Below, in pieces: positions 1-64,000 of a stretch of 64,000 nucleotides of DNA (position 1 is its first letter; each line of letters opens with the position of its first letter). Source of the stretch: Desulfovibrio legallii (lineage in GTDB: Bacteria > Desulfobacterota > Desulfovibrionia > Desulfovibrionales > Desulfovibrionaceae); contig NZ_SIXC01000007.1 in assembly GCF_004309735.1 (NCBI RefSeq), positions 39,226 through 103,225 of the forward strand. The letters run 5' to 3'. A program made the translations under genes and the position numbers. Under the pieces are notes generated by a model. The model made no database searches and had not been told where the DNA came from. It worked only from the letters and a program-made list of their open reading frames with translations.

Positions 1-248
1 ATGCCCAGAAAGCCCCAAACCACGGCCTTGGGCAGCACGCCGAATCCCGGCCGGTTGTATTGCCCTGTGGTGATGCGCAAGGCAATGCACTCGCCCAAGG
101 TGGCCAGCACGGCAAATTTGATAAAGCTCATGCCAAAAGGACAGGCCGCCGTCAGGGCGATAAAGCCGTCCATGGCCCCGGGAATGGCCAGCATACCCAG
201 GATAACCGCCACCCCGATGCCGCACAAAATCTTGTCCGTCAGCCGCAT
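1..248 (-). CDS. Conserved membrane protein, 3' end outside window
   Basis: The reading frame starts at an ATG (248-246) behind a strong AGGGAGGG ribosome site and runs off the left edge, so only the first 82 residues are visible. They begin MRLTDKILCGIG and hold a hydrophobic segment at about residues 6-25 and a second at about 35-50. Conserved-looking stretches follow (GECIALRITTGQYNRPGF, LPKAVVWGFLG). The GY/GF-LPKA-WG pattern resembles uncharacterised integral membrane proteins of anaerobes, but I do not recognise a function. It lies downstream of the TonB gene on the same strand, 210 bp away with its own ribosome site, so it may be a separate unit. Confidence 0.7.
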   Translation of the reverse strand, partial: MRLTDKILCGIGVAVILGMLAIPGAMDGFIALTAACPFGMSFIKFAVLATLGECIALRITTGQYNRPGFGVLPKAVVWGFLG

Positions 249-458
249 ACATCCCTCCCTTTATGTACTTGTCCCCTGCCGCGCGCGGGCTATCCGACGC
301 AGCGCCGGGTTTGGGGAGGATAACGGCATACTTGTTTAAGGTAAACCGTTTTTCACGGAATTAGGACGCTGCGGCGCGGCAAAGGCGGACCTGCACGTTC
401 AGGGCGGTATGGTTTATGCTGCGGATTCAGATACAGCCGGGCATCTCGCAAACGCCCC

Positions 459-977
459 TCAGCGCAGCCCGTATTGATATTTGACGTGCAGGACCACAGG
501 GATATCCCCCTCACCGAGGATGGGAGGCCGCTTCACCGTACCGCTGGCGGCAAGAATGGCCCTGCGGGCCGCCGTATCCAGTATTTCTGATCCGGATGTC
601 TGCCGCAGCGCAGGTGTGCTGAAGCTGCCGTCCGGGCGCACGGAAAAGGCAAATACGGCCACACCAATCAACCCCTGATCGCCCCCGTCCAGCCTGTGTG
701 CGTGTACGGCGGCGTCAATATCTTCCAGATAGGCAAAAAAAGCCTGCCGCCTTTTGTCCGCCGTGTCGGCCCGTTCCGGAGGCGGCGGGGCCGACTCCAT
801 ACTGATGCCCCCGCCCCCGCCCATGACGGCGACATCCGTACCTATGGCATCTATGCGAACCTCCACAGCGCCAGCGGACGGCTCCGCCCCGTGCCCGGCG
901 GCCAGAAGGTGCAGGGCCCCCCAGTGGGCCATGCAGGAAAAGGCCAGTGCGGCGCAAAAGCGTTCGCCGCTGGTCAT
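459..977 (-). CDS. TonB-family energy-transducing protein
   Basis: 172 residues. A single N-terminal hydrophobic anchor (about residues 6-27) is followed by a short Gly/Pro-rich linker with PPPP at about residues 64-67, much shorter than the usual TonB proline spacer. The C-terminal region (about 100-172, with FAFSVRPDGSF, LDTAARRAI and VVLHVKYQYGLR) looks like a TonB C-terminal domain. Members of this family connect ExbB-ExbD to outer-membrane receptors. The start overlaps the exbD stop by 4 bp, so it is the last gene of an exbB-exbD-tonB set, itself coupled to the CobW-type GTPase gene. The partner receptor is not beside it; the only TonB-dependent receptor in the window is at 30489-32705. 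Confidence 0.85.
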   Translation of the reverse strand: MTSGERFCAALAFSCMAHWGALHLLAAGHGAEPSAGAVEVRIDAIGTDVAVMGGGGGISMESAPPPPERADTADKRRQAFFAYLEDIDAAVHAHRLDGGDQGLIGVAVFAFSVRPDGSFSTPALRQTSGSEILDTAARRAILAASGTVKRPPILGEGDIPVVLHVKYQYGLR

Positions 978-1396
978 GGCCGTTCCGGCCGCTCCTTTCC
1001 GGATGTGGCTATAAGCAGTTTTTCCCCACCCTGCATCCGTACTTCATCCACCAAAAAAATCAGTCCTTCCACGGGCGCCTGGGGTTCGGCCACCAGCACC
1101 AGCCGACCGGGCCGACTGCGGAATCCGCGCACGATTTCGTGCAGCCTGTCCCGAACCTCTGGGCGCGGCAGGGGCTGCCCTTCGCAGAAAATGCCGCCGT
1201 CCGCCGCCAGGCGCAGCTCCACCACCCTGCCGGACAGGGCTTTGCTGCTGCGGGCCGGGGGCAGATCCACCTCCAGCCCCCGCACGGCAAAGGCCGCCGC
1301 CAGCACAAAAAAGATGAGCAGGATGAACAGCATGTCTATAAGCGGAATCAGGTCATACTCATAGGAAGGTTCCAGGCGTTTGGAAAGACGCAGCAT
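974..1396 (-). CDS. exbD: ExbD/TolR-family proton channel subunit
   Basis: 140 residues with the ExbD layout: a short cytoplasmic start, one transmembrane helix at about residues 16-38 (IPLIDMLFILLIFFVLAAAF) carrying the family's essential aspartate (D21), then a periplasmic domain. In this family the Asp conducts protons within an ExbB pentamer. It starts one base after the exbB stop and overlaps the tonB start by 4 bp. TolR is the alternative, but the adjacent TonB-like gene and absence of tolA/tolB favour ExbD. Confidence 0.92.
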   Translation of the reverse strand: MLRLSKRLEPSYEYDLIPLIDMLFILLIFFVLAAAFAVRGLEVDLPPARSSKALSGRVVELRLAADGGIFCEGQPLPRPEVRDRLHEIVRGFRSRPGRLVLVAEPQAPVEGLIFLVDEVRMQGGEKLLIATSGKERPERP

Positions 1397-2125
1397 TCAA
1401 CGCCTCCCCCCGCCGGAAACGGGGGCGCCCCGGCGGTGGCCGTCCCCGGTCGCAACGGCAGAAGGTACGTGGCCGGGCAGGTCGGAATCCGGAACATCTG
1501 AGCCGCCGGCAAGGCCGTCAGCCAGGCCATGAGCCGGGCCGTTGTTCACATCCCGCAGCAGAGCGGCATTGCCCGCCGCGTCCAGCATGGCGGCTACGTT
1601 CTTGAGCCGCCCATGAAAAAAGGCCAGGGAAAACTGAACAAAAATGGCGATGCTCAGGCCAGACGCCGTGTTCAGCAAAGCCTGCCAAATGCCGTCGGCC
1701 AGCATAGACAAATCCACGCCGCCGGCGGCGTGCGCAAGACGGGAAAAAATGGTAATCATACCACTGACTGTCCCCAGCAGGCCCATGAGGGGCGCCAGGC
1801 GGGCAATGGCTGCCAAGAGCCCCAGACGACGTTCCAATTGCTCCAGAATCTGTTCCCCGGCCAGCCTCAGGGCGGCGTCGCGCTGCAGGCACGCACCAGC
1901 CAGCAGCGCGGCAAATGGCCGCAGCAAAGGCACGCCCCCCATGCGCGCCGCCACAACGCCGAGATCGCCGGAGCCGGAAGCCTTCAGCATTTCCCGCCGC
2001 AAGGCGTCGTCCGGCAAGGGACAGGCGGCGTAGAGCAAAAAACGCTCCACAATGACGGCCAGCGCCAGGATGGAAACCACAAGCAGGGGCCACATCATCC
2101 AGCCCCCCAGAGTCATGATGTTCAT
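1397..2125 (-). CDS. exbB: ExbB/TolQ-family proton channel subunit
   Basis: 242 residues from the ATG at 2125, chosen because AAGGAGG lies 5 bases upstream; the frame is open for 11 more codons without such a site. Helices are visible at about residues 8-28, 115-140 (LAPLMGLLGTVSGMITIF, the conserved ExbB/TolQ block) and 155-180 (ALLNTASGLSIAIFVQF). The last ~40 residues are Gly/Asp/Ala-rich and probably disordered. The start overlaps the stop of the CobW-type gene (ATGA, 4 bp), indicating translational coupling. The subunit would form the inner-membrane proton channel with ExbD. Confidence 0.93.
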   Translation of the reverse strand: MNIMTLGGWMMWPLLVVSILALAVIVERFLLYAACPLPDDALRREMLKASGSGDLGVVAARMGGVPLLRPFAALLAGACLQRDAALRLAGEQILEQLERRLGLLAAIARLAPLMGLLGTVSGMITIFSRLAHAAGGVDLSMLADGIWQALLNTASGLSIAIFVQFSLAFFHGRLKNVAAMLDAAGNAALLRDVNNGPAHGLADGLAGGSDVPDSDLPGHVPSAVATGDGHRRGAPVSGGGRR

Positions 2126-3969
2126 TGTGGCCTCCTTGCGGCTTCCGTCTGTGCGCACTGTTCCTCGCGCACGCTCCCCAGCGCCGGATCAAGAGCAACG
2201 CCGATAAAGACCAGATAGCGTTCGGGCGCGTCATCGGGCGCAATTTCAAACTCCAGGCGTCCGGCAGCGTACTGCACCACGGCCGGGCGCGTGCCGCCGT
2301 CACCGCGCAGGTCCACAATCCCCTTGGCACGCCACAGACCAGACCCGGCCGCAGTCAGTAGAAGCCGCAGTTCCGTTTCGCTGACCGGTCCGGTCATGAG
2401 GCGGCAGCATGTGGTTATGCCTTCATCCATATGCCTGGCCACAGGCGCGGCACGCATCGGCCCCAACTGCGGGACGCGTGAAGGCGGACGACCCTGCGCA
2501 TCCAGCCATGCGGCGTACAGAGCGTCCAGCCTGGCAAAGACAATATTGCCCTCCACGGCAGGCAAAATGACGGCCCGAGGATTGTGACGGCGCAGGTCGG
2601 CCAGTACGGTCGCAAGCCTTTCCTCCGATACGGCGTCGGCCTTGTTGGCAATGATAATGTCGGCCTGTGCAGCCTGGGCCAGACGGACGCCGTCCACCTG
2701 ACTGTCCCAGGCCAGCGCATCGGCCACGGTAATCACCAGTCCGGGACGGACCAGATCGTCCAGCTCCGCAAGAGATGCCAACACATTGGCCGGGTTGGCC
2801 ACGCCTGTGGTTTCCAGAATGATCTGCTCTGCCGGGGCCGCGTCCAGCAGACGTTGCAGGCCAGGGCGCAGGCTGTCCGCCAGAGTGCAGCATACACAGC
2901 CCGCGTCCAGCGCCTCCACGTGGGTTTCGCCCCTGGTCAGGGCCGCATCCAGGCCAATGCTGCCCAGCTCGTTCTGGATGACGGCGGCGAACTGTTCACG
3001 CCCGTTCAGATAATCAAGCCAGCGCCGCAAAAATGTGGTTTTGCCTGCGCCAAGAAAGCCGGTGAGCACATGCATAACCGGCAGGGCGCTTTCCTCTTCG
3101 CCCCGCGGCCGGTGCCGTCCGGGCAAACGGGAAAGCGCCCTGCCCTTTTCCGGCAGACTGGTCACCAGCTTTTCTTCACTTTTTTCGGCTTTGGCCGCCG
3201 ACAAGGATATGTCCGACGCACCAAGGGCTGCACGCAGCGTAAGCCAGACTTCTTCCGCTGCAGAGGAGCCTGGTGCGGCAACACGGCAGCCCGCTGCGGG
3301 GGCAGCATGCCGCGCAACGCCGATCCGCAGCCGGGGCTCATCACCCAATAACACGCCAGCTGTGGACGCCAAAGCCGCAAAAGGACGCAGCAGCAGCCGA
3401 AAGGCGGGCACATCGTATTCCAGGCCGCCGGGGGGGACAATCCAGGCTGTTGTTCTTTTTGTGCCCGCGGGCGCGGCCACGCCTTCTGCAGATACACGCC
3501 GACAACGGGCCGGCGCGGCAAGCGTCAGGGCCAGACCGCTCCCGTCCAGAGCGGCAGTAAGGCCCACATGGCCCAGAAGAAAGGCGTCCAGGGCAGGCGC
3601 GTGCACAGAAAGTTCACGCACGGCATCTTCATAGTCAGGCCCCAGGGCCAGGGTCAAAGCCCGAAGCGGGAAAACATCCAGGAGGGGATCTTCGGCCTTT
3701 GGAAAAACATAAGCCGCAAATTCGCCGTGAAGGGCCTCGCCGTTGCTGTGTTCCTCACAAAACACAAGGCCATAGACATGCGGCGTGCCCGCCACACGAC
3801 AAGTCCAGGCGGGCATCCCTCCGGCCGAGGCGCGCACGCCGCGCCAGCCAACGGCTCTGGCCCGACGACGCTCCAGGTGCACGCCGGTCAGCAGACAATT
3901 CATGATGGTGGGGCTTTCCGGACCGTTTTCGGGGGTGAGCGGTCGGGGCAGCAAGGCGGCAAGATGCAT
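2122..3969 (-). CDS. CobW/COG0523-type GTPase (metal chaperone) with long N-terminal extension
   Basis: 615 residues from the ATG at 3969 (GGGAG 7 bases upstream; a further ATG at 4005 has no such site). The C-terminal half, from about residue 298, is a G3E P-loop GTPase of the CobW/YeiR/ZNG1 type: Walker A GFLGAGKTT (about 304-312), the metal-binding CXCC element GCVCCTL (about 357-363), ETTG and NKAD. The first ~295 residues match no domain I recognise; they are Ala/Arg-rich with scattered Cys and His. Typical CobW proteins are 320-400 residues, so this is a fusion or large extension. Family members insert Zn, Co or other metals into client proteins. The client may be the neighbouring Tat-exported metallohydrolase, and the coupled ExbB-ExbD-TonB set suggests metal supply. 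Both are inference. Confidence 0.88.
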   Translation of the reverse strand: MHLAALLPRPLTPENGPESPTIMNCLLTGVHLERRRARAVGWRGVRASAGGMPAWTCRVAGTPHVYGLVFCEEHSNGEALHGEFAAYVFPKAEDPLLDVFPLRALTLALGPDYEDAVRELSVHAPALDAFLLGHVGLTAALDGSGLALTLAAPARCRRVSAEGVAAPAGTKRTTAWIVPPGGLEYDVPAFRLLLRPFAALASTAGVLLGDEPRLRIGVARHAAPAAGCRVAAPGSSAAEEVWLTLRAALGASDISLSAAKAEKSEEKLVTSLPEKGRALSRLPGRHRPRGEEESALPVMHVLTGFLGAGKTTFLRRWLDYLNGREQFAAVIQNELGSIGLDAALTRGETHVEALDAGCVCCTLADSLRPGLQRLLDAAPAEQIILETTGVANPANVLASLAELDDLVRPGLVITVADALAWDSQVDGVRLAQAAQADIIIANKADAVSEERLATVLADLRRHNPRAVILPAVEGNIVFARLDALYAAWLDAQGRPPSRVPQLGPMRAAPVARHMDEGITTCCRLMTGPVSETELRLLLTAAGSGLWRAKGIVDLRGDGGTRPAVVQYAAGRLEFEIAPDDAPERYLVFIGVALDPALGSVREEQCAQTEAARRPQ

Positions 3970-4059
3970 GGCAAAACTCCCTTGGGCTGCAGGGGGCTGC
4001 GGCATACAGGCAAGTCCGGGGCGCAGCGGATATCCCCGCGCCCCGGACTTGCTGTCTGT

Positions 4060-5208
4060 TTAGGTAGGGAACTTGATCACGTCGCCGTTGCCGAGATAGT
4101 TGGTGGTCTTGGAACGGAATCGGGCCGTGCCCTTGACCACGGGATAGCCCGCATCCACGAATTTCTGCGCCGTGATGAGGCCCGTGCAGTGGTTGCAGCC
4201 CACCTTTTGCAGTTCCCACTTTTTGAGGCCGATGACCAGATCGTCGTACTTGGGATCCCAGTCATCAAAGGGCGAGATATGCAGGCCGCCATAAAGCCCG
4301 TAGAACTGATCCTTCTCATAGGCTATGGTCTTGTAGGCCGTGTCGGCAAACAGGATGATGCCCTGATGGCAGCAGCCTGTAATGCTGACCAGACCCACGT
4401 CCTTCACATTGCAGTACATGGACATTTCCCCAAACACCTTAAAGATGATGGGGCAGTCAAAATCGTACAGAGCTACGCCTTCCTGAAGTTTGAACAGACC
4501 CTTGGGCACTTCGGTCCACTTGCCCCGGTGCCCGCAATCTTTGAGATACTGCTTGCCGTTGGGGTAAAAGGTGTTGGGCGTATAAATATGGATATTTGGA
4601 TTGTATTTGGTAACGGCGGGCAGGCCAAAATAGTGGTCCATGTGTTCATGGGTCTGGATCATGGCCGCAATTTCGTTATTGGCCAGCATGGTGTCGATAC
4701 CTTCCCGCTTGTAGCAGGTATCCATCCACTGATAATTCCAGCCCGTATCAAACAGGTATTTTGTTACCTTGCCCTCCATGTCTTCAATTTCCACCAGGCA
4801 GGAAAACCCGCCGGCATTGTCGGCGTGCACGCTGTTTTCCTTGGCAATGTCCCAGGCTTCGTCAAGTTTGTGGGGCAAGAGGTGTCTGATCTTTTTCATG
4901 CCTTCCTCATAACTGCCCTTGCCTATGCCCTTGCCGTTGCCAAAGGGGGCCCAGTTGAAAGTGTACTGGTCCACCAGCAGGCCGCCAGCCCCTGTGACGT
5001 CCTGCATAAAGATGCCGTTGTCGAACCAGCTTGTTTCCGAAATATTGGTTACTTTCACGGATTTGCACAGGCCGATTTCGGTCTGGCCGCGCTTGACGTC
5101 CTTGAGAAAGGCCCGGCGCATGGGCGAATAGGAATATACGCCCATAGCGCCTATGGCGCCTACGCCCACACCCAATGCCGCGCCTTTGATGAATTCACGT
5201 CTGTTCAT
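4060..5208 (-). CDS. Tat-signal metallo-beta-lactamase-fold hydrolase
   Basis: 382 residues. The start MNRREFIKGAALGVGVGAIG is a twin-arginine signal (RR at 3-4, FIKG, then a hydrophobic stretch) without a clear AxA cleavage site, so it may stay membrane-anchored on the periplasmic face. The catalytic domain has the metal motif THEHMDH at 186-192, further likely ligands in TGCCHQG (H281) and GGLHISPF (H310), and a CNHCTG element at 338-343. The TGCCHxG/GGLH/HCTG layout is that of the subgroup annotated as dihydropterin-ribofuranosyl-aminobenzene phosphate synthase-like, though the substrate cannot be told. It follows the membrane-protein gene by 9 bp and precedes the CobW-type GTPase by 90 bp. 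Confidence 0.88.
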   Translation of the reverse strand: MNRREFIKGAALGVGVGAIGAMGVYSYSPMRRAFLKDVKRGQTEIGLCKSVKVTNISETSWFDNGIFMQDVTGAGGLLVDQYTFNWAPFGNGKGIGKGSYEEGMKKIRHLLPHKLDEAWDIAKENSVHADNAGGFSCLVEIEDMEGKVTKYLFDTGWNYQWMDTCYKREGIDTMLANNEIAAMIQTHEHMDHYFGLPAVTKYNPNIHIYTPNTFYPNGKQYLKDCGHRGKWTEVPKGLFKLQEGVALYDFDCPIIFKVFGEMSMYCNVKDVGLVSITGCCHQGIILFADTAYKTIAYEKDQFYGLYGGLHISPFDDWDPKYDDLVIGLKKWELQKVGCNHCTGLITAQKFVDAGYPVVKGTARFRSKTTNYLGNGDVIKFPT

Positions 5209-5217
5209 GGAATCCCC

Positions 5218-6621
5218 CTATTGCACCAGGGTAAAGTGAGCGCTGCACCAGGGCAACACAGCCACAATGGCAAAATAGACCAGAACGCCGACAACAATGC
5301 CCACCAGCAAGCCGGGCGCCATTGCCGGGCTCCAGGCATTTCTGGCAATAAAGGCCTGCTCTTCGGCGTGGACTTCATCAGTGCTGCGGATTTCACGCTT
5401 CCAGCCCGGCCAGCCGTCCATGAACCACCAGTTGATCAACCAGATGTCTATCAGCCAGATTGTGGGGATCATGGGAAATTGCTGCGGGTGGGAGAAGCCC
5501 TTCTGGGTGCCGAGCACAAAGTGGGCATACTTGTAGTACAGGCAGTAGAGGGCAATGCCGCCCAGGGCCACCAGAACCGTGCGGACAAGCATATTGACGG
5601 GTGTGCTGAACTTATGGGGCCAGTTGCCGCAATAAAACTGCACAAACAAAGCCGGCACCAGAAAGAAAATGGCCGTTTCGCCCACATGCAGCCAGCGCCA
5701 GTCCGGAGCGGCGTCGCGCCGGTGCCCGCGGATGGCGTCGCCCCACACCAGCTCCTGCATATACCAGAAGAAGAAGCACAGGGCCACAGAGATGGCGATA
5801 ATGCCGAAAAAGAGCGCGCAACGCCGCAGCCACGGCGTTTTGATGAGGCAGAAAGGGTAACGCTCCCAAATGCCTTCCATAAACCAGACCACCACCGTGC
5901 AGCACATGATCCAGGCCACATGGAAGTTGGCCGAAACCGTATGCGCGAAATTTTCCCAGTACGGCGGAGTGATGGCTGTGAAATACTGCCAGGGGTAATA
6001 CAGAATGCCCATGTGGTTGTGCATGGTCATAAAATAGATGATCAGGCTGAGGCAAAAGGTGCCGAGCCAAATGCTGAAGCCTTTGACCGGCTGGCGTTCG
6101 TTCTGCCACGGGTGGCCTTCCAGCGCCACGATCCAGGCCGGGCTGATCCACGAGGCAATGACCGCGAACATCATGCAGGCCTGGGCCGCGTACTCCGTGG
6201 AGTAAAATTCAGTCAGGCCCGGCAGCTTCTGTAACTGGTGCGGATTAAAGTACGCAAAGGCAAAATTGCCCAGAATACCTTCAAAAAAGCCGTGGATCAT
6301 CATAATCATGATGCCGACGGAAACCAGCGAAAGCACCAGCCCTTTCTGTAAGGGATGCGCATTACGGACCCATTCCCGTTTGAACGGCCAGAAATCAAAG
6401 ATGTAGGCCATCCAGATCAGGATGATCAGCCACCAGCGGCAATAGTTGTACCCCACATAGGGCGTGTAAAAACGCATGATGCCGCGCGGGTCCTGAAAAA
6501 TCCACCAGGTAACGGCAAAAATGGAAAGTGTCACCACCATGTTGGCCAGTACCGGCCAAGGCCCCTGCCACCGCTTAACAAGTTTACGCTCTTCAAGATA
6601 AGGGATGTTAAGATCAGCCAT
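5218..6621 (-). CDS. Polytopic membrane protein, Trp/Tyr/His-rich, unknown function
   Basis: 467 residues from the ATG at 6621 (AAGGAGG 6 bases upstream, inside the end of the preceding gene). About 10-12 hydrophobic segments are visible, unusually rich in Trp, Tyr, Phe and His (FMTMHNHMGILYYPW, WYMQELVWG, WLIDIWLINWWFMDGWPGW). Conserved-looking His residues near membrane boundaries could bind metal or haem, but I see no known motif and cannot name the family. It is the first large gene of the operon and sits immediately before the Tat-exported metallohydrolase, so the two probably act together at the cytoplasmic membrane. Confidence 0.85.
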   Translation of the reverse strand: MADLNIPYLEERKLVKRWQGPWPVLANMVVTLSIFAVTWWIFQDPRGIMRFYTPYVGYNYCRWWLIILIWMAYIFDFWPFKREWVRNAHPLQKGLVLSLVSVGIMIMMIHGFFEGILGNFAFAYFNPHQLQKLPGLTEFYSTEYAAQACMMFAVIASWISPAWIVALEGHPWQNERQPVKGFSIWLGTFCLSLIIYFMTMHNHMGILYYPWQYFTAITPPYWENFAHTVSANFHVAWIMCCTVVVWFMEGIWERYPFCLIKTPWLRRCALFFGIIAISVALCFFFWYMQELVWGDAIRGHRRDAAPDWRWLHVGETAIFFLVPALFVQFYCGNWPHKFSTPVNMLVRTVLVALGGIALYCLYYKYAHFVLGTQKGFSHPQQFPMIPTIWLIDIWLINWWFMDGWPGWKREIRSTDEVHAEEQAFIARNAWSPAMAPGLLVGIVVGVLVYFAIVAVLPWCSAHFTLVQ

Positions 6622-6895
6622 TGCAGCCTCCTTGGGCTTGCGGGGTTTCCGTTGCCGCGGGCGCGCGCGTTCCGGCGCGCAAGGCTCGCGCAACGGCGTA
6701 AACCAATGCCTCTTTGCTCATACGGTCCACGGGCAGCCCCAGACGCAGCCCTTCCAGGCGCAACAGCGCCGGCGTAAAGTCCGGGGGCAACTGCGGCGTC
6801 CCCTCGTCGCCCACAGCCCATGCCGCAGCGGCATCGTCGGCACTGACGGGGCAAGGCGGCCGCCAGTCCCCTCGTAAAAAAGCGCGCCGGTTCAT
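6614..6895 (-). CDS. Small protein with twin-arginine-like N terminus
   Basis: 93 residues. The ATG at 6895 overlaps the stop of the GntR gene (ATGA), and the 3' end overlaps the membrane-protein start by 8 bp. The N terminus MNRRAFLRGDWRPP resembles the RRxFLRG start of Tat substrates and NapF-like ferredoxins, but no hydrophobic region follows and there are no Fe-S cysteine motifs (only two isolated Cys). The body reads as a small helical domain (LPPDFTPALLRLEGLRLGL, EALVYAVARALRAG). Function unknown; it could be an assembly or chaperone factor for the operon's exported enzyme. It is a real gene because of coupling at both ends. Confidence 0.7.
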   Translation of the reverse strand: MNRRAFLRGDWRPPCPVSADDAAAAWAVGDEGTPQLPPDFTPALLRLEGLRLGLPVDRMSKEALVYAVARALRAGTRAPAATETPQAQGGCNG

Positions 6896-7536
6896 CGGCT
6901 CTCCTCCCGATATTGCAAAAGACAGGAAACGTATGCCGTTACGGCGGCCACACTGGCCTGAGGGTCGGCGTGACGCAAACCATGCAGTGTGCGGGCCAGA
7001 TGCTTGAAAAGCTCCTCCAGCCGGGCCTGGCTGCAACCTTCCAGCAGGCGGGTCAGGGTGCGTTCGTCGGGCAGGGTGCACGCTCCGGCCTGAGCCAGGC
7101 GGGCATTGGGTACGGCCTGCAGCAAGGTGGAAAAAAAATGCAGATGGTGCCGGGCCAGAAGCCGCATGTCCCCACTGTGCAGCGCCATGCCCACCGAAGG
7201 CAGCAGACGCTCAAGGGTCAGCATGACCGATGGCGCAAAAGAGCCGGCCACAGCCGACAACAAAGGGGGCATGACAACGCTCATGGCCTGCAGGCTGTCG
7301 TCCGGGCCGGAGGTCTGCGGGGCACAGGGCAAGGTCCGCACAAAGGTGCCGCTGTTGCGCCGGGTTTCCAGAATGCCCCGGCCTACCAGAGTACGCAGGG
7401 CCGTACGCAATGTAGCCCTGCTGATGCCCAGTTCCTCGGCCAGACGCCGTTCGGCGGGCAGGCGCTCAAACAACGTCCAGCGGCCCTGCAGCAGGGCCTG
7501 TTCCAGAATACTTTCCGCTGTTGCCGGCGTGTGCAT
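6892..7536 (-). CDS. GntR-family (FadR/FCD-like) transcription regulator
   Basis: 214 residues from the ATG at 7536 (GGAGG 5 bases upstream). Residues 1-70 are a GntR winged helix-turn-helix (LPAERRLAEELGISRATLRTALRTLVGRGIL followed by the wing RRNSGTFVR). Residues 90-214 are all-helical and FadR-C-like, where the family binds an acid or acyl effector; I cannot confirm the FCD metal ligands. It opens the eight-gene operon and overlaps the next start by 4 bp. Two TTGGTNNNACCAA operators upstream (7670-7682 and 7763-7775) match the FadR/PdhR/GlcC type of site, so autoregulation and control of the divergent PAS/GAF gene are likely. Confidence 0.9.
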   Translation of the reverse strand: MHTPATAESILEQALLQGRWTLFERLPAERRLAEELGISRATLRTALRTLVGRGILETRRNSGTFVRTLPCAPQTSGPDDSLQAMSVVMPPLLSAVAGSFAPSVMLTLERLLPSVGMALHSGDMRLLARHHLHFFSTLLQAVPNARLAQAGACTLPDERTLTRLLEGCSQARLEELFKHLARTLHGLRHADPQASVAAVTAYVSCLLQYREESR

Positions 7537-7669
7537 GGCGGCCTCCAGGCAAAACGTCCGTGACGCTGTCTGCCTCCATATTGCTCCACGTGAAAAAATT
7601 GGCAACAATTCCTTAATTTATTATTAGCATTCTATAACCATGATAATTTAATTAAGAAAAAATATATTC

Positions 7670-7682
7670 TTGGTATGACCAA
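7670..7682. promoter_or_regulatory. GntR/FadR-type operator, copy 1
   Basis: TTGGTATGACCAA is a perfect palindrome around a central base, of the TGGT-N3-ACCA type known for FadR, PdhR and GlcC. It is identical to the second copy 93 bp away. It lies 134 bp upstream of the GntR start codon, so that protein is the natural candidate to bind it. Confidence 0.8.
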
Positions 7683-7762
7683 AACTTTATTTTTAGCATA
7701 TTGTCCTGCTGTATGCTGCAGAATGCCCGCTGTTTTGCCCTGATTATCTCCGTAAAAAAAAA

Positions 7763-7775
7763 TTGGTATGACCAA
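7763..7775. promoter_or_regulatory. GntR/FadR-type operator, copy 2
   Basis: TTGGTATGACCAA, base-for-base identical to copy 1. It is 93 bp upstream of the sensor ATG at 7868. An in-frame ATG at 7778 immediately follows the palindrome but has no ribosome site and would put the operator at the start codon, which argues for the later start. Confidence 0.8.
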
Positions 7776-7867
7776 TAATGAAAAAAAAGGCTTGCGCCGA
7801 ACAAGGAATCCATTTTACTGGCTGGTCAGCGGCTTTCGCCGCAGCCCCGGCAAACAAGGAAGCAGTC

Positions 7868-9046
7868 ATGCCGCGTTTTCACCAATGGCGCAAAGGCTTT
7901 CCCGGCCTGATGTGGAGCATCTGCCGGCGCGAGTCGCGCCTGAAACTTTTTACACAATGGAACGACGCCGGTTTTGACGCGCCGCAACTGCTCAAAAACG
8001 CCGCCTACCGCAAACAGATTGTTATGGAGCAGGACTATCCCCTGCTTATGGAATTTTGGGATATGATCCATGCGGCGCGACCGGCGGCAGCCATTTTCCG
8101 TCTTAAGACCGATGAGGGGCGCAGACCCCTGATGCTGCAAGGCTGGCCCGAACCAGAGCAGGATATTTACAGTGGCTTTTTAAAAGAAGCCTTTTTGCCC
8201 GGCGGCTACGAATCGGAGTGCTACAAGGCCCAACTGCGCATGCGGGTGGGCGATGCGGATTACCCTGTTTTCACGGTCGACAGTAAAAGCCGCCGGCTTG
8301 CCGACGCCAATGACGCGGCGCGGGCGCTGTTTATCGGCGAAGACCAGACCGGGCGACAACTGACCCTGGAGGATGTGGTGCCGGAAGAACAGCGCGCGCA
8401 GTTCTTCCGTGCGGCGGGCAAAGCGGTGGAGCACGACGCATGGGCCGGTAAGCTGCTGCTGGGCAATGGGGAGCGAGGGCTGTTTTCCGCCCATGCGCGA
8501 CTGACCTTATGGGGCGGCCAGGACCTGCAGGTGGTACGGGCCGCGCTGATCAGCGTGGACCCCAGGCTGCAGCCCGTGGCGGACGACGGCCTGGCGGCCC
8601 TCCAACCGGGCGAATTGCGCCCGGCCCTGGAGGACCTGTACGCCACCTGCGGCCCGGAAGTGGACGGCCTTATGCTCTCACATATCCAGATGAACAGCGG
8701 ACGGGTGGCCGTCTATGGGGTGGGAAAGGTCTTTGAAAGCCTGGAATGGGGCATGCAGCACGCCTATGAAGGCACCATTGCGCAGGATGTGGAACGCTTC
8801 GGCCTACATTCGCTCATGGTGGAAGACACGCTGGACAGCGTTAAATCCATTGACTGGGCTTTGTTCGCGCCGCAAGGCGTCCGTTCCTATTTCGCAAAAC
8901 CGTTCTATTCGGAACACGGTCTGCGCGCCGTGCTGATCCTGACCAGCCGAAAAGCAAACGCCTTTGACGCCAGTGCGGAAACGGCCTATGCGGATGTGGT
9001 CAGGGCGTTCGGCGCGCTTGCCCGGCGCTGGCGGGAAAAGCCCTGA
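7868..9046 (+). CDS. PAS/GAF sensor-like protein without output domain
   Basis: 392 residues from the ATG at 7868, preceded by AAGGAAG. Residues about 130-240 (PVFTVDSKSRRLADANDAARALF, DQTGRQLTLEDVVPEEQ) look like a PAS domain and residues about 255-390 like a GAF-type domain (FGLHSLMVEDTLDSVKSIDWALF, SYFAKPFYSEHGLRAVLIL). The protein ends 10-15 residues after it, with no kinase, GGDEF, HTH or methyl-accepting region. It may act by contact with a partner. It is divergent from the GntR operon and has one of the shared operators upstream, so the two units are probably co-regulated. Confidence 0.75.
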   Translation: MPRFHQWRKGFPGLMWSICRRESRLKLFTQWNDAGFDAPQLLKNAAYRKQIVMEQDYPLLMEFWDMIHAARPAAAIFRLKTDEGRRPLMLQGWPEPEQDIYSGFLKEAFLPGGYESECYKAQLRMRVGDADYPVFTVDSKSRRLADANDAARALFIGEDQTGRQLTLEDVVPEEQRAQFFRAAGKAVEHDAWAGKLLLGNGERGLFSAHARLTLWGGQDLQVVRAALISVDPRLQPVADDGLAALQPGELRPALEDLYATCGPEVDGLMLSHIQMNSGRVAVYGVGKVFESLEWGMQHAYEGTIAQDVERFGLHSLMVEDTLDSVKSIDWALFAPQGVRSYFAKPFYSEHGLRAVLILTSRKANAFDASAETAYADVVRAFGALARRWREKP

Positions 9047-9065
9047 ACCAGCCGCCGCCCGCGCA

Positions 9066-9275
9066 TCAGCAGCGCTGCTGCCGCCGGCAGGCAACGGCAG
9101 CGCCGCCGATGCCCCAGTTTTCCATGGGCACCTCGTCAATGACCACCACAGTGGTGGCGGGGTTTTTGCCCAGCACGCGGACCAGCAGATCGGTCACGCC
9201 CTGAATGAGTTCCGCTTTCTGTTCCGTGGTGGGCGCTTCCGCGCCGCCCGTGACCTTGATGTTGACATAGGGCAT
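9066..9275 (-). CDS. 4-oxalocrotonate tautomerase family protein
   Basis: 69 residues starting M-P-Y-V-N-I-K-V. After removal of Met the N-terminal Pro is the catalytic base of this family. TTVVVIDEVPMENWGIGG matches the family's central part. Small hexameric enzymes of this type tautomerise keto-enol substrates. GGAG lies 7 bases before the ATG. It is last in line after the PEP-synthase-like gene, 48 bp away, and may be the end of that operon. The physiological substrate is unknown. Confidence 0.9.
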   Translation of the reverse strand: MPYVNIKVTGGAEAPTTEQKAELIQGVTDLLVRVLGKNPATTVVVIDEVPMENWGIGGAAVACRRQQRC

Positions 9276-9323
9276 AAGGCGTCTCCAAAGGACAGTTTTT
9301 CATCCGGGCTGTTGGGTGTGAGG

Positions 9324-11876
9324 TCAGCGACAGGGCAGCGGTCGGTCGGCCAGGCCGTCCATGTCCGCAGACAGCTTTTCCCTGAGGGCCGCGGCCCGGC
9401 CCGCGTCCAGCATGATCATGTCTACCTGCCGGGTGTGGATAAGCAGATAGCCCAAAAGGCGCGTCTTGCGCAGCACCGCTTCTGCCGCTTCGCCCTCGGC
9501 CACGGCAAAAAGCGAATCGTCCTTCACGTCCGCACGAAAGCCGCGCCCCTCCAGCAAATCCGCCAGCATGGCCGCGCGCAGCCGCCGCCGCTGGCTGTCC
9601 GCCGCCCCGCCCTTGAACTGGAAGCTGACAAAATTCTCATACCCATCCGGTCCGGCCTGACTTTCCACTGTGCAGAAATGGTAGCCGTACCGGGCCTGCA
9701 ACAGCATATAGCCGCTGCCAATAATAAAAAAGTTGCGCTGCGACATGGCGTTGGGGGCCGTGCTTTCCAGGTCGGGATTCATGACGCTTTCCATCATGAC
9801 GCTCATGAATCCCGAAGCGCTGGCGGCCGGCGGCCCGGCCCAGGGCACGGCGACCATGCCGTCCCAGAGGGCCAGCATGGGCAGGCTGGCGATCTGTTCA
9901 AGCTCCACTACCGGCCCGGTGACCGGCTCCGTAAAGCCGCCGCCCATGTCTACCAGCCAGTACTGCAGCTTGACCCCCACCCGCAGTTGCTTACCCATCT
10001 GGCCGGGCAGACCGGCATTGTCGCTAAACATGAGCTCCACAGATTTTTCGTGGCAGAAGCGCGTGATATCGTGCAGACTTCGGCAATACTCCGGCGCGAA
10101 TTCCGGCGCTTCCGGGTCCAGCAGCCGCAGCGGCACCATCAGCCTGGCCAAAGCCGCCAGGCGCTGGTACACGGGGCTGCCCGCCATAAGGTTGGGTTTG
10201 GACGCCAGGGCGGGCACCAGCTGTGACTGCAGCCCGGCGAAAACCGCGTTGCGTCCGGCGTCCAGGGTCACTTCTCCGGCCTTTTCCAGCAGGCTGCAGG
10301 CCCCGGCAAGGCCGCACAGAGCGGGCACGCCATATTCCCGCGCCACCGAAGCCAGATGCCCGGCCATACCGCCGGTTTCACTGACAAGCCCGGCCGCGCG
10401 CGAAAGCAGGGGCGCCCAGCGCGGCAGGGCGCGTTCCACCACCAAGATGCCGCCCTTGGGAAAGGAGAGCATGTCCGCCTCTTTACGCGCAACCACGGCC
10501 TGGCCCAAGGCCACGCCGGGGCTCACGCCCACGCCGCCCCGCGCCAGGACCACAAGCCCTTCGGGCAGCGCCTCCTGAGCGGCGTCCGCCGCGGCCACGG
10601 CTTCCAGCCCGTGCAGGGGGCGGCTCTGCAGAACCGTCAAGCGGCCCGTGCGGGCATCAAGGGCCCACTCCACGTCCTGGGGTTCGGCATAATACTCTTC
10701 CAGCGCCAGGGCCATTTGGGCCAGCTCTGCGGCCTGGGCATCCGTAAGGCTGGACTTCCGGCCCGCCAGATCTTTGCGCAGCAGACGCGGCGGGTGCTCA
10801 TGACTGAAAGCGAAGACGTCCGGCGTCACGGCCCCGTCCACCACGGCCTTGGCCAGGCCCGGCACGGCGTTGATCACCACGCGCTCCTCCCCTCTGGCGG
10901 CGGCCACAGGGTCGCGGCTGTAGACTACGCCGCCCGCGGCCGAAGGCACCATGGCCAGCACCCCCACACTCATGGGCGCGGCGTCGTCCGGAATGCCGTG
11001 CTGAAAACGGTAGCTCATGGCCGTGACGGCGTACTTGCTGGCCACAATCTCCTTCCAGACCTCGCAGACTTCTTCGGGCGGCACGTTCAGTTCTGAACGG
11101 TACTGTCCGGCAAAGGTCACGCCCAGGGCGTCTTCGCCCACGGCGCTGCTGCGCAGGGCCAGAAGCAGCTCCCCTTCTGTCCGCGCCTGTATGACCGCCA
11201 CCTGTTCTGTCATGGCTTTTTCCAGTTCCGGAGGCAGGGGCGCGGCCAGCACGGCTTGTTGCAGCGCGGCGGAGAGGCTGAACACCGCGTCCAGACTTTG
11301 CATATCTGTAGCCTGGATGCGGCGGCTGAGCTCCTCGCGCAGGCCGCTGTATTCCATAAAGCGGTAATACGCCGCTACGGTAACGGCAAAGCCGTCGGGC
11401 GCCGGCAGGCCCGCATGGGCCGCCACTTCGCCCAGATTGGCCATTTTGCCGCCCACCTGCGGCATATCTTCCAGCCGGACCAACGGCAGGGGCAACACCA
11501 GCGGCCCCTCTGGGTGCGGCGGCTCCTCCAACAGGGCCTCCATCTGGGCGCGGATGCGCTCAAAGGCTTCCTGCAGAGGCAGGTAGGCATTGTCGGAAAG
11601 AGCGTTGAGCTCACGCACCATCTGGAACACCGCCGTGACGGCGCGGGTACAGACGGCCTGCACCGAGTCCATGCCAAAGGGGCGCGGACTAGCCAACCGC
11701 TCCTCCACTTCGCTCATGGCCTCAAGGGCGCTCTTGTTGGACGCAAGCAGCCGCCGGAAGCGCGCGCAGCGCTCTCTGAGGCGGGCTTTGAGCGCCTCCT
11801 CCCGGGCCTGGGCCTCCGGATCCGGCTCGGCAGAACCGCGGCCCAGCCAACGGCGCAGAGCATTGAGGACAGCCAT
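9324..11876 (-). CDS. PEP-synthase-like protein, catalytic His present (paralogue A)
   Basis: 850 residues. After a helical N-terminal region (1-125) comes a pyruvate/phosphate-dikinase-type ATP-grasp domain: VGGKMANLGEV (141-151), ALRSSAVGED (240-249) and TFAGQYRSELN (254-264). The phosphohistidine swivelling domain follows with ETGGMAGHLASVAREYGVP, the catalytic His being about residue 507. The C-terminal ~300 residues are not the PEP/pyruvate TIM barrel of true PEP synthase; they form an unrecognised domain with SLHDITRFCHE, FQFKGGAAD and HTRQVDMI. So it can plausibly move phosphate from ATP to histidine, but the final acceptor is unknown. Its ATG overlaps the response-regulator stop (TGATG). 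Confidence 0.85.
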   Translation of the reverse strand: MAVLNALRRWLGRGSAEPDPEAQAREEALKARLRERCARFRRLLASNKSALEAMSEVEERLASPRPFGMDSVQAVCTRAVTAVFQMVRELNALSDNAYLPLQEAFERIRAQMEALLEEPPHPEGPLVLPLPLVRLEDMPQVGGKMANLGEVAAHAGLPAPDGFAVTVAAYYRFMEYSGLREELSRRIQATDMQSLDAVFSLSAALQQAVLAAPLPPELEKAMTEQVAVIQARTEGELLLALRSSAVGEDALGVTFAGQYRSELNVPPEEVCEVWKEIVASKYAVTAMSYRFQHGIPDDAAPMSVGVLAMVPSAAGGVVYSRDPVAAARGEERVVINAVPGLAKAVVDGAVTPDVFAFSHEHPPRLLRKDLAGRKSSLTDAQAAELAQMALALEEYYAEPQDVEWALDARTGRLTVLQSRPLHGLEAVAAADAAQEALPEGLVVLARGGVGVSPGVALGQAVVARKEADMLSFPKGGILVVERALPRWAPLLSRAAGLVSETGGMAGHLASVAREYGVPALCGLAGACSLLEKAGEVTLDAGRNAVFAGLQSQLVPALASKPNLMAGSPVYQRLAALARLMVPLRLLDPEAPEFAPEYCRSLHDITRFCHEKSVELMFSDNAGLPGQMGKQLRVGVKLQYWLVDMGGGFTEPVTGPVVELEQIASLPMLALWDGMVAVPWAGPPAASASGFMSVMMESVMNPDLESTAPNAMSQRNFFIIGSGYMLLQARYGYHFCTVESQAGPDGYENFVSFQFKGGAADSQRRRLRAAMLADLLEGRGFRADVKDDSLFAVAEGEAAEAVLRKTRLLGYLLIHTRQVDMIMLDAGRAAALREKLSADMDGLADRPLPCR

Positions 11877-12259
11877 CAGCTTGCAGCGGAGCGGACCGCT
11901 TCTTCCATCTTGATGATCAGCTCACTGATGGCCACGGGCTTGAGCATATAATCATACGCGCCCAGATCCAGCCCCTGTACGGCCACGCCCATGCAAGCGT
12001 GCCCCGTCAGCAGGATAACGGGCAGCCCGGGGGCTTTTTCCTTCACATGGCGCAGAGTTTCCAGCCCGTCCATGCCGGGCATGCGCACGTCCATGACCAC
12101 CACCTGAAAGGCGGCGCCCCCCGGCTGAAGAGAGGCCTCCAAAAGGTCCAGGGCCGTTTTGCCGTCCGGGGCGGTGACTACCTCCATGCCGCGCCGGGTC
12201 AGGCGTTTGTGCATGAGATCCAGAAATTCCACTTCGTCGTCCACAAACAGTGCGCGCAT
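11876..12259 (-). CDS. Receiver-only response regulator (CheY-like)
   Basis: 127 residues from the ATG at 12259 (AAGGAGG 5 bases upstream). It is a complete receiver domain with acid pocket D7-D8, phospho-acceptor D57 in MDVRMPGMDG, T at LLTGHA and K in MLKPVAI. There is no DNA-binding or enzymatic output domain. It lies between the histidine kinase (67 bp upstream) and PEP-synthase-like paralogue A (1-base overlap), so the kinase is its likely phosphodonor and the PEP-synthase-like proteins its possible targets. Confidence 0.93.
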   Translation of the reverse strand: MRALFVDDEVEFLDLMHKRLTRRGMEVVTAPDGKTALDLLEASLQPGGAAFQVVVMDVRMPGMDGLETLRHVKEKAPGLPVILLTGHACMGVAVQGLDLGAYDYMLKPVAISELIIKMEEAVRSAAS

Positions 12260-12326
12260 GGGGCCTCCTTGCCACGTTTGCCGCTGTTGCCGTTTTTGTC
12301 GTCCGCCGTTTGGGGCGACCCCCCGC

Positions 12327-14054
12327 TTACAGCGTGCCCGCGTCTTCGTTTTCGTCCTGGACGGGAGCTTCCACCGCGGCCTGGGGCGGTTCCGCCGGCA
12401 GGGTGACGATAAAAGTGCTGCCCTCGCCGGGGGTGCTGCGCACCTCAATGCGCCCGCCCAGTTTTTCCAGAATGGTAAAGCAGATGGCCAGGCCCAGGCC
12501 CGTGCCCTCCCCCACCTTTTTGGTCGTAAAGAAGGGGTCAAAAATCTGTTTCATGGTAGTCTGATCCATGCCGGGGCCGGTATCTGTAAAGAGCACCTGT
12601 ACCCCGTCCTTATGGGGCCGGGTGTGGATGGTCAGGCTGCCGTCCTTGCCCATAGCGTCAATGGCGTTGTCGATGATATTGATGCAGACCTGCTCCAGCT
12701 GGGCCGGATCGGAAAGAATGACCGGCGTCTGACTGTCGTATTCTTTGACAATGGCGATATTGCGGCCCGTGGCCTCGGTTTTGAGCATGTCCACGGCCTG
12801 GTCCAGCAAGGAGTTAATAAGGATTTCCGTCCGACCTGGGTTCATGCGGCGGCCGAAACCGAGCATGCGTTGGGTAATACCCTTGGCCCGCTTGACATGT
12901 TGCTCAATCTTTTCCGTACTCTCTGAAATTTCTTTGTAATTTTTCATTTTTGCCGGGTCTTCGTCCTCCAGCAGGTCGCGGATCCAACCGGCGTTTTCCT
13001 GAATAAGCATAAGGGGATTGTTGACCTCGTGGGCCACGCCGGCGGCCATCTTGCCCAGGGCCGCCATCTTGCTGGACTGGAGCATGCGCGCGTCTATGTG
13101 GGCCTGGCGGTGGTCTGCGGCCTCCAGCGAGGCCACCATCCGCCTGGTGCAGAGCTCCGCCCCCACGCAGACCAGCGCCCCGCCCAAAAGCATAAAGAAG
13201 GTGATGAGAGCCCGCAGCTGCCGCAAGGGGCGCAGGCTTTCACGCACGTCGTCCAGCACCACCAGCACCCAGGGCATGGATTCCAGGGGCATCATGGCGC
13301 TGAGCATTTCCTGTCCGTCCGGCGTGGTGATGCGGCTGGTGACCACGCCAGCCCGGCCCGTCGGCGGCAGGGGCTGGTCAAAGCGGCTCATGATGCCGCC
13401 GTGGTAGCGGGAGGCGGTCTGCAGTACGCCCTTGGAATTGACAATGAAAGCGTCACTGTGCGGGCCGGAGTAGACGCGGCGCAGCAGGGCGTCGATGGCG
13501 TCCATGTCGATGGTGGCCCGCAGAATGAAGCTCCGCCCGCCCACATGGCGCAGTACGGCCACAATAAAGTGCGGCACATGGCGGTAGCCCAGAAACACGT
13601 CGCTCACATACACGCCCTTGCGCAGCACCTCCCCAAACCAGTCGGCTTCCATATAATTGGCTGCGCGCAGGTCAAAGGGCCCCACATAGGCCACATGTCT
13701 GCCGTCCATGCCGATGATGCCCACATCCACAAAGGAGCGGCTGTTGGACTGCATGACGCTGAAAATGGCGCTCAGGCGCGCGGGGTCGCTCAGTTCTTCA
13801 TAGCTGTGGGTGAAGGCCAGCGTTTTGATCTGGGCCACACGCTCCACCATGAAGGTGTCCAGGGCGCGGTGCTTGCTGCTGATGACAGCCTCAATGCCCG
13901 CGCTGATCTTTTCATCATAAATAGCCCCCAGGCGGTCCAGGCAAAACAGCCCCAGCGCCACCAGAGGCGTGAGGGCCATGAGCAGCAGGGTCGCCAACAG
14001 GCGGCGATAGATGACTTTGTACCCGCGCAGGGGCGCGGCGGCCACCACAGACAT
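12327..14054 (-). CDS. dCache sensor histidine kinase
   Basis: 575 residues. Transmembrane helix 1 is at about 17-39, a periplasmic dCache-type sensory region at 45-270 and helix 2 at 283-303. The HisKA H-box MAAGVAHEVNNPL has the phospho-acceptor H342, and the HATPase domain has N-box NIIDNAIDAM, G1 DTGPGMD, F-box FDPFFTTK and G2 GEGTGLGLAI. The C-terminal tail is Pro/Glu-rich. It senses something outside the membrane, possibly a small organic acid as many dCache domains do. Its ATG overlaps the stop of paralogue B (TGATG), linking it tightly to the PEP-synthase-like gene. Confidence 0.93.
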   Translation of the reverse strand: MSVVAAAPLRGYKVIYRRLLATLLLMALTPLVALGLFCLDRLGAIYDEKISAGIEAVISSKHRALDTFMVERVAQIKTLAFTHSYEELSDPARLSAIFSVMQSNSRSFVDVGIIGMDGRHVAYVGPFDLRAANYMEADWFGEVLRKGVYVSDVFLGYRHVPHFIVAVLRHVGGRSFILRATIDMDAIDALLRRVYSGPHSDAFIVNSKGVLQTASRYHGGIMSRFDQPLPPTGRAGVVTSRITTPDGQEMLSAMMPLESMPWVLVVLDDVRESLRPLRQLRALITFFMLLGGALVCVGAELCTRRMVASLEAADHRQAHIDARMLQSSKMAALGKMAAGVAHEVNNPLMLIQENAGWIRDLLEDEDPAKMKNYKEISESTEKIEQHVKRAKGITQRMLGFGRRMNPGRTEILINSLLDQAVDMLKTEATGRNIAIVKEYDSQTPVILSDPAQLEQVCINIIDNAIDAMGKDGSLTIHTRPHKDGVQVLFTDTGPGMDQTTMKQIFDPFFTTKKVGEGTGLGLAICFTILEKLGGRIEVRSTPGEGSTFIVTLPAEPPQAAVEAPVQDENEDAGTL

Positions 14055-16690
14055 CAGTTTCCCTCCCCGCCGTCGGGCGCGGCGGTCACGGACGCGGCCT
14101 TTTGCGCTGCGTCCCTGGCCGGTGATCCGCTGAGCGGTTCGCCCCGGTACAAGGCCCGGCAGTGCTGCAGCATTTCTTCCCGCCGGACAGCCACCTGGGC
14201 CGCGTCCTGCATGATCATGTCCAGCTGGCGGGTGTGGATGGTCATATAGCCGGCCACGGCCAGCAGACGCGCGCCTTCCTCCGGTTCAAAGCCCTTGAGG
14301 GTGGCGCTCACGGCGTCGTTATGCAGGGCCGGAGCCAGGCCGAATTCCCAAAGGATATCGGCCACAAAACGCACTCGCAGCATACGACGCTCAATATCCG
14401 CAGCGCCGCCGCGCAACTGAAAATTCAGATAGTTTTCGGAAACGCGCTCGGAAAGCCGCGCCTCTACCGAAACAAAATGAAAGCCAAAGCGCGAGTGCAG
14501 GCTGCAATAATCGCGCGAAACCAAAAAATAGTTCTTTTCAGTGAAATACGCCGTTTGCGAGGCCGGGTCCAGATGCGGATTGGCCGTGGCCTCAAACAGT
14601 ACGGACAAAAAGCCTTTGCCATCCACGGGCGGTGGCCCCTGCCAGGGCCAGGCGTTCATGCCGCGCCACAGGGCCAGCATGGGGCGCGAGGCGATGTCCT
14701 CCACGTCGATGACCGGCCCCGGCGGCGTCACGCGAAAGCCGTCGCTCAGGTTTACCACCCAGAACTGTTTGGGCACTTTGTCCCGAAGCTGCTTGACCCG
14801 CTGCGGCGCGTAGGCCTTGGCCGCGCCCAGGCTGAACATGGCGCTCACGGCCCGCTCATGGCAATAACGCCCGATATCGTGGTAGGTGGCGCAGTTGGCG
14901 GCTTTGAAGTCCACACTGTCCACCTCCAGAGTCAGGGGCAGAATATGGCGCGAGGCGTTCTGCAGAATGCGGTACACAGGGCTGCCGGGCATATAGTCCT
15001 TCCCCGCCGGGGTGTTGGGCAGCACGGCTTCGCGGCGGTCCATGTAGACCGTGCGCAGGTCCGCGCAAAGGGTCACGGGCTGGCCGTTCTCCACCACTTC
15101 CGTGGCCCAGGCCATGCCAAACACGGCGGGCTTGCCAAACTCCCGCGCCAGCGAGGCCAGGCGCGACCCCTGAAAACCGCGCTCCACCACCAGCCCGGCC
15201 ACACGGTCAATAAGCGCGCCCCACATGTAGTTGTCGTCCGGCAGCACCAGGATGCCGCCCGTGGGGAAACGCCGGGCGTCGTCCCAGCGACGCGCCACCC
15301 AGGCCGGGCCCCAGGTTCTGCCTGGATTGACCGTAAAGCCCCCTTCCAGCAATATGGCGTCGTCCAGCTCCGGCGGGGGCGCGGCTTCCTCCGGCAGCGC
15401 GGCCGGAGGGCGGACCATGGGACGGGTCATGAGCAGCCGCGCCTGCCCCGCTGGCGTGCGCACCCAGGTGACGGCCTGGGGCGCGCCCTCGGCTTCTTCC
15501 ACCTCCAGGGCCAGACGGGCCGCCTGCAGCGCCGTGGCCTCGTCCAGCACAGGGCGCAACACCCGGTGCGGATGACGCTCCACCACGCGCTGCGGCGCGG
15601 CACGGGTTACCTGCGCCGTATCCACGGGCAAGGCAGAATATTCCAGATCCTGTGGCAGGCCCTCACAGGCGTAGACGTGGACGTAAGGGCTCTCCGGGCG
15701 CAAAGGCGCGGCGGACTGCACCAGCCCCCCCCAGCAGCCTGCCTCCACCGCCAGGCAGGTGACGCACAGCCCTGCCCCGCCCTCCGTAAGCCCGCGCGCC
15801 CGACGGTAGACCAGGGCCTGAGCGCGCTGTTTGCCGGCCAGAGTTTTGTGCACAGCCTCCAGAATGGCCGCGTCCGGCGCGTCCAGGGGCACGGGCGGTC
15901 CCCAGAGCACCATGCCGCAGCCTTCTTCCGTGGGGGCTTCGGGCGGCCAGACCCGGCCACGCAGCAACAGCCGCATGGACGCGGGATCGCAGCCCTGGCG
16001 CAGCCGCGCCACTTCCGTCAGAATCGCGTCGCTCAGTTCCTCCGGCAAGGGGGTGGCCTCCACCAACTGGCCCAGCTGGCGGGAAAGTTTGGCCAGATGC
16101 ATGGGGGCAAGCCCCCCGGCAGCCTGGATGCGCCGGTTGATTTCGCTCTGCAGGTCGCCGTGCTGGAAAAAATGCCGACAGCCTGCGCCGGTGAGGACAA
16201 AGCCCTGCGGCACAGCCTCAGGAAAGCGCCCGCGCAAGGCCTCCAGCCGCAGTGTGGCCGGATCCACCTGGGCCTCGTGCAACGCCCCCTGCCCCTGGCC
16301 CAGGGGCAGGGTCAAGGGCCCCAGCAAACAGGATTCCGGCTCGTAGACCTCACAGGCCACCAGCTTCTGCAACTGGTCAAAGCGCTCGTACAGCGCGGCG
16401 CAGGGGCCTGGGTCCAGCCGCTCCAGCTGCTGGATGCACTGAAAGACCTGGGTGGCCACCTTGGTGCACAGGGCGCGCACCCGGTAGAGGCCAAAAGGAT
16501 GGTCGCAACAAAGGGTATATTCCACATCGGCCATTGTTTCCTGAAAGGTATTCCAGGCCGTAAGGAAAAGTTTGAAGGAATGGTGTCGCAAGGCAAAAAG
16601 CCGCTCGGCCTCGTCGGGCGAACGGACTTCGGACCGCTCCTGGCGTTTGGCGGAAGGCAGAAAAAAGCCCAGCAAACGGCTGAGGGACAT
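14054..16690 (-). CDS. PEP-synthase-like pseudoenzyme (paralogue B)
   Basis: 878 residues from the ATG at 16690 (GGGGAG 6 bases upstream). It is collinear with paralogue A: N-terminal CTKVATQVFQCIQQLE matches A's CTRAVTAVFQMVREL, and C-terminal YHDIGRYCHE, FQLRGGAAD and HTRQLDMIMQDAA match A's SLHDITRFCHE, FQFKGGAAD and HTRQVDMIM. The active-site elements are degraded: the RSSAVGED block reads RGRVWPPEAP and the GGMAGH phosphohistidine site reads GFQGSR, with Arg (about residue 510) in place of His. It should therefore not carry the phosphohistidine. A regulatory or scaffold role beside paralogue A is the simplest reading. First gene of the operon. Confidence 0.82.
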   Translation of the reverse strand: MSLSRLLGFFLPSAKRQERSEVRSPDEAERLFALRHHSFKLFLTAWNTFQETMADVEYTLCCDHPFGLYRVRALCTKVATQVFQCIQQLERLDPGPCAALYERFDQLQKLVACEVYEPESCLLGPLTLPLGQGQGALHEAQVDPATLRLEALRGRFPEAVPQGFVLTGAGCRHFFQHGDLQSEINRRIQAAGGLAPMHLAKLSRQLGQLVEATPLPEELSDAILTEVARLRQGCDPASMRLLLRGRVWPPEAPTEEGCGMVLWGPPVPLDAPDAAILEAVHKTLAGKQRAQALVYRRARGLTEGGAGLCVTCLAVEAGCWGGLVQSAAPLRPESPYVHVYACEGLPQDLEYSALPVDTAQVTRAAPQRVVERHPHRVLRPVLDEATALQAARLALEVEEAEGAPQAVTWVRTPAGQARLLMTRPMVRPPAALPEEAAPPPELDDAILLEGGFTVNPGRTWGPAWVARRWDDARRFPTGGILVLPDDNYMWGALIDRVAGLVVERGFQGSRLASLAREFGKPAVFGMAWATEVVENGQPVTLCADLRTVYMDRREAVLPNTPAGKDYMPGSPVYRILQNASRHILPLTLEVDSVDFKAANCATYHDIGRYCHERAVSAMFSLGAAKAYAPQRVKQLRDKVPKQFWVVNLSDGFRVTPPGPVIDVEDIASRPMLALWRGMNAWPWQGPPPVDGKGFLSVLFEATANPHLDPASQTAYFTEKNYFLVSRDYCSLHSRFGFHFVSVEARLSERVSENYLNFQLRGGAADIERRMLRVRFVADILWEFGLAPALHNDAVSATLKGFEPEEGARLLAVAGYMTIHTRQLDMIMQDAAQVAVRREEMLQHCRALYRGEPLSGSPARDAAQKAASVTAAPDGGEGN

Positions 16691-17080
16691 GGCGGCTCCC
16701 CTGGCGCAGATGTGCCCGAATTGGTCCCGGACACGGCGTGCCGGGCCGGGTACGTCTTTGACGCTAGCACAGGCCGCCACGGCCTTCAAGCGCATGTGCC
16801 GAAAAGCGCAAGTTTTTTCGTCGCAGCCCCTTGGGGCCGTGCAGAGCCGCGACGCTTTGCGGGGAAGAACCCGTTTGAAAAAGGGGCTGCCGCGCCTCCT
16901 CCCCTGAAACTTTTATTCTTTGGATCAGGCTGCAACAGCAAACCGATGGCTGTAACAAAATTCTTTAATTATATAGTTTACCATATATTATCTGTACATA
17001 AAATTCAGTTAATTTATAAAAATTATTTACTATGTTCAGTAAACCCCACTCCGGCGCTGCACCGGACAGCCCTGTTGCGC
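16691..17080. other. Intergenic region upstream of the PEP-synthase-like operon
   Basis: 390 bp with no credible gene. The part 16955-17040 is very AT-rich and is the likely promoter region for the minus-strand operon. Toward 16823-16890 it holds an inverted repeat with 10-bp arms (GCAGCCCCTT 16823-16832 and AAGGGGCTGC 16881-16890) and a stretch CCCCTGAAACTTTTATTC partly shared with other intergenic spots in this window. Confidence 0.55.
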
Positions 17081-17098
17081 TTACGCCTCCGCAACAGG
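17071..17098 (-). terminator. Hairpin at the end of fliI
   Basis: CCTGTTGCG (17071-17079) pairs with CGCAACAGG (17090-17098) around a 10-base loop that contains the fliI stop codon. No U-run follows on the minus strand, so it may protect the 3' end or act as a weak terminator rather than a classic intrinsic one. Confidence 0.4.
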
Positions 17099-18547
17099 CA
17101 CAGGGGAGGCAGGCATATCGGCCAGAGCGCGCAGCAGGGCCATGCTCTGTTCCAGATTCTGAGGGTCGCCCACGTCTTGCTGAAGAAAGGCGTTGATGGC
17201 GGGCATCTTGACTATGGCGGCATCGATTTCCGGGTTGGAGCCCTTGGCGTAAGCGCCGATATTGACCATATCCTCCACCCGGCGGAAGGTGCTCATATGG
17301 CGGGTAACCACACGGCCCGCCTGCACGTCCTGCCGCTGACAAATGTCCGAACGCAGACGGCTGATGGAGCGCAGCACGTCGATGGCGGGAAAGTGCCCCT
17401 GGTCGGCCAGGTCGCGGGTGAGCACAATATGGCCGTCCAGGATGGAACGCACGGCGTCGGCAATGGGTTCGGTAAAGTCGTCGCCGTCCACCAGCACGGT
17501 ATAGATGCCGGTAATGGTGCCCGAAGCCGAACGCCCGGCCCGCTCCAGCAGCTTGGGCAGCTGGGCGAAAACCGAGGGGGTGTAGCCTTTGGTGGTGGGG
17601 GGTTCGCCCACGGCCAGTCCCACTTCGCGGGCGGCCATGGCGAAGCGGGTGACGGAATCCATCATCAGGAGCACGTCCATGCCCTTGTCGCGAAAGTATT
17701 CCGCCACGGCGGTGGCCGCATAGGCCGCGCGCATGCGCACCAGAGGAGACTGGTCGGAGGTGGCGATGACCAGCACGGACCGGGCCATGCCCGCGGGGCC
17801 CAGGTCGCGCTCCATAAACTCCACCACTTCGCGGCCGCGTTCGCCGATAAGGGCAATGACGTTAACGTCCGCGCGGGTGTAACGGGCCATCATGCCCATG
17901 AGGGTGGATTTGCCCACGCCGGACCCGGCCATGATGCCCACGCGCTGGCCCTTGCCCAAGGTGAGCAGGCTGTTCACCGAACGTACGCCCACGTCCAGAA
18001 TGTCCGTGATGCGGGGGCGCTGCAGGGGGCTCGGCGGGTCGGTATAGATGGGGGCCAGCTCCGGCTGCCAGTTTTGGCGGGCCTCCGCCGCCCATGTGGG
18101 CGCAAACGGCCGCTGTTCTTCCATCTGGCGGGAGAAATCGGCCCGCGCGGCCTCCCCTACGGGCAGGGGCGAGGTGTATATTTCCGCGCTCACGGGCGGC
18201 CCGGCGTCCAGGGGCGTGCCAAAGGCGTCAAAAGCCCGGCCCAGCAAATCCGGCCCTACGGGAAAGACCGGAGGAAGGCTGGTGTTGCGGATGCGGCTGC
18301 CGGGGCGGATACCGCGCATGTCCCCATAGGGCATGAATAGCAGATTGCCGTCGCGAAAGCCCACCACCTCGGCCGCAATGCCGCTTTCTTCCCCGTCGTC
18401 AGGCAACATGTGGCAGACCGCGCCCAAGGGGGCGCGCAAGCCGCTGCCCTCGGCCACCAGGCCCACCACCTTGTTGACCTTGCCGTAAAGGCGCACGGGG
18501 TCGCCGGCGCGCAGCAGTTTGGCGCAGGCTTGCGGGTCCAGCTTCAT
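17081..18547 (-). CDS. fliI: Flagellar export ATPase FliI
   Basis: 488 residues. Walker A GSGVGKST, catalytic GERGREVVEF, Walker B VLLMMDSVTRFA and the type III export signature PPTTKGYTPSVFAQLPKLLERAG are all present. FliI is the cytoplasmic hexameric ATPase that energises flagellar protein export with FliH. It is longer than usual FliI (about 440) because of an insertion of about 35 residues around 130-165, before the catalytic core. It lies 9 bp after fliH; no fliJ follows. Confidence 0.97.
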   Translation of the reverse strand: MKLDPQACAKLLRAGDPVRLYGKVNKVVGLVAEGSGLRAPLGAVCHMLPDDGEESGIAAEVVGFRDGNLLFMPYGDMRGIRPGSRIRNTSLPPVFPVGPDLLGRAFDAFGTPLDAGPPVSAEIYTSPLPVGEAARADFSRQMEEQRPFAPTWAAEARQNWQPELAPIYTDPPSPLQRPRITDILDVGVRSVNSLLTLGKGQRVGIMAGSGVGKSTLMGMMARYTRADVNVIALIGERGREVVEFMERDLGPAGMARSVLVIATSDQSPLVRMRAAYAATAVAEYFRDKGMDVLLMMDSVTRFAMAAREVGLAVGEPPTTKGYTPSVFAQLPKLLERAGRSASGTITGIYTVLVDGDDFTEPIADAVRSILDGHIVLTRDLADQGHFPAIDVLRSISRLRSDICQRQDVQAGRVVTRHMSTFRRVEDMVNIGAYAKGSNPEIDAAIVKMPAINAFLQQDVGDPQNLEQSMALLRALADMPASPVPVAEA

Positions 18548-18556
18548 GCCGCCCCC

Positions 18557-20233
18557 TCAGCGTTCATGGTCCGCACCGGGCAGAAAGCCGCCCTGAGTGA
18601 GCACGTTGCGGGCCGCATCGTCTTCTTCCAGCGGAAAAAGTTCTTCTTCCAGTTCGGCGAGGCTGGGTTCGGCCGCAACCGCTGCGGCCGGATGCGCTGA
18701 GGACGGTCCCGATTGCTGCGGCGCTGCTGCGGCGGAAGGCAACACACCTGAACCGGACGACGCGGCCAGACCGGAAGGCGTGACGGTTTCCGCCGGGGCC
18801 GACGGCGCAGCGGCGTCCGCTCCGGCGGAAACAGCAGCGCCGGCACCGTCCACAGAGGGCGCGGCAGCAGGGGCCGACGGCGCAGCGCCAGCCGTTTCTG
18901 GCGCCAGAGGTTCGTCCAGAGGCGGCACACTTTGGGATTCTGCTGCTGCGGCAACGGAAGGGGACTCAGAAGGCACGGCGGATGCCGCCACAGTCGCCGT
19001 GTGAGGGTCCGGCGCGGAGGGGTCCGTGGCGGGGAGTTCTGCAGGCATAGTGCCGGATGCGGCAGGCGCGGACAAAGAGCTGTCTGCCGGGGGCGCAGCG
19101 GTCTGAGAAGTCGGTCCCGGCGCGACAGGGGGAATACCCTGTTCCAAAGAAGCCGTCGGGGCCGCAGGTTGCGACAAAGGCGCGTCGGGGGCGGAAAGTT
19201 CGCTGGCAGGTCCTTCCGGAGCTGCAGGCGCGGCCTCCGGCGCCACCGCGTGTAGGGTTGCTGCAGCAGGGGATTCTGCTCCCGCAGGGGCGTCCGGCGC
19301 GGCCAGACGCGCCGCCTCCTGAGCCACAAGGTCACCCAGGGCGGCGGCTTCCGCAGCTTCTTCGGGGCGCTGGGGCAGGGTCAGGTGGGTCAGCACGCCC
19401 GCCACCATATCGCTGAAATAGGCCCGGCGGCAATCCACGCTGCCGCTGCCGCTTTCCGCCACCAGATCGCCGGGTTCCAGGTTCGGGTCGCCCGTGACCA
19501 CCCACTGACGCAGTTCGGGCGCACGCTCCCGCGCGGCCTGAAACAATCCGCCCACAGAGGCCTCGTCATCAGGGTGCACGCGCACGCTGATGCTGGTGCG
19601 ATCTTCCAGCAGGTTGACGGCCTCCAGCACCAAACGGCGCAGAACGGCCTCATGCTCGCTGTGCAGCAGCCAGCCCGTGCCCGCCTCCACGGCGGCCAGG
19701 GTCAGAGCCGTCAGATCTTCGCGCCAGGAGGCGCAGAGGGCGTCCTGACGCTTTTCCAGACGGCGCAGCAGCGTGGCGAGGCTCTGGCCCAGCTCCTGCC
19801 GAAAGGCGGTCAGTTCTGCTCCGGCGGCGTCCATACCGGCCTGAAAGCCCTCGTCATGGGCGGCCTCGCGCAGGCGGGCCGCTTCTTCCCGCAGCTGTAC
19901 GGCCGATTCGCGTTCCTGCCGCGCCGCTTCCTGGGCCGCACGGGCATGGTCCCGCAGCTCTGTCGCCTCATGGGTCAGCGCCTTGGCGGCGGCCACGGCT
20001 TCGTCGCGGGCCTCGTCCAGCACCTTCTGACGCTCGGCATAGGCGGCCCCCAGAATTTCCCGCGCGCGCTCCTCGGCTCTGGCGCGCACCCGCGCCAGGT
20101 AGTCTTCCTCCTGCTGCTGCCGGCGGCGCTGGCGCAGGGCCGGTTCTTGCAGGGCATCGAGCTGGGCCTCGGAGGCTTCCCGCTCGCCCATGAAGACAGT
20201 GCCCCATTTTTTGCGCAGTTGGTCCGAGGCCAT
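18557..20233 (-). CDS. fliH: Flagellar assembly protein FliH with long C-terminal extension
   Basis: 558 residues; FliH is usually 220-280. Residues 1-280 are a normal FliH: charged coiled coil (40-130), then the stator-like domain with VHPDDE, WVVTGDPNLEPGDLVAESGSG and AGVLTHL. Residues about 290-510 are an Ala/Pro/Ser/Glu low-complexity region. The last ~35 residues are again structured-looking and acidic (LAELEEELFPLEEDD, then VLTQGGFLPGADHER). FliH binds and regulates FliI, whose gene follows 9 bp later. The frame is uninterrupted, so the extension is genuine unless assembly is wrong. Confidence 0.93.
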   Translation of the reverse strand: MASDQLRKKWGTVFMGEREASEAQLDALQEPALRQRRRQQQEEDYLARVRARAEERAREILGAAYAERQKVLDEARDEAVAAAKALTHEATELRDHARAAQEAARQERESAVQLREEAARLREAAHDEGFQAGMDAAGAELTAFRQELGQSLATLLRRLEKRQDALCASWREDLTALTLAAVEAGTGWLLHSEHEAVLRRLVLEAVNLLEDRTSISVRVHPDDEASVGGLFQAARERAPELRQWVVTGDPNLEPGDLVAESGSGSVDCRRAYFSDMVAGVLTHLTLPQRPEEAAEAAALGDLVAQEAARLAAPDAPAGAESPAAATLHAVAPEAAPAAPEGPASELSAPDAPLSQPAAPTASLEQGIPPVAPGPTSQTAAPPADSSLSAPAASGTMPAELPATDPSAPDPHTATVAASAVPSESPSVAAAAESQSVPPLDEPLAPETAGAAPSAPAAAPSVDGAGAAVSAGADAAAPSAPAETVTPSGLAASSGSGVLPSAAAAPQQSGPSSAHPAAAVAAEPSLAELEEELFPLEEDDAARNVLTQGGFLPGADHER

Positions 20234-20267
20234 GACGACGTATCCAGGTTAGAAGTGAGCGGTGGGG

Positions 20268-21263
20268 CTACACAAAGACGTCGCCCGCACCGCGGCTGAC
20301 GACAAGTTTGTTTTCTCCTTCCAGGCGGCGCACGATCTTGACGATATCCTGCTGTGCGCCCTCTACGTCCGAAAGTTTGGTGGGGCCCATAAATTCCAGC
20401 TCTTCGCGGATCATGTTGCCGGCACGCTCCGACATGTTTTTGAAGAACTTTTCCTTCAGTTCGTCGCTGGCGCCGCGCAGGGCCAGGGTCAGCTGTTCGT
20501 TGGGCACTTCCTTGAGCAGTTCGCGCATGCCGCGGTCGTCAATATTCTTGCAGTCCTCAAAGACAAACATGAGGTTGCGGATGTCTTCAGCCATCTGGGC
20601 GGAGTCTTCTTCAATTTCCGAAAGCACTTCCTCTTCGGTGGCACGGTCCACAGCGTTGAGGATTTCTGCCACGGACTGCACGCCGCCCACCTTTTTGCCT
20701 TCCTTGCCGCCCATGGCGATGAGCTGGCTGGTGAGCACCCTGTCCACTTCCATAAGCATATCCTCAGGCACGGCCTCCAGCCGGGCCAGACGCATAAGCA
20801 CTTCGGCCCGCACGCCCGCAGGCAGGTTTGTCAACAAATTGGCGGCCTGGTCGGGGTTGAGGTGCCCAAGGATGAGGGCCAGGGTCTGGGGGTGTTCGTT
20901 GCGCAGGATCTGCGCCAGCAACCGGGGGCTGACCTGCTCCAGCTCGCGGAAAGGAGCCGGTCCCGTGTCCAGATTGAGGGAATCCAGAATATACTTGGTG
21001 GTTTCGGGGTCCACGTTCTTGACCAGCAGGCGCTTGAGGGTGTCGGAACCGCCGGCGATCATGTCCACGCCCTCTACCAGGGATTCGTGAAACTCGCGCA
21101 GCACTTCCTCAACGGTTTCGCGCGGCACGGGCTCCAGCTCTACAATGGCCTTGGAGATTTCGGCAATCTCTTGCCGGTCCATGCGCTTGAACACGTCGGC
21201 CGTAAACTTGTCGCCCATGGCGAGCAAGAGCACAGCAATGCGCTGTTTGCCGGTCAACTCCAT
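20268..21263 (-). CDS. fliG: Flagellar motor switch protein FliG
   Basis: 331 residues, full length. It has the FliG N-terminal domain (LTGKQRIAVLLLAMGDKFTA), the EHPQTLALILGHL middle-domain motif and the C-terminal torque helix with charged residues (RGMRELLKEVPNEQLTLALRG). FliG links the MS ring (FliF) to the stator and to FliM. It follows the small FliF-tail-like gene by 43 bp in the fliF operon. Confidence 0.97.
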   Translation of the reverse strand: MELTGKQRIAVLLLAMGDKFTADVFKRMDRQEIAEISKAIVELEPVPRETVEEVLREFHESLVEGVDMIAGGSDTLKRLLVKNVDPETTKYILDSLNLDTGPAPFRELEQVSPRLLAQILRNEHPQTLALILGHLNPDQAANLLTNLPAGVRAEVLMRLARLEAVPEDMLMEVDRVLTSQLIAMGGKEGKKVGGVQSVAEILNAVDRATEEEVLSEIEEDSAQMAEDIRNLMFVFEDCKNIDDRGMRELLKEVPNEQLTLALRGASDELKEKFFKNMSERAGNMIREELEFMGPTKLSDVEGAQQDIVKIVRRLEGENKLVVSRGAGDVFV

Positions 21264-21306
21264 GTCCCAACTCCTTCACCGGGGGCACGCCAAAGGCCCC
21301 GGACGC

Positions 21307-21519
21307 TCATTCCTTGTCCGTCATCCAGCGCCGCACCAAACGTACGGCCTGGTCCATATGCTGCTCTGTAATGCGAAAAAGCCGCATTTTCAGTTCCTCA
21401 ATACGCTGGTTGCTCTCTTTCTGCGCCAGGCGCAGCGCCCGCAACTGCGTGAGCGAGGGGGCCGCGCCGCTGCTAGCGGCGGGCAGACGCGCCGTTTTTT
21501 GCTGTTTAGGCTGCTGCAT
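21307..21519 (-). CDS. 70-residue protein resembling the FliF C-terminal tail
   Basis: A small ORF between fliF and fliG that overlaps the fliF 3' end by 14 bp. After a basic, low-complexity start its last 32 residues copy the FliG-binding tail of FliF: IEELKMRLF and HMDQAVRLVRRWM here against IEALKAHIF and HMEQVVTLVRGWM in FliF, about 14 identities in 32 aligned positions. Known biology: the FliF C-terminal helices bind the FliG N-terminal domain. It could be a FliG-binding modulator or chaperone, or a decayed duplication. The ribosome site is weak (GGATG 8 bases upstream), so translation may depend on coupling to fliF. Confidence 0.72.
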   Translation of the reverse strand: MQQPKQQKTARLPAASSGAAPSLTQLRALRLAQKESNQRIEELKMRLFRITEQHMDQAVRLVRRWMTDKE

Positions 21520-23143
21520 CGTTTTTCATCCAGCCGCGCACCAAGGTCACCACCTGCTCCATATGGTTGTCGGAAAGGGTGAAGATGTGCGCCTTGAGGG
21601 CTTCAATATCTTTGTAAATAAGCTCGTCGTCGTCCTCTTCCTGCGGGGCTTCTTCGTCGGTCTTGGCTTTTTCTTCCAGGGCCTCGTAGAGCGCAAGCTG
21701 CTCTTCGGCGGCGGGCAGGCCTTCCAGCCCCTCCACCATTTCGCCGGCCTCCACCTTGGGCCGGATCAGCGCCAGCACCACGGGCCGCACAATAAGCATG
21801 AGGAAAAGGAAGGCCAGCAGCGCCTTAAGCAGGGGCTTGCCCAGACGTTCCGCATAGTCGGCCAGCATGTCGGCGAAATTGGGATCCTTGGGCGGTTCCG
21901 AATCCGCAAAGGGAGCGGAACTTACCTCCAGGGAGTCGCCGCGCCCCGTGTCCAGCCCCACGGCGTTGGATACGAGCTGCCGCACGCGCTCAACCTCTTC
22001 AGGCTTGCGCGGCACAAAAGTCCAGGCGCCGTTGCTCTTCTCATACGTCCCATCGAGCAGAACCGCAACCGTCAGGCGGCGCACGTCGCCCACATTGGCC
22101 ACGATCTGCTGCTCTTCCTTGTTTATTTCGTAGTTGGTGGTGCGGGTTTCACGGCTGCCGTTCTGGTCGGACACAGAGCCCGTGATGCCGTCGCCGCGAA
22201 AGTTCACGTCCGGGGAGCCGGCCTCCAGGTTGGCACGGCCCTGCTGGGATTCCTCACTGCGCTGTTCGCTGCGCACCACGGTTTTTTCCGGGTCGAAGAG
22301 CTCACGCCGGATGGTCTTCTGGCTGAAATCCAGCTCGGCATTAACCTTGGCGATGACCCGGCCGGGGCCGAAGATGGGCTGGAGCATTTCTTCAATGCGG
22401 CGCTCCAGGTTGCGCTGCATCTGGTTGCGGTATTCCATCTGCGTGGTGCTCATGCCGGCCAGGCTGTCTTCCTCCGGCTGATAGAGCACCTTGCCGCCGT
22501 TGTCCGTAATGGAAAGGTGGCCTTTGTCCAGCCCTTCCACGGCCATAAGCATCATGTTGACGACAGCGTTGATTTCCTTCTGGTCCGGCTTGGCGCTGGG
22601 GCGCTTGAGCTTGAGCACCACCGAGGCTGAGGGCGATTGCCGCTCTTCCACAAACAGGCTGCGCCGGGGGATGACCAGGTGCACGCGCGCGCTTTCCACA
22701 CTGGGAAATTCGCTGATGGTGCGGGCCAGCTCCCCTTGCAGGGCGCGGGTGTAGTTGACCTTCTGCACAAAGTCCGTCTGGCCCACCTTGATCTTGTCAA
22801 AAATCTCAAAGCCGATGCCTTGCCCCACCAGGCCGCCTTCGCCGGCGATCTTGATGCGCTGGTCGTACACGGCTTCCTTGGGCACCATGATGGTGCCGCC
22901 TTTGTCGGCAATTTTATAGGGAACTTTGTCGGCCTGCAGAGCCTTGAGCACCACGCCGGCGTCTTCGGGTCCCAGGTTGGAATAGAGCACGCGGTAGTCC
23001 GGCCGGCTCAGCCAGACCGAAAGGCCCAGGGCCCCGGCCATGAGGGCCGTTATGCCGCCCAAAAGGGCAAAACGCTGCCATGTCTGCAGGCGCGTCCAGA
23101 AATTTTTGAAGGAGGCCAGGAGTTGGGTAAGAAAAGCCGGCAT
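21506..23143 (-). CDS. fliF: Flagellar MS-ring protein FliF
   Basis: 545 residues, normal length. It has an N-terminal transmembrane segment (about 25-46), ring-building motifs (YRVLYSNLGPEDAGVVLKAL, ARVHLVIPRRSLFVEE), a second transmembrane segment near 445-465 (LLKALLAFLFLMLIVRPVV) and the FliG-binding tail ending HMEQVVTLVRGWMKNDAAA. FliF forms the inner-membrane MS ring. It heads a fliF-smallORF-fliG-fliH-fliI operon with a consensus sigma-54 promoter 64 bp upstream of the ATG. Confidence 0.98.
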   Translation of the reverse strand: MPAFLTQLLASFKNFWTRLQTWQRFALLGGITALMAGALGLSVWLSRPDYRVLYSNLGPEDAGVVLKALQADKVPYKIADKGGTIMVPKEAVYDQRIKIAGEGGLVGQGIGFEIFDKIKVGQTDFVQKVNYTRALQGELARTISEFPSVESARVHLVIPRRSLFVEERQSPSASVVLKLKRPSAKPDQKEINAVVNMMLMAVEGLDKGHLSITDNGGKVLYQPEEDSLAGMSTTQMEYRNQMQRNLERRIEEMLQPIFGPGRVIAKVNAELDFSQKTIRRELFDPEKTVVRSEQRSEESQQGRANLEAGSPDVNFRGDGITGSVSDQNGSRETRTTNYEINKEEQQIVANVGDVRRLTVAVLLDGTYEKSNGAWTFVPRKPEEVERVRQLVSNAVGLDTGRGDSLEVSSAPFADSEPPKDPNFADMLADYAERLGKPLLKALLAFLFLMLIVRPVVLALIRPKVEAGEMVEGLEGLPAAEEQLALYEALEEKAKTDEEAPQEEDDDELIYKDIEALKAHIFTLSDNHMEQVVTLVRGWMKNDAAA

Positions 23144-23428
23144 GGTCCGCTCCTGCGCAGGGGTGCGCTAATTTTTCGACACCAAGGCGTGTCCGGCAAT
23201 TATTAAGCAATCTTTGTGCCAAAATACGGCAATTTCCTAGAGCCGATCACCTTTAAGGCAACGCGCAGCAACCGTTATGCGCCAACACGCCAGGCCTTCT
23301 GAAAAATCCCGACAGGGCGGCCCTCGCCTCGCTGCTGGATCAGCTCGCAGCCGCACGCAAAAAAGGCGACGCCCACCGGAGGATGGCGGGGCCGCCTTAC
23401 CGTGTGTGAAGAAGCATGAAAGATGGCG
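23144..23428. other. fliE-fliF intergenic region with internal promoter
   Basis: 285 bp. The part nearest fliF is AT-rich and carries the sigma-54 promoter listed separately. The part nearest fliE (23280-23410) is GC-rich with short inverted repeats; I see no gene in it. Confidence 0.6.
23207..23221 (-). promoter_or_regulatory. Sigma-54 promoter of the fliF operon
   Basis: Read on the minus strand: TGGCAC-AAAGA-TTGC, an exact match to the -24/-12 consensus TGGCAC-N5-TTGC with the invariant GG-N10-GC spacing. It is 64 bp upstream of the fliF ATG. Sigma-54 control of basal-body genes through a FlrC/FleQ-like activator is common in this type of bacterium; the activator is not in the window. Confidence 0.88.
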
Positions 23429-23875
23429 TCAGAACTGCATTTTGGAAAGTTCTTTGTACGCTTCCAGCACCTTGCCGCGCACGGCGGTGGTGAGCTTCAT
23501 GGCCAGGCTGGATTTCTGCATGGTGATCATAAGCTCGTGCACATTCTGGTTGCGGCCCGAGGCAAAGTCCACAATAGCCTGGTCTTTGGCCTGCTGCAGC
23601 TCATTGACGCGGTTGAGGGACTGTTTGGCCGTGTCTGTAAAGCTGTTGGCCGGAGCTGCGGGCGTGTGGGCCTGGGTGGGATAGGCGATGAAGTCGGCCT
23701 GCGCGCCGAAATTTTCCCCTTTGTCCACGGTGTCGCGCAAAAGGCTCTGGTCCAGAGTTTTGGCAAAAAGGGTTTCGCTGCTCACGGGCGCACCCTGCTG
23801 CAACGAACTCTGCACCTGGGTGAAATGCCGCAGGGCGTCGCTGTACGCCCGCATGCCCACTGTCTGGATGCTCAT
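23429..23875 (-). CDS. fliE: Flagellar hook-basal body protein FliE
   Basis: 148 residues, longer than the usual ~105. The C-terminal half carries the FliE signature (VDFASGRNQNVHELMITMQK, MKLTTAVRGKVLEAYKELSKMQF). FliE joins the MS ring to the rod and export gate. The extra length is a spacer with Ala/Pro/Thr around residues 60-80. GGAG lies 8 bases before the ATG. It ends the flgB-flgC-fliE block. Confidence 0.95.
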   Translation of the reverse strand: MSIQTVGMRAYSDALRHFTQVQSSLQQGAPVSSETLFAKTLDQSLLRDTVDKGENFGAQADFIAYPTQAHTPAAPANSFTDTAKQSLNRVNELQQAKDQAIVDFASGRNQNVHELMITMQKSSLAMKLTTAVRGKVLEAYKELSKMQF

Positions 23876-23910
23876 ATGCTTTTCTCCGTCCGGCGCGGCG
23901 GCATACCGCG

Positions 23911-24348
23911 TTATTTGCCTATTTCCAGAGCCTTGACGTACATGCCCTTAAGCGCCTCCGCCGTGGTGACGTTGGCTTCATAGTTGCGTTGGGCGGTCAT
24001 GAGGTTGGCCATCTCCTCCACCACGTTGATGTCCGGGTAGGACACATATCCCTGAGCGTCGGCATCCGGGTGCCCCGGTTCGTAGACGCGCTTGAGCGGG
24101 CGGTTGTCTACGGTCACGGCCATAACGCGCACGCCTTTGACCTCCCGGTCCAGAGCCGAACGCATATGGATGGAAAAGGGATCATCCACATCCGCGGTCT
24201 GCTGCAGCACGCTGCGCCGCCGGTAAGGGCCGCCCTGGGGCGTGCGGGTGGTTTTGGCGTTGGCCAGGTTCATGGAAATGGTATTGATGCGCGTGCGGTC
24301 CGCTGCAAGGCCCGAAGCGCTGATGTCGAATGCTGTAAGAAAATCCAT
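23911..24348 (-). CDS. flgC: Flagellar proximal rod protein FlgC
   Basis: 145 residues with the rod-protein N terminus (TAFDISASGLAADRTRINTISMNLANAKT), YEPGHPDADAQGYV and the C-terminal motif (MANLMTAQRNYEANVTTAEALKGM). It is part of the proximal rod. It lies 24 bp after flgB and 35 bp before fliE in the same operon. Confidence 0.97.
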   Translation of the reverse strand: MDFLTAFDISASGLAADRTRINTISMNLANAKTTRTPQGGPYRRRSVLQQTADVDDPFSIHMRSALDREVKGVRVMAVTVDNRPLKRVYEPGHPDADAQGYVSYPDINVVEEMANLMTAQRNYEANVTTAEALKGMYVKALEIGK

Positions 24349-24372
24349 GACTAACCTCCCTCAAGCGCGGCG

Positions 24373-24783
24373 TTACACCTGCTTGCCGTCCTGAATGACG
24401 GAGCTGATCCCTTCAAAAGACTTGGCCATGATCTGGGTCAACGCCGTGTATTGCAGCTGGTTTTTGGCGTGCCGGGCCATTTCTTTATCAATATTGACCC
24501 TGTCCTCGCCGTGGATGACGCGGGGCTTGAGCTCTTTGTCCCATTCCGGTCCAAAGGTATTGGGGTCAAAGGCCGTGGGCATGTGGGCCTTGCTGGTGAG
24601 GCTCAGTTTGCCTTCGGCATCCAGGCCCAGAGCCGCCTGCAGCTCTTTTTCAAAAGTCAGCTCGCGCGGCCTGTAGCGCGGGGTTTCCACGTTGGCGATG
24701 TTGCCGGCAATGATATTCTGCCGCTGCAACTGCATGTCCATGACCTTGCCCGTCAGATTTATGGGCATGGAAAACAGGGTCTT
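24373..24783 (-). CDS. flgB: Flagellar proximal rod protein FlgB
   Basis: 136 residues from the ATG at 24783 (GGAGG 5 bases upstream; an in-frame ATG at 24813 lacks a site). Typical FlgB features: RQNIIAGNIANVETPRYR and the C-terminal NQLQYTALTQIMAKSFEGI. First gene of the flgB-flgC-fliE operon, with a sigma-54 promoter about 140 bp upstream. Confidence 0.97.
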   Translation of the reverse strand, partial: KTLFSMPINLTGKVMDMQLQRQNIIAGNIANVETPRYRPRELTFEKELQAALGLDAEGKLSLTSKAHMPTAFDPNTFGPEWDKELKPRVIHGEDRVNIDKEMARHAKNQLQYTALTQIMAKSFEGISSVIQDGKQV

Positions 24784-25100
24784 CATGGTTCCTCCCGCAT
24801 CTTCCCGGTACATATTTCAAGTTATACTTGAATTTTTTACAAAACCCTCAGGCGCTGTCCCGCGTACACTACGGCAGGGCTGTCTGTGCCCGCAGGGTCT
24901 GCAAAGACGCTTGCCGCCAGTAAGCAAAGGATGTGCCTAAAATATTTTTTCATATAATAACAGTATATTATAGACAAATTTACAACCCAATCCGGGCTGA
25001 ACGATTGTCGCCGTCAGGATGCTGACGGCCCGCCCCTTTGCAAACGGCGCTTCGTGCGCTACCCTTACGGCTGCAGCTCTTCTGCCAACCCAGGGTCGCC
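24784..25100. other. Divergent control region between flgB and the siroheme gene
   Basis: 317 bp, AT-rich around 24940-24985 (with TATAAT-like strings). It contains the sigma-54 promoter for flgB on the minus strand. The promoter of the plus-strand tetrapyrrole operon must also be here, but I could not find a convincing -35/-10 pair. Confidence 0.6.
24924..24937 (-). promoter_or_regulatory. Sigma-54 promoter of the flgB operon
   Basis: On the minus strand GGCAC-ATCCT-TTGC, preceded by A: it matches the -24/-12 consensus at all positions but the first T, with correct GG-N10-GC spacing. It lies about 140 bp upstream of the flgB ATG, leaving a long leader. Confidence 0.78.
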
Positions 25101-25787
25101 ATGACGCACAATGCTCCGCTCTACCCCGTTTTTCTCGCTCTGGAGGGCCGCCATTGTCTGGTGGTGGGCCTGGGGCAGGTGGGCAGGCGCAAACTTGCGG
25201 GCCTGCTGGACTGCGGCCCGGCCTCGGTGCTGGTGCTGGATACGGCCCCGCCCGCGGCAGCCGCTGCCCCCCTGCTGCGCGACGCACGGGTGTGTTTTGC
25301 CCGGCGCGCCTGCACGGAAAAGGATGTGGCGGGCCGCGTTCTGGTTTTTGCCGCCACGAATAGTACCGCGGAAAACCGCCGCGTGGCCGCCTGGTGCCGT
25401 CGGGCAGGCGTGCTCTGCAACTGTGCCAGCGCGCCGGAGGAAGGCGGCTTTCAGGCACCCGCCGTGGCCCGCCGCCCCCCTCTGGGCGTAGCCCTTTCCA
25501 CCGGCGGAGCCAGCCCGGCCCTGGCCCGACGCTGGCGGGGAGAGCTGGAAACCTGGCTGGTCCCGCGCGCGCGCATGGCCGTCCTTATGGGGCGGCTGCG
25601 GCCTTTGATCCTTGCCCTGGGCGCGGAAACAGGGCAGAATACCCTATTATTCCGTAAGCTGGCGGAATCCCCTTTGCAGCAGTGGCTGGAGCGGAACGAA
25701 ACGGAACGTTGCCGCCTTTGGCTGCAGGAAGCGCTGCCGCCGGCCCTGCACGCGCATCTAGCGGAGTTGTTGCATGATCTCCCCTGA
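25101..25787 (+). CDS. Precorrin-2 dehydrogenase / sirohydrochlorin ferrochelatase
   Basis: 228 residues from the ATG at 25101, where homology begins (YPVFLALEGRHCLVVGLGQVGRRKLAGLL, an NAD-binding Rossmann start). ALSTGGASPALARRWR is the Met8/CysG-N family signature. The enzyme oxidises precorrin-2 to sirohydrochlorin and may insert iron to make siroheme, needed for dissimilatory sulfite reductase and for haem made through siroheme. It overlaps the ccsA/hemX-like start by 14 bp and is in an operon with hemA. Confidence 0.9.
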   Translation: MTHNAPLYPVFLALEGRHCLVVGLGQVGRRKLAGLLDCGPASVLVLDTAPPAAAAAPLLRDARVCFARRACTEKDVAGRVLVFAATNSTAENRRVAAWCRRAGVLCNCASAPEEGGFQAPAVARRPPLGVALSTGGASPALARRWRGELETWLVPRARMAVLMGRLRPLILALGAETGQNTLLFRKLAESPLQQWLERNETERCRLWLQEALPPALHAHLAELLHDLP

Positions 25788-26601
25788 AATTTCCACCGGC
25801 GTCACCCTGCTGCTCTATGGCCTGGCCAGTACGGCGGGCATTGCCGGCATGCTGGCGCGCAGCGCCCTCTGGCGGCGTACGGGCTGTTGGCTGGCCGTGG
25901 CCGGTTTTCTGTGCCAGACCGGCATGCTGGTTCTGGGTTTTCACCGGGCTTTGCCCGGCGGCCTGAGCCTGGGGGCCTATCTGCAGCTCATGGCCTGGTT
26001 TGTGGTGCTCTGCGGCATAGCGGCCTGGGGCAAGCTCAAGCAGGAAGTTCCCCTGGTTTTCGCCGCGCCGCTGGGGCTCATGCTTTTTGCCATGTCCGCC
26101 CCCTATCTGGGGGCCGTAGTGCCTGTGCCGCCTTCGCTCAAGGCGCCCTTCTACGCCCTGCACATCGGCGCGCTCTTTCTGAGTCTGGCCCTGCTGGCCC
26201 TGGCCTTTGCCGCCGGAGCGCTGTTCCTGTTTATGGAAGGCCGCATCAAAAGCAAGCAATCGGTCAAAGGCTTCTGGCAGGACATGCCCGCCCTGTCCAT
26301 GCTGGACAGGATCAACGCCCTTACCGTGCTCACGGCCTTTCCACTCTACACGCTGGGCATTGTGGCGGGGCTTATCTGGGCCAAGCCCGTGTTCGGCGGC
26401 GTGGTGACCGGCGACCCTAAGGAGGTTGTCAGCATCGTCATCTGGGCGCTTTTGTCCGTGCTGTTCAACAACCGTATCACCAAGGGCTGGCGGGGCCGCA
26501 AACCGGCGCAGCTGGCGGTGTTCATCTTCATCCTCTGTCTTTTTTCCATTGTGGTGGTCAACACCTTTATGGAAACGCACCACGCCTTTATCCGGCGCTG
26601 A
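25774..26601 (+). CDS. CcsA/HemX-like cytochrome c assembly membrane protein
   Basis: 275 residues with about eight transmembrane helices (LLLYGLASTAGIAGMLA, YLQLMAWFVVLCGIAAW, LHIGALFLSLALLALAFAAG, LGIVAGLIWAKPVFGG). It shows the CcsA/HemX fold of haem-handling membrane proteins, with His residues at helix ends (LHIGAL, NTFMETHHAF). Its position before hemA is that of HemX, which in other bacteria influences HemA level; a role in cytochrome c maturation is the alternative. GGAG lies in the spacer before the ATG. Confidence 0.85.
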   Translation: MISPEISTGVTLLLYGLASTAGIAGMLARSALWRRTGCWLAVAGFLCQTGMLVLGFHRALPGGLSLGAYLQLMAWFVVLCGIAAWGKLKQEVPLVFAAPLGLMLFAMSAPYLGAVVPVPPSLKAPFYALHIGALFLSLALLALAFAAGALFLFMEGRIKSKQSVKGFWQDMPALSMLDRINALTVLTAFPLYTLGIVAGLIWAKPVFGGVVTGDPKEVVSIVIWALLSVLFNNRITKGWRGRKPAQLAVFIFILCLFSIVVVNTFMETHHAFIRR

Positions 26602-26614
26602 CTGGGCTATAGCT

Positions 26615-27907
26615 ATGGACTGCGACATCTTTCTTGTGGGCCTGAACCACCGCACGGCCGGTGTTGACGTGCGCGAACGCTTTGCCCTGGTCAACTGCTG
26701 CGACCCTGAGCACTGGGCCCTGCCCTGTACGGGCGCGGTGAGCGAAAGCGTGATACTCTCCACCTGTAACCGCGTGGAGCTGCTGGCGGCGGGCACGGGC
26801 GACGTGCCCGGCCAGATGCTGGAATGCTGGGCCGGCGCGCGCGGCGCCAGGGTGGAAGAGCTGGCCCCCTATGTCTATGTGCACAAGAATCTGGAGGCAG
26901 TGCGGCATTTGTTTTCCGTGGCTTCCAGCCTTGATTCCATGGTGCTGGGCGAGCCGCAGATTCTGGGGCAGCTCAAGACCGCCTACCGCAAAGCCGTGCA
27001 GAGCCACGCCACGGGCGTCATCCTCAACCGGCTGCTGCACAAGGCCTTCTCTGTGGCCAAACGCGTGCGCACCGAAACGGCCGTGGCCTCCAGCGCTGTA
27101 TCCATCAGCTATGCCGCCGTGGAGCTTGCCAAACGCATCTTCGGCGACATGCACGGGCACAAGGCCCTGCTGGTGGGCGCGGGCGAAATGGCCGAGCTGG
27201 CCGCCATGCACCTGCTGCAGGCGGGCATTGACGAAATTCTGGTGGCCAACCGCACCCTGGTTCGCGGTCAGGAGCTGGCCCGCCAGTTTCAAGGCCGCGC
27301 TGTACCCTTTGACAGCATGGCCGAACACCTCACCAGCGTGGACATCATCATCACCTCCACGGGTTCGCAGGAGCCCATCATCCGCGCCCGCGACATCCGC
27401 GCCGTGCTCAAGGCCCGTAAAAACCGGCCCATGTTCTTCATTGACATTGCCGTGCCCCGCGATATCGACCCGGACGTCAACGGCCTCGACAACGTTTACC
27501 TCTACGATATCGACGACCTTAAAGAAGTAGTTGAAGAAAACCTGGCCTCCCGCCGAGACGAGGCCGCCAAAGCGGCGGAAATCGTCAATGAGGAAGTGCT
27601 GGCCTTCTCTCACTGGCTGTCTTCGCTGGACGTGCAGCCCACCATTGTGGCGCTTATCGAACGCAGCGAACGCATGGCGCAGGAAGAGCTGGCCAAGACG
27701 CTCAAACGCCTGGGCCCGGTGGATGAGGAAACCCGCGAGGCTCTGGAGGCCCTGGTAGGCTCCCTGGTGCGCAAGATGAACCACGACCCCATCATGTTTC
27801 TCAAAAACGGGGGCATGGCCCAGGAAGGCAACGGCCAGCGCATCAGCCTGACGCGCCGGGTCTTCGGTCTGGACAAAACAGACTGTAAGTACATGGAGGA
27901 ACAGTGA
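26615..27907 (+). CDS. hemA: Glutamyl-tRNA reductase
   Basis: 430 residues from the ATG at 26615. Family motifs: VGLNHRTAGVDVRERFAL, catalytic Cys in ILSTCNRVEL, SLDSMVLGEPQILGQLK, the NADPH-binding VGAGEMAELAAMHLL and FIDIAVPRDIDPDV. It reduces glutamyl-tRNA to glutamate-1-semialdehyde, the first committed step of tetrapyrrole synthesis. The start follows the previous gene by 13 bp; the stop overlaps the next ATG (TGATG). Confidence 0.97.
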   Translation: MDCDIFLVGLNHRTAGVDVRERFALVNCCDPEHWALPCTGAVSESVILSTCNRVELLAAGTGDVPGQMLECWAGARGARVEELAPYVYVHKNLEAVRHLFSVASSLDSMVLGEPQILGQLKTAYRKAVQSHATGVILNRLLHKAFSVAKRVRTETAVASSAVSISYAAVELAKRIFGDMHGHKALLVGAGEMAELAAMHLLQAGIDEILVANRTLVRGQELARQFQGRAVPFDSMAEHLTSVDIIITSTGSQEPIIRARDIRAVLKARKNRPMFFIDIAVPRDIDPDVNGLDNVYLYDIDDLKEVVEENLASRRDEAAKAAEIVNEEVLAFSHWLSSLDVQPTIVALIERSERMAQEELAKTLKRLGPVDEETREALEALVGSLVRKMNHDPIMFLKNGGMAQEGNGQRISLTRRVFGLDKTDCKYMEEQ

Positions 27908-28242
27908 TGCGCTGGTACGCCGTGGACGATCTGACGGAAAAGGAAACCGCGCGTATGCAATCCCTGCTTACGCAGATGGGCCTGGCTGCGGGCATGGACG
28001 GCCTGTACTGGCTGCCCCCGCCCGACGACCTGCTCTCCCCCCTGCAGCGGGAACACGCGGAAAGCTGCGGCCCCTACGTCATGGGCCTGGAACTGGAAGA
28101 AACGTCCCTGCGCCTGGAACTGCTGGTGCGGGCACGCGGACGGCTGCGCTGCGACTGCGTGCACTATGCCGGTCCGGCCCTGCGTGAGCACATGATCGCC
28201 TGGCTGGAGCGCCTGCTCAATGACGCCGTCAGCGATGCCTGA
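27907..28242 (+). CDS. Small conserved-looking protein of unknown function
   Basis: 111 residues. The ATG at 27907 overlaps the hemA stop and has GGAGG 7 bases upstream; GTG at 27904 is an alternative. Soluble, with RWYAVDDLTEKETARMQSLL and a Cys pair in RLRCDCVHYAG. I do not recognise the family. Coupling to hemA suggests a role in tetrapyrrole synthesis or its control, but that is context only. Confidence 0.7.
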   Translation: MRWYAVDDLTEKETARMQSLLTQMGLAAGMDGLYWLPPPDDLLSPLQREHAESCGPYVMGLELEETSLRLELLVRARGRLRCDCVHYAGPALREHMIAWLERLLNDAVSDA

Positions 28243-28391
28243 CCGCACTCCCCGCGCCCTTCCGAACCACGTTGCCGCGCCCGCCTCCCTAGGGCGAATG
28301 CTGCCGCCCAGGCGGCCTTCACGTCCGCAGCCGGGTCTGGCGCCCCAGGTATCACAACCTTGCCGTCCTCGCCCCTGACCGGAAACATGGC

Positions 28392-29621
28392 ATGACGCCC
28401 CTGACCCTGCAGTCCCTGCCGCCCGTCGCCGCCCGCCTCTGCCTTGAGGTGGAGCGCTTCTGTCGCGGCGTGCTGGCCTTGCCGCGCGGGGTTTCTCTGG
28501 TACTGGGCCTTTCCGGCGGGGCGGATTCCACGGCCCTGGCCGTGGTGCTGCACGCCCTGGCCCCCCGACTGGACCTGCGTCTGCACGGCCTGAGCGTGGA
28601 TCACGGCCTGCGCCCGGAAGCCGAAGCCGACGCCGCCCAGGCCCGGTATATGGCCCACAGTCTGGGCCTGCCTTGCCGCATCCGGCAGGCGGACGTGCGT
28701 GGGCTGGCCGCACGGGAAGGACGCGGGCTGGAAGACGCGGCCCGCCGTCTGCGCTATGCCCTGCTGGAAGAAGAACGGCAGGCCTGCGGGGCGGATTTTA
28801 TTGCCCTGGGGCACCACGCCGGAGATCTGAGCGAAGACGTGCTGCTGCGTCTGCTGCGGGGTGCGGGCTGGCCCGCCCTGGGCGGCATGCCCGCCCGCGA
28901 CGACGCGCGCCGCCTGCTCCGCCCCCTGCTGCACACGGACCCCGCCGCCCTGCGCCAACTTTTGCGACTGTGCGGCCTGACCTGGCGCGAGGACGCCAGC
29001 AACCACGACACGCGCTTCCTCCGCAACCGCCTGCGGCATACGGTTTTGCCCCTGCTGCGGGCGGAAAACCCTTCCCTGGACCGCAGCCTGGGCAGCCTCT
29101 GGCAACTGGCGCAGCAGGACGCCGACTACTGGCGGCAGCAGACGGACGCGGCCCTGGCCAACTGCCCCTGGCAGGAAAGCAGCGCTGCGGCGGGCCGCCA
29201 GGTATACCTGCCCCCGGCTTTGCTGCAGCCGCTGCACCCAGCGGCGCGCCTGCGCCTGTATCTGCGGGCCGTACACCGCCTGTGCGGAAGCGCAGACGCT
29301 GCGCCGGACGGCAGGGCGGCTGGAGCGCTTGCCGGCCTGACTGACGACGCGAAAGCCGACGGCTCCGCCCCTGCCCATCTGCACAGCGGCGCGCTGCCCA
29401 CTATGGGCCAAACCTTCGCCCTCACGCCACCCCACCCCCGAACAGCTGCGCAAACCGACGGACAGGCCAGAGCCCGTACCCTGCTGGCCCTGGATGCGGC
29501 CCTGATCCAGGGCCGAGGGCAGAGCCTCTTCCAGCTGCCCGGCGGCGTCAGCGCCCGCATAGTCAAGGGCGGCGTGCGCTTTTGCGCCCCGCCGCCCCCC
29601 GAAAAACCGCGCCAACGCTGA
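28392..29621 (+). CDS. tilS: tRNA(Ile)-lysidine synthetase TilS
   Basis: 409 residues. The PP-loop SGGADSTAL, VDHGLRPEAEADAAQAR, and LALGHHAGDLSEDVLLRLLRG followed by LRPLL and TWREDASNHDTRFLRNRLRH are the TilS set. It changes C34 of a tRNA-Ile to lysidine so it reads AUA. The C-terminal part (300-409) is divergent, with an Ala-rich insertion. It is 150 bp after the small unknown gene; operon membership is uncertain. Confidence 0.93.
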   Translation: MTPLTLQSLPPVAARLCLEVERFCRGVLALPRGVSLVLGLSGGADSTALAVVLHALAPRLDLRLHGLSVDHGLRPEAEADAAQARYMAHSLGLPCRIRQADVRGLAAREGRGLEDAARRLRYALLEEERQACGADFIALGHHAGDLSEDVLLRLLRGAGWPALGGMPARDDARRLLRPLLHTDPAALRQLLRLCGLTWREDASNHDTRFLRNRLRHTVLPLLRAENPSLDRSLGSLWQLAQQDADYWRQQTDAALANCPWQESSAAAGRQVYLPPALLQPLHPAARLRLYLRAVHRLCGSADAAPDGRAAGALAGLTDDAKADGSAPAHLHSGALPTMGQTFALTPPHPRTAAQTDGQARARTLLALDAALIQGRGQSLFQLPGGVSARIVKGGVRFCAPPPPEKPRQR

Positions 29622-29812
29622 ACCCTGGCCGCACAAGGCCAACTTACCCGCCATACGCGCAATTTTGTCCCGCAGTGTCCCTGCCGGGCGACTGCAGGCT
29701 TGCCAGAATTGCCACGGTGTGCTACGTTTTTAAAAAAAATAATACCAAGTTCATCGGCTATGCCGCAGCCCCTTCTGGACGTGCGGCCCGGCGAACACCC
29801 AAAGGAAGACGC

Positions 29813-30340
29813 ATGGACAACACCCTGTTGGAGAAAGCCGTGGCCTTTCACGGGCACCTTTGCCCCGGTCTGGTCATTGGCCTGCGCGCCGTGGAAGCTG
29901 TGCTGCAAGAGCCTGTTCTGGGCAAAGCGCCTTACGGCACACTGGTCTGCGTGACGGAAAACGACGCCTGCGGCGTAGACGCCATACAGTGCCTGCTGGG
30001 CTGCTCCGCAGGCAAAGGCAACCTGATCCTGCGCCCCGTGGCCAAACACGCCTACGCTTTTTTTGACCGCAACAGCGGCACTGCCCTGCGCCTCTGTCTG
30101 CAAAAGCAGAAAGACCCGGACCAGAACCGGGAACAATGGCAGCAAGCCCTGCTGACCCTGCCGCTGGAAGCGTTGTTCAGCCTCTCCGTACCCGCCTATG
30201 CCGTGCCGGAACCGCCCCGGCTGTTCCCCACCGTGGTCTGCGAGATCTGTGGCGAAGGCGCGGCCGAGCACGCCATCCGACTGGAAAACGGCAAAAAAGT
30301 CTGCCTGGACTGCCAGCAGGCCTACGCCCGCCGCTGGTAG
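29813..30340 (+). CDS. FmdE-family protein with C-terminal zinc ribbon
   Basis: 175 residues from the ATG at 29813 (AAAGGAAG upstream). FHGHLCPGLVIGLRA and ENDACGVDAIQCLLGCSAGKGNL are the FmdE signature, with Cys/His that bind metal in solved relatives. The C terminus is a zinc ribbon (CEICGEG, then CLDCQQ). FmdE was named from a molybdenum formylmethanofuran dehydrogenase operon but occurs widely in non-methanogens, where its role is unclear. Here it precedes a TonB receptor, methyltransferase and ABC importer. An AT-rich patch at 29729-29753 may be its promoter. Confidence 0.9.
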   Translation: MDNTLLEKAVAFHGHLCPGLVIGLRAVEAVLQEPVLGKAPYGTLVCVTENDACGVDAIQCLLGCSAGKGNLILRPVAKHAYAFFDRNSGTALRLCLQKQKDPDQNREQWQQALLTLPLEALFSLSVPAYAVPEPPRLFPTVVCEICGEGAAEHAIRLENGKKVCLDCQQAYARRW

Positions 30341-30388
30341 CGGCAAAAGCAAAAACCCTACCGCACATGCCGCGCCGCCGGGGTTTGG

Positions 30389-30420
30389 CTAAGGCGCGTG
30401 CGGCCGGCTTCCACGCTTTT
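30389..30420 (+). terminator. Weak hairpin with T-run after the FmdE gene
   Basis: GCGTG and CACGC form a short stem around a GC-rich loop, followed by TTTTTT. The stem is only 5 bp, so termination is likely partial and the receptor gene may receive read-through. Confidence 0.35.
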
Positions 30421-30488
30421 TTATGGCACGGTAGCACGTTTTAAAAAATATTCACTTGCAACCGCACACATCGCTCTACGGAGGCGTC

Positions 30489-32705
30489 ATGAAAAAAACG
30501 CTCCTGCTCGGCTCCCTGCTGCTCTGCTCTCCGGCGTTCACGGCGCAAGCCGCGGACGACAACCTTATGCAGGACGTCTTTCTTCTGGATCCCGTTACGG
30601 TTACCGGCCAACTGGAAGAAGAAAAGTTGGATCGCACCACCGCCATTGTGGTAGAACGAAACCGCAGCAACAACGTGGCAGACTATCTGGTGCGCGATCC
30701 GGAAATCTCCTTCAAACGCAAGGCGGCCTTTGGCGACAGCAGCGACATCATTTCCATTCGCGGCATGGAATCCAAACGCATCATGCTCAATCTGGACGGC
30801 CGCAACATAGGCTCCACGGGCATGTCCGGCGGCAATTATATCGACTTCGGCACCATTCCGCTGGACAATATCGAACGCATTGAGGTCATCAAAGGCGGCA
30901 GCTCCGTAGAATACGGCAACAGCGCCCTGGGCGGCGTCATCAACGCCCGTACCCGCAAACCCACGGAAACCCCCTACCTGAGCGCTTACGCCACCATGGG
31001 CGGCTGGAACGACGTCTACGACTTCCACAACGTGCGTGGTTCCTATGCCCAGAAGTTTCGGGCTCTGGGGGTCAGCCTGGGCCTGAGCCACCAGCACGCC
31101 GACCCATTTTTGCGCAACAACTATTATAATTCCTTTCACTTCAATCCCAAAGTCTACCTGGATCTGCCCTGGCGGGGCGCACTTGCCCTCGGGTACAGTT
31201 ACAGCGAAACAGAACGCGGCCTTATCCGCAGCAATCGCGCGGACGGCAACCCCAGCAGCGACGCCGACCCCGACCGCCCCGGCTTCAGCAATACCATCAA
31301 CGGCGACTACCCCCTGGCCAACGGCGAAAGTTTTGCCGGTGGGTCGCCCACGCCGTCCATGACCGTCATCGGCGACGACGCCCACTGGACCAAGTACCGT
31401 CACCTGCTGGACGCCACCTACCGACAGGAATTTCTGGAGACGGGCTTTTTTGAACTCATGGCTTTCAAAAATTATGAAAACCGGCGCGAAAAAAACTATG
31501 CGGACGTGGCTGGCCGTATGCTGCTGGACACGGGCAAGATGCCGGCCGCCAAAAAATTTGATCCTTCCCTTACCAGAGACGGCGACCTGGTACTGGACCG
31601 CAATGTGGTGGTGGATACCTCCTACGGCTTCAAGGCCAAAACCGGCGGCACGGTCATGGGGCACCAATTGCTGGCGGGTTTTGAATACAAGCTGCTGCAG
31701 CCGGGCGACATCACGGTGGAATATGTGGACAAAAACTACAACAAAGCCGGGCCCAACAAATTTACCGGGCAGATGGATTCCCAGTCCGCCGGGCGCGCCG
31801 CCCAGGTCTACGGGGCCTTTCTGGCCGACAAGTTCAACCTTACGGACGCCTTGACCGTGGACGTGGGCCTGCGCCTGGACAGCTTTGTCTACAGCCCCGA
31901 AGGCCGCAACCGCACCCTCAACCACACGGCCCTTTCGCCCAAGCTCATGCTTACCTACGCCTTTACCGAGAGCCAGTCCGCCTCCCTGGCCCTGTACCAG
32001 AACTACCGCACCCCCACCATTCCCGAACTGTACTGGAACTCGCAGGCTTCTTCCAGCGACCCCACGGTCAACGTGCCCTACCTGAAAGGCAAGGACATCA
32101 AGCCGGAAACGGCGCGCGGCGCGGACCTGGCCTACAAATACGCCTTTGAAAACAAAGGTTTTGTCAAACTTTCCGGATTTTATTATAATATAGAGGACTA
32201 TATCGTGCACAAAGCCGTATATGTGGACCGGCCCCAGAGCTACCAGGCCTGGGCCGCCTATAATACGGACGCGGAAATCTACGGGGCCACCCTCAGCGGC
32301 AGCTACGCTCTGCGCGACGACCTGCAGGCCCGCGCGGCCGTCACCTGGCAGGACAGCCGCAAGCGCAACGACCCCGCCGACCCGGACGGCGTCATGGACA
32401 AGCTGGAATATGTGCCCAACTGGAAGGCCACCCTGGGTGCGGTGTGGAAAATAACGGACGAGCTCACCCTGGATACGGCGCTCACCTATGTGGGGCCACG
32501 CCAGTACTACGTCAACACGGCCAAACTGGACAAGGGCACCCTGCACGACTACGCCACCCTGGGCGCGAGCCTGAGCTACCGGCTGGACGAGCACCTCACC
32601 CTGGAAGCCTACGCGGATAACATCACCAACACGCAATACGCCGAGTCCTGGGGCTATCCGGCCCTGGGCTTCAACGCGGGGGTAAGCCTCAAATGGGAAC
32701 TGTAA
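30489..32705 (+). CDS. TonB-dependent outer-membrane receptor
   Basis: 738 residues from the ATG at 30489 (GGAGG 5 bases upstream). The signal peptide MKKTLLLGSLLLCSPAF-TAQA is followed by a TonB-box-like DPVTVTG, the plug domain (IISIRGMESKRIMLNLDGR, IERIEVIKGGSSVEYGNSALGGVIN) and a 22-strand-type barrel ending in an aromatic-rich strand (GFNAGVSLKWEL). It would import a metal chelate or similar ligand using TonB energy. The following genes (methyltransferase, FecBCD-like importer) are coupled by start-stop overlaps, so this is one uptake unit. No Fur box or cobalamin riboswitch was found upstream. Confidence 0.95.
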   Translation: MKKTLLLGSLLLCSPAFTAQAADDNLMQDVFLLDPVTVTGQLEEEKLDRTTAIVVERNRSNNVADYLVRDPEISFKRKAAFGDSSDIISIRGMESKRIMLNLDGRNIGSTGMSGGNYIDFGTIPLDNIERIEVIKGGSSVEYGNSALGGVINARTRKPTETPYLSAYATMGGWNDVYDFHNVRGSYAQKFRALGVSLGLSHQHADPFLRNNYYNSFHFNPKVYLDLPWRGALALGYSYSETERGLIRSNRADGNPSSDADPDRPGFSNTINGDYPLANGESFAGGSPTPSMTVIGDDAHWTKYRHLLDATYRQEFLETGFFELMAFKNYENRREKNYADVAGRMLLDTGKMPAAKKFDPSLTRDGDLVLDRNVVVDTSYGFKAKTGGTVMGHQLLAGFEYKLLQPGDITVEYVDKNYNKAGPNKFTGQMDSQSAGRAAQVYGAFLADKFNLTDALTVDVGLRLDSFVYSPEGRNRTLNHTALSPKLMLTYAFTESQSASLALYQNYRTPTIPELYWNSQASSSDPTVNVPYLKGKDIKPETARGADLAYKYAFENKGFVKLSGFYYNIEDYIVHKAVYVDRPQSYQAWAAYNTDAEIYGATLSGSYALRDDLQARAAVTWQDSRKRNDPADPDGVMDKLEYVPNWKATLGAVWKITDELTLDTALTYVGPRQYYVNTAKLDKGTLHDYATLGASLSYRLDEHLTLEAYADNITNTQYAESWGYPALGFNAGVSLKWEL

Positions 32706-33457
32706 TGGACAAAAAAGACGGCCGCACCTACTGGAACGCCAGGGCCCGCACCTTTCCCCGCTACGAGGAAGGCGACCAGACCTATGAAGCCGGCATGCTC
32801 CGCCGGGCCAGAGACCACGGCGTGGTCTTTGCCGACAAGGACGTGCTGGATGTGGGCGCGGGCAGCGGCATGTACACCCTGCGCCTGGCGCAGGAGGCGG
32901 CGCAGGTAACAGCCGTGGACATTTCGGACGAAATGCTCCGCCTGCTGCAAGAGGATGCGGCCGCCCACGGCCTCGCCAACATCCGCACCGTGCGCTCAGA
33001 CTGGGAGAATTTTACCCCTGACCGGCGCTATGAAGTGGTCTTTGCCTCCATGACCCCGGCCCTGGACAGCGAAGCCGGCAAAGAAAAACTGCTGGCCTGC
33101 GCTGCCGGTTGGGTAGTCTACATGGGCTTTCTGGACCGCATGGCTTCGGACCTCATGCAGGGCCTCTACGCGCACTATGGCATTACTCCGCGCGTGTTCA
33201 ACAATGCCCAGATTATGGAGCAGTGGCTTACGACGCGCGGCATCCGCTGCACGGCCCTGCCCGTCAAGGGGCAATGGACGGTTTCCCGCAACCGGGAAGA
33301 TACCCTGGACGTCTGCGTTACAACCCTGCAGCACTACGGCGTGGATCCGGACCGGAATTGTATCGCCGCCCACATGGCGGCCTTTCGCGACGCTTCCGGC
33401 GCGTATGTGGAGCGCACGGACTACACCATCGAGATGCTCCTGTGGCAAAATTCCTGA
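32705..33457 (+). CDS. Class I SAM-dependent methyltransferase
   Basis: 250 residues. The ATG overlaps the receptor stop (TAATG). Motif I VLDVGAGSGMYTLRLA, post-I AVDISDEML and FASMTPAL identify a Rossmann methyltransferase. Genes of this kind sit between receptor and importer genes in several metal-uptake loci, where they may modify the imported chelator or its ligand; the substrate is unknown. The 3' end overlaps the binding-protein gene by 16 bp. Confidence 0.9.
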   Translation: MDKKDGRTYWNARARTFPRYEEGDQTYEAGMLRRARDHGVVFADKDVLDVGAGSGMYTLRLAQEAAQVTAVDISDEMLRLLQEDAAAHGLANIRTVRSDWENFTPDRRYEVVFASMTPALDSEAGKEKLLACAAGWVVYMGFLDRMASDLMQGLYAHYGITPRVFNNAQIMEQWLTTRGIRCTALPVKGQWTVSRNREDTLDVCVTTLQHYGVDPDRNCIAAHMAAFRDASGAYVERTDYTIEMLLWQNS

Positions 33458-34590
33458 ACGACCTTTGCCGCTGCTGCGCCCTGCTGCTGTGCTGTACGTT
33501 CCTGGCGGCAGGGCTGCTGGCCGCCGCAGCCCACGCCGCGCCGGAAGCGCCGGTTCAGACGGCCGCGCCGACGCGCGTCCTCACGGACGCCTTGGGGCGC
33601 ACGGTTCACCTGCCCCCGGCCAACCACATCCGCCGTCTGGTGGCCCTGGGCAGCAGCATGGCCTTCATCACCTACCTGAACGCCCAGGGCCTGGTGGTGG
33701 GCGTGGAAGACTTTGATAAAAGCGACGACCTGGCCAAACCCTATGTGCTCCGCAACCGGGAGCGCTTCCGCGACCTGCCCGTGATAGGCAAGGCCGGGGC
33801 CGTGCGCCTGCCCGACTACGAACGCATTGTGGCTCTCAGGCCCGACGTGGTCTTTATCGTTTCCACCGACCCCGGCGAACCGGACCTTATCCAGCGCAAA
33901 CTACGGCGGCCTGTGGTGGCCGTAAGCCAGGGGCAGCCGCGTTTTGATCAGAAAATCTTCCTCCAGTCTATCCGCCTTACGGGGCAGGTGCTGGGCCGGG
34001 AGGACCGGGCCGCCCAACTCATCCAGGGCATCCACCATCTGGCCGAGCGCCTTGCCTACCGCCCCAGCCCGCAGGAGCGGCGCAAAGCCTATGTGGGCGG
34101 CCTTTCCTACAAGGGCAATCAGGATCTGCGCAGCACTGCGGGCCGCTTTCTGCCCCTGGAACTGGCCGGGCTGGATAACGTGGCGGACAGCGCGGGCCGG
34201 GCCGGGCATTTTTTTGCGAACAAGGAATTTCTGCTGGCCGCCAACCCGCCTTTGATCTTCATCGACGCCAACGGCCTGCCCCTCATCCGCGAGGGCCTGC
34301 GCACGGATCCGGGCTACTACCGCCGGCTCAAGGCTCTGAACCAGAGCCGCGTATGGCTGGTGCTGCCCCACACGGCCTACTTCAACAATCCTGAAATTCT
34401 CTACATCAACGCCTTTTTCATGGCCAAGGCCGCCTACCCGGAACACTACGCCACGATGAATCCGGAAGCCGAGGCCGACGCCATCTTCACGCTCTTCAAC
34501 GGCGCGCCGCAGTACAAGGATTTTGTACGGTTGTGCGGACGCCCCGGCAGACTGCAACTCACGGAGGCTGGGCTTGAGTCCGCTCCTTAA
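33442..34590 (+). CDS. Periplasmic metal-chelate binding protein of ABC importer (FecB/BtuF-like)
   Basis: 382 residues from a GTG start at 33442, the only start that includes the whole signal peptide (MAKFLNDLCRCCALLLCC... ending AAAHA-APE). The body is a type III binding protein: RVLTDALGRTVHLP, RLVALGSSMAF, YERIVALRPDVVFIV, RPVVAV, and FLLAANPPLIFID. The Cys cluster in the hydrophobic core could allow lipidation, but no clear lipobox is seen. It overlaps both neighbours. The ligand is probably iron, another metal chelate or a corrinoid. Confidence 0.87.
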   Translation: MAKFLNDLCRCCALLLCCTFLAAGLLAAAAHAAPEAPVQTAAPTRVLTDALGRTVHLPPANHIRRLVALGSSMAFITYLNAQGLVVGVEDFDKSDDLAKPYVLRNRERFRDLPVIGKAGAVRLPDYERIVALRPDVVFIVSTDPGEPDLIQRKLRRPVVAVSQGQPRFDQKIFLQSIRLTGQVLGREDRAAQLIQGIHHLAERLAYRPSPQERRKAYVGGLSYKGNQDLRSTAGRFLPLELAGLDNVADSAGRAGHFFANKEFLLAANPPLIFIDANGLPLIREGLRTDPGYYRRLKALNQSRVWLVLPHTAYFNNPEILYINAFFMAKAAYPEHYATMNPEAEADAIFTLFNGAPQYKDFVRLCGRPGRLQLTEAGLESAP

Positions 34591-35686
34591 GCCTGCCTGC
34601 GGCCCGCATTCCCCGGCGACGCAGACGCGCCCGCACCAGGCGGACGCGCCCCCTGCGTGTGGCCTCCGGCCCACGGCCCGGGCCGTTTTTCTGGTCTTGC
34701 TGGCCCTGGCCGCCATGGTCCTGACCGCTACGGGCATGAAGTCCGGCGCCACGGACTGCGGCTGGCGCGATCTGGCCGCCGCCCTGTGGGATTCCACCGG
34801 CGACGCGGACCTGCGCTATTTTGTTCTCTATCTGCGCCTGCCCCGCGTGGCCGCTGCCCTGACCGTAGGCGCGTCCCTGGCTGTCACCGGCGTTGTCCTG
34901 CAAAACGTGCTCAACAACCCCCTGGCCTCTTCCTTCACCCTGGGACTCTCTCAGGGCGCGGCCTTTGGGGCCAGTTTTGTCATGATTGCCCTGGCCACGG
35001 CCGGTGGGCTGGCGGGCCTGAGTCTGGTGGCGTTGGGAGCCCTGGCCGGCGCGTTGGCCGCCGGGCTCTGCGTGCTGGCCTGCAGCATGGTTCCCGGCAT
35101 GACGGCCCAAGGGCTGATCCTGGCGGGCGTGGCCCTTTCCTCTTTTTTCGGCGCGGCCACCATGTCCCTGCAGTATTTTGCCTCGGATAGTCAGGTGGCG
35201 GCCACCGTGTTCTGGACCTTCGGCGACCTGAGCAAGGGCGGTTGGCGCGAGGCCGCCGTGGTAGCCGTAACCTTTGCGGGCGGCCTGGCCTTTGCCCTCG
35301 GCCGCAGCCTGGACTTTGACGTGCTGCGCTGGGGCGACGCCCAGGCAACGGCCTTGGGCGTAAACGTGCGACGGCTGCGCTTTGCTGCGCTGTTCACGGC
35401 GGCGCTTATGGCCGCCGTGGCCACTGCCTTTTACGGGGTAATCGGTTTTGTGGGCCTGGTGGCCCCGCACGCCGTACGGCTCCTCTTTCCCCACGCGGGG
35501 CACGCGTATCTGCTCTGCGCCGCGGCCCTGCTGGGCGGGGTCTTTCTGCTGGCCGCCGATCTTGTGGCCCAAAGTCTGCTCTACCCCGTACTGCTGCCCA
35601 TTGGCATTATCTGCGCCTTTACGGGGACGCCGGTCTTTCTCTTCCTGCTGTTCCGGGGGGCGGCGCGCCATGCTGGACGTGTGTAA
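34574..35686 (+). CDS. FecCD-family ABC importer permease
   Basis: 370 residues from a TTG at 34574, chosen because GGAGG is 7 bases upstream and no ATG lies between there and the first helix; an ATG at 34523 would overlap the preceding gene by 68 bp. Nine to ten helices, with LRLPRVAAALTVGASLAVTGVVLQNVLNNPLA (the FecCD signature), GLILAGVALSSFF and GFVGLVAPHAVRLL. The Pro/His-rich segment at 6-40 is cytoplasmic. It ends 17 bp inside the ATPase gene. Confidence 0.9.
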   Translation: MSPLLKPACGPHSPATQTRPHQADAPPACGLRPTARAVFLVLLALAAMVLTATGMKSGATDCGWRDLAAALWDSTGDADLRYFVLYLRLPRVAAALTVGASLAVTGVVLQNVLNNPLASSFTLGLSQGAAFGASFVMIALATAGGLAGLSLVALGALAGALAAGLCVLACSMVPGMTAQGLILAGVALSSFFGAATMSLQYFASDSQVAATVFWTFGDLSKGGWREAAVVAVTFAGGLAFALGRSLDFDVLRWGDAQATALGVNVRRLRFAALFTAALMAAVATAFYGVIGFVGLVAPHAVRLLFPHAGHAYLLCAAALLGGVFLLAADLVAQSLLYPVLLPIGIICAFTGTPVFLFLLFRGAARHAGRV

Positions 35687-36419
35687 TCTGAACGTAACAG
35701 GCCGCCACGGCCGCGTGCTGCTGCACGACGTGAGCTTCAGCCTGCCCCCCGGCATGCTGCTGGCCGTGGTGGGCCCCAACGGCGCGGGCAAAAGCACCCT
35801 CGGCAAAACCCTGGCCGGGCTCATCCGCCCCCACAGCGGGCGCATCCTCCTTGACAACCGCCCGCTCAACAGCCTGGACCGCAAAGCCCGCGCCCGGCAA
35901 GTGGCCTGGCTACCCCAGAGCGTCACCCCGGTGCCCTGCAGCGTTTTTGACGCCGTCCTCCTGGGGCGGCGCCCCCACATGGCCTGGCTGCCCTCGGCCC
36001 AGGACCGCCGCTGCACCGCCGCCATGCTGCAGGAACTGCGCCTGGACCACCTCAGTGCGTCCTGCGTCACCGGCCTGAGCGGCGGCGAACTGCAAAAAAC
36101 GCTCATTGCCCGCGCCCTGGTGCAAGAAGCGCCCGTGCTGGTCCTGGACGAACCCGTCAACCACCTGGACATCCGCAATCAGGTGGAAATCCTCCAGACC
36201 GTGCGCACGCTGACCCGCACCCGCCAGATGCGCAGTCTGGTAGTGCTGCACAACCTGAGCTTCGCCTTGCGTTACGCCGACGCCGTACTCTTGCTGCACC
36301 AGGGGCAAAGCCTCTTTCTTGGACCGCCGACAGACCTGCAGGCCCAGACCCTCAGCATCGCCTACGGCATCGCCGTGCGCCTCCAGGATGTGGACGGCAT
36401 CCGTTACGCGCTGGTGTAA
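35670..36419 (+). CDS. ABC importer ATPase (FepC/FhuC-like)
   Basis: 249 residues. Walker A GPNGAGKST, Q-loop in VAWLPQSV, signature LSGGELQKTLIARALVQ, Walker B VLVLDEPVNHLD and switch His in VVLHNLS. It powers the FecCD-type permease. It is the last gene of the receptor-methyltransferase-importer operon. The stop is followed by a short GTTAC/GTAAC stem and GCTGTTTTTT, a possible weak terminator. Confidence 0.94.
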   Translation: MLDVCNLNVTGRHGRVLLHDVSFSLPPGMLLAVVGPNGAGKSTLGKTLAGLIRPHSGRILLDNRPLNSLDRKARARQVAWLPQSVTPVPCSVFDAVLLGRRPHMAWLPSAQDRRCTAAMLQELRLDHLSASCVTGLSGGELQKTLIARALVQEAPVLVLDEPVNHLDIRNQVEILQTVRTLTRTRQMRSLVVLHNLSFALRYADAVLLLHQGQSLFLGPPTDLQAQTLSIAYGIAVRLQDVDGIRYALV

Positions 36420-36685
36420 CGCTGTTTTTTGGGTGCATACAGCGCGTCTTCCAGACCCTGGACGTCGTAAAAACGACACCAGAGGATATACAAAAAAATC
36501 AGAGGGTCTGCACAACACCAATCCCGGCAGAAGCAGGCCACTGCGCCGCTGGGACATACCCGCGCATGGCAAGCGGAAGCCCCTCCTTGCACAAAAAAAA
36601 ATTTCCCCTGTGCAGGGTACGCCCGGCGCGGTGCTGTGAGAGAAAAAAGTTTTTTGATGCGGGATGGGGGCGTGGGGGCTGTTCC
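36420..36685. other. Convergent intergenic region
   Basis: 266 bp between the importer ATPase (plus) and a lipoprotein gene (minus). It contains a possible weak terminator right after 36419 and AAAAAGTTTTTTGA (about 36644-36657) followed by a G-rich run, a string also present at 50753-50766. A 62-codon minus-strand ORF at 36404-36592 has no ribosome site or family resemblance and is not called. Confidence 0.5.
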
Positions 36686-37486
36686 TCAAAAAGCGCTGCC
36701 GCCGAATACAGAATCCCACAGGGAGGTTTTGGGAGGCACGGCGTCGGGATCCACCCAGGCCAGCACCTGGCGGCCCATATCCCAGGCCAGGGAGCGGGCG
36801 ATGAAGCCCGCGGGGTCGCCAGGGTTGCGTTCTTTGATGGAGAAGAGATAAAAATCGTGTACTTGCCTGGCTTCCATGAGGCCGCCCTGGGCCATGGACC
36901 AGAGCAGGGTGCCGGTGCGGGCGTCGTAGATTTCCAGAGCCAGAGAAAGGGAGCTGGTGCCGCCGGAGCCGCCGTCCATGTAGTGGTTGATGTAGCCGCC
37001 CACGACCATTTCCGCCCCGCGTCGGCGGGCCAGGGCCATGGCGCGACTGGGTTCGTAAGGGCCGGCATCGGCAGCGTATTCCAGGGTCTGGAAGGCGTTG
37101 AGCGAAAGCCAGACTTGCCATATCTGACGAGAAAACATGGTGCTGAAGCTCACGGGGTCTGCGATCTGCTGCACCATACGCAGGGGCACGAACAGCGCTC
37201 GGGGTCGACGGTTGAGACTTTCACGTGGGGCCACATAGACTGCGGGCGGCTGACGGCGCACAAAGTTGTTGACCTGCACCTGGAAGGGCGTGCTGAAGTC
37301 GCCGGAGACCTTGAGTGTCCTGCGGCTGTCGTCCGGCGCGCTGCTGCAGCCCAGGACCGGAAGGACAAACAAAAGCGCCGCCAGCAGCAGCGGCCAGGGG
37401 CACACGCCTTTCCGCAGCGGGGGGTGGGGGGAGAGTGCGGCGGCCGGATTGGGGGCATTGCGGCAAATTGGGCACCGAGCGTTCAT
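36686..37486 (-). CDS. Lipoprotein of unknown function
   Basis: 266 residues. A hydrophobic segment at 30-46 ends in the lipobox VLGC (C47), so the mature protein is lipid-anchored. The preceding 29 residues are unusually long for a signal peptide and contain CPIC; an internal start is possible, but the ATG overlaps the upstream stop (ATGA). The body (RGAEMVVGGYINHYMDGG, LALEIYDARTGTLLWS) resembles lipoproteins of the CsgG/peptidoglycan-associated type that assemble at the outer membrane, but I cannot name the family. Confidence 0.78.
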   Translation of the reverse strand: MNARCPICRNAPNPAAALSPHPPLRKGVCPWPLLLAALLFVLPVLGCSSAPDDSRRTLKVSGDFSTPFQVQVNNFVRRQPPAVYVAPRESLNRRPRALFVPLRMVQQIADPVSFSTMFSRQIWQVWLSLNAFQTLEYAADAGPYEPSRAMALARRRGAEMVVGGYINHYMDGGSGGTSSLSLALEIYDARTGTLLWSMAQGGLMEARQVHDFYLFSIKERNPGDPAGFIARSLAWDMGRQVLAWVDPDAVPPKTSLWDSVFGGSAF

Positions 37487-37827
37487 TGGCGTTTCTCCGT
37501 CATAAGCCGCGCCTGGCCCAGGGTGGCGAGCAAGTTGGCCCTGGTCGCATTCAGGCGCATGTGCAGATCCAGCCGCCGTTGCGGCGGCAAGCGCCGGAAG
37601 GGTCTGCCTGCAGCCGCGCGGGCCACGCGGCGCAGTTCAGCCGCCACGCGGGCCAGACAGTGCAGTTCCGCTTCCGAAAACAACGCGCCCCGTCCGGCCT
37701 CCTCGGCCCAGGCGGCCAATTCAAGAGCCTGGGCGGCAATGGCGGCCGGACTGATGGCCGCGCCATATTTTCGACGGATGCAAAATGCGCGCCACCAGCT
37801 GACAAACCACTGCCGCACACGGCCCAT
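37483..37827 (-). CDS. Small basic helical protein, unknown
   Basis: 114 residues, Ala/Arg-rich, predicted all-helical, with an aromatic amphipathic N terminus (MGRVRQWFVSWWRAF). No known motif. It lies 7 bp after the zinc-ribbon membrane protein and overlaps the lipoprotein start by 4 bp, so the three genes form an operon. Confidence 0.65.
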   Translation of the reverse strand: MGRVRQWFVSWWRAFCIRRKYGAAISPAAIAAQALELAAWAEEAGRGALFSEAELHCLARVAAELRRVARAAAGRPFRRLPPQRRLDLHMRLNATRANLLATLGQARLMTEKRQ

Positions 37828-37834
37828 AACGTGC

Positions 37835-38911
37835 TCAGAATTGCGTGGCCTGCGCCATCTGCAGCAAAAGCGGGGCCAGCAAGAGCAAAATGGGCGCGAG
37901 GCCCATGAGGGTTTGCGGCCAGTTCAGACGCAGGGCCGCGCGGCAACCCACCAGAATGCAGGCAAAGCTCCAGATAAAGCCCACCACCGAGCCCAGTAGG
38001 GGCACCACGCAAAGCAGACCCGGCGCGGCGGCGTAGGCCATCACCTGAAAGACCAGAGAAAACTCCTGTCGCTTGCCTGTGACAAAACCGTAGGTAAACT
38101 GAATGAGCGCGCTGAGAATGTAGATTTGCGCCACAGACACGGCCAGTTTGAGCAGCACAGTCATGGGCAGACTCATCTGCGGCGAAAGCAGGAGAAGCAT
38201 TTTTTCCAGCTGGGGATCAGAAGCGGCGCTGGGGGCCATAAGCGAGAGAAAGACCCCGGACCAGACCCGCTCTACAGTCACCTCTACGGCGCTGATGATC
38301 AGATAAAACACCAGGGCCCGCGTCTGAGCCTCGCCGGGACGAAGACTGCCGAAAAACCGCTGGCTGCCGAACATGACCCGCATGCAGGTATGGTAGAAGG
38401 CGGCCGGCCAGCCGTCCGGCTCCGGGGCGTCAATCCAGGGGTTGTCCGCACCCGCGTCCTGCCCGAAACCCGATTCCGCAGTGCGGTTCCCGGCCCGGTC
38501 GGCAACGCCTTCTCTCTCGCGGCCGGCAGTGCGGTGCGCGCTCCGGGCCTCGCCTGCCTCTTGGCGGCGCGGGGTTTCGTCCTTCGTCGCATTGCCGGTG
38601 AGGCTGTGCTCCGGGCTGTCTGCGGGGGCGGCAGCGGCGTCCTGTGGATGCGGTTCTGATGGAGCAAGGCGGCCCGGCACAATGGCGCCGGGGGGCAGGG
38701 GGTCGTCCCCGCCGCCCGCGTCGGCGTGCGGCGCCGTTGGCGGAGTCTGGGATTCTTCCGCCGCTGGGGAAAGCACCTCCAGCACGCCCGCGTCGGGCGC
38801 AAATCGGAACCGACAGGCGCACTGCGGGCAGGTGGCAATAACCGGACGGTGCGGCAGGCGGTCGTCGGGCAGGGAGCGGCTGAAGCCGCAACGCGGACAG
38901 GTTATGTTCAC
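37835..38911 (-). CDS. Zinc-ribbon / Yip1-like membrane protein
   Basis: 358 residues in three parts. Residues 1-40 are a zinc ribbon with two CxxC knuckles (CPRCG, CPQCACRF), of the MJ0042-type seen in this class. Residues 50-170 are a low-complexity Pro/Ala/Glu linker. Residues 185-358 form a five-helix Yip1-type domain (LVFYLIISAVEVTVERVW, MAYAAAPGLLCVVPLLGSVVGFIWSFACILVGC). Its function in bacteria is not established. First gene of the three-gene minus-strand operon. Confidence 0.8.
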   Translation of the reverse strand: MNITCPRCGFSRSLPDDRLPHRPVIATCPQCACRFRFAPDAGVLEVLSPAAEESQTPPTAPHADAGGGDDPLPPGAIVPGRLAPSEPHPQDAAAAPADSPEHSLTGNATKDETPRRQEAGEARSAHRTAGREREGVADRAGNRTAESGFGQDAGADNPWIDAPEPDGWPAAFYHTCMRVMFGSQRFFGSLRPGEAQTRALVFYLIISAVEVTVERVWSGVFLSLMAPSAASDPQLEKMLLLLSPQMSLPMTVLLKLAVSVAQIYILSALIQFTYGFVTGKRQEFSLVFQVMAYAAAPGLLCVVPLLGSVVGFIWSFACILVGCRAALRLNWPQTLMGLAPILLLLAPLLLQMAQATQF

Positions 38912-39022
38912 AAAATTCTCCTCAAAAAGCCGCCGGAGGCTCTCGCCACAGGGCGGGCCATCCGGCAGAAAGTTTCAGGCCATAGTAGCCGCAGCCCCCG
39001 GCGCTGGCAAGAGCCCGACGGC

Positions 39023-39051
39023 TTGACAAGCCGCCGGGCGGCCCGTACGGT
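39023..39051 (+). promoter_or_regulatory. Sigma-70 promoter of the riboswitch transcript
   Basis: TTGACA (39023-39028), exactly 17 bp, then TACGGT (39046-39051): a consensus -35 and a usable -10. The expected transcription start near 39058 falls at the 5' edge of the riboswitch, which supports both calls. Confidence 0.75.
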
Positions 39052-39057
39052 ATTGCT

Positions 39058-39331
39058 CCACAAGGGGAGTAACTGGGTTCCTGTAACCCGGACGGCATCA
39101 ACAGCATGGCCCCCCCCGGCCTGGTGCCGTCGTCGGTTTGGAGCATTCAGCCCGTGCAATGCTCCGGCATCCGCGCAAGCGGAAGCCCGCCATAAAGGCG
39201 CAGGCGCAAACCTGTTTGCGTGTCCTGCCGTGCCCATGGCGTTTTGCGGATAGTTGCGGCCACAGCGCCGCAAGGGCCGCAACCCTGACCGATGAGTGAG
39301 ACCTTGGCAGCAATGCCAAGGTCTTTTTTTT
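39058..39331 (+). ncRNA. yybP-ykoY-type (manganese) riboswitch
   Basis: The leader of the cation exchanger shows the conserved elements of the yybP-ykoY aptamer: CAAGGGGAGTAAC near the 5' end (39061-39073), a following hairpin CTGGGTT/AACCCGG, CATCAACAG (39097-39105), and GATGAGTGAGACCTTGG at the 3' end (39291-39307). P1 pairs CAAGG (39061-39065) with CCTTG (39302-39306). The same CCTTG belongs to the terminator stem, so ligand-stabilised P1 would prevent termination, as in known Mn2+-sensing members. The arms are farther apart than usual (about 240 nt), implying an enlarged internal stem. The regulated gene is a cation transporter, as expected. Confidence 0.82.
39300..39331 (+). terminator. 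Riboswitch intrinsic terminator
   Basis: GACCTTGGC (39300-39308) pairs perfectly with GCCAAGGTC (39315-39323) around a 6-base loop, followed by eight T. It is placed between promoter and coding region, so it is an attenuator rather than an operon end. The exchanger ATG is 21 bp further on. Confidence 0.9.
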
Positions 39332-39351
39332 ATTTTTACCCGGAGAACACC

Positions 39352-40575
39352 ATGACCATCCGTTCCTTGCGGCCTTACATCATCGCCGTGCTGCTGACCT
39401 TGCCCGGCGTGGGACTGCGTTTTATCGACCACACGGGCATGTCGCCCATTGTGGTGGCCCTGCTTTCCGGCATAGCCATTCTGGGGGCATCCTTCCTGCT
39501 CACCTGGGCCTGCGAAGTAGCCCAGATGGATATTCCGCAGGCCGTGGCCGTGGCCGTGGTGGCCTTTATTGCCGTGCTGCCGGAATACGCCGTGGACATG
39601 TACTTTACCTGGATGGCCGGGCAGCACCCCGAAAGCGCTTATTCCCACTACGCCATTGCCAATATGACCGGGGCCAACCGGCTGCTCATCGGCGTGGGCT
39701 GGTCGGCCATAGTGCTGCTCTTTGCCGGGCGCTTCCATAAAGGTGTGCACCTGCCCGACGACAAACGTACGGATGTGCTTTTTCTGGGCCTGGCCACCCT
39801 TTACGCTTTGTGCATTCCCCTTAAAGGTTCTCTGACCTGGGTGGACGGCCTTGTGCTGCTGGGCATCTATATCTGGTATATCTGCATCGTGGCCCGCCGC
39901 CCTGTGGAGGAGGAAGAGCCCGAAGGCCCGGCCGCAGTTTTGGCCCGTTTTGCCAAAAGAGTGCGCCTGCGCAGCGTCATCGCCATCTTCATTTTTGCGG
40001 CCCTGGTCATTTTGTGCAATGCTGAACCCTTCAGTGAAAATCTGGTGGCCAGCGGCAAACTGCTGGGCGTCAACGAATTTCTGCTGGTGCAGTGGCTCGC
40101 GCCCATCGCCTCGGAATCGCCGGAATTCATCATTGCCCTTATGTTCGCCTCGCGCGGCAACGCCGCCCTGGCCCTGGGCAGCCTGCTTTCGTCCAAACTC
40201 AATCAGTGGACCCTGCTGGTGGGCATGATCCCCGGCGTCTACGCCCTGTCTTCGGGCGGGCTTACTCCGCCCATCAACCTTGACACGCATCAGTTTCAAG
40301 AAATACTCTTGACAGCAGGGCAGTCCCTGTTTGCCGTGGCTCTGCTGGTGGATTTGCGGCTGCATGTGCGTGAGGCCTTCTGGCTGCTGGTTTTGTTTCT
40401 GGCGCAGCTGCTTTCGCCCCTGTACGACGCACAGCTGGAAGCGCTGCTGGGTCTGCCCCACGATCCTCTGCGTCTGCACTTTTTCTATGCTAAGGTCTAT
40501 ATTGTCCTGGCCGTAGTGCTGCTGCTCAGAAACTGGCGCAAGGTGCGGGATCTGCGCTTGGGCTTTAAAGTTTAA
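39352..40575 (+). CDS. CaCA-superfamily cation exchanger, probable Mn2+ exporter
   Basis: 407 residues from the ATG at 39352 (GGAG upstream). About 10-11 transmembrane helices with two alpha-repeat-like segments: LPEYAVDMYFTWM with IANMTGANRLLIG, and SESPEFIIALMFASRGNAALALG with SSKLNQWTLLVG. Both hold acidic ion-binding residues. The family exchanges Ca2+ or other divalent cations for Na+ or H+. Control by a Mn2+-type riboswitch suggests the physiological substrate is manganese. A 32-residue charged loop splits the halves. The next gene follows after 90 bp. Confidence 0.87.
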   Translation: MTIRSLRPYIIAVLLTLPGVGLRFIDHTGMSPIVVALLSGIAILGASFLLTWACEVAQMDIPQAVAVAVVAFIAVLPEYAVDMYFTWMAGQHPESAYSHYAIANMTGANRLLIGVGWSAIVLLFAGRFHKGVHLPDDKRTDVLFLGLATLYALCIPLKGSLTWVDGLVLLGIYIWYICIVARRPVEEEEPEGPAAVLARFAKRVRLRSVIAIFIFAALVILCNAEPFSENLVASGKLLGVNEFLLVQWLAPIASESPEFIIALMFASRGNAALALGSLLSSKLNQWTLLVGMIPGVYALSSGGLTPPINLDTHQFQEILLTAGQSLFAVALLVDLRLHVREAFWLLVLFLAQLLSPLYDAQLEALLGLPHDPLRLHFFYAKVYIVLAVVLLLRNWRKVRDLRLGFKV

Positions 40576-40665
40576 TGTGATAGCATATAACCTCGCGGCC
40601 CTCGGGCGGCGCGTCGCCAACCCGACCGCCGCCCCTGAAGCGCCGCCGGGATCAAGGTACTCTTC

Positions 40666-41553
40666 ATGCCCCGTTTGCTGCTTTTGCTCCTGTGCGTCCT
40701 GTTGCTGGGCGAACGCGCCCAGGAAGCCGCGGCCTTGACCGACGTCGCCGCCAGGGAACCGGACCGGACTGTCCCGCCCGTCGGCGGCCTGCCGCCCTCT
40801 GTAGCACTGCTCGACGCCGGGGCAGGCGCTGATATTACTGCGCCGCCCGCCGAGGAAGAAACCCCGCAAGCCAGCGAGGCCGAGCGCAGCGCCGCCGCTG
40901 CGGCTATTTCCGGTTCGCGCCGGCCGGGCATCATTGAGCACTCTCTGGTTCGCGGCGCCACGGACGCGCCCGGCCTGCAGATCCACATCAATTATCCCTC
41001 GGTAGGCAGCAAGGAAATTGATGCGGACATCCGCCAGTGGGTCACCGGCCTGGCCGACGCCTTTGCCGCCAATGCCACGGCCTTCACCCTGCCCGGCGTG
41101 GAGGATCCCCTCCCCAGCGAGCTCTGGGGATCTTACGCCATTGCTGCCCCCTCGCCTGCGGGCCTGAGTCTGACCTTTGAAATCTGGACGTATACGGGCG
41201 GCGCGCACGGCAATCTGGATGTGCTCACCCTCAACTACAGCCTGCTCACGGGGCAGCGCCTGGGCCTGGTGGATTTGTTTGAAGATCCGGACGCGGCCTT
41301 GCAGATTATGTCTGCCTGGGCCTACAAAAAGCTCTCACAGCGTTTGGGCGGCATGCGGCAGGAGCAAACCCTGCGCACGGGCCTCACCCCCGTGCCGGAA
41401 AATTTCGCCAGCCTTACCCTGGTGCCCGAAGGCGTGCGCATGAACTTCCAGCCCTACCAGGTGGCTCCTTGGGCCGCCGGGGCGCAAAAGGTCACCATCC
41501 CTCTGGAAGAACTCCTGCCCGCGCGGCCCTTGCTGCGTCTTTGGGGCCGTTAG
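40666..41553 (+). CDS. Exported DUF3298/DUF4163-like protein
   Basis: 295 residues. N-terminal signal peptide (LLLLLLCVLLLG), a Pro/Ala/Glu linker to about residue 95, then a periplasmic domain with LQIHINYPSVGSKEIDADI, EIWTYTGGAHGN and the C-terminal FASLTLVPEGVRMNFQPYQVAPWAAG. The TGGAHG and Y-Q-V-APWAAG motifs are those of the RsiV/PdaC-type DUF3298 domain. Some members bind lysozyme or sit in polysaccharide deacetylases; here there is no enzyme domain. It precedes the next gene by 3 bp. Confidence 0.82.
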   Translation: MPRLLLLLLCVLLLGERAQEAAALTDVAAREPDRTVPPVGGLPPSVALLDAGAGADITAPPAEEETPQASEAERSAAAAAISGSRRPGIIEHSLVRGATDAPGLQIHINYPSVGSKEIDADIRQWVTGLADAFAANATAFTLPGVEDPLPSELWGSYAIAAPSPAGLSLTFEIWTYTGGAHGNLDVLTLNYSLLTGQRLGLVDLFEDPDAALQIMSAWAYKKLSQRLGGMRQEQTLRTGLTPVPENFASLTLVPEGVRMNFQPYQVAPWAAGAQKVTIPLEELLPARPLLRLWGR

Positions 41554-41556
41554 GCC

Positions 41557-44500
41557 GTGTGTGCCGCGCCTATCAATTCCGAACTGCAGCCGCCCGCCCC
41601 GGAGGCCGCTGGGGCAACAGCAGCCCCACCTTCCGGCCCGCCCGCCCGCCAACGCGCGCCGGGACGTTCGCGCTGGTTTTTTGACCCCAAGGACCACAAG
41701 CTCATCAAGCTGGTCAACAGCTTTGTGGCGGCCAGGGCTCACGCCCGCGCCCTGCCGCAGCCCGAACCGGGCCTGCACCCCCACGGCATTATTGAAATGA
41801 CCTCCGACCACGGCTTGCGCATGGCCAGAGCCGCTATTGTCCTGCTGGAAAGCCTGGAGGCCGGCGGGCCCAGCGAACGCCTTACCGCCCTGCGCCGTCT
41901 GCACGACGAGGTGCTTTACTCCGCCCAGTCGCCCTTGCAGAACAATACCGCGCGGGTGCTGGTGCAGATCATGAAAGACCTGGTGCGCGCCAGCCCGGAC
42001 CCCGCCCGCCAGTTGCCCCTGGCCCACGATTTTCACCGCGCCGTGGAGGGCTCCCCGCGCATCGTGCGTGCCTTGCTGCGGCGCTACCATTTGCTGGAAA
42101 TGCCCGAAGCCTGGAACCAGCACGCTTTTGACCACCATGTGCACGACGCCAACACCAAGGGCCGCAAAAGCCCTACGCACCTGGTTATGGACGCCTGGAT
42201 CAAGGGCATCCGTTTTCTTACCGTGGTCTATTACAATACGGTGGACCCGGAGGCCGCTCGCGAACTGTTGCGGGCCGCGCGCATCATGGGCATCACGGTG
42301 CGCATCGGCATCGAATTCAGGGCCGCCTTCAAGGACAAGCTCATCGAATTCACCTGGTCGCCGCTCAATACGGAAACCTCCAAAACCTTTACGGAACTGA
42401 TCCGGCGCAAAGACATAGCCGCCGTGCTGACGGCCCACGCCCCGGTCAACGCCTGGATGCGCAGCCACGTGCTGTTGCTGCTGCGCGCCTGGAATCAGCG
42501 CCATGCCCCGGCTCTGGCCGCCCGCTGGGGGCTGGAAACGCCGCCGCCCCTGGACGAAGCCGCCTTTCTGGCCTATGTGGGGCAGCGCCAGCCCTCTTCT
42601 CTGCACCTGGCCGAATACATCTATCAGGAGTGGCGCCCCCTGCTGCAGGCAAAGCGCGCGGCAACCGCCGCCGCCCTGGCCGCGGCCACAGACCCCCACC
42701 AGCGGCAGCAACTGCAGGACCGCCTGGACCAGCTGGACAATCTGGTGCCCGACGGCCTGCGCGAAGACTGGCTCGGCCCGGAAACCAACCCTGGTATTGT
42801 CTTTCCCCTTCGGCCCCATCCGACCCTGCCGACCATCCTGAGCCAGACGCCCGAAGAACTGCTGGAAAGCCTCGTCCCCCTGCATCCCTGCCAGATGATT
42901 CTTAACCTCGCCGATCTGACGGCCCAGGACGTGCTGGAGCTGCTTTGGCGCTGTCAGGGGCGCATCACCCACCTGGAGCTCTTCAATCTGCGGGAATGGA
43001 ACGAAGGCCAGCTGCGCCACGTGACGGCCATCAACACCCTGCAACGAGCCATCAACGAAGGCAGCACGCCCAGGCTCAAACACGTCATCCGCCGGATCGT
43101 TCATGACGAACCGGCCCAGTCCCCCCGGCAGGCCCTGTTCCAAACCATTCTTGGGCAACTGCCCCAACTGCGGGAGTGGTACGCCCTCGCTCCCCTGGGT
43201 TCGCGCATCGGCACGGATTCCACCAGCAGTTCCCACCATACGCACGGCATGGGGCTGGTCTTTGTGGAAACCCTTCCCCCCAAGGCCCGCGCCGTGCTGC
43301 AGCGGGAGCGCAATACCCAGCGCCTGACCTTGCCCGTGCACACAGACATCTACCGCTTTGTGCAACACCATGAGCCGCCCCAGCCGCAACCCTGGTGGCA
43401 AAAGGCGCTGCGGCGGCTGCCGGGCTTGGGCAATCTGGGCTGCCAGAGCGTGCGGGGCTGGGGGCTGGAAAAAACAACCACCAGCGTAGGCCGCGACGGC
43501 AACCTGGTGACCCTGGGCGGCGTGGACAACCGGGGCATCAGCCGCGACGCCGCCGACGGCAATCTGCCGCAGGAAGAAGCCTGGACCCTGCCCCGCGCTT
43601 TGGCCTGCTGCAACAGCACGCTGGCCAATTTTTTGAAAATTCTGGCGGGCTTTCTGGCTGCGCAATGGGCCTTCTGGTATGTGGACGGCTGGTGGGTACT
43701 GACCTGGTTCGGCGCGCTGACTTGGTTTGCCATTACGGCCGTACGCAATGTGGCGCAGTCCGTGGTGGGCGGCGGGGCCTTTACCCGTTCGCTGCTCCTA
43801 CCATGGAAGCGCTTTGTAAGCTGGGGCCGCATGGCCGATTCTCTGCTCTACACCGGCCTTTCCGTGCCCCTGTTGGAGGTGGGGGTGCGGCTCTGGCTCT
43901 TGCAGGATCTTCTGGGCGTCACTGTGGCCACCAATCCTCTGGTCGTGTACACGGTCATCGCCTTGGTCAACAGCGCCTATATCTCCGGTCACAATCTTTT
44001 TCGCGGGCTGCCGCGCGAGGCCGTCATCGGCAACCTCTTTCGCAGCGCCCTGTCCATCCCCCTGTCCGTGCTGCTGGGGCAGGGACTTTTGGGCGTCTTT
44101 ACACTCCTCGCGCTGCCCAACCCACTGGCACTACTGCAAAACTGCGCGGCTATTGTGGCCAAATGCGCTTCCGACATGGTGGCGGCCGTCATTGAAGGTT
44201 TTGCCGACCGCAACGTCTACCTGCGCCTGCGCCAATGCGATTACGACAGCAAACTGCGCCAGATATACGCCAACCTCACCAGGCAGGAACTGCTTTTCCC
44301 CCACCGTGACCTGGAACAGATGCTGGAACACCCCGAAAGCTACTGGCAACAGCTTTTCGCCAAAGACCCGGCCGTGGCGCGCGAAGCCGTGGCCCACCTG
44401 CTGGACATGCTCTACATGTGGTACTATCAGCCACGCGCGCGTCAGGTCTTCTGGCGCAAAATGCGCGCCGCGCCGCCCGAAGAACGGGGCATAGTGCTGG

Positions 44501-44679
44501 GCCTGCACGCCCTGCTGGGCCTGGAGCGCCAGGTGAGCACCCTTATCCTCAACGGTCTGCTGGAGCACGATTTTGCCCGCGCCCTGGCCTTTTACCTGCA
44601 GAACAACCGCAGCTACCTGCGCGATTTGCGCGCCGACGCCGCACAAAAATGCAACTGCCCCGACGCTTGTCATTTTTAA
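41557..44679 (+). CDS. 1040-residue membrane protein, unknown function
   Basis: Starts at GTG 41557, the only start near the end of the previous gene that gives the full frame; the first in-frame ATG is about 80 residues in. Residues 30-650 are soluble and include DPKDHKLIKLVNSF, PHGIIEMTSDHG and HHVHDANTKGRKSPTHLVMD, whose His/Asp motifs recall PHP-type metal-dependent hydrolases. The repeated-looking ITVRIGIEFRA and LTAHAPVNAW support an enzyme-like barrel. Residues 690-880 hold about five transmembrane helices. The C-terminal ~150 residues are helical and end in a Cys-rich CNCPDACHF. I do not recognise the whole. Coupled to the DUF3298-like gene. Confidence 0.75.
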   Translation: MCAAPINSELQPPAPEAAGATAAPPSGPPARQRAPGRSRWFFDPKDHKLIKLVNSFVAARAHARALPQPEPGLHPHGIIEMTSDHGLRMARAAIVLLESLEAGGPSERLTALRRLHDEVLYSAQSPLQNNTARVLVQIMKDLVRASPDPARQLPLAHDFHRAVEGSPRIVRALLRRYHLLEMPEAWNQHAFDHHVHDANTKGRKSPTHLVMDAWIKGIRFLTVVYYNTVDPEAARELLRAARIMGITVRIGIEFRAAFKDKLIEFTWSPLNTETSKTFTELIRRKDIAAVLTAHAPVNAWMRSHVLLLLRAWNQRHAPALAARWGLETPPPLDEAAFLAYVGQRQPSSLHLAEYIYQEWRPLLQAKRAATAAALAAATDPHQRQQLQDRLDQLDNLVPDGLREDWLGPETNPGIVFPLRPHPTLPTILSQTPEELLESLVPLHPCQMILNLADLTAQDVLELLWRCQGRITHLELFNLREWNEGQLRHVTAINTLQRAINEGSTPRLKHVIRRIVHDEPAQSPRQALFQTILGQLPQLREWYALAPLGSRIGTDSTSSSHHTHGMGLVFVETLPPKARAVLQRERNTQRLTLPVHTDIYRFVQHHEPPQPQPWWQKALRRLPGLGNLGCQSVRGWGLEKTTTSVGRDGNLVTLGGVDNRGISRDAADGNLPQEEAWTLPRALACCNSTLANFLKILAGFLAAQWAFWYVDGWWVLTWFGALTWFAITAVRNVAQSVVGGGAFTRSLLLPWKRFVSWGRMADSLLYTGLSVPLLEVGVRLWLLQDLLGVTVATNPLVVYTVIALVNSAYISGHNLFRGLPREAVIGNLFRSALSIPLSVLLGQGLLGVFTLLALPNPLALLQNCAAIVAKCASDMVAAVIEGFADRNVYLRLRQCDYDSKLRQIYANLTRQELLFPHRDLEQMLEHPESYWQQLFAKDPAVAREAVAHLLDMLYMWYYQPRARQVFWRKMRAAPPEERGIVLGLHALLGLERQVSTLILNGLLEHDFARALAFYLQNNRSYLRDLRADAAQKCNCPDACHF

Positions 44680-44945
44680 TAATAATTCCCATGTCATATA
44701 CAACATATTAATTTAATTTACCAAGCCTGTTTTTTCAAAAAAAATCTTAAAAAAATTGTTTCCTCCCCCCTTCTCAAGCCGTTTGCATGTCTTATCTGTA
44801 TGCCGGTGCGGGGCCGTACCACGGCGCTCTTTCGCCACGGCCCATTACGCGCAATCAATATTTCCGGCCCGGCCGCTTCAGAGCGGTCTTCGCCGTGTCC
44901 CCACAAGGGACAAGAAAAACAATATTTCCGGGAGGATTTGACGTC
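44680..44945. other. groES upstream region
   Basis: 266 bp, AT-rich up to 44765 and GC-rich after. No CIRCE element (TTAGCACTC-N9-GAGTGCTAA) is present, so HrcA control is unlikely. A weak heat-shock-promoter-like string is listed separately. Confidence 0.6.
44746..44774 (+). promoter_or_regulatory. Possible heat-shock (sigma-32) promoter of groESL
   Basis: CTTAAAA, 12 bp, then CCCCCCTTCT resembles the sigma-32 consensus CTTGAAA-N(11-16)-CCCCATNT at about two thirds of positions. It is about 170 bp from the groES ATG. Low confidence: AT- and C-runs make chance matches likely. Confidence 0.28.
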
Positions 44946-45233
44946 ATGAAGCTGAAACCCCTCAACGACCGAGTGCTGGTCAAGCGCCTTGAGTCCGAAG
45001 AAAAGACCGCCGGCGGCCTGTACATTCCTGATACGGCCAAAGAAAAGCCCTCCAAGGGCGAGGTTGTGGCTGCGGGCCCGGGCAAGGTTGGGGAAAAGGG
45101 CGAGCGCGTGGCTCTGGCCGTGAAGCCCGGCGATATGGTGCTGTTCAACAAATACGCCGGCACGGAAGTGAAGCTGGACGGCGTTGACCACCTGGTCATG
45201 CGCGAAGAAGACATCCTGGCCGTTATTGAGTAG
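44946..45233 (+). CDS. groES: Co-chaperonin GroES
   Basis: 95 residues, normal length. [19 protein letters not shown], the mobile-loop region [26 protein letters not shown] and the C-terminal [18 protein letters not shown] are diagnostic. It caps GroEL during folding. A GGGAGG site lies about 10 bases upstream; groEL follows 42 bp later. Confidence 0.98.
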
Positions 45234-46919
<1,686 letters not shown>

Positions 46920-46946
46920 GCCTCCTCTTCCCTTTGCCCCTCTCCG

Positions 46947-46981
46947 GCGGGGTCTCTGCTCAAGCGGAGGCCCCGCTTTTT
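46947..46981 (+). terminator. Intrinsic terminator of groESL
   Basis: GCGGGG (46947-46952) pairs with CCCCGC (46971-46976), with an inner CTCTGC/GCGGAG stem (one G-U) and a TCAA loop, followed by five T. It is 28 bp after the groEL stop. Confidence 0.93.
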
Positions 46982-47059
46982 GTACGGATTCCCCCGCCCA
47001 GACGGGGATTTTTTTGCGCCGCAGGCCTGCCCCCCACCCGTACGCTTTCCATTTCACAG

Positions 47060-47088
47060 TTGAAAAAGACTACAAACTTTGGCATAGT
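47060..47088 (+). promoter_or_regulatory. Probable sigma-70 promoter of the rhodanese operon
   Basis: TTGAAA (47060-47065), 17 bp, CATAGT (47083-47088), in the AT-rich stretch 70 bp before the rhodanese ATG and after the groESL terminator. Five of six and four of six consensus positions match. Confidence 0.5.
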
Positions 47089-47156
47089 TAAAAAGAACAG
47101 GAATTGCTATCATTGTCTTATCATCCACTGCAAAGGCATATGCCCAAGGAGGCTTC

Positions 47157-47768
47157 ATGTCCGCCGTACGCACCATCAGCGCCAAGGACCTGCACGCCCT
47201 GGATCTACAGCAGATGCTCATCGTGGACGTGCGCACCCCTATGGAGTTCGCCGAAAAACGTCTGGCCCGGCCCACAGCCTTTGCTCCGGTAGCGGAGTTG
47301 AACCCACAGGACCTGGCCCTGCGCAGCGGCGTCCTCCAGGATACCCCCATCCTCACCCTTTGCGCCAGCGGTCGGCGCGCCCAGACCGCAGCCGCCAAAT
47401 TTATGGAGGCCGGCTTTACAGACGTGCGCGTCATTGAAGGCGGCCTGGCGGCTTGCCAGGAAGCGGGCCTGCCCACCACCGGCCAAGGTCAGCCCAAAAC
47501 AGCCGAAACCTCCTCGGCTCTGGACCGTCAGGTGCGCCTGGCGGCCGGCGCGCTCTCTCTGCTCTTCATCCTGTTGGGCATCTTTGTCCACGGCGTCTTT
47601 TTCTTGGGCGCGTTGTTTGTGGGCGCGGGGCAGGTCTTCTCCGGTCTGACCAATTGGTGCGGCATGGCCATGCTGCTCATGCGCGCCCCCTGGAACAAAA
47701 AAACCGCCTGCACATCGGGCTCTTGCGCCATCGGCGGCGGCAAAAGCCCCGGCGCCAGCTGCCAGTAA
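47157..47768 (+). CDS. YgaP-like membrane rhodanese
   Basis: 203 residues. Residues 5-105 are a rhodanese domain with the active Cys in LCASGRRAQTAA. Residues 125-180 carry two transmembrane helices of the DUF2892 type (LAAGALSLLFILLGIFVHGVFF, GAGQVFSGLTNWCGMAMLL), and a Cys-containing tail follows (TACTSGSCAIGG). This is the YgaP architecture, a membrane sulfurtransferase. It sits 31 bp before a persulfide-dioxygenase-like gene, a pairing typical of sulfane-sulfur handling. Confidence 0.92.
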   Translation: MSAVRTISAKDLHALDLQQMLIVDVRTPMEFAEKRLARPTAFAPVAELNPQDLALRSGVLQDTPILTLCASGRRAQTAAAKFMEAGFTDVRVIEGGLAACQEAGLPTTGQGQPKTAETSSALDRQVRLAAGALSLLFILLGIFVHGVFFLGALFVGAGQVFSGLTNWCGMAMLLMRAPWNKKTACTSGSCAIGGGKSPGASCQ

Positions 47769-47799
47769 CCGTTCCACCCCCAGGCCAAAGGAGTTTACC

Positions 47800-48669
47800 A
47801 TGTCCGCGCCTCTCGTTCGTGGTTTTTTTGATCCCATTACCGCCACCTGGACCTATGTGGTCTGGTCCGCTGAAGATTCTCAACACCGCTGCGCCGTCAT
47901 CGACAGCGTGCTGGACTACGACCTGCCCTCCTGCCGCACGGCCACCACTTCCGCCGATGCGGTCATCGCCTTTGTGCGCGCCCAGGGCCTGACCGTGGAA
48001 TGGATTCTCGAAACCCACATCCACGCCGACCACCTTACCGCCGCCAGCTACATCAAAGCGCAACTGGGAGGAAAAATCGCCATCAGCCGCCACATCCTGG
48101 ACATCATCGCCACCTGGGTGCCCATTTTCCAGACCATGGACGACACCCCGGCCGACGGTTCCCAGTTTGACCACCTCTTCGCCAATGACGAAGAATTCAG
48201 CCTGGCCGGCATGCCCGCCAGGATCATCCACACCCCTGGGCACACACCGGCAGACACCACCTACATTGTGGGCGACGCTGCCTTTGTGGGCGACACCATT
48301 TTTCTCCCCGATGTGGGTTCCGGCCGCTGCGACTTTCCCGGCGGCAGCGCCGAGGATTCCTACGAATCCTCCCGCAAGCTCTTTGCTCTGCCGGACAACT
48401 GCCGCATCTATGTGGGCCACGACTACCCGCCCGACGGCGCGCGCGGCCCCCAGTGCATGGCCACTGTGGCCGAACAGAAAACCCACAACGTGCGCCTGCA
48501 CATGGGCATAGACAAAACCGCCTTTGTCTCCCGCCGCCGGGCCGACGATACCGGCAAGGCTGTACCGCCGCTTATTTTGCCGTCTATCCAGGCCAATATG
48601 CGCACAGGCCAGTTCGGCGCGGCCGTCAACGGCATCCAGTACGTCAAACTGCCCGTGAACAAAGTGTAA
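47800..48669 (+). CDS. Metallo-beta-lactamase-fold hydrolase, persulfide dioxygenase (ETHE1/Blh)-like
   Basis: 289 residues. ETHIHADHL is the metal motif, with further ligands in TPGHTPADTTY, VGDTIFLPDVGSGRCDFPGG and IYVGHDYPP. GRCDFPGG is characteristic of the ETHE1/BigR-linked subgroup that oxidises glutathione persulfide with oxygen. In a strict anaerobe that activity would serve oxygen or sulfur stress; a hydrolase role is the alternative. GGAG lies before the ATG. Confidence 0.9.
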   Translation: MSAPLVRGFFDPITATWTYVVWSAEDSQHRCAVIDSVLDYDLPSCRTATTSADAVIAFVRAQGLTVEWILETHIHADHLTAASYIKAQLGGKIAISRHILDIIATWVPIFQTMDDTPADGSQFDHLFANDEEFSLAGMPARIIHTPGHTPADTTYIVGDAAFVGDTIFLPDVGSGRCDFPGGSAEDSYESSRKLFALPDNCRIYVGHDYPPDGARGPQCMATVAEQKTHNVRLHMGIDKTAFVSRRRADDTGKAVPPLILPSIQANMRTGQFGAAVNGIQYVKLPVNKV

Positions 48670-48930
48670 AGAAAAACTTTTCGCCAGACCCGCTCCCAGC
48701 TGTTTTGCAGCGCCCGTAGCCGGAGCAGGATGGATAAAAGTTACGCGACCCCGTTTCCCGTGCCAAGGCAACGGTGCCAAAAGCTCTCCCGCCAGGACGC
48801 CTTCTGGGCGGCAAAAACCGTATGTGCCGCGTCCACAAACCCCCAAAAATATGATAACATATTGATATTAAAATGAGTTAACAAAAGAAAAGTCTTTCTG
48901 TATGATTCGGCATCAATCCCAGGAGGCACT

Positions 48931-50031
48931 ATGAACCCTCTGTTTACCCCCATTTCCGTCGGCGGCCTCAATTTGGCCAACCGCATTGTTATCCCGCCCA
49001 TGGACCAATATTCCGCCCAGGACGGACGCCCTATGCCCTGGCACAGCATGCACTACGGACATCTGGCGCTTTCCGGCGCGGGTCTGCTTATTGTGGAGGC
49101 CACGGCGGTGGAACCCGCCGGGCGCATTTCGCCCTACGACCTTGGTCTTTGGGACGAAACGCAAGAGGCGGCACACAAAACCATGCTGCAGTTTATCCGC
49201 CAGTGCGGCAGCCGCACGCCCATTGCCGTGCAATTGGGTCATTCTGGCCGCAAAGGGGCCACGGGCCGCCCCTGGGAAGGCGGCGGGCCGCTTGCCCCGG
49301 ACCAGGGCGGCTGGGAAATATGTGCCCCCTCGGCCCTGCCCTACGCCCCCGGCCACCATACCCCCACGGCCCTCAGCGCCGCCGACCTGGAGCGGCTCAC
49401 AGCCTCCTTTGCCCAATCGGCCCAACGCGCCGCGCAGGCGGGCTACGACGCCATTGAACTGCACGCGGCTCACGGCTATCTGATGCACCAGTTTCTTTCT
49501 CCCCTGAGCAACCAGCGTACGGACGTCTACGGCGGCAGCCTGGAAAACCGTATGCGCTTCCCCCTGGCCGTGCTGGCGGCCGTGCGCGCCGCCGTGCCGC
49601 AACTGCCCGTGGGCGTGCGCGTTTCCGGCACAGACTTTGCCGCCGGCGGCTGGGATGTGGAGGAATGCGCCGTGTTTGCCCAGGCCGTGGCCCAGGACGG
49701 TGCGGCCTATATCCATGTTTCGGGCGGCGGGCTCACGCCGGATCAGCGCATAGCGCTCGCCCCCGGCTATCAGGTGGGACTGGCCGCCCGCATCAAGGCT
49801 GCCGTGCCCGGCCTGCCGGTCATAGCCGTGGGCCTCATCACCGAAGCAGAACTGGCCTCCAGCATTGTGGGCACAGGTCAGGCGGACATGGTGGGCATTG
49901 GCCGGGCCATGCTCTATGACCCGCGCTGGCCCTGGCACGCCGCCGCTGCCCTGGGCCTGACCATCCCCGGTGCACCGCGTCCCTACCTGCGCTCCAAGCC
50001 GCACAATGTGAAGGAATTGTTTGCCGACTAG
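48931..50031 (+). CDS. Old-yellow-enzyme family NAD(P)H:flavin oxidoreductase (YqjM-like)
   Basis: 366 residues from an ATG with AGGAGG upstream. FMN-binding and active-site motifs: NRIVIPPMDQYSAQDG, VQLGHSGRKG, ELHAAHGYLMHQFLSPLSN, RTDVYGGSLENRMRF and DMVGIGRAMLYDP. HAAH holds the substrate-binding His pair. Such enzymes reduce activated C=C bonds. It is transcribed alone, with a bidirectional terminator about 185 bp downstream. The preceding 261 bp (48670-48930) hold no gene. Confidence 0.93.
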   Translation: MNPLFTPISVGGLNLANRIVIPPMDQYSAQDGRPMPWHSMHYGHLALSGAGLLIVEATAVEPAGRISPYDLGLWDETQEAAHKTMLQFIRQCGSRTPIAVQLGHSGRKGATGRPWEGGGPLAPDQGGWEICAPSALPYAPGHHTPTALSAADLERLTASFAQSAQRAAQAGYDAIELHAAHGYLMHQFLSPLSNQRTDVYGGSLENRMRFPLAVLAAVRAAVPQLPVGVRVSGTDFAAGGWDVEECAVFAQAVAQDGAAYIHVSGGGLTPDQRIALAPGYQVGLAARIKAAVPGLPVIAVGLITEAELASSIVGTGQADMVGIGRAMLYDPRWPWHAAAALGLTIPGAPRPYLRSKPHNVKELFAD

Positions 50032-50215
50032 CGTTTTTGCCGTAAAACAGACGCCTCTCAAGGCCAGGCCGAACGCCCGCCCGCCTTGCGGGCATGCTTG
50101 CGTACGCACGCAGGGGCGTCTGCAATGCCCCTGAAGCCCGCCCCTGGGCTTTCAAACGCATCTCCTGTGAGCGCCCTGCAAGCGCAGACCTGTCCGTTCG
50201 TGTAACTGATGCACA

Positions 50216-50257
50216 CGCAAAAACGGCTTGCCTTCATGAAGGCAAGCCGTTTTTGCG
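50216..50257. terminator. Bidirectional terminator, 42-bp perfect palindrome
   Basis: The arms CGCAAAAACGGCTTGCCTTC and its exact complement meet at CATG-like centre. Both strands give a GC-rich inner stem with an A-run before and a T-run after. It lies between convergent genes, so it can end transcription from both sides. Confidence 0.92.
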
Positions 50258-50303
50258 CCCAGCGGAGTGTTCCGCAGGGATTGTACGATGGCAAAACCGC
50301 CCT

Positions 50304-50609
50304 TTACCCCTTGGACCCGCGCTTGGAAGCCTTGAGGGGGTTCACCTTCTTGGTGGACACAGTCTCACTTTTGATGCGGTGCTGATTGGCGTTCAAAAGC
50401 TCCTCCGGGTCAAGCCCCAAAGCGACCAGACGCGCCTTGACGCCTTTGCGGTCAGAGCTGTAGCGGTTGCGGTCCGCCATAACGCTCCCCACATAGGTGG
50501 CTGTCGTCATGTACAGGCCGGCCTTGTCAATGGCCAGCATGTAAGTTGCGCCGTTTTCCTCAACAGGCTGGATGATCATGTCCTCTGTGGTACCGAAACG
50601 GTTGTCCAT
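50304..50609 (-). CDS. Small basic protein, unknown
   Basis: 101 residues. N-terminal half MIIQPVEENGATYMLAID and LYMTTATYVGSVMADRNRY, C-terminal half highly basic (Lys/Arg, ending KVNPLKASKRGSKG), suggesting nucleic-acid or ribosome binding. No motif recognised. It has its own region upstream and ends at the shared palindromic terminator. Confidence 0.7.
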   Translation of the reverse strand: MDNRFGTTEDMIIQPVEENGATYMLAIDKAGLYMTTATYVGSVMADRNRYSSDRKGVKARLVALGLDPEELLNANQHRIKSETVSTKKVNPLKASKRGSKG

Positions 50610-50779
50610 GCGGCTTCTCCTTACAAAGATCTACGGGAGCTGTCGGCTCCTGCGGTTGTCCATCTTATATGAAAAAGAATTTCATTTCAAATGGCCCGAT
50701 TTTCTTACCGAAAGAAGTCGTAACCTGGATACCGTCCGCACCGCCTGAACGGAAAAAGTTTTTTGAGAATGGAAGGTGT

Positions 50780-50821
50780 GAGGGGAAGGGAACTTTTATT
50801 CACAAAAGTTCCCTTCCCCTC
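50780..50821. repeat. 18-bp perfect inverted repeat (hairpin)
   Basis: GAGGGGAAGGGAACTTTT (50780-50797) and its exact complement (50804-50821) are separated by 6 bases. It lies 43 bp past the stop of the minus-strand gene 50864-51400. There is no T-run after it on the minus strand, so it may be an mRNA 3'-stabilising element or an intergenic repeat. It is preceded by AAAAAGTTTTTTGA (50753-50766), also found near 36644. Confidence 0.75.
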
Positions 50822-50863
50822 CACAAAGCATTTCTATCCCGCCCCAACAAAAAATTTCTTTCT

Positions 50864-51400
50864 TCAGGCCTGCGGCGCGCGCAGTTCCGGCGCGGGGCGG
50901 CTGCGACGCAGGCGACGCCAGACGCGGGTGCAGAGCATGCGCAGAGGAATATAGAGGATAAGAAACCAGAAAACCATGCCCGGTTTGTTGCCGAAGAGGG
51001 GCAGGGAGAAAGGCAGAACGGGGCTGGTCTCGCCAAAACGCAGCTGCATCCAGGCCAGGATGAGGGGCACAGGCCAGAGGGATGCCACAAACAGCGCGCC
51101 GCTCAAGGAGAAGTAGTAGCCGAAGGCTTCGTGGCCCTGACGGTTGACGACTTTGAAAGTTTCCTTGCTGCCGCCCTGCAGGGCGGTTTCGCCCAGGGCG
51201 TTGTAGTGCTGCATGTCGTTCTGATATTTTTCCAGGCGTTTTCCGTGCAGGCGCAGGGCCAGATTCAGTGTACAGACCCCCGTCACCGCGGCCAGCAGGG
51301 CCAAAGCTGCCGTGCCCAGCAGGTAGGCCGCCACAGGTTCGTCCACCAGGCGATAAGGGAGGATAAAAAAAACGTCGAGCCAGATGAGCAGTGCTTTCAT
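50864..51400 (-). CDS. Three-helix membrane protein, unknown
   Basis: 178 residues from the ATG at 51400, where the first helix is intact; an ATG at 51442 would add 14 residues. Helices at about 22-45, 95-118 and 138-158 with a charged cytoplasmic loop between the first two (HGKRLEKYQNDMQHYNALGE) give a topology like DUF106/EMC3-type insertases, but the match is only in layout. It is 134 bp downstream of the TauE/SafE gene on the same strand. Confidence 0.65.
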   Translation of the reverse strand: MKALLIWLDVFFILPYRLVDEPVAAYLLGTAALALLAAVTGVCTLNLALRLHGKRLEKYQNDMQHYNALGETALQGGSKETFKVVNRQGHEAFGYYFSLSGALFVASLWPVPLILAWMQLRFGETSPVLPFSLPLFGNKPGMVFWFLILYIPLRMLCTRVWRRLRRSRPAPELRAPQA

Positions 51401-51534
51401 GGAGATTCCGACCTGCAAAATCAGGGCGGCGAGCAACCGCAATGGTGTTCGCCCGCCGCCCTTGATCCTGACGCCTTTGCCAATGTCGGCCCAAGGCGGT
51501 GAAAAGCCTGTTGTGCGCTGCGGCGCGTCAGTGG

Positions 51535-52701
51535 TTAGCCGAAGATGCGGTAGTTGAAGAAGCCGCGCAACACATAGTCAATGCCCACATAAAGGGCCAG
51601 AAGAATGAAGATGCGCTTCAGCCAGAGGTCGGAGAAGAAGCGGGAGGTGTAGGGGCCCACAATGGACCCCACGGCCACGCCAGCCAGTTCTATGCCCACC
51701 AGTTGCCAGTCCACCATGACGCCGTGGAGCATCAGGGTGGTAATGCCGGTAATCATGCTCACCAGCACGGCCAGGGCGGAGGTGCCGGCGGCCAGATACA
51801 TGGGCAGCTGAGTCACGCTGGTGATAAAGGGTACCAGCAGAAAACCGCCGCCCACGCCGAGAAAGGCAGCGATGCTGGCGATGACCAGACCGCCCAGGAA
51901 GGGAAGCAGCGGGTTAAATGCAAATTCCACGCCACAGAAGGTAAACTGGCAGGTGGTCGGTGTGAATTTGATGATCTGCACGCCCGTGGGGGCCGTGCCG
52001 CCATCGGTTTTTTTGCTTTTGACCGCGGCTTCAAAAGCCTTGGCGGCTTCTTTGGCCTTGCTTTTGGAGCGCTGCCCGGCGGGGGACGTTTCCCAGGTCA
52101 GGTAGAGGCCAAGCATAAGCACGAAAACGCCGAAATAGCCCTGATAGGACGAGAAATTCAGCTTGCCGGCCGTGAGCGTGGCGGAACCGAAAGCGCCGAT
52201 GATGGATCCGAGACCCAGGGCAATGCCCAGGGGCAACACCAGGCGCTTCATACGGTAGTAGGTAAAGGTGCTGATGACGGAAGAAAGCCCCACCAGCATC
52301 TGGTTGGAGGCGCGTACGGAGTCCGTAACCGTGGCGTTGAGCGGCGCGTTCACCAGCTTGCCGTCGGCATTCATGATTTTGGGGAAAGACTTGGCGTAGG
52401 CGCCAAGGCCGTAAACGCTCATGTGCCCCACAGCAGCCATAACACCACCAAAGGCGCCCACAGTGGAGAAGATCCAGCCCACCCACAGGGCCCAGCCAAA
52501 GGCCAGCAAGGTGCTCACATGCGGTCCGCCGGGAATGCCCAGATAGCCGGGCGCGGCGTTGGCGTCAATACTGCCGGGCGCGGCGGCCAGCTGCTTGGCA
52601 ATGGCGGCGCTGATGCCGTCGTTGCCCGCGGCAAAGGCCTGCCCTGCCATGGCGAGCAGGAACAGGGTGGTGATGCCCAGAACGAATCTCTTGCGGTTCA
52701 T
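51535..52701 (-). CDS. TauE/SafE-family sulfite/sulfur-compound exporter
   Basis: 388 residues. After a signal-like first helix (LGITTLFLLAMAGQAFA) there are eight or so helices with family motifs VGWIFSTVGAFGGV and LGVGGGFLLVPFI. A 45-residue hydrophilic loop splits the halves (about 215-260). Proteins of this family export sulfite, sulfoacetate and other anions. It is 221 bp after the ferredoxin gene; AGGAGG is 9 bases before the ATG. Function with the molybdoenzyme is inferred from position. Confidence 0.9.
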   Translation of the reverse strand: MNRKRFVLGITTLFLLAMAGQAFAAGNDGISAAIAKQLAAAPGSIDANAAPGYLGIPGGPHVSTLLAFGWALWVGWIFSTVGAFGGVMAAVGHMSVYGLGAYAKSFPKIMNADGKLVNAPLNATVTDSVRASNQMLVGLSSVISTFTYYRMKRLVLPLGIALGLGSIIGAFGSATLTAGKLNFSSYQGYFGVFVLMLGLYLTWETSPAGQRSKSKAKEAAKAFEAAVKSKKTDGGTAPTGVQIIKFTPTTCQFTFCGVEFAFNPLLPFLGGLVIASIAAFLGVGGGFLLVPFITSVTQLPMYLAAGTSALAVLVSMITGITTLMLHGVMVDWQLVGIELAGVAVGSIVGPYTSRFFSDLWLKRIFILLALYVGIDYVLRGFFNYRIFG

Positions 52702-52922
52702 AAGATACGACCTCCTCGGGTTACTGTGCTATGGCGCGGGGTGCGGGCCACGCGGCTCCGGTCCCTGGGTTGCGCCTGCGGGTTGTCCCGCTCCGCCCCT
52801 GTACCGCGCGCTGCTGCCGTTGGGCGCGGTGGCGACGGGCCTGACGACGCCGCTTTGGTTGCCTTGCTATGCGGCTTGCCTTTGCGCTGTAAATCTTCTG
52901 CGCCGTGCGGCTGCTGCCCTGC

Positions 52923-53381
52923 CTAGTGCGGTTGTGCAGCGTCCACGCCGGAAAAGTGCAGACAACTCATGGCGCAGGTAGCCACACAGGCCGGTTCCAG
53001 GCCTTGGTCAATGCGGTCTTTGCACAGATCGCACTTTTCCACTTTGCCGGTCCGGGGGTTCCATACGGGGATGTGCCACGGGCAGGCCGCAATGCAGGCT
53101 TTGCAGCCGTCGCAGAGGTCGGCCTCCAGGTAGACAAGCCCATCGGCACGCGCACGCATGGCTCCTGTGGGGCAGGCGGGCACGCACTTGGGTTTTTTGC
53201 AGTGAAAACAGGCAAGATAAGTAAACTCCACGGCATGGGGCCGCTGCTTTTTGTGCAGCGCCTCCCGAATCTGACAAAAGGGGCTGACGATCTGATCTCC
53301 GTGAATGCTGCGGCACTGCACTTCACAGGCTTTGCAGCCTATACACTCCGCATGTATATGTGTGATGCCGACTTTATTCAT
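52923..53381 (-). CDS. Ferredoxin-type electron-transfer subunit, four 4Fe-4S clusters
   Basis: 152 residues from the ATG at 53381 (GGAGGA upstream). Sixteen Cys in four groups: CIGCKACEVQC, CFHCKKPKCVPACP, CDGCKACIAACPW and CDLCKDR...CVATCAMSC. This is the DmsB/PhsB/NrfC layout of molybdoenzyme electron-transfer subunits. It follows the catalytic subunit gene by 35 bp. No signal peptide, as the catalytic partner. Confidence 0.94.
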   Translation of the reverse strand: MNKVGITHIHAECIGCKACEVQCRSIHGDQIVSPFCQIREALHKKQRPHAVEFTYLACFHCKKPKCVPACPTGAMRARADGLVYLEADLCDGCKACIAACPWHIPVWNPRTGKVEKCDLCKDRIDQGLEPACVATCAMSCLHFSGVDAAQPH

Positions 53382-53416
53382 GCATCTCCTCCAGCTATGA
53401 AAAAAATCTGAAAAAT

Positions 53417-55513
53417 CTAAACCTTTTCCAGGGTGACAAAATGTTCTTGCAGGGAGAGCCCGCCACCGGCTTCGTCTTCCATGGCTAGTCCTCCGCGTAG
53501 ACAAATGCTGTCGGAAACGCCCTTGTGAAACGCCCGACTTTCACAAGGCAATTTATGGCCAAAGCCGTGCACCACAAACAGGGCCTCCGGATGGATGAGA
53601 TCCGTAATTTTAAGGCCCACCTCGCCCATGCTGACGCCCGTGGCGTCCAGAACGCGCACCCGGTCACCCGGCACAAGCCCGGCGGCCCTGGCCCTTTCCG
53701 TATGTATCCAGGCGGTATTTTCCGGCATCTGCTCCAGCAGCAGGGGGTTGTTGACGGTATGCCCCTGGGTGTGCACGGCGGCCCGGCCAAAGGTAATGCG
53801 AAAAGCGCCGGGCGGCGGCGGCGTGGGGGGCGTATAGGGCTGCAGCATGTTCAGGCCGGCCTTGGCCCCGTAGCCCGTGCTGGCCAGCTCAATCTTGCCG
53901 GATGCTGTGGGGAGCTTTAAGGTTTCAAGGTCGGCGTAAAGAGGTTCCTTGGTCAGGGAAACAAAGCCCTTGGCGTCAAAATCCGCGATTTTCAGCCCGG
54001 TGCCCCGCAGCTGGTAGCTCCAGACGTCTTCCACGCGGGCAAAATGCAGCGCGTCCAGCCCCAGCCTTTGGGCAAGCCCGCCGATAATCTGCCAGTCGGC
54101 CTTACTGTTGAACTTGGGGCGCACGGCCTGCCGCCGCACAAAAAACTGGGGTTTCAGGCCCTTTTTGCCCGCGATGATGCTGTCTCTGGCCAGATAGGTG
54201 GAAAGGGGCAGCACCACGTCGGCAAACCAGGCTGTGTCGGACCAGGAAAAGGTCACGCTGACCAGCAGGTCCAGACCAGAAAAGAGCTTGCGCATGGCGT
54301 CCGGGTCAGGGAAGCCCTGCAGGGGGTCGTGCCGCCAGGCAAAATAAATTTTGACGGGCGGGGTGCCTTCAGGATTGTTGATGGCCCGGAAGGCCCGGTG
54401 CAGCATGCCCTTGCCAGTGTCAAAGGCCTTGTTGTCCCGCCCCAGGCCATCGGCCCTGGGGCTCTGGGGGGCAGTGTACAGATCCGTAAATTTTTTGAGG
54501 TCCGGCTTGCCGCAGTCCTTGGGGGTACGGCCGGGCAGAATGCCGCCTGGCGTGGCAAAGCCGCCCAACAGGGCGGTAATCACCAGAGCGGTGCGGCTCA
54601 CCTGAAAAGAATCGCTGTAGCGCGAGGTCATCCAGCCGGGATGCCAGATAACGTGCGGGGCTGCTTCCGCCAGCATATGGGCCAGATTTTCGATGGCCTG
54701 GGCCTCCACGCCGCATTCATTGGCGGCCCAGGCGGCCGTGTAGGGGGCGACAAAGGCGCGCAACTCCTCAAAACCGGTAGTATGGGCGGCCACATAATTC
54801 TTATCATAGAGGCCCTGGGCAATGAGGGTGTTGATGATTGCCAGATTGAAGGCGTAGTCGCTGCCGGGCCGGATGACAAAGACGTTATCGGCCTTGGAGG
54901 CCGTGACAGTATGCCGGATATCTATGACGGAAAGTTTGCAGCCGCCGCGCAGGGCCCGCATCACGGTGCGCGCCTCGCCCACATTGAGAGCTTCAAAAAT
55001 GTTGCGGGTCTGCAGCACAATATGTTTGCAATTGGCGTAGTCGTAGACCATCATGCCCCGCCCGTAGCCAAACACGGCCTTGCAGGCGTGGTGCGTATTA
55101 AGGTCGCAGGAAGGGCTGTGCGTGCACACGTTGGGCGAACCCAGCCCGCGCATAAAGGCGCGGTACAGGTCGGTAAAGGGGCCTTCACGGTCTGACCAGA
55201 GGACAGTTTCTTTGCCGTACTTTTCCTGAGCTGCGGCCACCTTGCGGGCCACATAGTCAAAAGCCTCGTCCCAGGAGACCTCGCGCCACTTCCCCTCGCC
55301 GCGCTCCCCAGCGCGGATCAGCGGGCCGTGGGGCCGTTCTGCATCCTCTTCCAGGGCCTTGCCGGCAACGCCGCGCGCGCACAAGGCCCCTTTGAGGGGG
55401 CTTTGCTTGTTCCCATAGATCATGGCTATGGTATTGTTGCGTTCTTCCACAGTAATGGGACAGCGCACGCTGCACATGCCGCAGACACTGTGAATTTGAT
55501 GATTCACTTCCAT
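53417..55513 (-). CDS. Molybdopterin oxidoreductase catalytic subunit (DMSO reductase family, PhsA/PsrA-like)
   Basis: 698 residues from the ATG at 55513 (GAGAGG 5 bases upstream). The 4Fe-4S motif CGMCSVRCPI with GALCARG lies at the very N terminus, followed by bis-MGD-binding domains (SDREGPFTDLYRAFMRGLG, THSPSCDLNTHHACKAVFGYG, where SPSC probably supplies Mo-Cys, and MDSDR-type C-terminal parts NPLLLEQMPEN, GFGHKLP). There is no Tat signal, unlike periplasmic PhsA/PsrA. With only a ferredoxin subunit and no NrfD-type anchor gene, it is probably a cytoplasmic reductase of a sulfur compound; the substrate is open. Confidence 0.9.
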   Translation of the reverse strand: MEVNHQIHSVCGMCSVRCPITVEERNNTIAMIYGNKQSPLKGALCARGVAGKALEEDAERPHGPLIRAGERGEGKWREVSWDEAFDYVARKVAAAQEKYGKETVLWSDREGPFTDLYRAFMRGLGSPNVCTHSPSCDLNTHHACKAVFGYGRGMMVYDYANCKHIVLQTRNIFEALNVGEARTVMRALRGGCKLSVIDIRHTVTASKADNVFVIRPGSDYAFNLAIINTLIAQGLYDKNYVAAHTTGFEELRAFVAPYTAAWAANECGVEAQAIENLAHMLAEAAPHVIWHPGWMTSRYSDSFQVSRTALVITALLGGFATPGGILPGRTPKDCGKPDLKKFTDLYTAPQSPRADGLGRDNKAFDTGKGMLHRAFRAINNPEGTPPVKIYFAWRHDPLQGFPDPDAMRKLFSGLDLLVSVTFSWSDTAWFADVVLPLSTYLARDSIIAGKKGLKPQFFVRRQAVRPKFNSKADWQIIGGLAQRLGLDALHFARVEDVWSYQLRGTGLKIADFDAKGFVSLTKEPLYADLETLKLPTASGKIELASTGYGAKAGLNMLQPYTPPTPPPPGAFRITFGRAAVHTQGHTVNNPLLLEQMPENTAWIHTERARAAGLVPGDRVRVLDATGVSMGEVGLKITDLIHPEALFVVHGFGHKLPCESRAFHKGVSDSICLRGGLAMEDEAGGGLSLQEHFVTLEKV

Positions 55514-56002
55514 GCCGACCTCTCGCAATGCTTGCTCCAGACCATCTCAAGGCCGCTCCCCTGCCCGGCACTCCCCCAGCGCCGCATGGTCTGAAATTTT
55601 TCACAAGATAGAGCGTCGTTATATGCCGACGTACAAAGGACAATGAAAGCCCCCCAAAGTCGGCAACATTGCTAAGGCATTAATAGTATCAATTTTTTCT
55701 AACAAAAACCAGCCCCCTGCCGGACTTTTCTTTACTTTTTTTACTTTATCGATGTCGTATATTTTACATAACAAATTGTTATTAAACATTTTATATTTTT
55801 TTTACTCCAAAAAGCACCCGCAGGGAGAACCACGCCCCTGCGCGGCATTGTCCGCCCTCTTGTCATAGGTATTGAAAAAGTCTAGATTATGGCCTCCGGC
55901 ATACCCATACGGCTTTGCCGCAGGCCCGGCACATGCGGCCCGACAGAATCACCGCGCCCCGCGCCGCGGCAACCGCCTATCCGGCACAACCCGAGGCTTG
56001 CC
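55514..56002. other. AT-rich divergent region
   Basis: 489 bp between the molybdoenzyme (minus) and the YhaO-like gene (plus). AT-rich at 55675-55815. It contains a 15-bp palindrome (55768-55782, listed separately) and a small hairpin CGCAGGG/CCCTGCG (55819-55842). No gene is evident; an upstream in-frame ATG at 55889 for the plus gene lacks a ribosome site. Confidence 0.6.
55768..55782. promoter_or_regulatory. 15-bp palindromic candidate operator
   Basis: ATAACAAATTGTTAT: 7-bp arms that are exact complements around one base. It sits in the AT-rich control region of a redox operon. It is not a match to FNR, Rex or HcpR consensus as I know them, so the regulator is unassigned. Confidence 0.45.
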
Positions 56003-57286
56003 ATGGACGTTGTACGTTATATCCACGCGGCGGACCTGCATCTGGACACGCCCTTTCTCGGCCTTGCCCGCGAAACGGCCCAGGGCGAACATCTGGCCCG
56101 CCTTCTGCGCGAGGCCACCTTCACCGCCCTGGAGCGGCTGTTTCGCCTCTGTGAAACGGAAAAACCCCACTTCCTCGTCCTGGCCGGCGACATCTATAAT
56201 GAAGAGAACCACAGCGTCAAAGCCCAACTGGCCCTGCGCGACGGCTGCCGCCGTCTGGAAGCCGTGGGCGTGCGCGTGTTTCTGGCGCACGGCAACCATG
56301 ACCCCCTCAACTCGCAGCTCACAACGCTTACCTGGCCGGACAACGTCACCGTGTTCGGGCCGGAGGTGGAAAGCCGCACGGTGGGACAGGACGGCCGCCC
56401 ACTGGCGGTGGTCCACGGCATAAGCCACGCCCGTCTGCGCGAAAACCGCAATCTGGCCCGTCTCTTCCGCCGGGATGCAGAAAAGGACTGCTTTCAGCTG
56501 GGGGTACTCCACTGCACACTCGAAGGACAGGCCAAGGCGGACCGCTACGCGCCCTGCTCCCTGGAAGACCTCAAGGCCGCCGGGCTGGACGCCTGGGCCC
56601 TCGGCCATGTGCACGAAGGTCAGATCCTGTCCCAGACTCCCTTTGTAGCTTACAGCGGCAGTGCCCAGGGTCTGCACATCAACGAACCCGGCCCGCGCGG
56701 CTGCCTGCGGGTAAGCGCCCGCCCCACGCCGGAGGGCGGATACGTTTGCCAGGCCGAACCGGTACGCCTAGGGCCCGTGCAGTGGGCCCTTGTAGAGGCT
56801 GACCTGGACGGCGTAGAGCAGCTGGATGTGGTCGAAACGCGCCTTGCCGCCGCCCTGGAAGCGGCGGCCGAAGCCACGCCCCCCGGTTGCGAAGCCCTTA
56901 TTGCCCGGCTGCGGCTGTGCGGCCGCACAGGGTTGGATACGCTGTTGCGCGACCCAACCCATCAGACCGACCTCATTGAACGCCTGGAAGCCCTGCAAAC
57001 AGCCACCCCCGGCGTCTGGATCAAGGATATGCAGGCGTCCACCAGCCCGCTGCTGGATATGGAAGCCGCTCTGGCCCGCGAAGATCTGCTGGGAGAGGTG
57101 CTGCGGCTGGCCCAGAATCTGGAGGACCAACCGGAAGCTCTCGCCGCCCTGGCGGATACGGCCCTGGCCCCCCTGTACGGGCATGGCCAACTGCGCAAAC
57201 TGCTCTCCCCGGTGGATGCCGCCAACCGGCGCGCCCTGCTGGAAGAAGCCCGACGCCTGTGCACCGACCTGCTGGAGGCGCGCTGA
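56003..57286 (+). CDS. YhaO/SbcD-like DNA exonuclease subunit
   Basis: 427 residues from the ATG at 56003. Calcineurin-type metallophosphoesterase motifs: HAADLHLDTPF, LVLAGDIYNEEN, FLAHGNHDPL, VLHCTL and ALGHVHEGQ. The C-terminal ~190 residues are helical, as in the YhaO branch of SbcD/Mre11 relatives. It would act with the following ATPase in DNA-end or structure processing. The stop overlaps the next ATG (TGATG). Confidence 0.9.
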   Translation: MDVVRYIHAADLHLDTPFLGLARETAQGEHLARLLREATFTALERLFRLCETEKPHFLVLAGDIYNEENHSVKAQLALRDGCRRLEAVGVRVFLAHGNHDPLNSQLTTLTWPDNVTVFGPEVESRTVGQDGRPLAVVHGISHARLRENRNLARLFRRDAEKDCFQLGVLHCTLEGQAKADRYAPCSLEDLKAAGLDAWALGHVHEGQILSQTPFVAYSGSAQGLHINEPGPRGCLRVSARPTPEGGYVCQAEPVRLGPVQWALVEADLDGVEQLDVVETRLAAALEAAAEATPPGCEALIARLRLCGRTGLDTLLRDPTHQTDLIERLEALQTATPGVWIKDMQASTSPLLDMEAALAREDLLGEVLRLAQNLEDQPEALAALADTALAPLYGHGQLRKLLSPVDAANRRALLEEARRLCTDLLEAR

Positions 57287-60200
57287 TGTATATACAGTCC
57301 TTTCACATAGATGGATTCGGCATTTTTGCCGACATCGGCGTGGAAAAACTCTCTCCCGGCCTGAATATCTTTCTGGGCGAGAACGAGGCCGGCAAATCCA
57401 CCTGCCTGGAATTCCTACGCACAACCCTCACGGGCTACCCCTCACCCCACAGCAATGAAGGCAAGGCCCTGCCCGGCCCTCTGCGGGGCGGCAGGGCCGG
57501 CGGCAGCCTTACTCTCAATGCCCGGGGAACCGGCCTGCTGCGTCTCACAAGGCGCCCCGGCGCGGGCGGCCTGACCCTGCTGGACAACGCGGGCCATCCG
57601 CTGGAGGCCGATGTTCTGCAGCGCCTGCTGGCCGGCGTGGATCGGGAGGTCTACCGCAAGGTCTTCGGCTTCAGCCTTACGGAACTGGAAGATCTCAAAA
57701 GCCTCACGGGCGAAGGCGTGCGCAACGCCCTCTACGGCGCCAGCTTTGGCCCCGGCCTGCGCTCGCCGGCCGAGGCGCTGAAAGCTCTTGAAACCCGGCA
57801 AGCAGCCCTGTTCAAACCCGGCGGCAGCGTGCCACAGCTCAACAAAGCCCTGCGCCAGCTCACAGACCTGCGCAAAAAAATGGCTGAACTGGAGCAAGAA
57901 AGTGCGGGCTACGACGCCCTGGCCGCAGAACTGGCCGCCAGCCGGGAACATCTGCGCCAGACCCGCCACCGCCGCACGGCTCTGGAAGCGGAACGCCGCC
58001 AGCTGGAGCGTCGCCGCAACGTCTGGCTGCAGTGGAACGAATGGCGCATGGCCGGCACGCAGCTGGAGCGCCTGGAGCCGGAAGGCGCGGCCTTTCCCGA
58101 AGACGGCCGGGCCCGACTGGCCCGCGCCCAGGAGGCAGGGGAAAGCTGCCGCCGCCAACTAGCTGCGGAAGAAGAAAAATTGCGTCTGCTGCGAGAACGG
58201 CGGGACGCCGTGACGCTGGACCCGCCCCTGCTGGCCGCCCTGCCCGCCCTACGCCGCCTGACGGAGCGCAAAAGCGGCTTCCGCCAGGCCGAAGGCGCGC
58301 TGGCCGCCCAGGAAACCGCCTGCCGACGGGCGGAAGAAAATCTTCAACGCGAGCTCGCCCGGCTGGGCCCGGACTGGACCTGCGAACGTATCCGCGCCAC
58401 GGACCGCTCCCTGTTCGCCCGTGAAGATCTGGAAAAACAGGCCAGGGAAATGGACGCCGCCATGTCCGCCCACCAGGCCGCCGTAGGCACCCTGCACCAG
58501 TGCAATCAGGAAACGGCCGCAGCGAAACGCGAGGCCGCCACGGCAGCGCAGGCGCTGGAATTGCTGCCCACCCCGACGGCGGTCGTGGACGACCAGACCC
58601 GCGACGATCTGCGCCAGGCGCTTGCCCGCCATGAAGAGGCCTCCCGCCAGCGCCCGGGGCGTCTGGCTGCGGTACAGGAAGCCCGCACAACCTTTGCCCG
58701 CGCCTATGCCCCGTTGCGGCTTAGCGGCGCGACTGCGGATGAAAAGGACGAGCAGGAAGCCGGGCGCATTCTGGACAACCTGCTGGCCCGTCAGGACGAG
58801 GCTCTGCAACTGGCCGCGGCAGTCCAGACGCAGCTGGCCCAGGCCGAAACCGCCGCCCAGGACGTGCGCCGGAGCGAAGACGATGTTGCGGACGTCAGAA
58901 ACCGCATGGAGCGGCTGCGTGAAGAACAACGCGCCCTCAACGGTCCGGCCCGCGAGGTGCTGGAGAGCCAGACCACAGCCCTGCGCCAGTTGCGCGCTCT
59001 TTCCTCCACGCTCGCCACAGAGCAGGAACGCCTGGCCGAGCTGGAAGGTCGCCTTATCAGCGAAACGCCCGCCCGCAGCATCAAAAACCTGCCCCTGCTG
59101 CTTCTGGGCGCCGCGTTGTTCCTGGCTGGAGCCGGCACGCTCCTGGCCGCCTGGCGGCTGGGCGTCACCAGCCTGCCTCTGACCCAAGGGCTTGAGATGC
59201 CGGTCAATCTCTGGTCAGGGTATCTGATCCTGTTCTGCGGCGTGGGCTTTCTGGCTGCGGGCCTGCCCCACGATGGGCCGGAACGCCGCCGCCGCAAGAA
59301 CGAATTCGCCCACCTGCAGAGCCGCCGCGACGCCTGCGCCGCCCATGTGGCCGAGCTGAAGGAACAGGCCCGGCAACTCTGCGCCACGGCGGACGTGCCC
59401 GACCTGGATATGGTCACCCTGGAAGCCACGGAAGTGCGGCTGGAGCGGGAAAGGGAACTCTGCTTCCGAGAAGAGCGCGCCCGCAAGGATATGGAAACGC
59501 TCCGGCAGGCCCTGGACCAGGCCCGCGCGGAACTGGCCCACCTGCAGACCGTCCATGCGGCGGCCGAGGCGCAGGTGCAGCAGGTGCGCCGCCGCTGGCA
59601 CGAGTTTTTACTGGCCCTGCATGTGGGCGCCGTGCCCGCCCCTGAAGGCGCAGCCGCCTTTTTCGCCAAGGTGGAGGCGGCCCGTCTGGCTCTTGGCGGG
59701 GTGGCCGCCGCCCGAACAGAACTGGAAGCGCTGGAAGCGGATATGTGCGCACAGGAAACACGCCTGCGCACCGTGCCCGCCGTGGCGGATCTTTTGCCGG
59801 AGCCGGCGGACGCGGCAGCCCTGACCCGCGCCGTGCGCCAGGTGCTGGACGCCTGCCGCGATGCTGAAGCCGCGCGGGAGCAGCGCATCAAGGCCGAAGC
59901 CGTCTTGCACAATGCCCAGAGCGAATGTCGGCGCGCCACAGACCGCCAAAACCGGGCCGCCGCCGCGCAGCAGCAGGCTGAAGAACGCCTGGCCGCCGCC
60001 CGGCAAACCTGGACCGCCAGCCTGGAGGGACTAGGGCTGGGCGCGGACCTCAATCCGGAAACCGTGCGCCAGGCTTTTGCCTCCATGGACACCTGCCTGG
60101 CCGCCGCTGCCGAACTGGAGCGCGCCCAAACGGTCCTGGCCCAGAGCCGGGCAGAACTGTCCGCTCTGCGCGAACCGCTGGAAAGTCTGCTTCATGAACT

Positions 60201-61263
60201 GCAGCGCCAACCGGAACGCGACGCCGACGGCACGCCCCGTTGGCTGGAAAGTCTGGACGCCGCCCTGACCGCAGCGGAAAACGCCGCCGCAGCGCAGGCC
60301 CAGCACGACGTTCTGGAACGCCGCGCCGTGGAGCAGGCGGATAGCGTAGCTGCGGCCACAGCCGCCCTGGAAGCCGCCGACCTGGCCCGGCAGAGCCTGC
60401 TGGCCCTGGCAGGCGCACAGGATGCGGAACACTTTTTGCGCCTGGCGGCCCTGCATGAAGAACGCACGGCCCTGCGCCAGCGTCGGCAATACCTGGAAGA
60501 CGCCCTGAGCCAGGCTGCCGACGGCGCGCCGCTGGAAGATTTTCTGGCCGGCTTCGAGGCTGCAGATCAGGAGAGTCAGGAACGGCGCTGCGCCGCCATT
60601 GACGAAGAACTGCCCGCGCTGGTGGAGCGGGAGGATGCTTTGGTCAAAAAGACAGGGGAACTGGCGAACCGCGTGGAAGCTCTCTCCCGTGCGGACGCGC
60701 TCTCCCGCTTGCGGCAGCAGGAGGCCTCTCTGCTGGAAAGCATGGAGCGCCTGGCCGCAGGTTGGAGTCGCGCCGCCCTGGCCCGAGCCTTGCTGGAATC
60801 GGCCAAACGCGCCTTTGAACAGGAGCGCCAGCCCGAAGTCATCCGCCTGGCCTCCCAGATCTTCTGCCGTATCACGGGCCGCCGCTGGCGGGGCATCAGC
60901 GCATCACTGGAGGACGCCAGCCTGCGCATCCTGCCTGCCGAAGGAGAAGCCGCCGGGCCGGAAACCCTCAGTCGCGGCGCACGGGAGCAGGCCTACCTGG
61001 CCTTGCGCCTGGCCTACATTAAAAACCATGCGGTCCATGCCACGCCCCTGCCTGTGATCATGGACGAAGTGCTGGTCAACTTCGACCCCCAGCGCGCCGA
61101 ACGCACAGCCAGAGCCTTTGTAGACCTCACGGGCGGCGACCCCGAAGCGGCCCACCAACTGCTCTACTTCACCTGCCAGCCGCACACCGTGGACCTGCTG
61201 CGCAAGGCCGACCCCGGCGCGGCGCTCTTGCTGGTGGAAGACGGCCGCATCCGCCCGGCCTGA
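57286..61263 (+). CDS. YhaN/SbcC-like AAA ATPase with central transmembrane helices
   Basis: 1325 residues from the ATG at 57286 (GGAGG 8 bases upstream). N-terminal Walker A GENEAGKST (about 31-39), long coiled coils on both sides of the centre, two transmembrane helices near 602-622 and 643-661 (LLLLGAALFLAGAGTLLAAW, YLILFCGVGFLAAGLP), and C-terminal LSRGAREQAYLALRLA signature and Walker B LPVIMDEVLVNFDP. SMC/Rad50-like architecture with membrane insertion at the hinge, as in YhaN. Partner of the nuclease encoded just before. Confidence 0.9.
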   Translation: MYIQSFHIDGFGIFADIGVEKLSPGLNIFLGENEAGKSTCLEFLRTTLTGYPSPHSNEGKALPGPLRGGRAGGSLTLNARGTGLLRLTRRPGAGGLTLLDNAGHPLEADVLQRLLAGVDREVYRKVFGFSLTELEDLKSLTGEGVRNALYGASFGPGLRSPAEALKALETRQAALFKPGGSVPQLNKALRQLTDLRKKMAELEQESAGYDALAAELAASREHLRQTRHRRTALEAERRQLERRRNVWLQWNEWRMAGTQLERLEPEGAAFPEDGRARLARAQEAGESCRRQLAAEEEKLRLLRERRDAVTLDPPLLAALPALRRLTERKSGFRQAEGALAAQETACRRAEENLQRELARLGPDWTCERIRATDRSLFAREDLEKQAREMDAAMSAHQAAVGTLHQCNQETAAAKREAATAAQALELLPTPTAVVDDQTRDDLRQALARHEEASRQRPGRLAAVQEARTTFARAYAPLRLSGATADEKDEQEAGRILDNLLARQDEALQLAAAVQTQLAQAETAAQDVRRSEDDVADVRNRMERLREEQRALNGPAREVLESQTTALRQLRALSSTLATEQERLAELEGRLISETPARSIKNLPLLLLGAALFLAGAGTLLAAWRLGVTSLPLTQGLEMPVNLWSGYLILFCGVGFLAAGLPHDGPERRRRKNEFAHLQSRRDACAAHVAELKEQARQLCATADVPDLDMVTLEATEVRLERERELCFREERARKDMETLRQALDQARAELAHLQTVHAAAEAQVQQVRRRWHEFLLALHVGAVPAPEGAAAFFAKVEAARLALGGVAAARTELEALEADMCAQETRLRTVPAVADLLPEPADAAALTRAVRQVLDACRDAEAAREQRIKAEAVLHNAQSECRRATDRQNRAAAAQQQAEERLAAARQTWTASLEGLGLGADLNPETVRQAFASMDTCLAAAAELERAQTVLAQSRAELSALREPLESLLHELQRQPERDADGTPRWLESLDAALTAAENAAAAQAQHDVLERRAVEQADSVAAATAALEAADLARQSLLALAGAQDAEHFLRLAALHEERTALRQRRQYLEDALSQAADGAPLEDFLAGFEAADQESQERRCAAIDEELPALVEREDALVKKTGELANRVEALSRADALSRLRQQEASLLESMERLAAGWSRAALARALLESAKRAFEQERQPEVIRLASQIFCRITGRRWRGISASLEDASLRILPAEGEAAGPETLSRGAREQAYLALRLAYIKNHAVHATPLPVIMDEVLVNFDPQRAERTARAFVDLTGGDPEAAHQLLYFTCQPHTVDLLRKADPGAALLLVEDGRIRPA

Positions 61264-61287
61264 TCTGTCCGCAGACTCTTCGGCGTC

Positions 61288-61343
61288 CGCAGGCGTAAAA
61301 AAACGTTGCCCCCACGCGGTTGCAACGTTTTTTTACGCCTGCG
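61288..61343. terminator. Bidirectional terminator, long hairpin
   Basis: 61288-61309 and 61322-61343 form a 22-bp perfect stem containing AAAAAAA on one arm and TTTTTTT on the other, with a 12-base loop. It lies between convergent genes (YhaN-like plus, dehydrogenase minus). Confidence 0.92.
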
Positions 61344-61414
61344 ACGCGGTTGACGCGCGCCTTCCGACCCTACTCCGCCATGTACAAGACAAAGGCGCAC
61401 GGCAGGGCATCGCA

Positions 61415-62413
61415 TTACTCCAGACCGCACAACTGCGCGTAAAGCTCGTCGGGCAGGGTAATGCCGCCGGCGGCCAAGGCGGCCTCCCGCCGTTGGATAC
61501 GCCTGTCGCCAGGCAGGCGCGCGCCAGGCTGCTCAGTAATGGCCCGCAGCAAGCTCTCCAGCCGGTCCGCAAAATCCGCACCCGCCAGGCTGCCGGGGTC
61601 TATGGCTATAAAGCTCTGGCCCAGACGCGGCGCGGGCCCTTCGGGCGTAAACAGGGAAGAAGCCTCCATGGCCAGGGCTGCACCGGGCAACAGCCCGGCC
61701 AGAATTTCCACCATCAGGGCCAGGGCGTAGCCCTTGGGCCCGCCGAAGGGCAGCAAAGCACCGGCAAAGGCTTTAGCTGCGTCCCGCGTGGGTTTTCCTT
61801 CAGCGTCCACTGCCGCGCCTTCAGGGATGAGCTCACCTTTTTTGGCGGCCTGCAAGACCTTGCCCCTGGCCAGCAACCCCATGGAAAGATCAATGACCAG
61901 CGGCCGCGCGGCCTTGCGCGGGCAGGCCAGGGCCAGAGGGTTGGTGCCGAAAACTCCTTTGCAGCCGCCGTAGGGCGCCAGAGAGGCCGGGCTGTTGGCG
62001 AAACCAAGGGCCAGCAGCCCTTGGGCCGCCAGGTCGGCCACGGGAAAGCCCAGCACACCGGCGTGGTGCGAATTGCATACCCCCATCAGGGCTATGCCCT
62101 GTTCGCGCGCAGCGGCGGCAAGCTCCGGCAGGCCCTCGGCAAAAGCTCTGAAGGCGAAGCCGCAACGGGCGTCCACCCGCACCACGCCGGGCTTGGGACG
62201 GGTTACGGCGGGCTCGGCATGGCCGTCCACCTTGCCCGTATCTGTCTGGCCCACGTAATAGGGAATACGTGAAAAACCGTGAGAGGGAATGCCCTCCATT
62301 TCTGCCCGCAGCAGGGATTCTACCGTGGGAGCGGCATTTTTTTCACTGACCTTGTGCCGGGTAAGAAGGCGTACGCCCAGTCGGCGGGCGTCGCCCAAAG
62401 AGATGTCTGGCAT
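61415..62413 (-). CDS. Malate/L-lactate dehydrogenase family (Ldh_2) oxidoreductase
   Basis: 332 residues. Family motifs: [15 protein letters not shown] (catalytic His in SHG), [48 protein letters not shown] and [19 protein letters not shown]. The fold is that of AllD/ComC/YlbC NAD(P)-dependent 2-oxoacid/2-hydroxyacid dehydrogenases; substrates include malate, lactate, ureidoglycolate and sulfolactate. In this kind of organism sulfolactate or malate are likely. It is divergent from a PrpR-type activator. Confidence 0.92.
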
Positions 62414-62547
62414 GGCTGCGTTCCGTTGGTTGCTGTTCGTATGCTTTTATCAAAGGCCCCGCGGAGCGGCGTGCGCCCCGACCTGTAACAGCGCAAATAC
62501 CTTGCGCTTACGCCTTCGTACCCCTTCAGATTGGCAAATCCACGCCT

Positions 62548-62576
62548 GGAGGTCGAGTAAAAAATCACCGACCTCC
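62548..62576. promoter_or_regulatory. Inverted repeat upstream of the PrpR-type regulator
   Basis: GGAGGTCG (62548-62555) and CGACCTCC (62569-62576) around an AT-rich 13-base centre, in the 223-bp divergent region. It could be the regulator's binding site or part of a leader hairpin; no test by sequence alone. Confidence 0.4.
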
Positions 62577-62636
62577 GCCGTCTTGCGCATTTGCCCGCCG
62601 CCACCTATAGTTTTCATAGCACCAGACGAGGAAACC

Positions 62637-64000
62637 ATGCCCCCTATTGTCGTCATCGCTCCTGAAAGCGCCAGCTACCAAATAACCCAAAGGGTTGCCG
62701 TTGAACTGGGCCTGCAGGACAAAATCCGTCTGCACCTCACTGGCCTCAGCCGTTCGCTGCACGTAGCCCGTCAAGCTGAAGAGCAAGGGGCGCAGGTTAT
62801 TGTGGTGCGCGGCTGGTCCGCCAATCAGATCATTGAAGCGGGCATTAAGGTTCCTGTGGTGTTTTTGCCCATCAGCATGCGCGACCTGGTCTATGTCCTG
62901 AACCAGGCGGCGGCCAAATCGCCCAAGAAGCATCCACGCCTGGGCTTTGTAGCTTACCCGCAGCTGCACAAGGAGCTGGCCGCCATCAGCACCCTGCTGC
63001 GCCCGGATCTGCGCATCTACCCCAGCGGCGGCCAACCCGAAGAGATGCGTGCGGCCATCGCCCAGGCTGCCGAAGACGGCGTGGACGTGGTCATAGGCGG
63101 CGAAACCTCTGTCAATATTGCCGAAAGCCTGGGCCTGTGCAGCCAGCTGCTGATCTGCGGCGAGACCTCCGTCCGTCAGGCCCTGCTGGAGGCCCAGCGT
63201 ATTGTCTACGCCCGTGAGCTGGAGCAGGCCCAAAGCCTCAAATTCAAAACGGTCATTGACCATTCCCACGACGGCATCGTTTCTTTGGACGCCGCGGGGC
63301 GTGTGCTTCTGGTCAACCCCGTGGCCCGGCGCATGCTCCGTCTCAAAAACGACATCACCCATTATGCCTTCAAAAGTATCCTGGACCTGCCCCACCTGGA
63401 TCGTTGCCTGCTGCTCGGGGCCAGCGTGGAAGACGAAATGGTGGCGGTGGAAGGCCGCAAACTGCTGTTCTCGGCCATTCCCATTCATGTGGCTGGCTTC
63501 GTGCACGGCGCTGTCATCACCTTTCAGGAACCCCGTGCCATTGCCGCCAAAGAGAGCAAAATCCGCCATGAAGACGCCGCCATGACGGCCCAGCACACCT
63601 TTGAGGATATTCTGGGCGCATCGCCAGACATCCTGGCGGCCATAGCCAGGGCGCGCAGATTCGCCACAGCGCGACAGCCCGTGCTGATTCAAGGTGAAAC
63701 GGGCACCGGCAAAGAACTTTTTGCCCAGTCCATCCACAACGCCAGCCCCCGCAGTCAGGAGGCCTTTGTGGCCGTCAACTGCGGCGCTCTGCCGCAGTCG
63801 CTTCTGGAATCGGAGCTCTTCGGCTATGCGGACGGCGCCTTTACCGGCGCCAGCCGCAAGGGCAAACCCGGCCTTTTTGAAATGGCGCACATGGGCACCC
63901 TGTTTCTGGACGAAATCGGCGAAATGGACCTCCGGGCCCAGCAACGCCTGTTGCGCGTACTGGAAACCCAATGTGTGCTGCGCATCAGCGGCACCCGCAA
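62637..64000 (+). CDS. PrpR-type sigma-54-dependent transcription activator, 3' end outside window
   Basis: The frame starts at the ATG 62637 (GAGGA 5 bases upstream) and is open to the right edge, 454 codons. Residues 1-185 are a PrpR N-terminal sensory domain ([59 protein letters not shown]). Residues 205-300 are a PAS domain ([23 protein letters not shown]). From 325 is the AAA+ domain: [11 protein letters not shown], Walker A GETGTGKE, sigma-54 loop [11 protein letters not shown], Walker [12 protein letters not shown]. The HTH is beyond the window. Divergent to the dehydrogenase, its probable target. Confidence 0.93.

Follow-up and report, generated by a model that had tools for sequence, protein, structure and literature searches.

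The contact between the C-terminal tail of FliF and the N-terminal domain of FliG (FliG-N) links the membrane ring of the flagellum to the switch ring and transmits torque. Why, then, should a flagellar operon encode what looks like this tail twice, once at the end of FliF and once as a small separate protein? The question is raised by a 64,000-nucleotide stretch of the Desulfovibrio legallii genome (contig NZ_SIXC01000007.1, positions 39,226 to 103,225), referred to here as the window. An earlier note on this DNA had claimed a 70-codon open reading frame between fliF and fliG that overlaps the 3' end of fliF by 14 nt, and this frame (the free-tail ORF) is present exactly as described. The features that matter for the analysis are all on the minus strand:

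20268..21263, minus strand: fliG, 331 aa, assigned by domain match, the sole FliG found in this genome; its N-terminal domain is the proposed partner of the free tail
21271..21276, minus strand: Shine-Dalgarno sequence of fliG, AAGGAG, which contrasts with the 3-base match of the free-tail ORF
21307..21519, minus strand: free-tail ORF, 70 aa, ATG start, a free-standing FliF C-tail paralogue judging by its sequence and homologues
21310..21414, minus strand: conserved tail-like core of the ORF, residues 36-70, delimited by dN/dS and by residue counts in 55 distinct homologues
21415..21519, minus strand: variable N-terminal arm of the ORF, residues 1-35, characterized by linker dN/dS and by helix prediction in the homologue at locus L038
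21506..21519, minus strand: 14-nt overlap of the ORF start with the 3' end of fliF, suggestive of translational coupling
21506..23143, minus strand: fliF, 545 aa, with domains PF01514 and PF08345
21527..21607, minus strand: FliF's own C-tail, residues 513-539, homologous to the ORF core by local alignment

In the window, fliG starts 43 nt downstream of the ORF stop. The ORF protein contains 14 K/R and 7 D/E residues. Local alignment pairs its residues 40-66 with FliF residues 513-539 without gaps, 14 of the 27 positions being identical. The BLOSUM62 score is 78, and none of 5000 shuffled versions of the ORF scored above 46; this test, together with conservation of the ORF, rules out chance similarity to the FliF tail. 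Thus, the homology asserted in the earlier note is real, although the repeat, put there at the last 32 residues, amounts to 27 residues as an ungapped local match. Searched against its own genome at E ≤ 1, the ORF recovers itself and the FliF tail (E 4.4e-4) alone. No Pfam family matched it above the curated cut-off (the best, HR1, scored 16.4 bits against a cut-off of 33.1), and a search of NCBIfam gave no match. The YscJ/FliF ring domains PF01514 and PF08345 are both found in FliF and neither is found in the ORF, which therefore is not a FliF. By its homologous two-helix tail sequence the ORF passes as a FliF C-tail module (FliF_C); it is not, however, tethered to the MS ring as a piece of FliF, as all 57 homologues in the genus are separate open frames.

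The ORF and the FliF tail differ in a characteristic way. Position 39 is R in all 28 ORFs compared, and the residue before the conserved W is R in 24 of them; in FliF tails, position 39 is mostly D in the same group (22/28) and often K in the outgroup (14/26), and the residue before W is G (20/28) or S (12/26), respectively. Inspected by eye, both the ORF and the FliF tail differ at sites where 14 outgroup FliF tails never vary, so that specificity may have shifted. We considered whether the ORF might be the keeper of the ancestral tail while FliF itself drifted. This was not supported, since FliF tails do slightly better than the ORFs against an HMM built from outgroup tails (mean 35.3 bits, against 33.1 bits for the 53 ORFs from the same loci), the ORF exceeding its same-locus FliF tail in 17 of 53 cases. 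Judged by its sequence, the free-tail ORF is paralogous to the final ~33 residues of FliF, preceded by a short basic arm.

The genus was surveyed in 79 genomes, and 57 of them contain an intact standalone homologue, with an open frame of 64-95 aa and without an internal stop. Several of these genomes share their ORF DNA, letter for letter, with named Desulfovibrio loci, and this identity fixes the genus. The distribution follows that of the native FliG (E below 1e-130), which is likewise present in 57 of 79 genomes, 56 of them with the ORF. Four genomes that have a distant FliG alone (~33% identity) do not have the ORF. These are G016, G017, G060 and G061 (loci L113, L114, L115 and L116), and their sequences suggest that the native flagellar set was replaced. 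The only native-FliG genome without an intact ORF is G014, a genome of 1.6 Mb with a decayed operon. Here one open frame (L112:4171-5184) runs through the beginning of fliF, what is left of the ORF and a truncated fliG, and FliG matches to about residue 250 and no further. The in-frame arrangement was considered as a natural fusion of the ORF with FliG and rejected in favor of a decayed operon in which both fliF and fliG are truncated. Among the 18 genomes without a FliG match, several of which are incomplete, G038 alone has the ORF; it adjoins fliF, and the contig stops 557 bases on, with no FliG match. In G076, also from this set, the contig stops just past fliF, and in G020 there is a weak ORF match with an internal stop. 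In short, the free-tail ORF is located with flagellar genes and is absent without them.

A similar partition is seen among 80 FliG loci. The best 40 of them (L032-L071, FliG identity 82-92%) all have the ORF between fliF and fliG, while the remaining 40 include 33 with an upstream fliF but no ORF and seven without an adjacent fliF. Many of these 40 ORF-less loci are labeled Desulfovibrio in their records; therefore, the NCBI name alone is no predictor of the gene. In the seven split loci (L072, L073, L074, L077, L079, L083 and L084; labeled Mailhella in three cases, Desulfovibrionaceae in two and Desulfovibrio in two), fliG lies behind other genes and not beside fliF. The spacer between the ORF and fliG ranges from 27 to 337 nt across species (loci L009, L018, L045, L050, L063 and L070).

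To describe selection on the ORF, we calculated dN/dS (Nei-Gojobori, as the ratio of mean distances) for 55 of the 56 distinct ORFs, the one that contains N being dropped. The core (residues 36-70) gave 0.065, 0.13 and 0.13 in three divergence bins and the arm (residues 6-35) 0.28-0.38, with 0.03-0.08 for FliG and the same range for the FliF tail; the pairs behind these values are interdependent, and saturation is approached in the deeper bins. Hence the core is constrained, yet less than FliG or FliF's own tail. At the level of individual residues, R39 and L43 are each present in 55 of 55 distinct homologues and W65 in 54 of 55. The earlier note had named absence from close relatives, frameshifts in siblings and a neutral substitution pattern as outcomes that would speak against it. 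Instead, close relatives do have the ORF (57 of 79 genomes, including 56 of the 57 with native FliG), none of the 57 homologues has an internal stop, and the core evolves under purifying selection (0.065-0.13). A duplication remnant kept by coupling, which the note had also entertained, is unlikely given this conservation, the intact frames and the purifying selection, and a neutral remnant is strongly disfavored by the core dN/dS and conservation. Comparative sequence data thus indicate that the free-tail ORF is a real flagellar gene clearly kept by selection.

How the ORF is translated is suggested by its arrangement. In all 56 distinct genus homologues the start codon is inside fliF, and the overlap runs for 14-32 nt through the fliF stop codon; its length is always 2 mod 3 in the genus, which fixes the relative frame. 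The start codon is ATG in 55 of the 56 and GTG followed by ATG in the remaining one. Upstream of the start the frame is open for just 1-2 codons in 44 homologues (two in the window), for 9 codons in 11 and for 20 in one. The region upstream of the ORF has just a 3-base match to the Shine-Dalgarno consensus in 49 of 56 cases, the window copy included, and AAGGAG is present upstream of fliG in 45 of 55. A start that lies inside fliF and is preceded by a mere 3-base match points most naturally to translational coupling with fliF.

The gene extends beyond the genus. A profile of the ORFs, run against 288 genomes of the family, yielded standalone-sized matches in three more genera (g6, g32 and g40) among the matches listed. 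The eight carriers outside the genus (G090, G092, G176, G178, G183, G272, G273 and G275) each have a separate FliF match, and in seven of them the gene comes after fliF and is read in the same direction; the copy in G176 is near the start of a contig other than that of fliF. G090 (locus L127) has fliF on one side of the gene and fliG on the other, and this is the only placeable copy outside the genus that overlaps fliF. In the g32 and g40 stretches that contain both fliF and the gene (3-8 kb), the gene comes after fliF and no fliG was found. The copies from other genera are divergent, and arms and spacers are very different across the four genera; R39 and W65 are nevertheless invariant in 19 sequences from all four. 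Locus L128 (contig 197 of G092) has a FliF nearly identical to that of G178 (branches 0.006 and 0.002) despite the different genus, and from its sequence this contig may be mis-binned. Among the matches listed in a class-wide search (348 genomes, family included), there was no further standalone copy beside a FliF match, with the provision that in both searches a lone standalone copy without a recognizable FliF could have escaped notice and that, outside the four genera, frame size was seen for part of the single-match genomes. At E 0.01, the one other genome with two listed matches is G296, where the second match is inside a 509-aa frame. Most family relatives are without the gene, again among the matches listed, and since they manage without it, the gene is not generally needed for FliG assembly.

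We used FliF phylogeny, with the last 45 residues removed, to ask how often the gene arose. Of 75 hand-chosen rows (25 Desulfovibrio loci, eight from g6, g32 and g40, and 42 without the ORF), 73 were retained, one Desulfovibrio row and L089 dropping out by length. The maximum likelihood tree places the 32 ORF-bearing rows on one side and the 41 ORF-less rows on the other, with branch support of 100/99; the place of G090 inside the carrier group is weak (81/51). The 28 ORFs compared are likewise all united in a tree made from the tails alone (32 columns, 82 of 83 tails retained), which is weak because the SH-aLRT value is just 61 and many branches are long. As all sampled carriers form one group on the tail-less FliF tree, a single origin of the free-tail gene, predating the genus, is likely.

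What might the free tail bind? According to PMC6079021, FliG-N alters its conformation when it folds together with the FliF tail, and the result resembles FliG_M. A PDB search with 33 FliF-tail residues gave no match at E ≤ 10; therefore, the tail is too short and too diverged for the sequence route. A search with FliG finds the structures 5TDY and 5WUJ. We modeled the ORF of L038 and FliG-N with AlphaFold2 as one chain, joined in frame by a 19-residue linker with the stop read through, a construction that in itself favors contact. The model has a mean pLDDT of 67.8 and a pTM of 0.54. The ORF forms helices 24-54 and 56-68 (block means 69-83), so that the last third of the arm, from about residue 23, is predicted to be helical; the linker is disordered. 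FliG-N residues 91-150 have pLDDT values of 82-90, and all blocks past 150 average below 70.

Foldseek returned 5tdy_D (E 0.022) and 5wuj_B (E 0.028) as the best matches and none at E ≤ 0.001. With VIA-align the top match was Aquifex aeolicus FliG (3hjl, residues 91-193, which we take to be the FliG_M region), aligned over 103 residues at 1.8 Å with Z 12.5, although helical bundles with Z below about 13 may be a common arrangement. Model residues 27-161 are covered by the alignment, and with them both ORF helices as well as FliG-N. FliG fills the top 17 VIA-align rows, with Z values of 7.1-12.5, before the first unrelated protein appears at Z 5.3; in some rows, among them 5tdy and 5wuj, coverage is limited to the FliG-N part. 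A control chain, in which an outgroup FliF tail was joined to FliG-N, gave a mean pLDDT of 75.5 and a pTM of 0.64, and its top match was also 3hjl (Z 12.5, 1.9 Å, 103 residues). Because the model and the control share the top match, the two helices of the ORF are predicted to dock on FliG-N like a genuine FliF tail, so that in the model they complete the split ARM-like domain to which the FliF tail otherwise contributes. Binding to FliG, the lack of which the earlier note had also counted against its proposal, is thus supported by homology and by this predicted structure. Another protein with a FliG-N domain was also considered as the partner and rejected, since in the own genome just FliG, which matches twice, passes the Pfam cut-off of FliG_N.

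With the modeled dock in view, FliG-N is quite probably the partner of the free tail. Our best reading, to which we assign a probability of about 0.55, is that the ORF encodes an untethered FliF C-tail paralogue that co-folds with FliG-N as an assembly or capping factor. The overlapping start would tie synthesis of the protein to that of FliF; it would then occupy and fold those FliG-N domains that an MS-ring FliF tail has yet to engage or never engages, thereby serving as a chaperone of assembly or a cap where the MS and C rings meet. It could shield and fold FliG-N until FliF takes over, cap FliG that has no FliF tail, or compete with FliF.

A more specific version, tentative at best, would make the free tail a permanent motor subunit that fills FliG-N sites left empty because the C ring has more FliG than the MS ring has FliF. 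The stoichiometry of FliF and FliG is itself disputed (PMC11087270). The same paper reports 33 FliF to 34 FliG in one Salmonella structure and states that the ratio 'need not be 1:1'; a C ring of 34 protomers (PMC11528121) and a native MS ring of 34 FliF (PMC8270960) are reported elsewhere. The papers thus disagree on whether the numbers of FliF and FliG are unequal. If the free tail were a permanent subunit, the symmetry mismatch would be solved by a dedicated 'spare tail', and the C rings of Desulfovibrio and the sister genera should be larger or contain a set number of FliG subunits that are untethered.

Alternatively, the free tail could be a dose-dependent competitor that titrates FliG away from FliF, a brake on the number of flagella or on the number or timing of C rings. 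Possession of the same binding module as FliF, probable production alongside FliF and the predicted FliF-tail-like dock would all suit such a role. However, the ORF is apparently co-produced with FliF and not separately regulated, and a pure competitor should be cheap to lose, yet the gene is retained in 56 of 57 native-FliG genomes; we regard this reading as unlikely. Doubtful, too, is the possibility that the tail has diverged and now has a partner different from FliG-N, for example FliF itself, a placement factor of the FlhF type or some other ARM-like protein. The ORF-specific R39 (28/28) and R before W (24/28) point in that direction, as does the gene's staying near fliF rather than fliG in g32 and g40. 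Against it, the conserved core and W match the last helix of the FliF tail, FliG alone exceeds the FliG_N cut-off in the own genome, and the modeled dock matches that of the FliF tail.

A decaying duplicate, or a leader ORF of which the translation and not the product counts, is strongly disfavored and very improbable: the fliF overlap and the weak Shine-Dalgarno match would fit it, but the core dN/dS of 0.065-0.13, the near-invariant W, R and L in 55 sequences and retention in four genera despite very different arms and spacers do not. Least probable, and disfavored, is an alternative FliF C-terminus made by ribosomal frameshifting, for although the overlap is always 2 mod 3 in the genus, a stop shortly upstream of the start leaves just the last fliF codons for a shift, such an overlap is found outside the genus in L127 alone among placeable copies, and the ORF has its own start (ATG in 55 of 56, GTG then ATG in one).

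The FliF tail module as such is known, and the tails of FliF in 5TDY (Thermotoga maritima) and 5WUJ (Helicobacter pylori) are homologous two-helix tails ending in an R.W[LM]-type motif, like the one described here. In contrast to them, the free tail is a separate protein of 62-78 aa, additional to a full FliF with its own tail, and bears signature residues of its own. FliF-FliG fusions (chain 8z4d; the Salmonella fusion of PMC6079021) indicate that the unit of tail and FliG-N tolerates changed connectivity, and the FliF paralogue with a FliG domain in Chlamydia, as presented in PMC4768692, is likewise a case of changed FliF/FliG connectivity. Those fusions tie the tail to FliG, whereas the free tail is detached from both FliF and FliG. 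FlgV of H. pylori (PMC10655999) and SwrB of Bacillus subtilis (PMC4526659) are also lineage-specific accessories, located close to the MS/C ring or required to assemble or activate it; as described there, neither is presented as a copy of the FliF tail, and FlgV has transmembrane helices. We found no report of a free-standing FliF tail in the open-licence literature, and as far as we found, a separate gene for the module is apparently undescribed. A much-studied operon thereby gains a conserved protein without a Pfam or NCBIfam match, and a second, untethered copy of the tail's side of the FliF/FliG-N contact would offer a natural handle on the question whether some FliG-N domains are unoccupied by FliF.

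Two further observations concern the neighboring genes in the window. FliH (18557-20233, minus strand) is 558 aa long, and its Pfam match covers residues 149-269; beyond the match, the protein is largely an Ala/Pro/Ser-rich extension. The gene expected after fliI is fliJ. After fliI, at 14054-16795 on the minus strand, the window encodes instead a protein of 913 aa in which PPDK_N and PEP-utiliser mobile domains are recognized.
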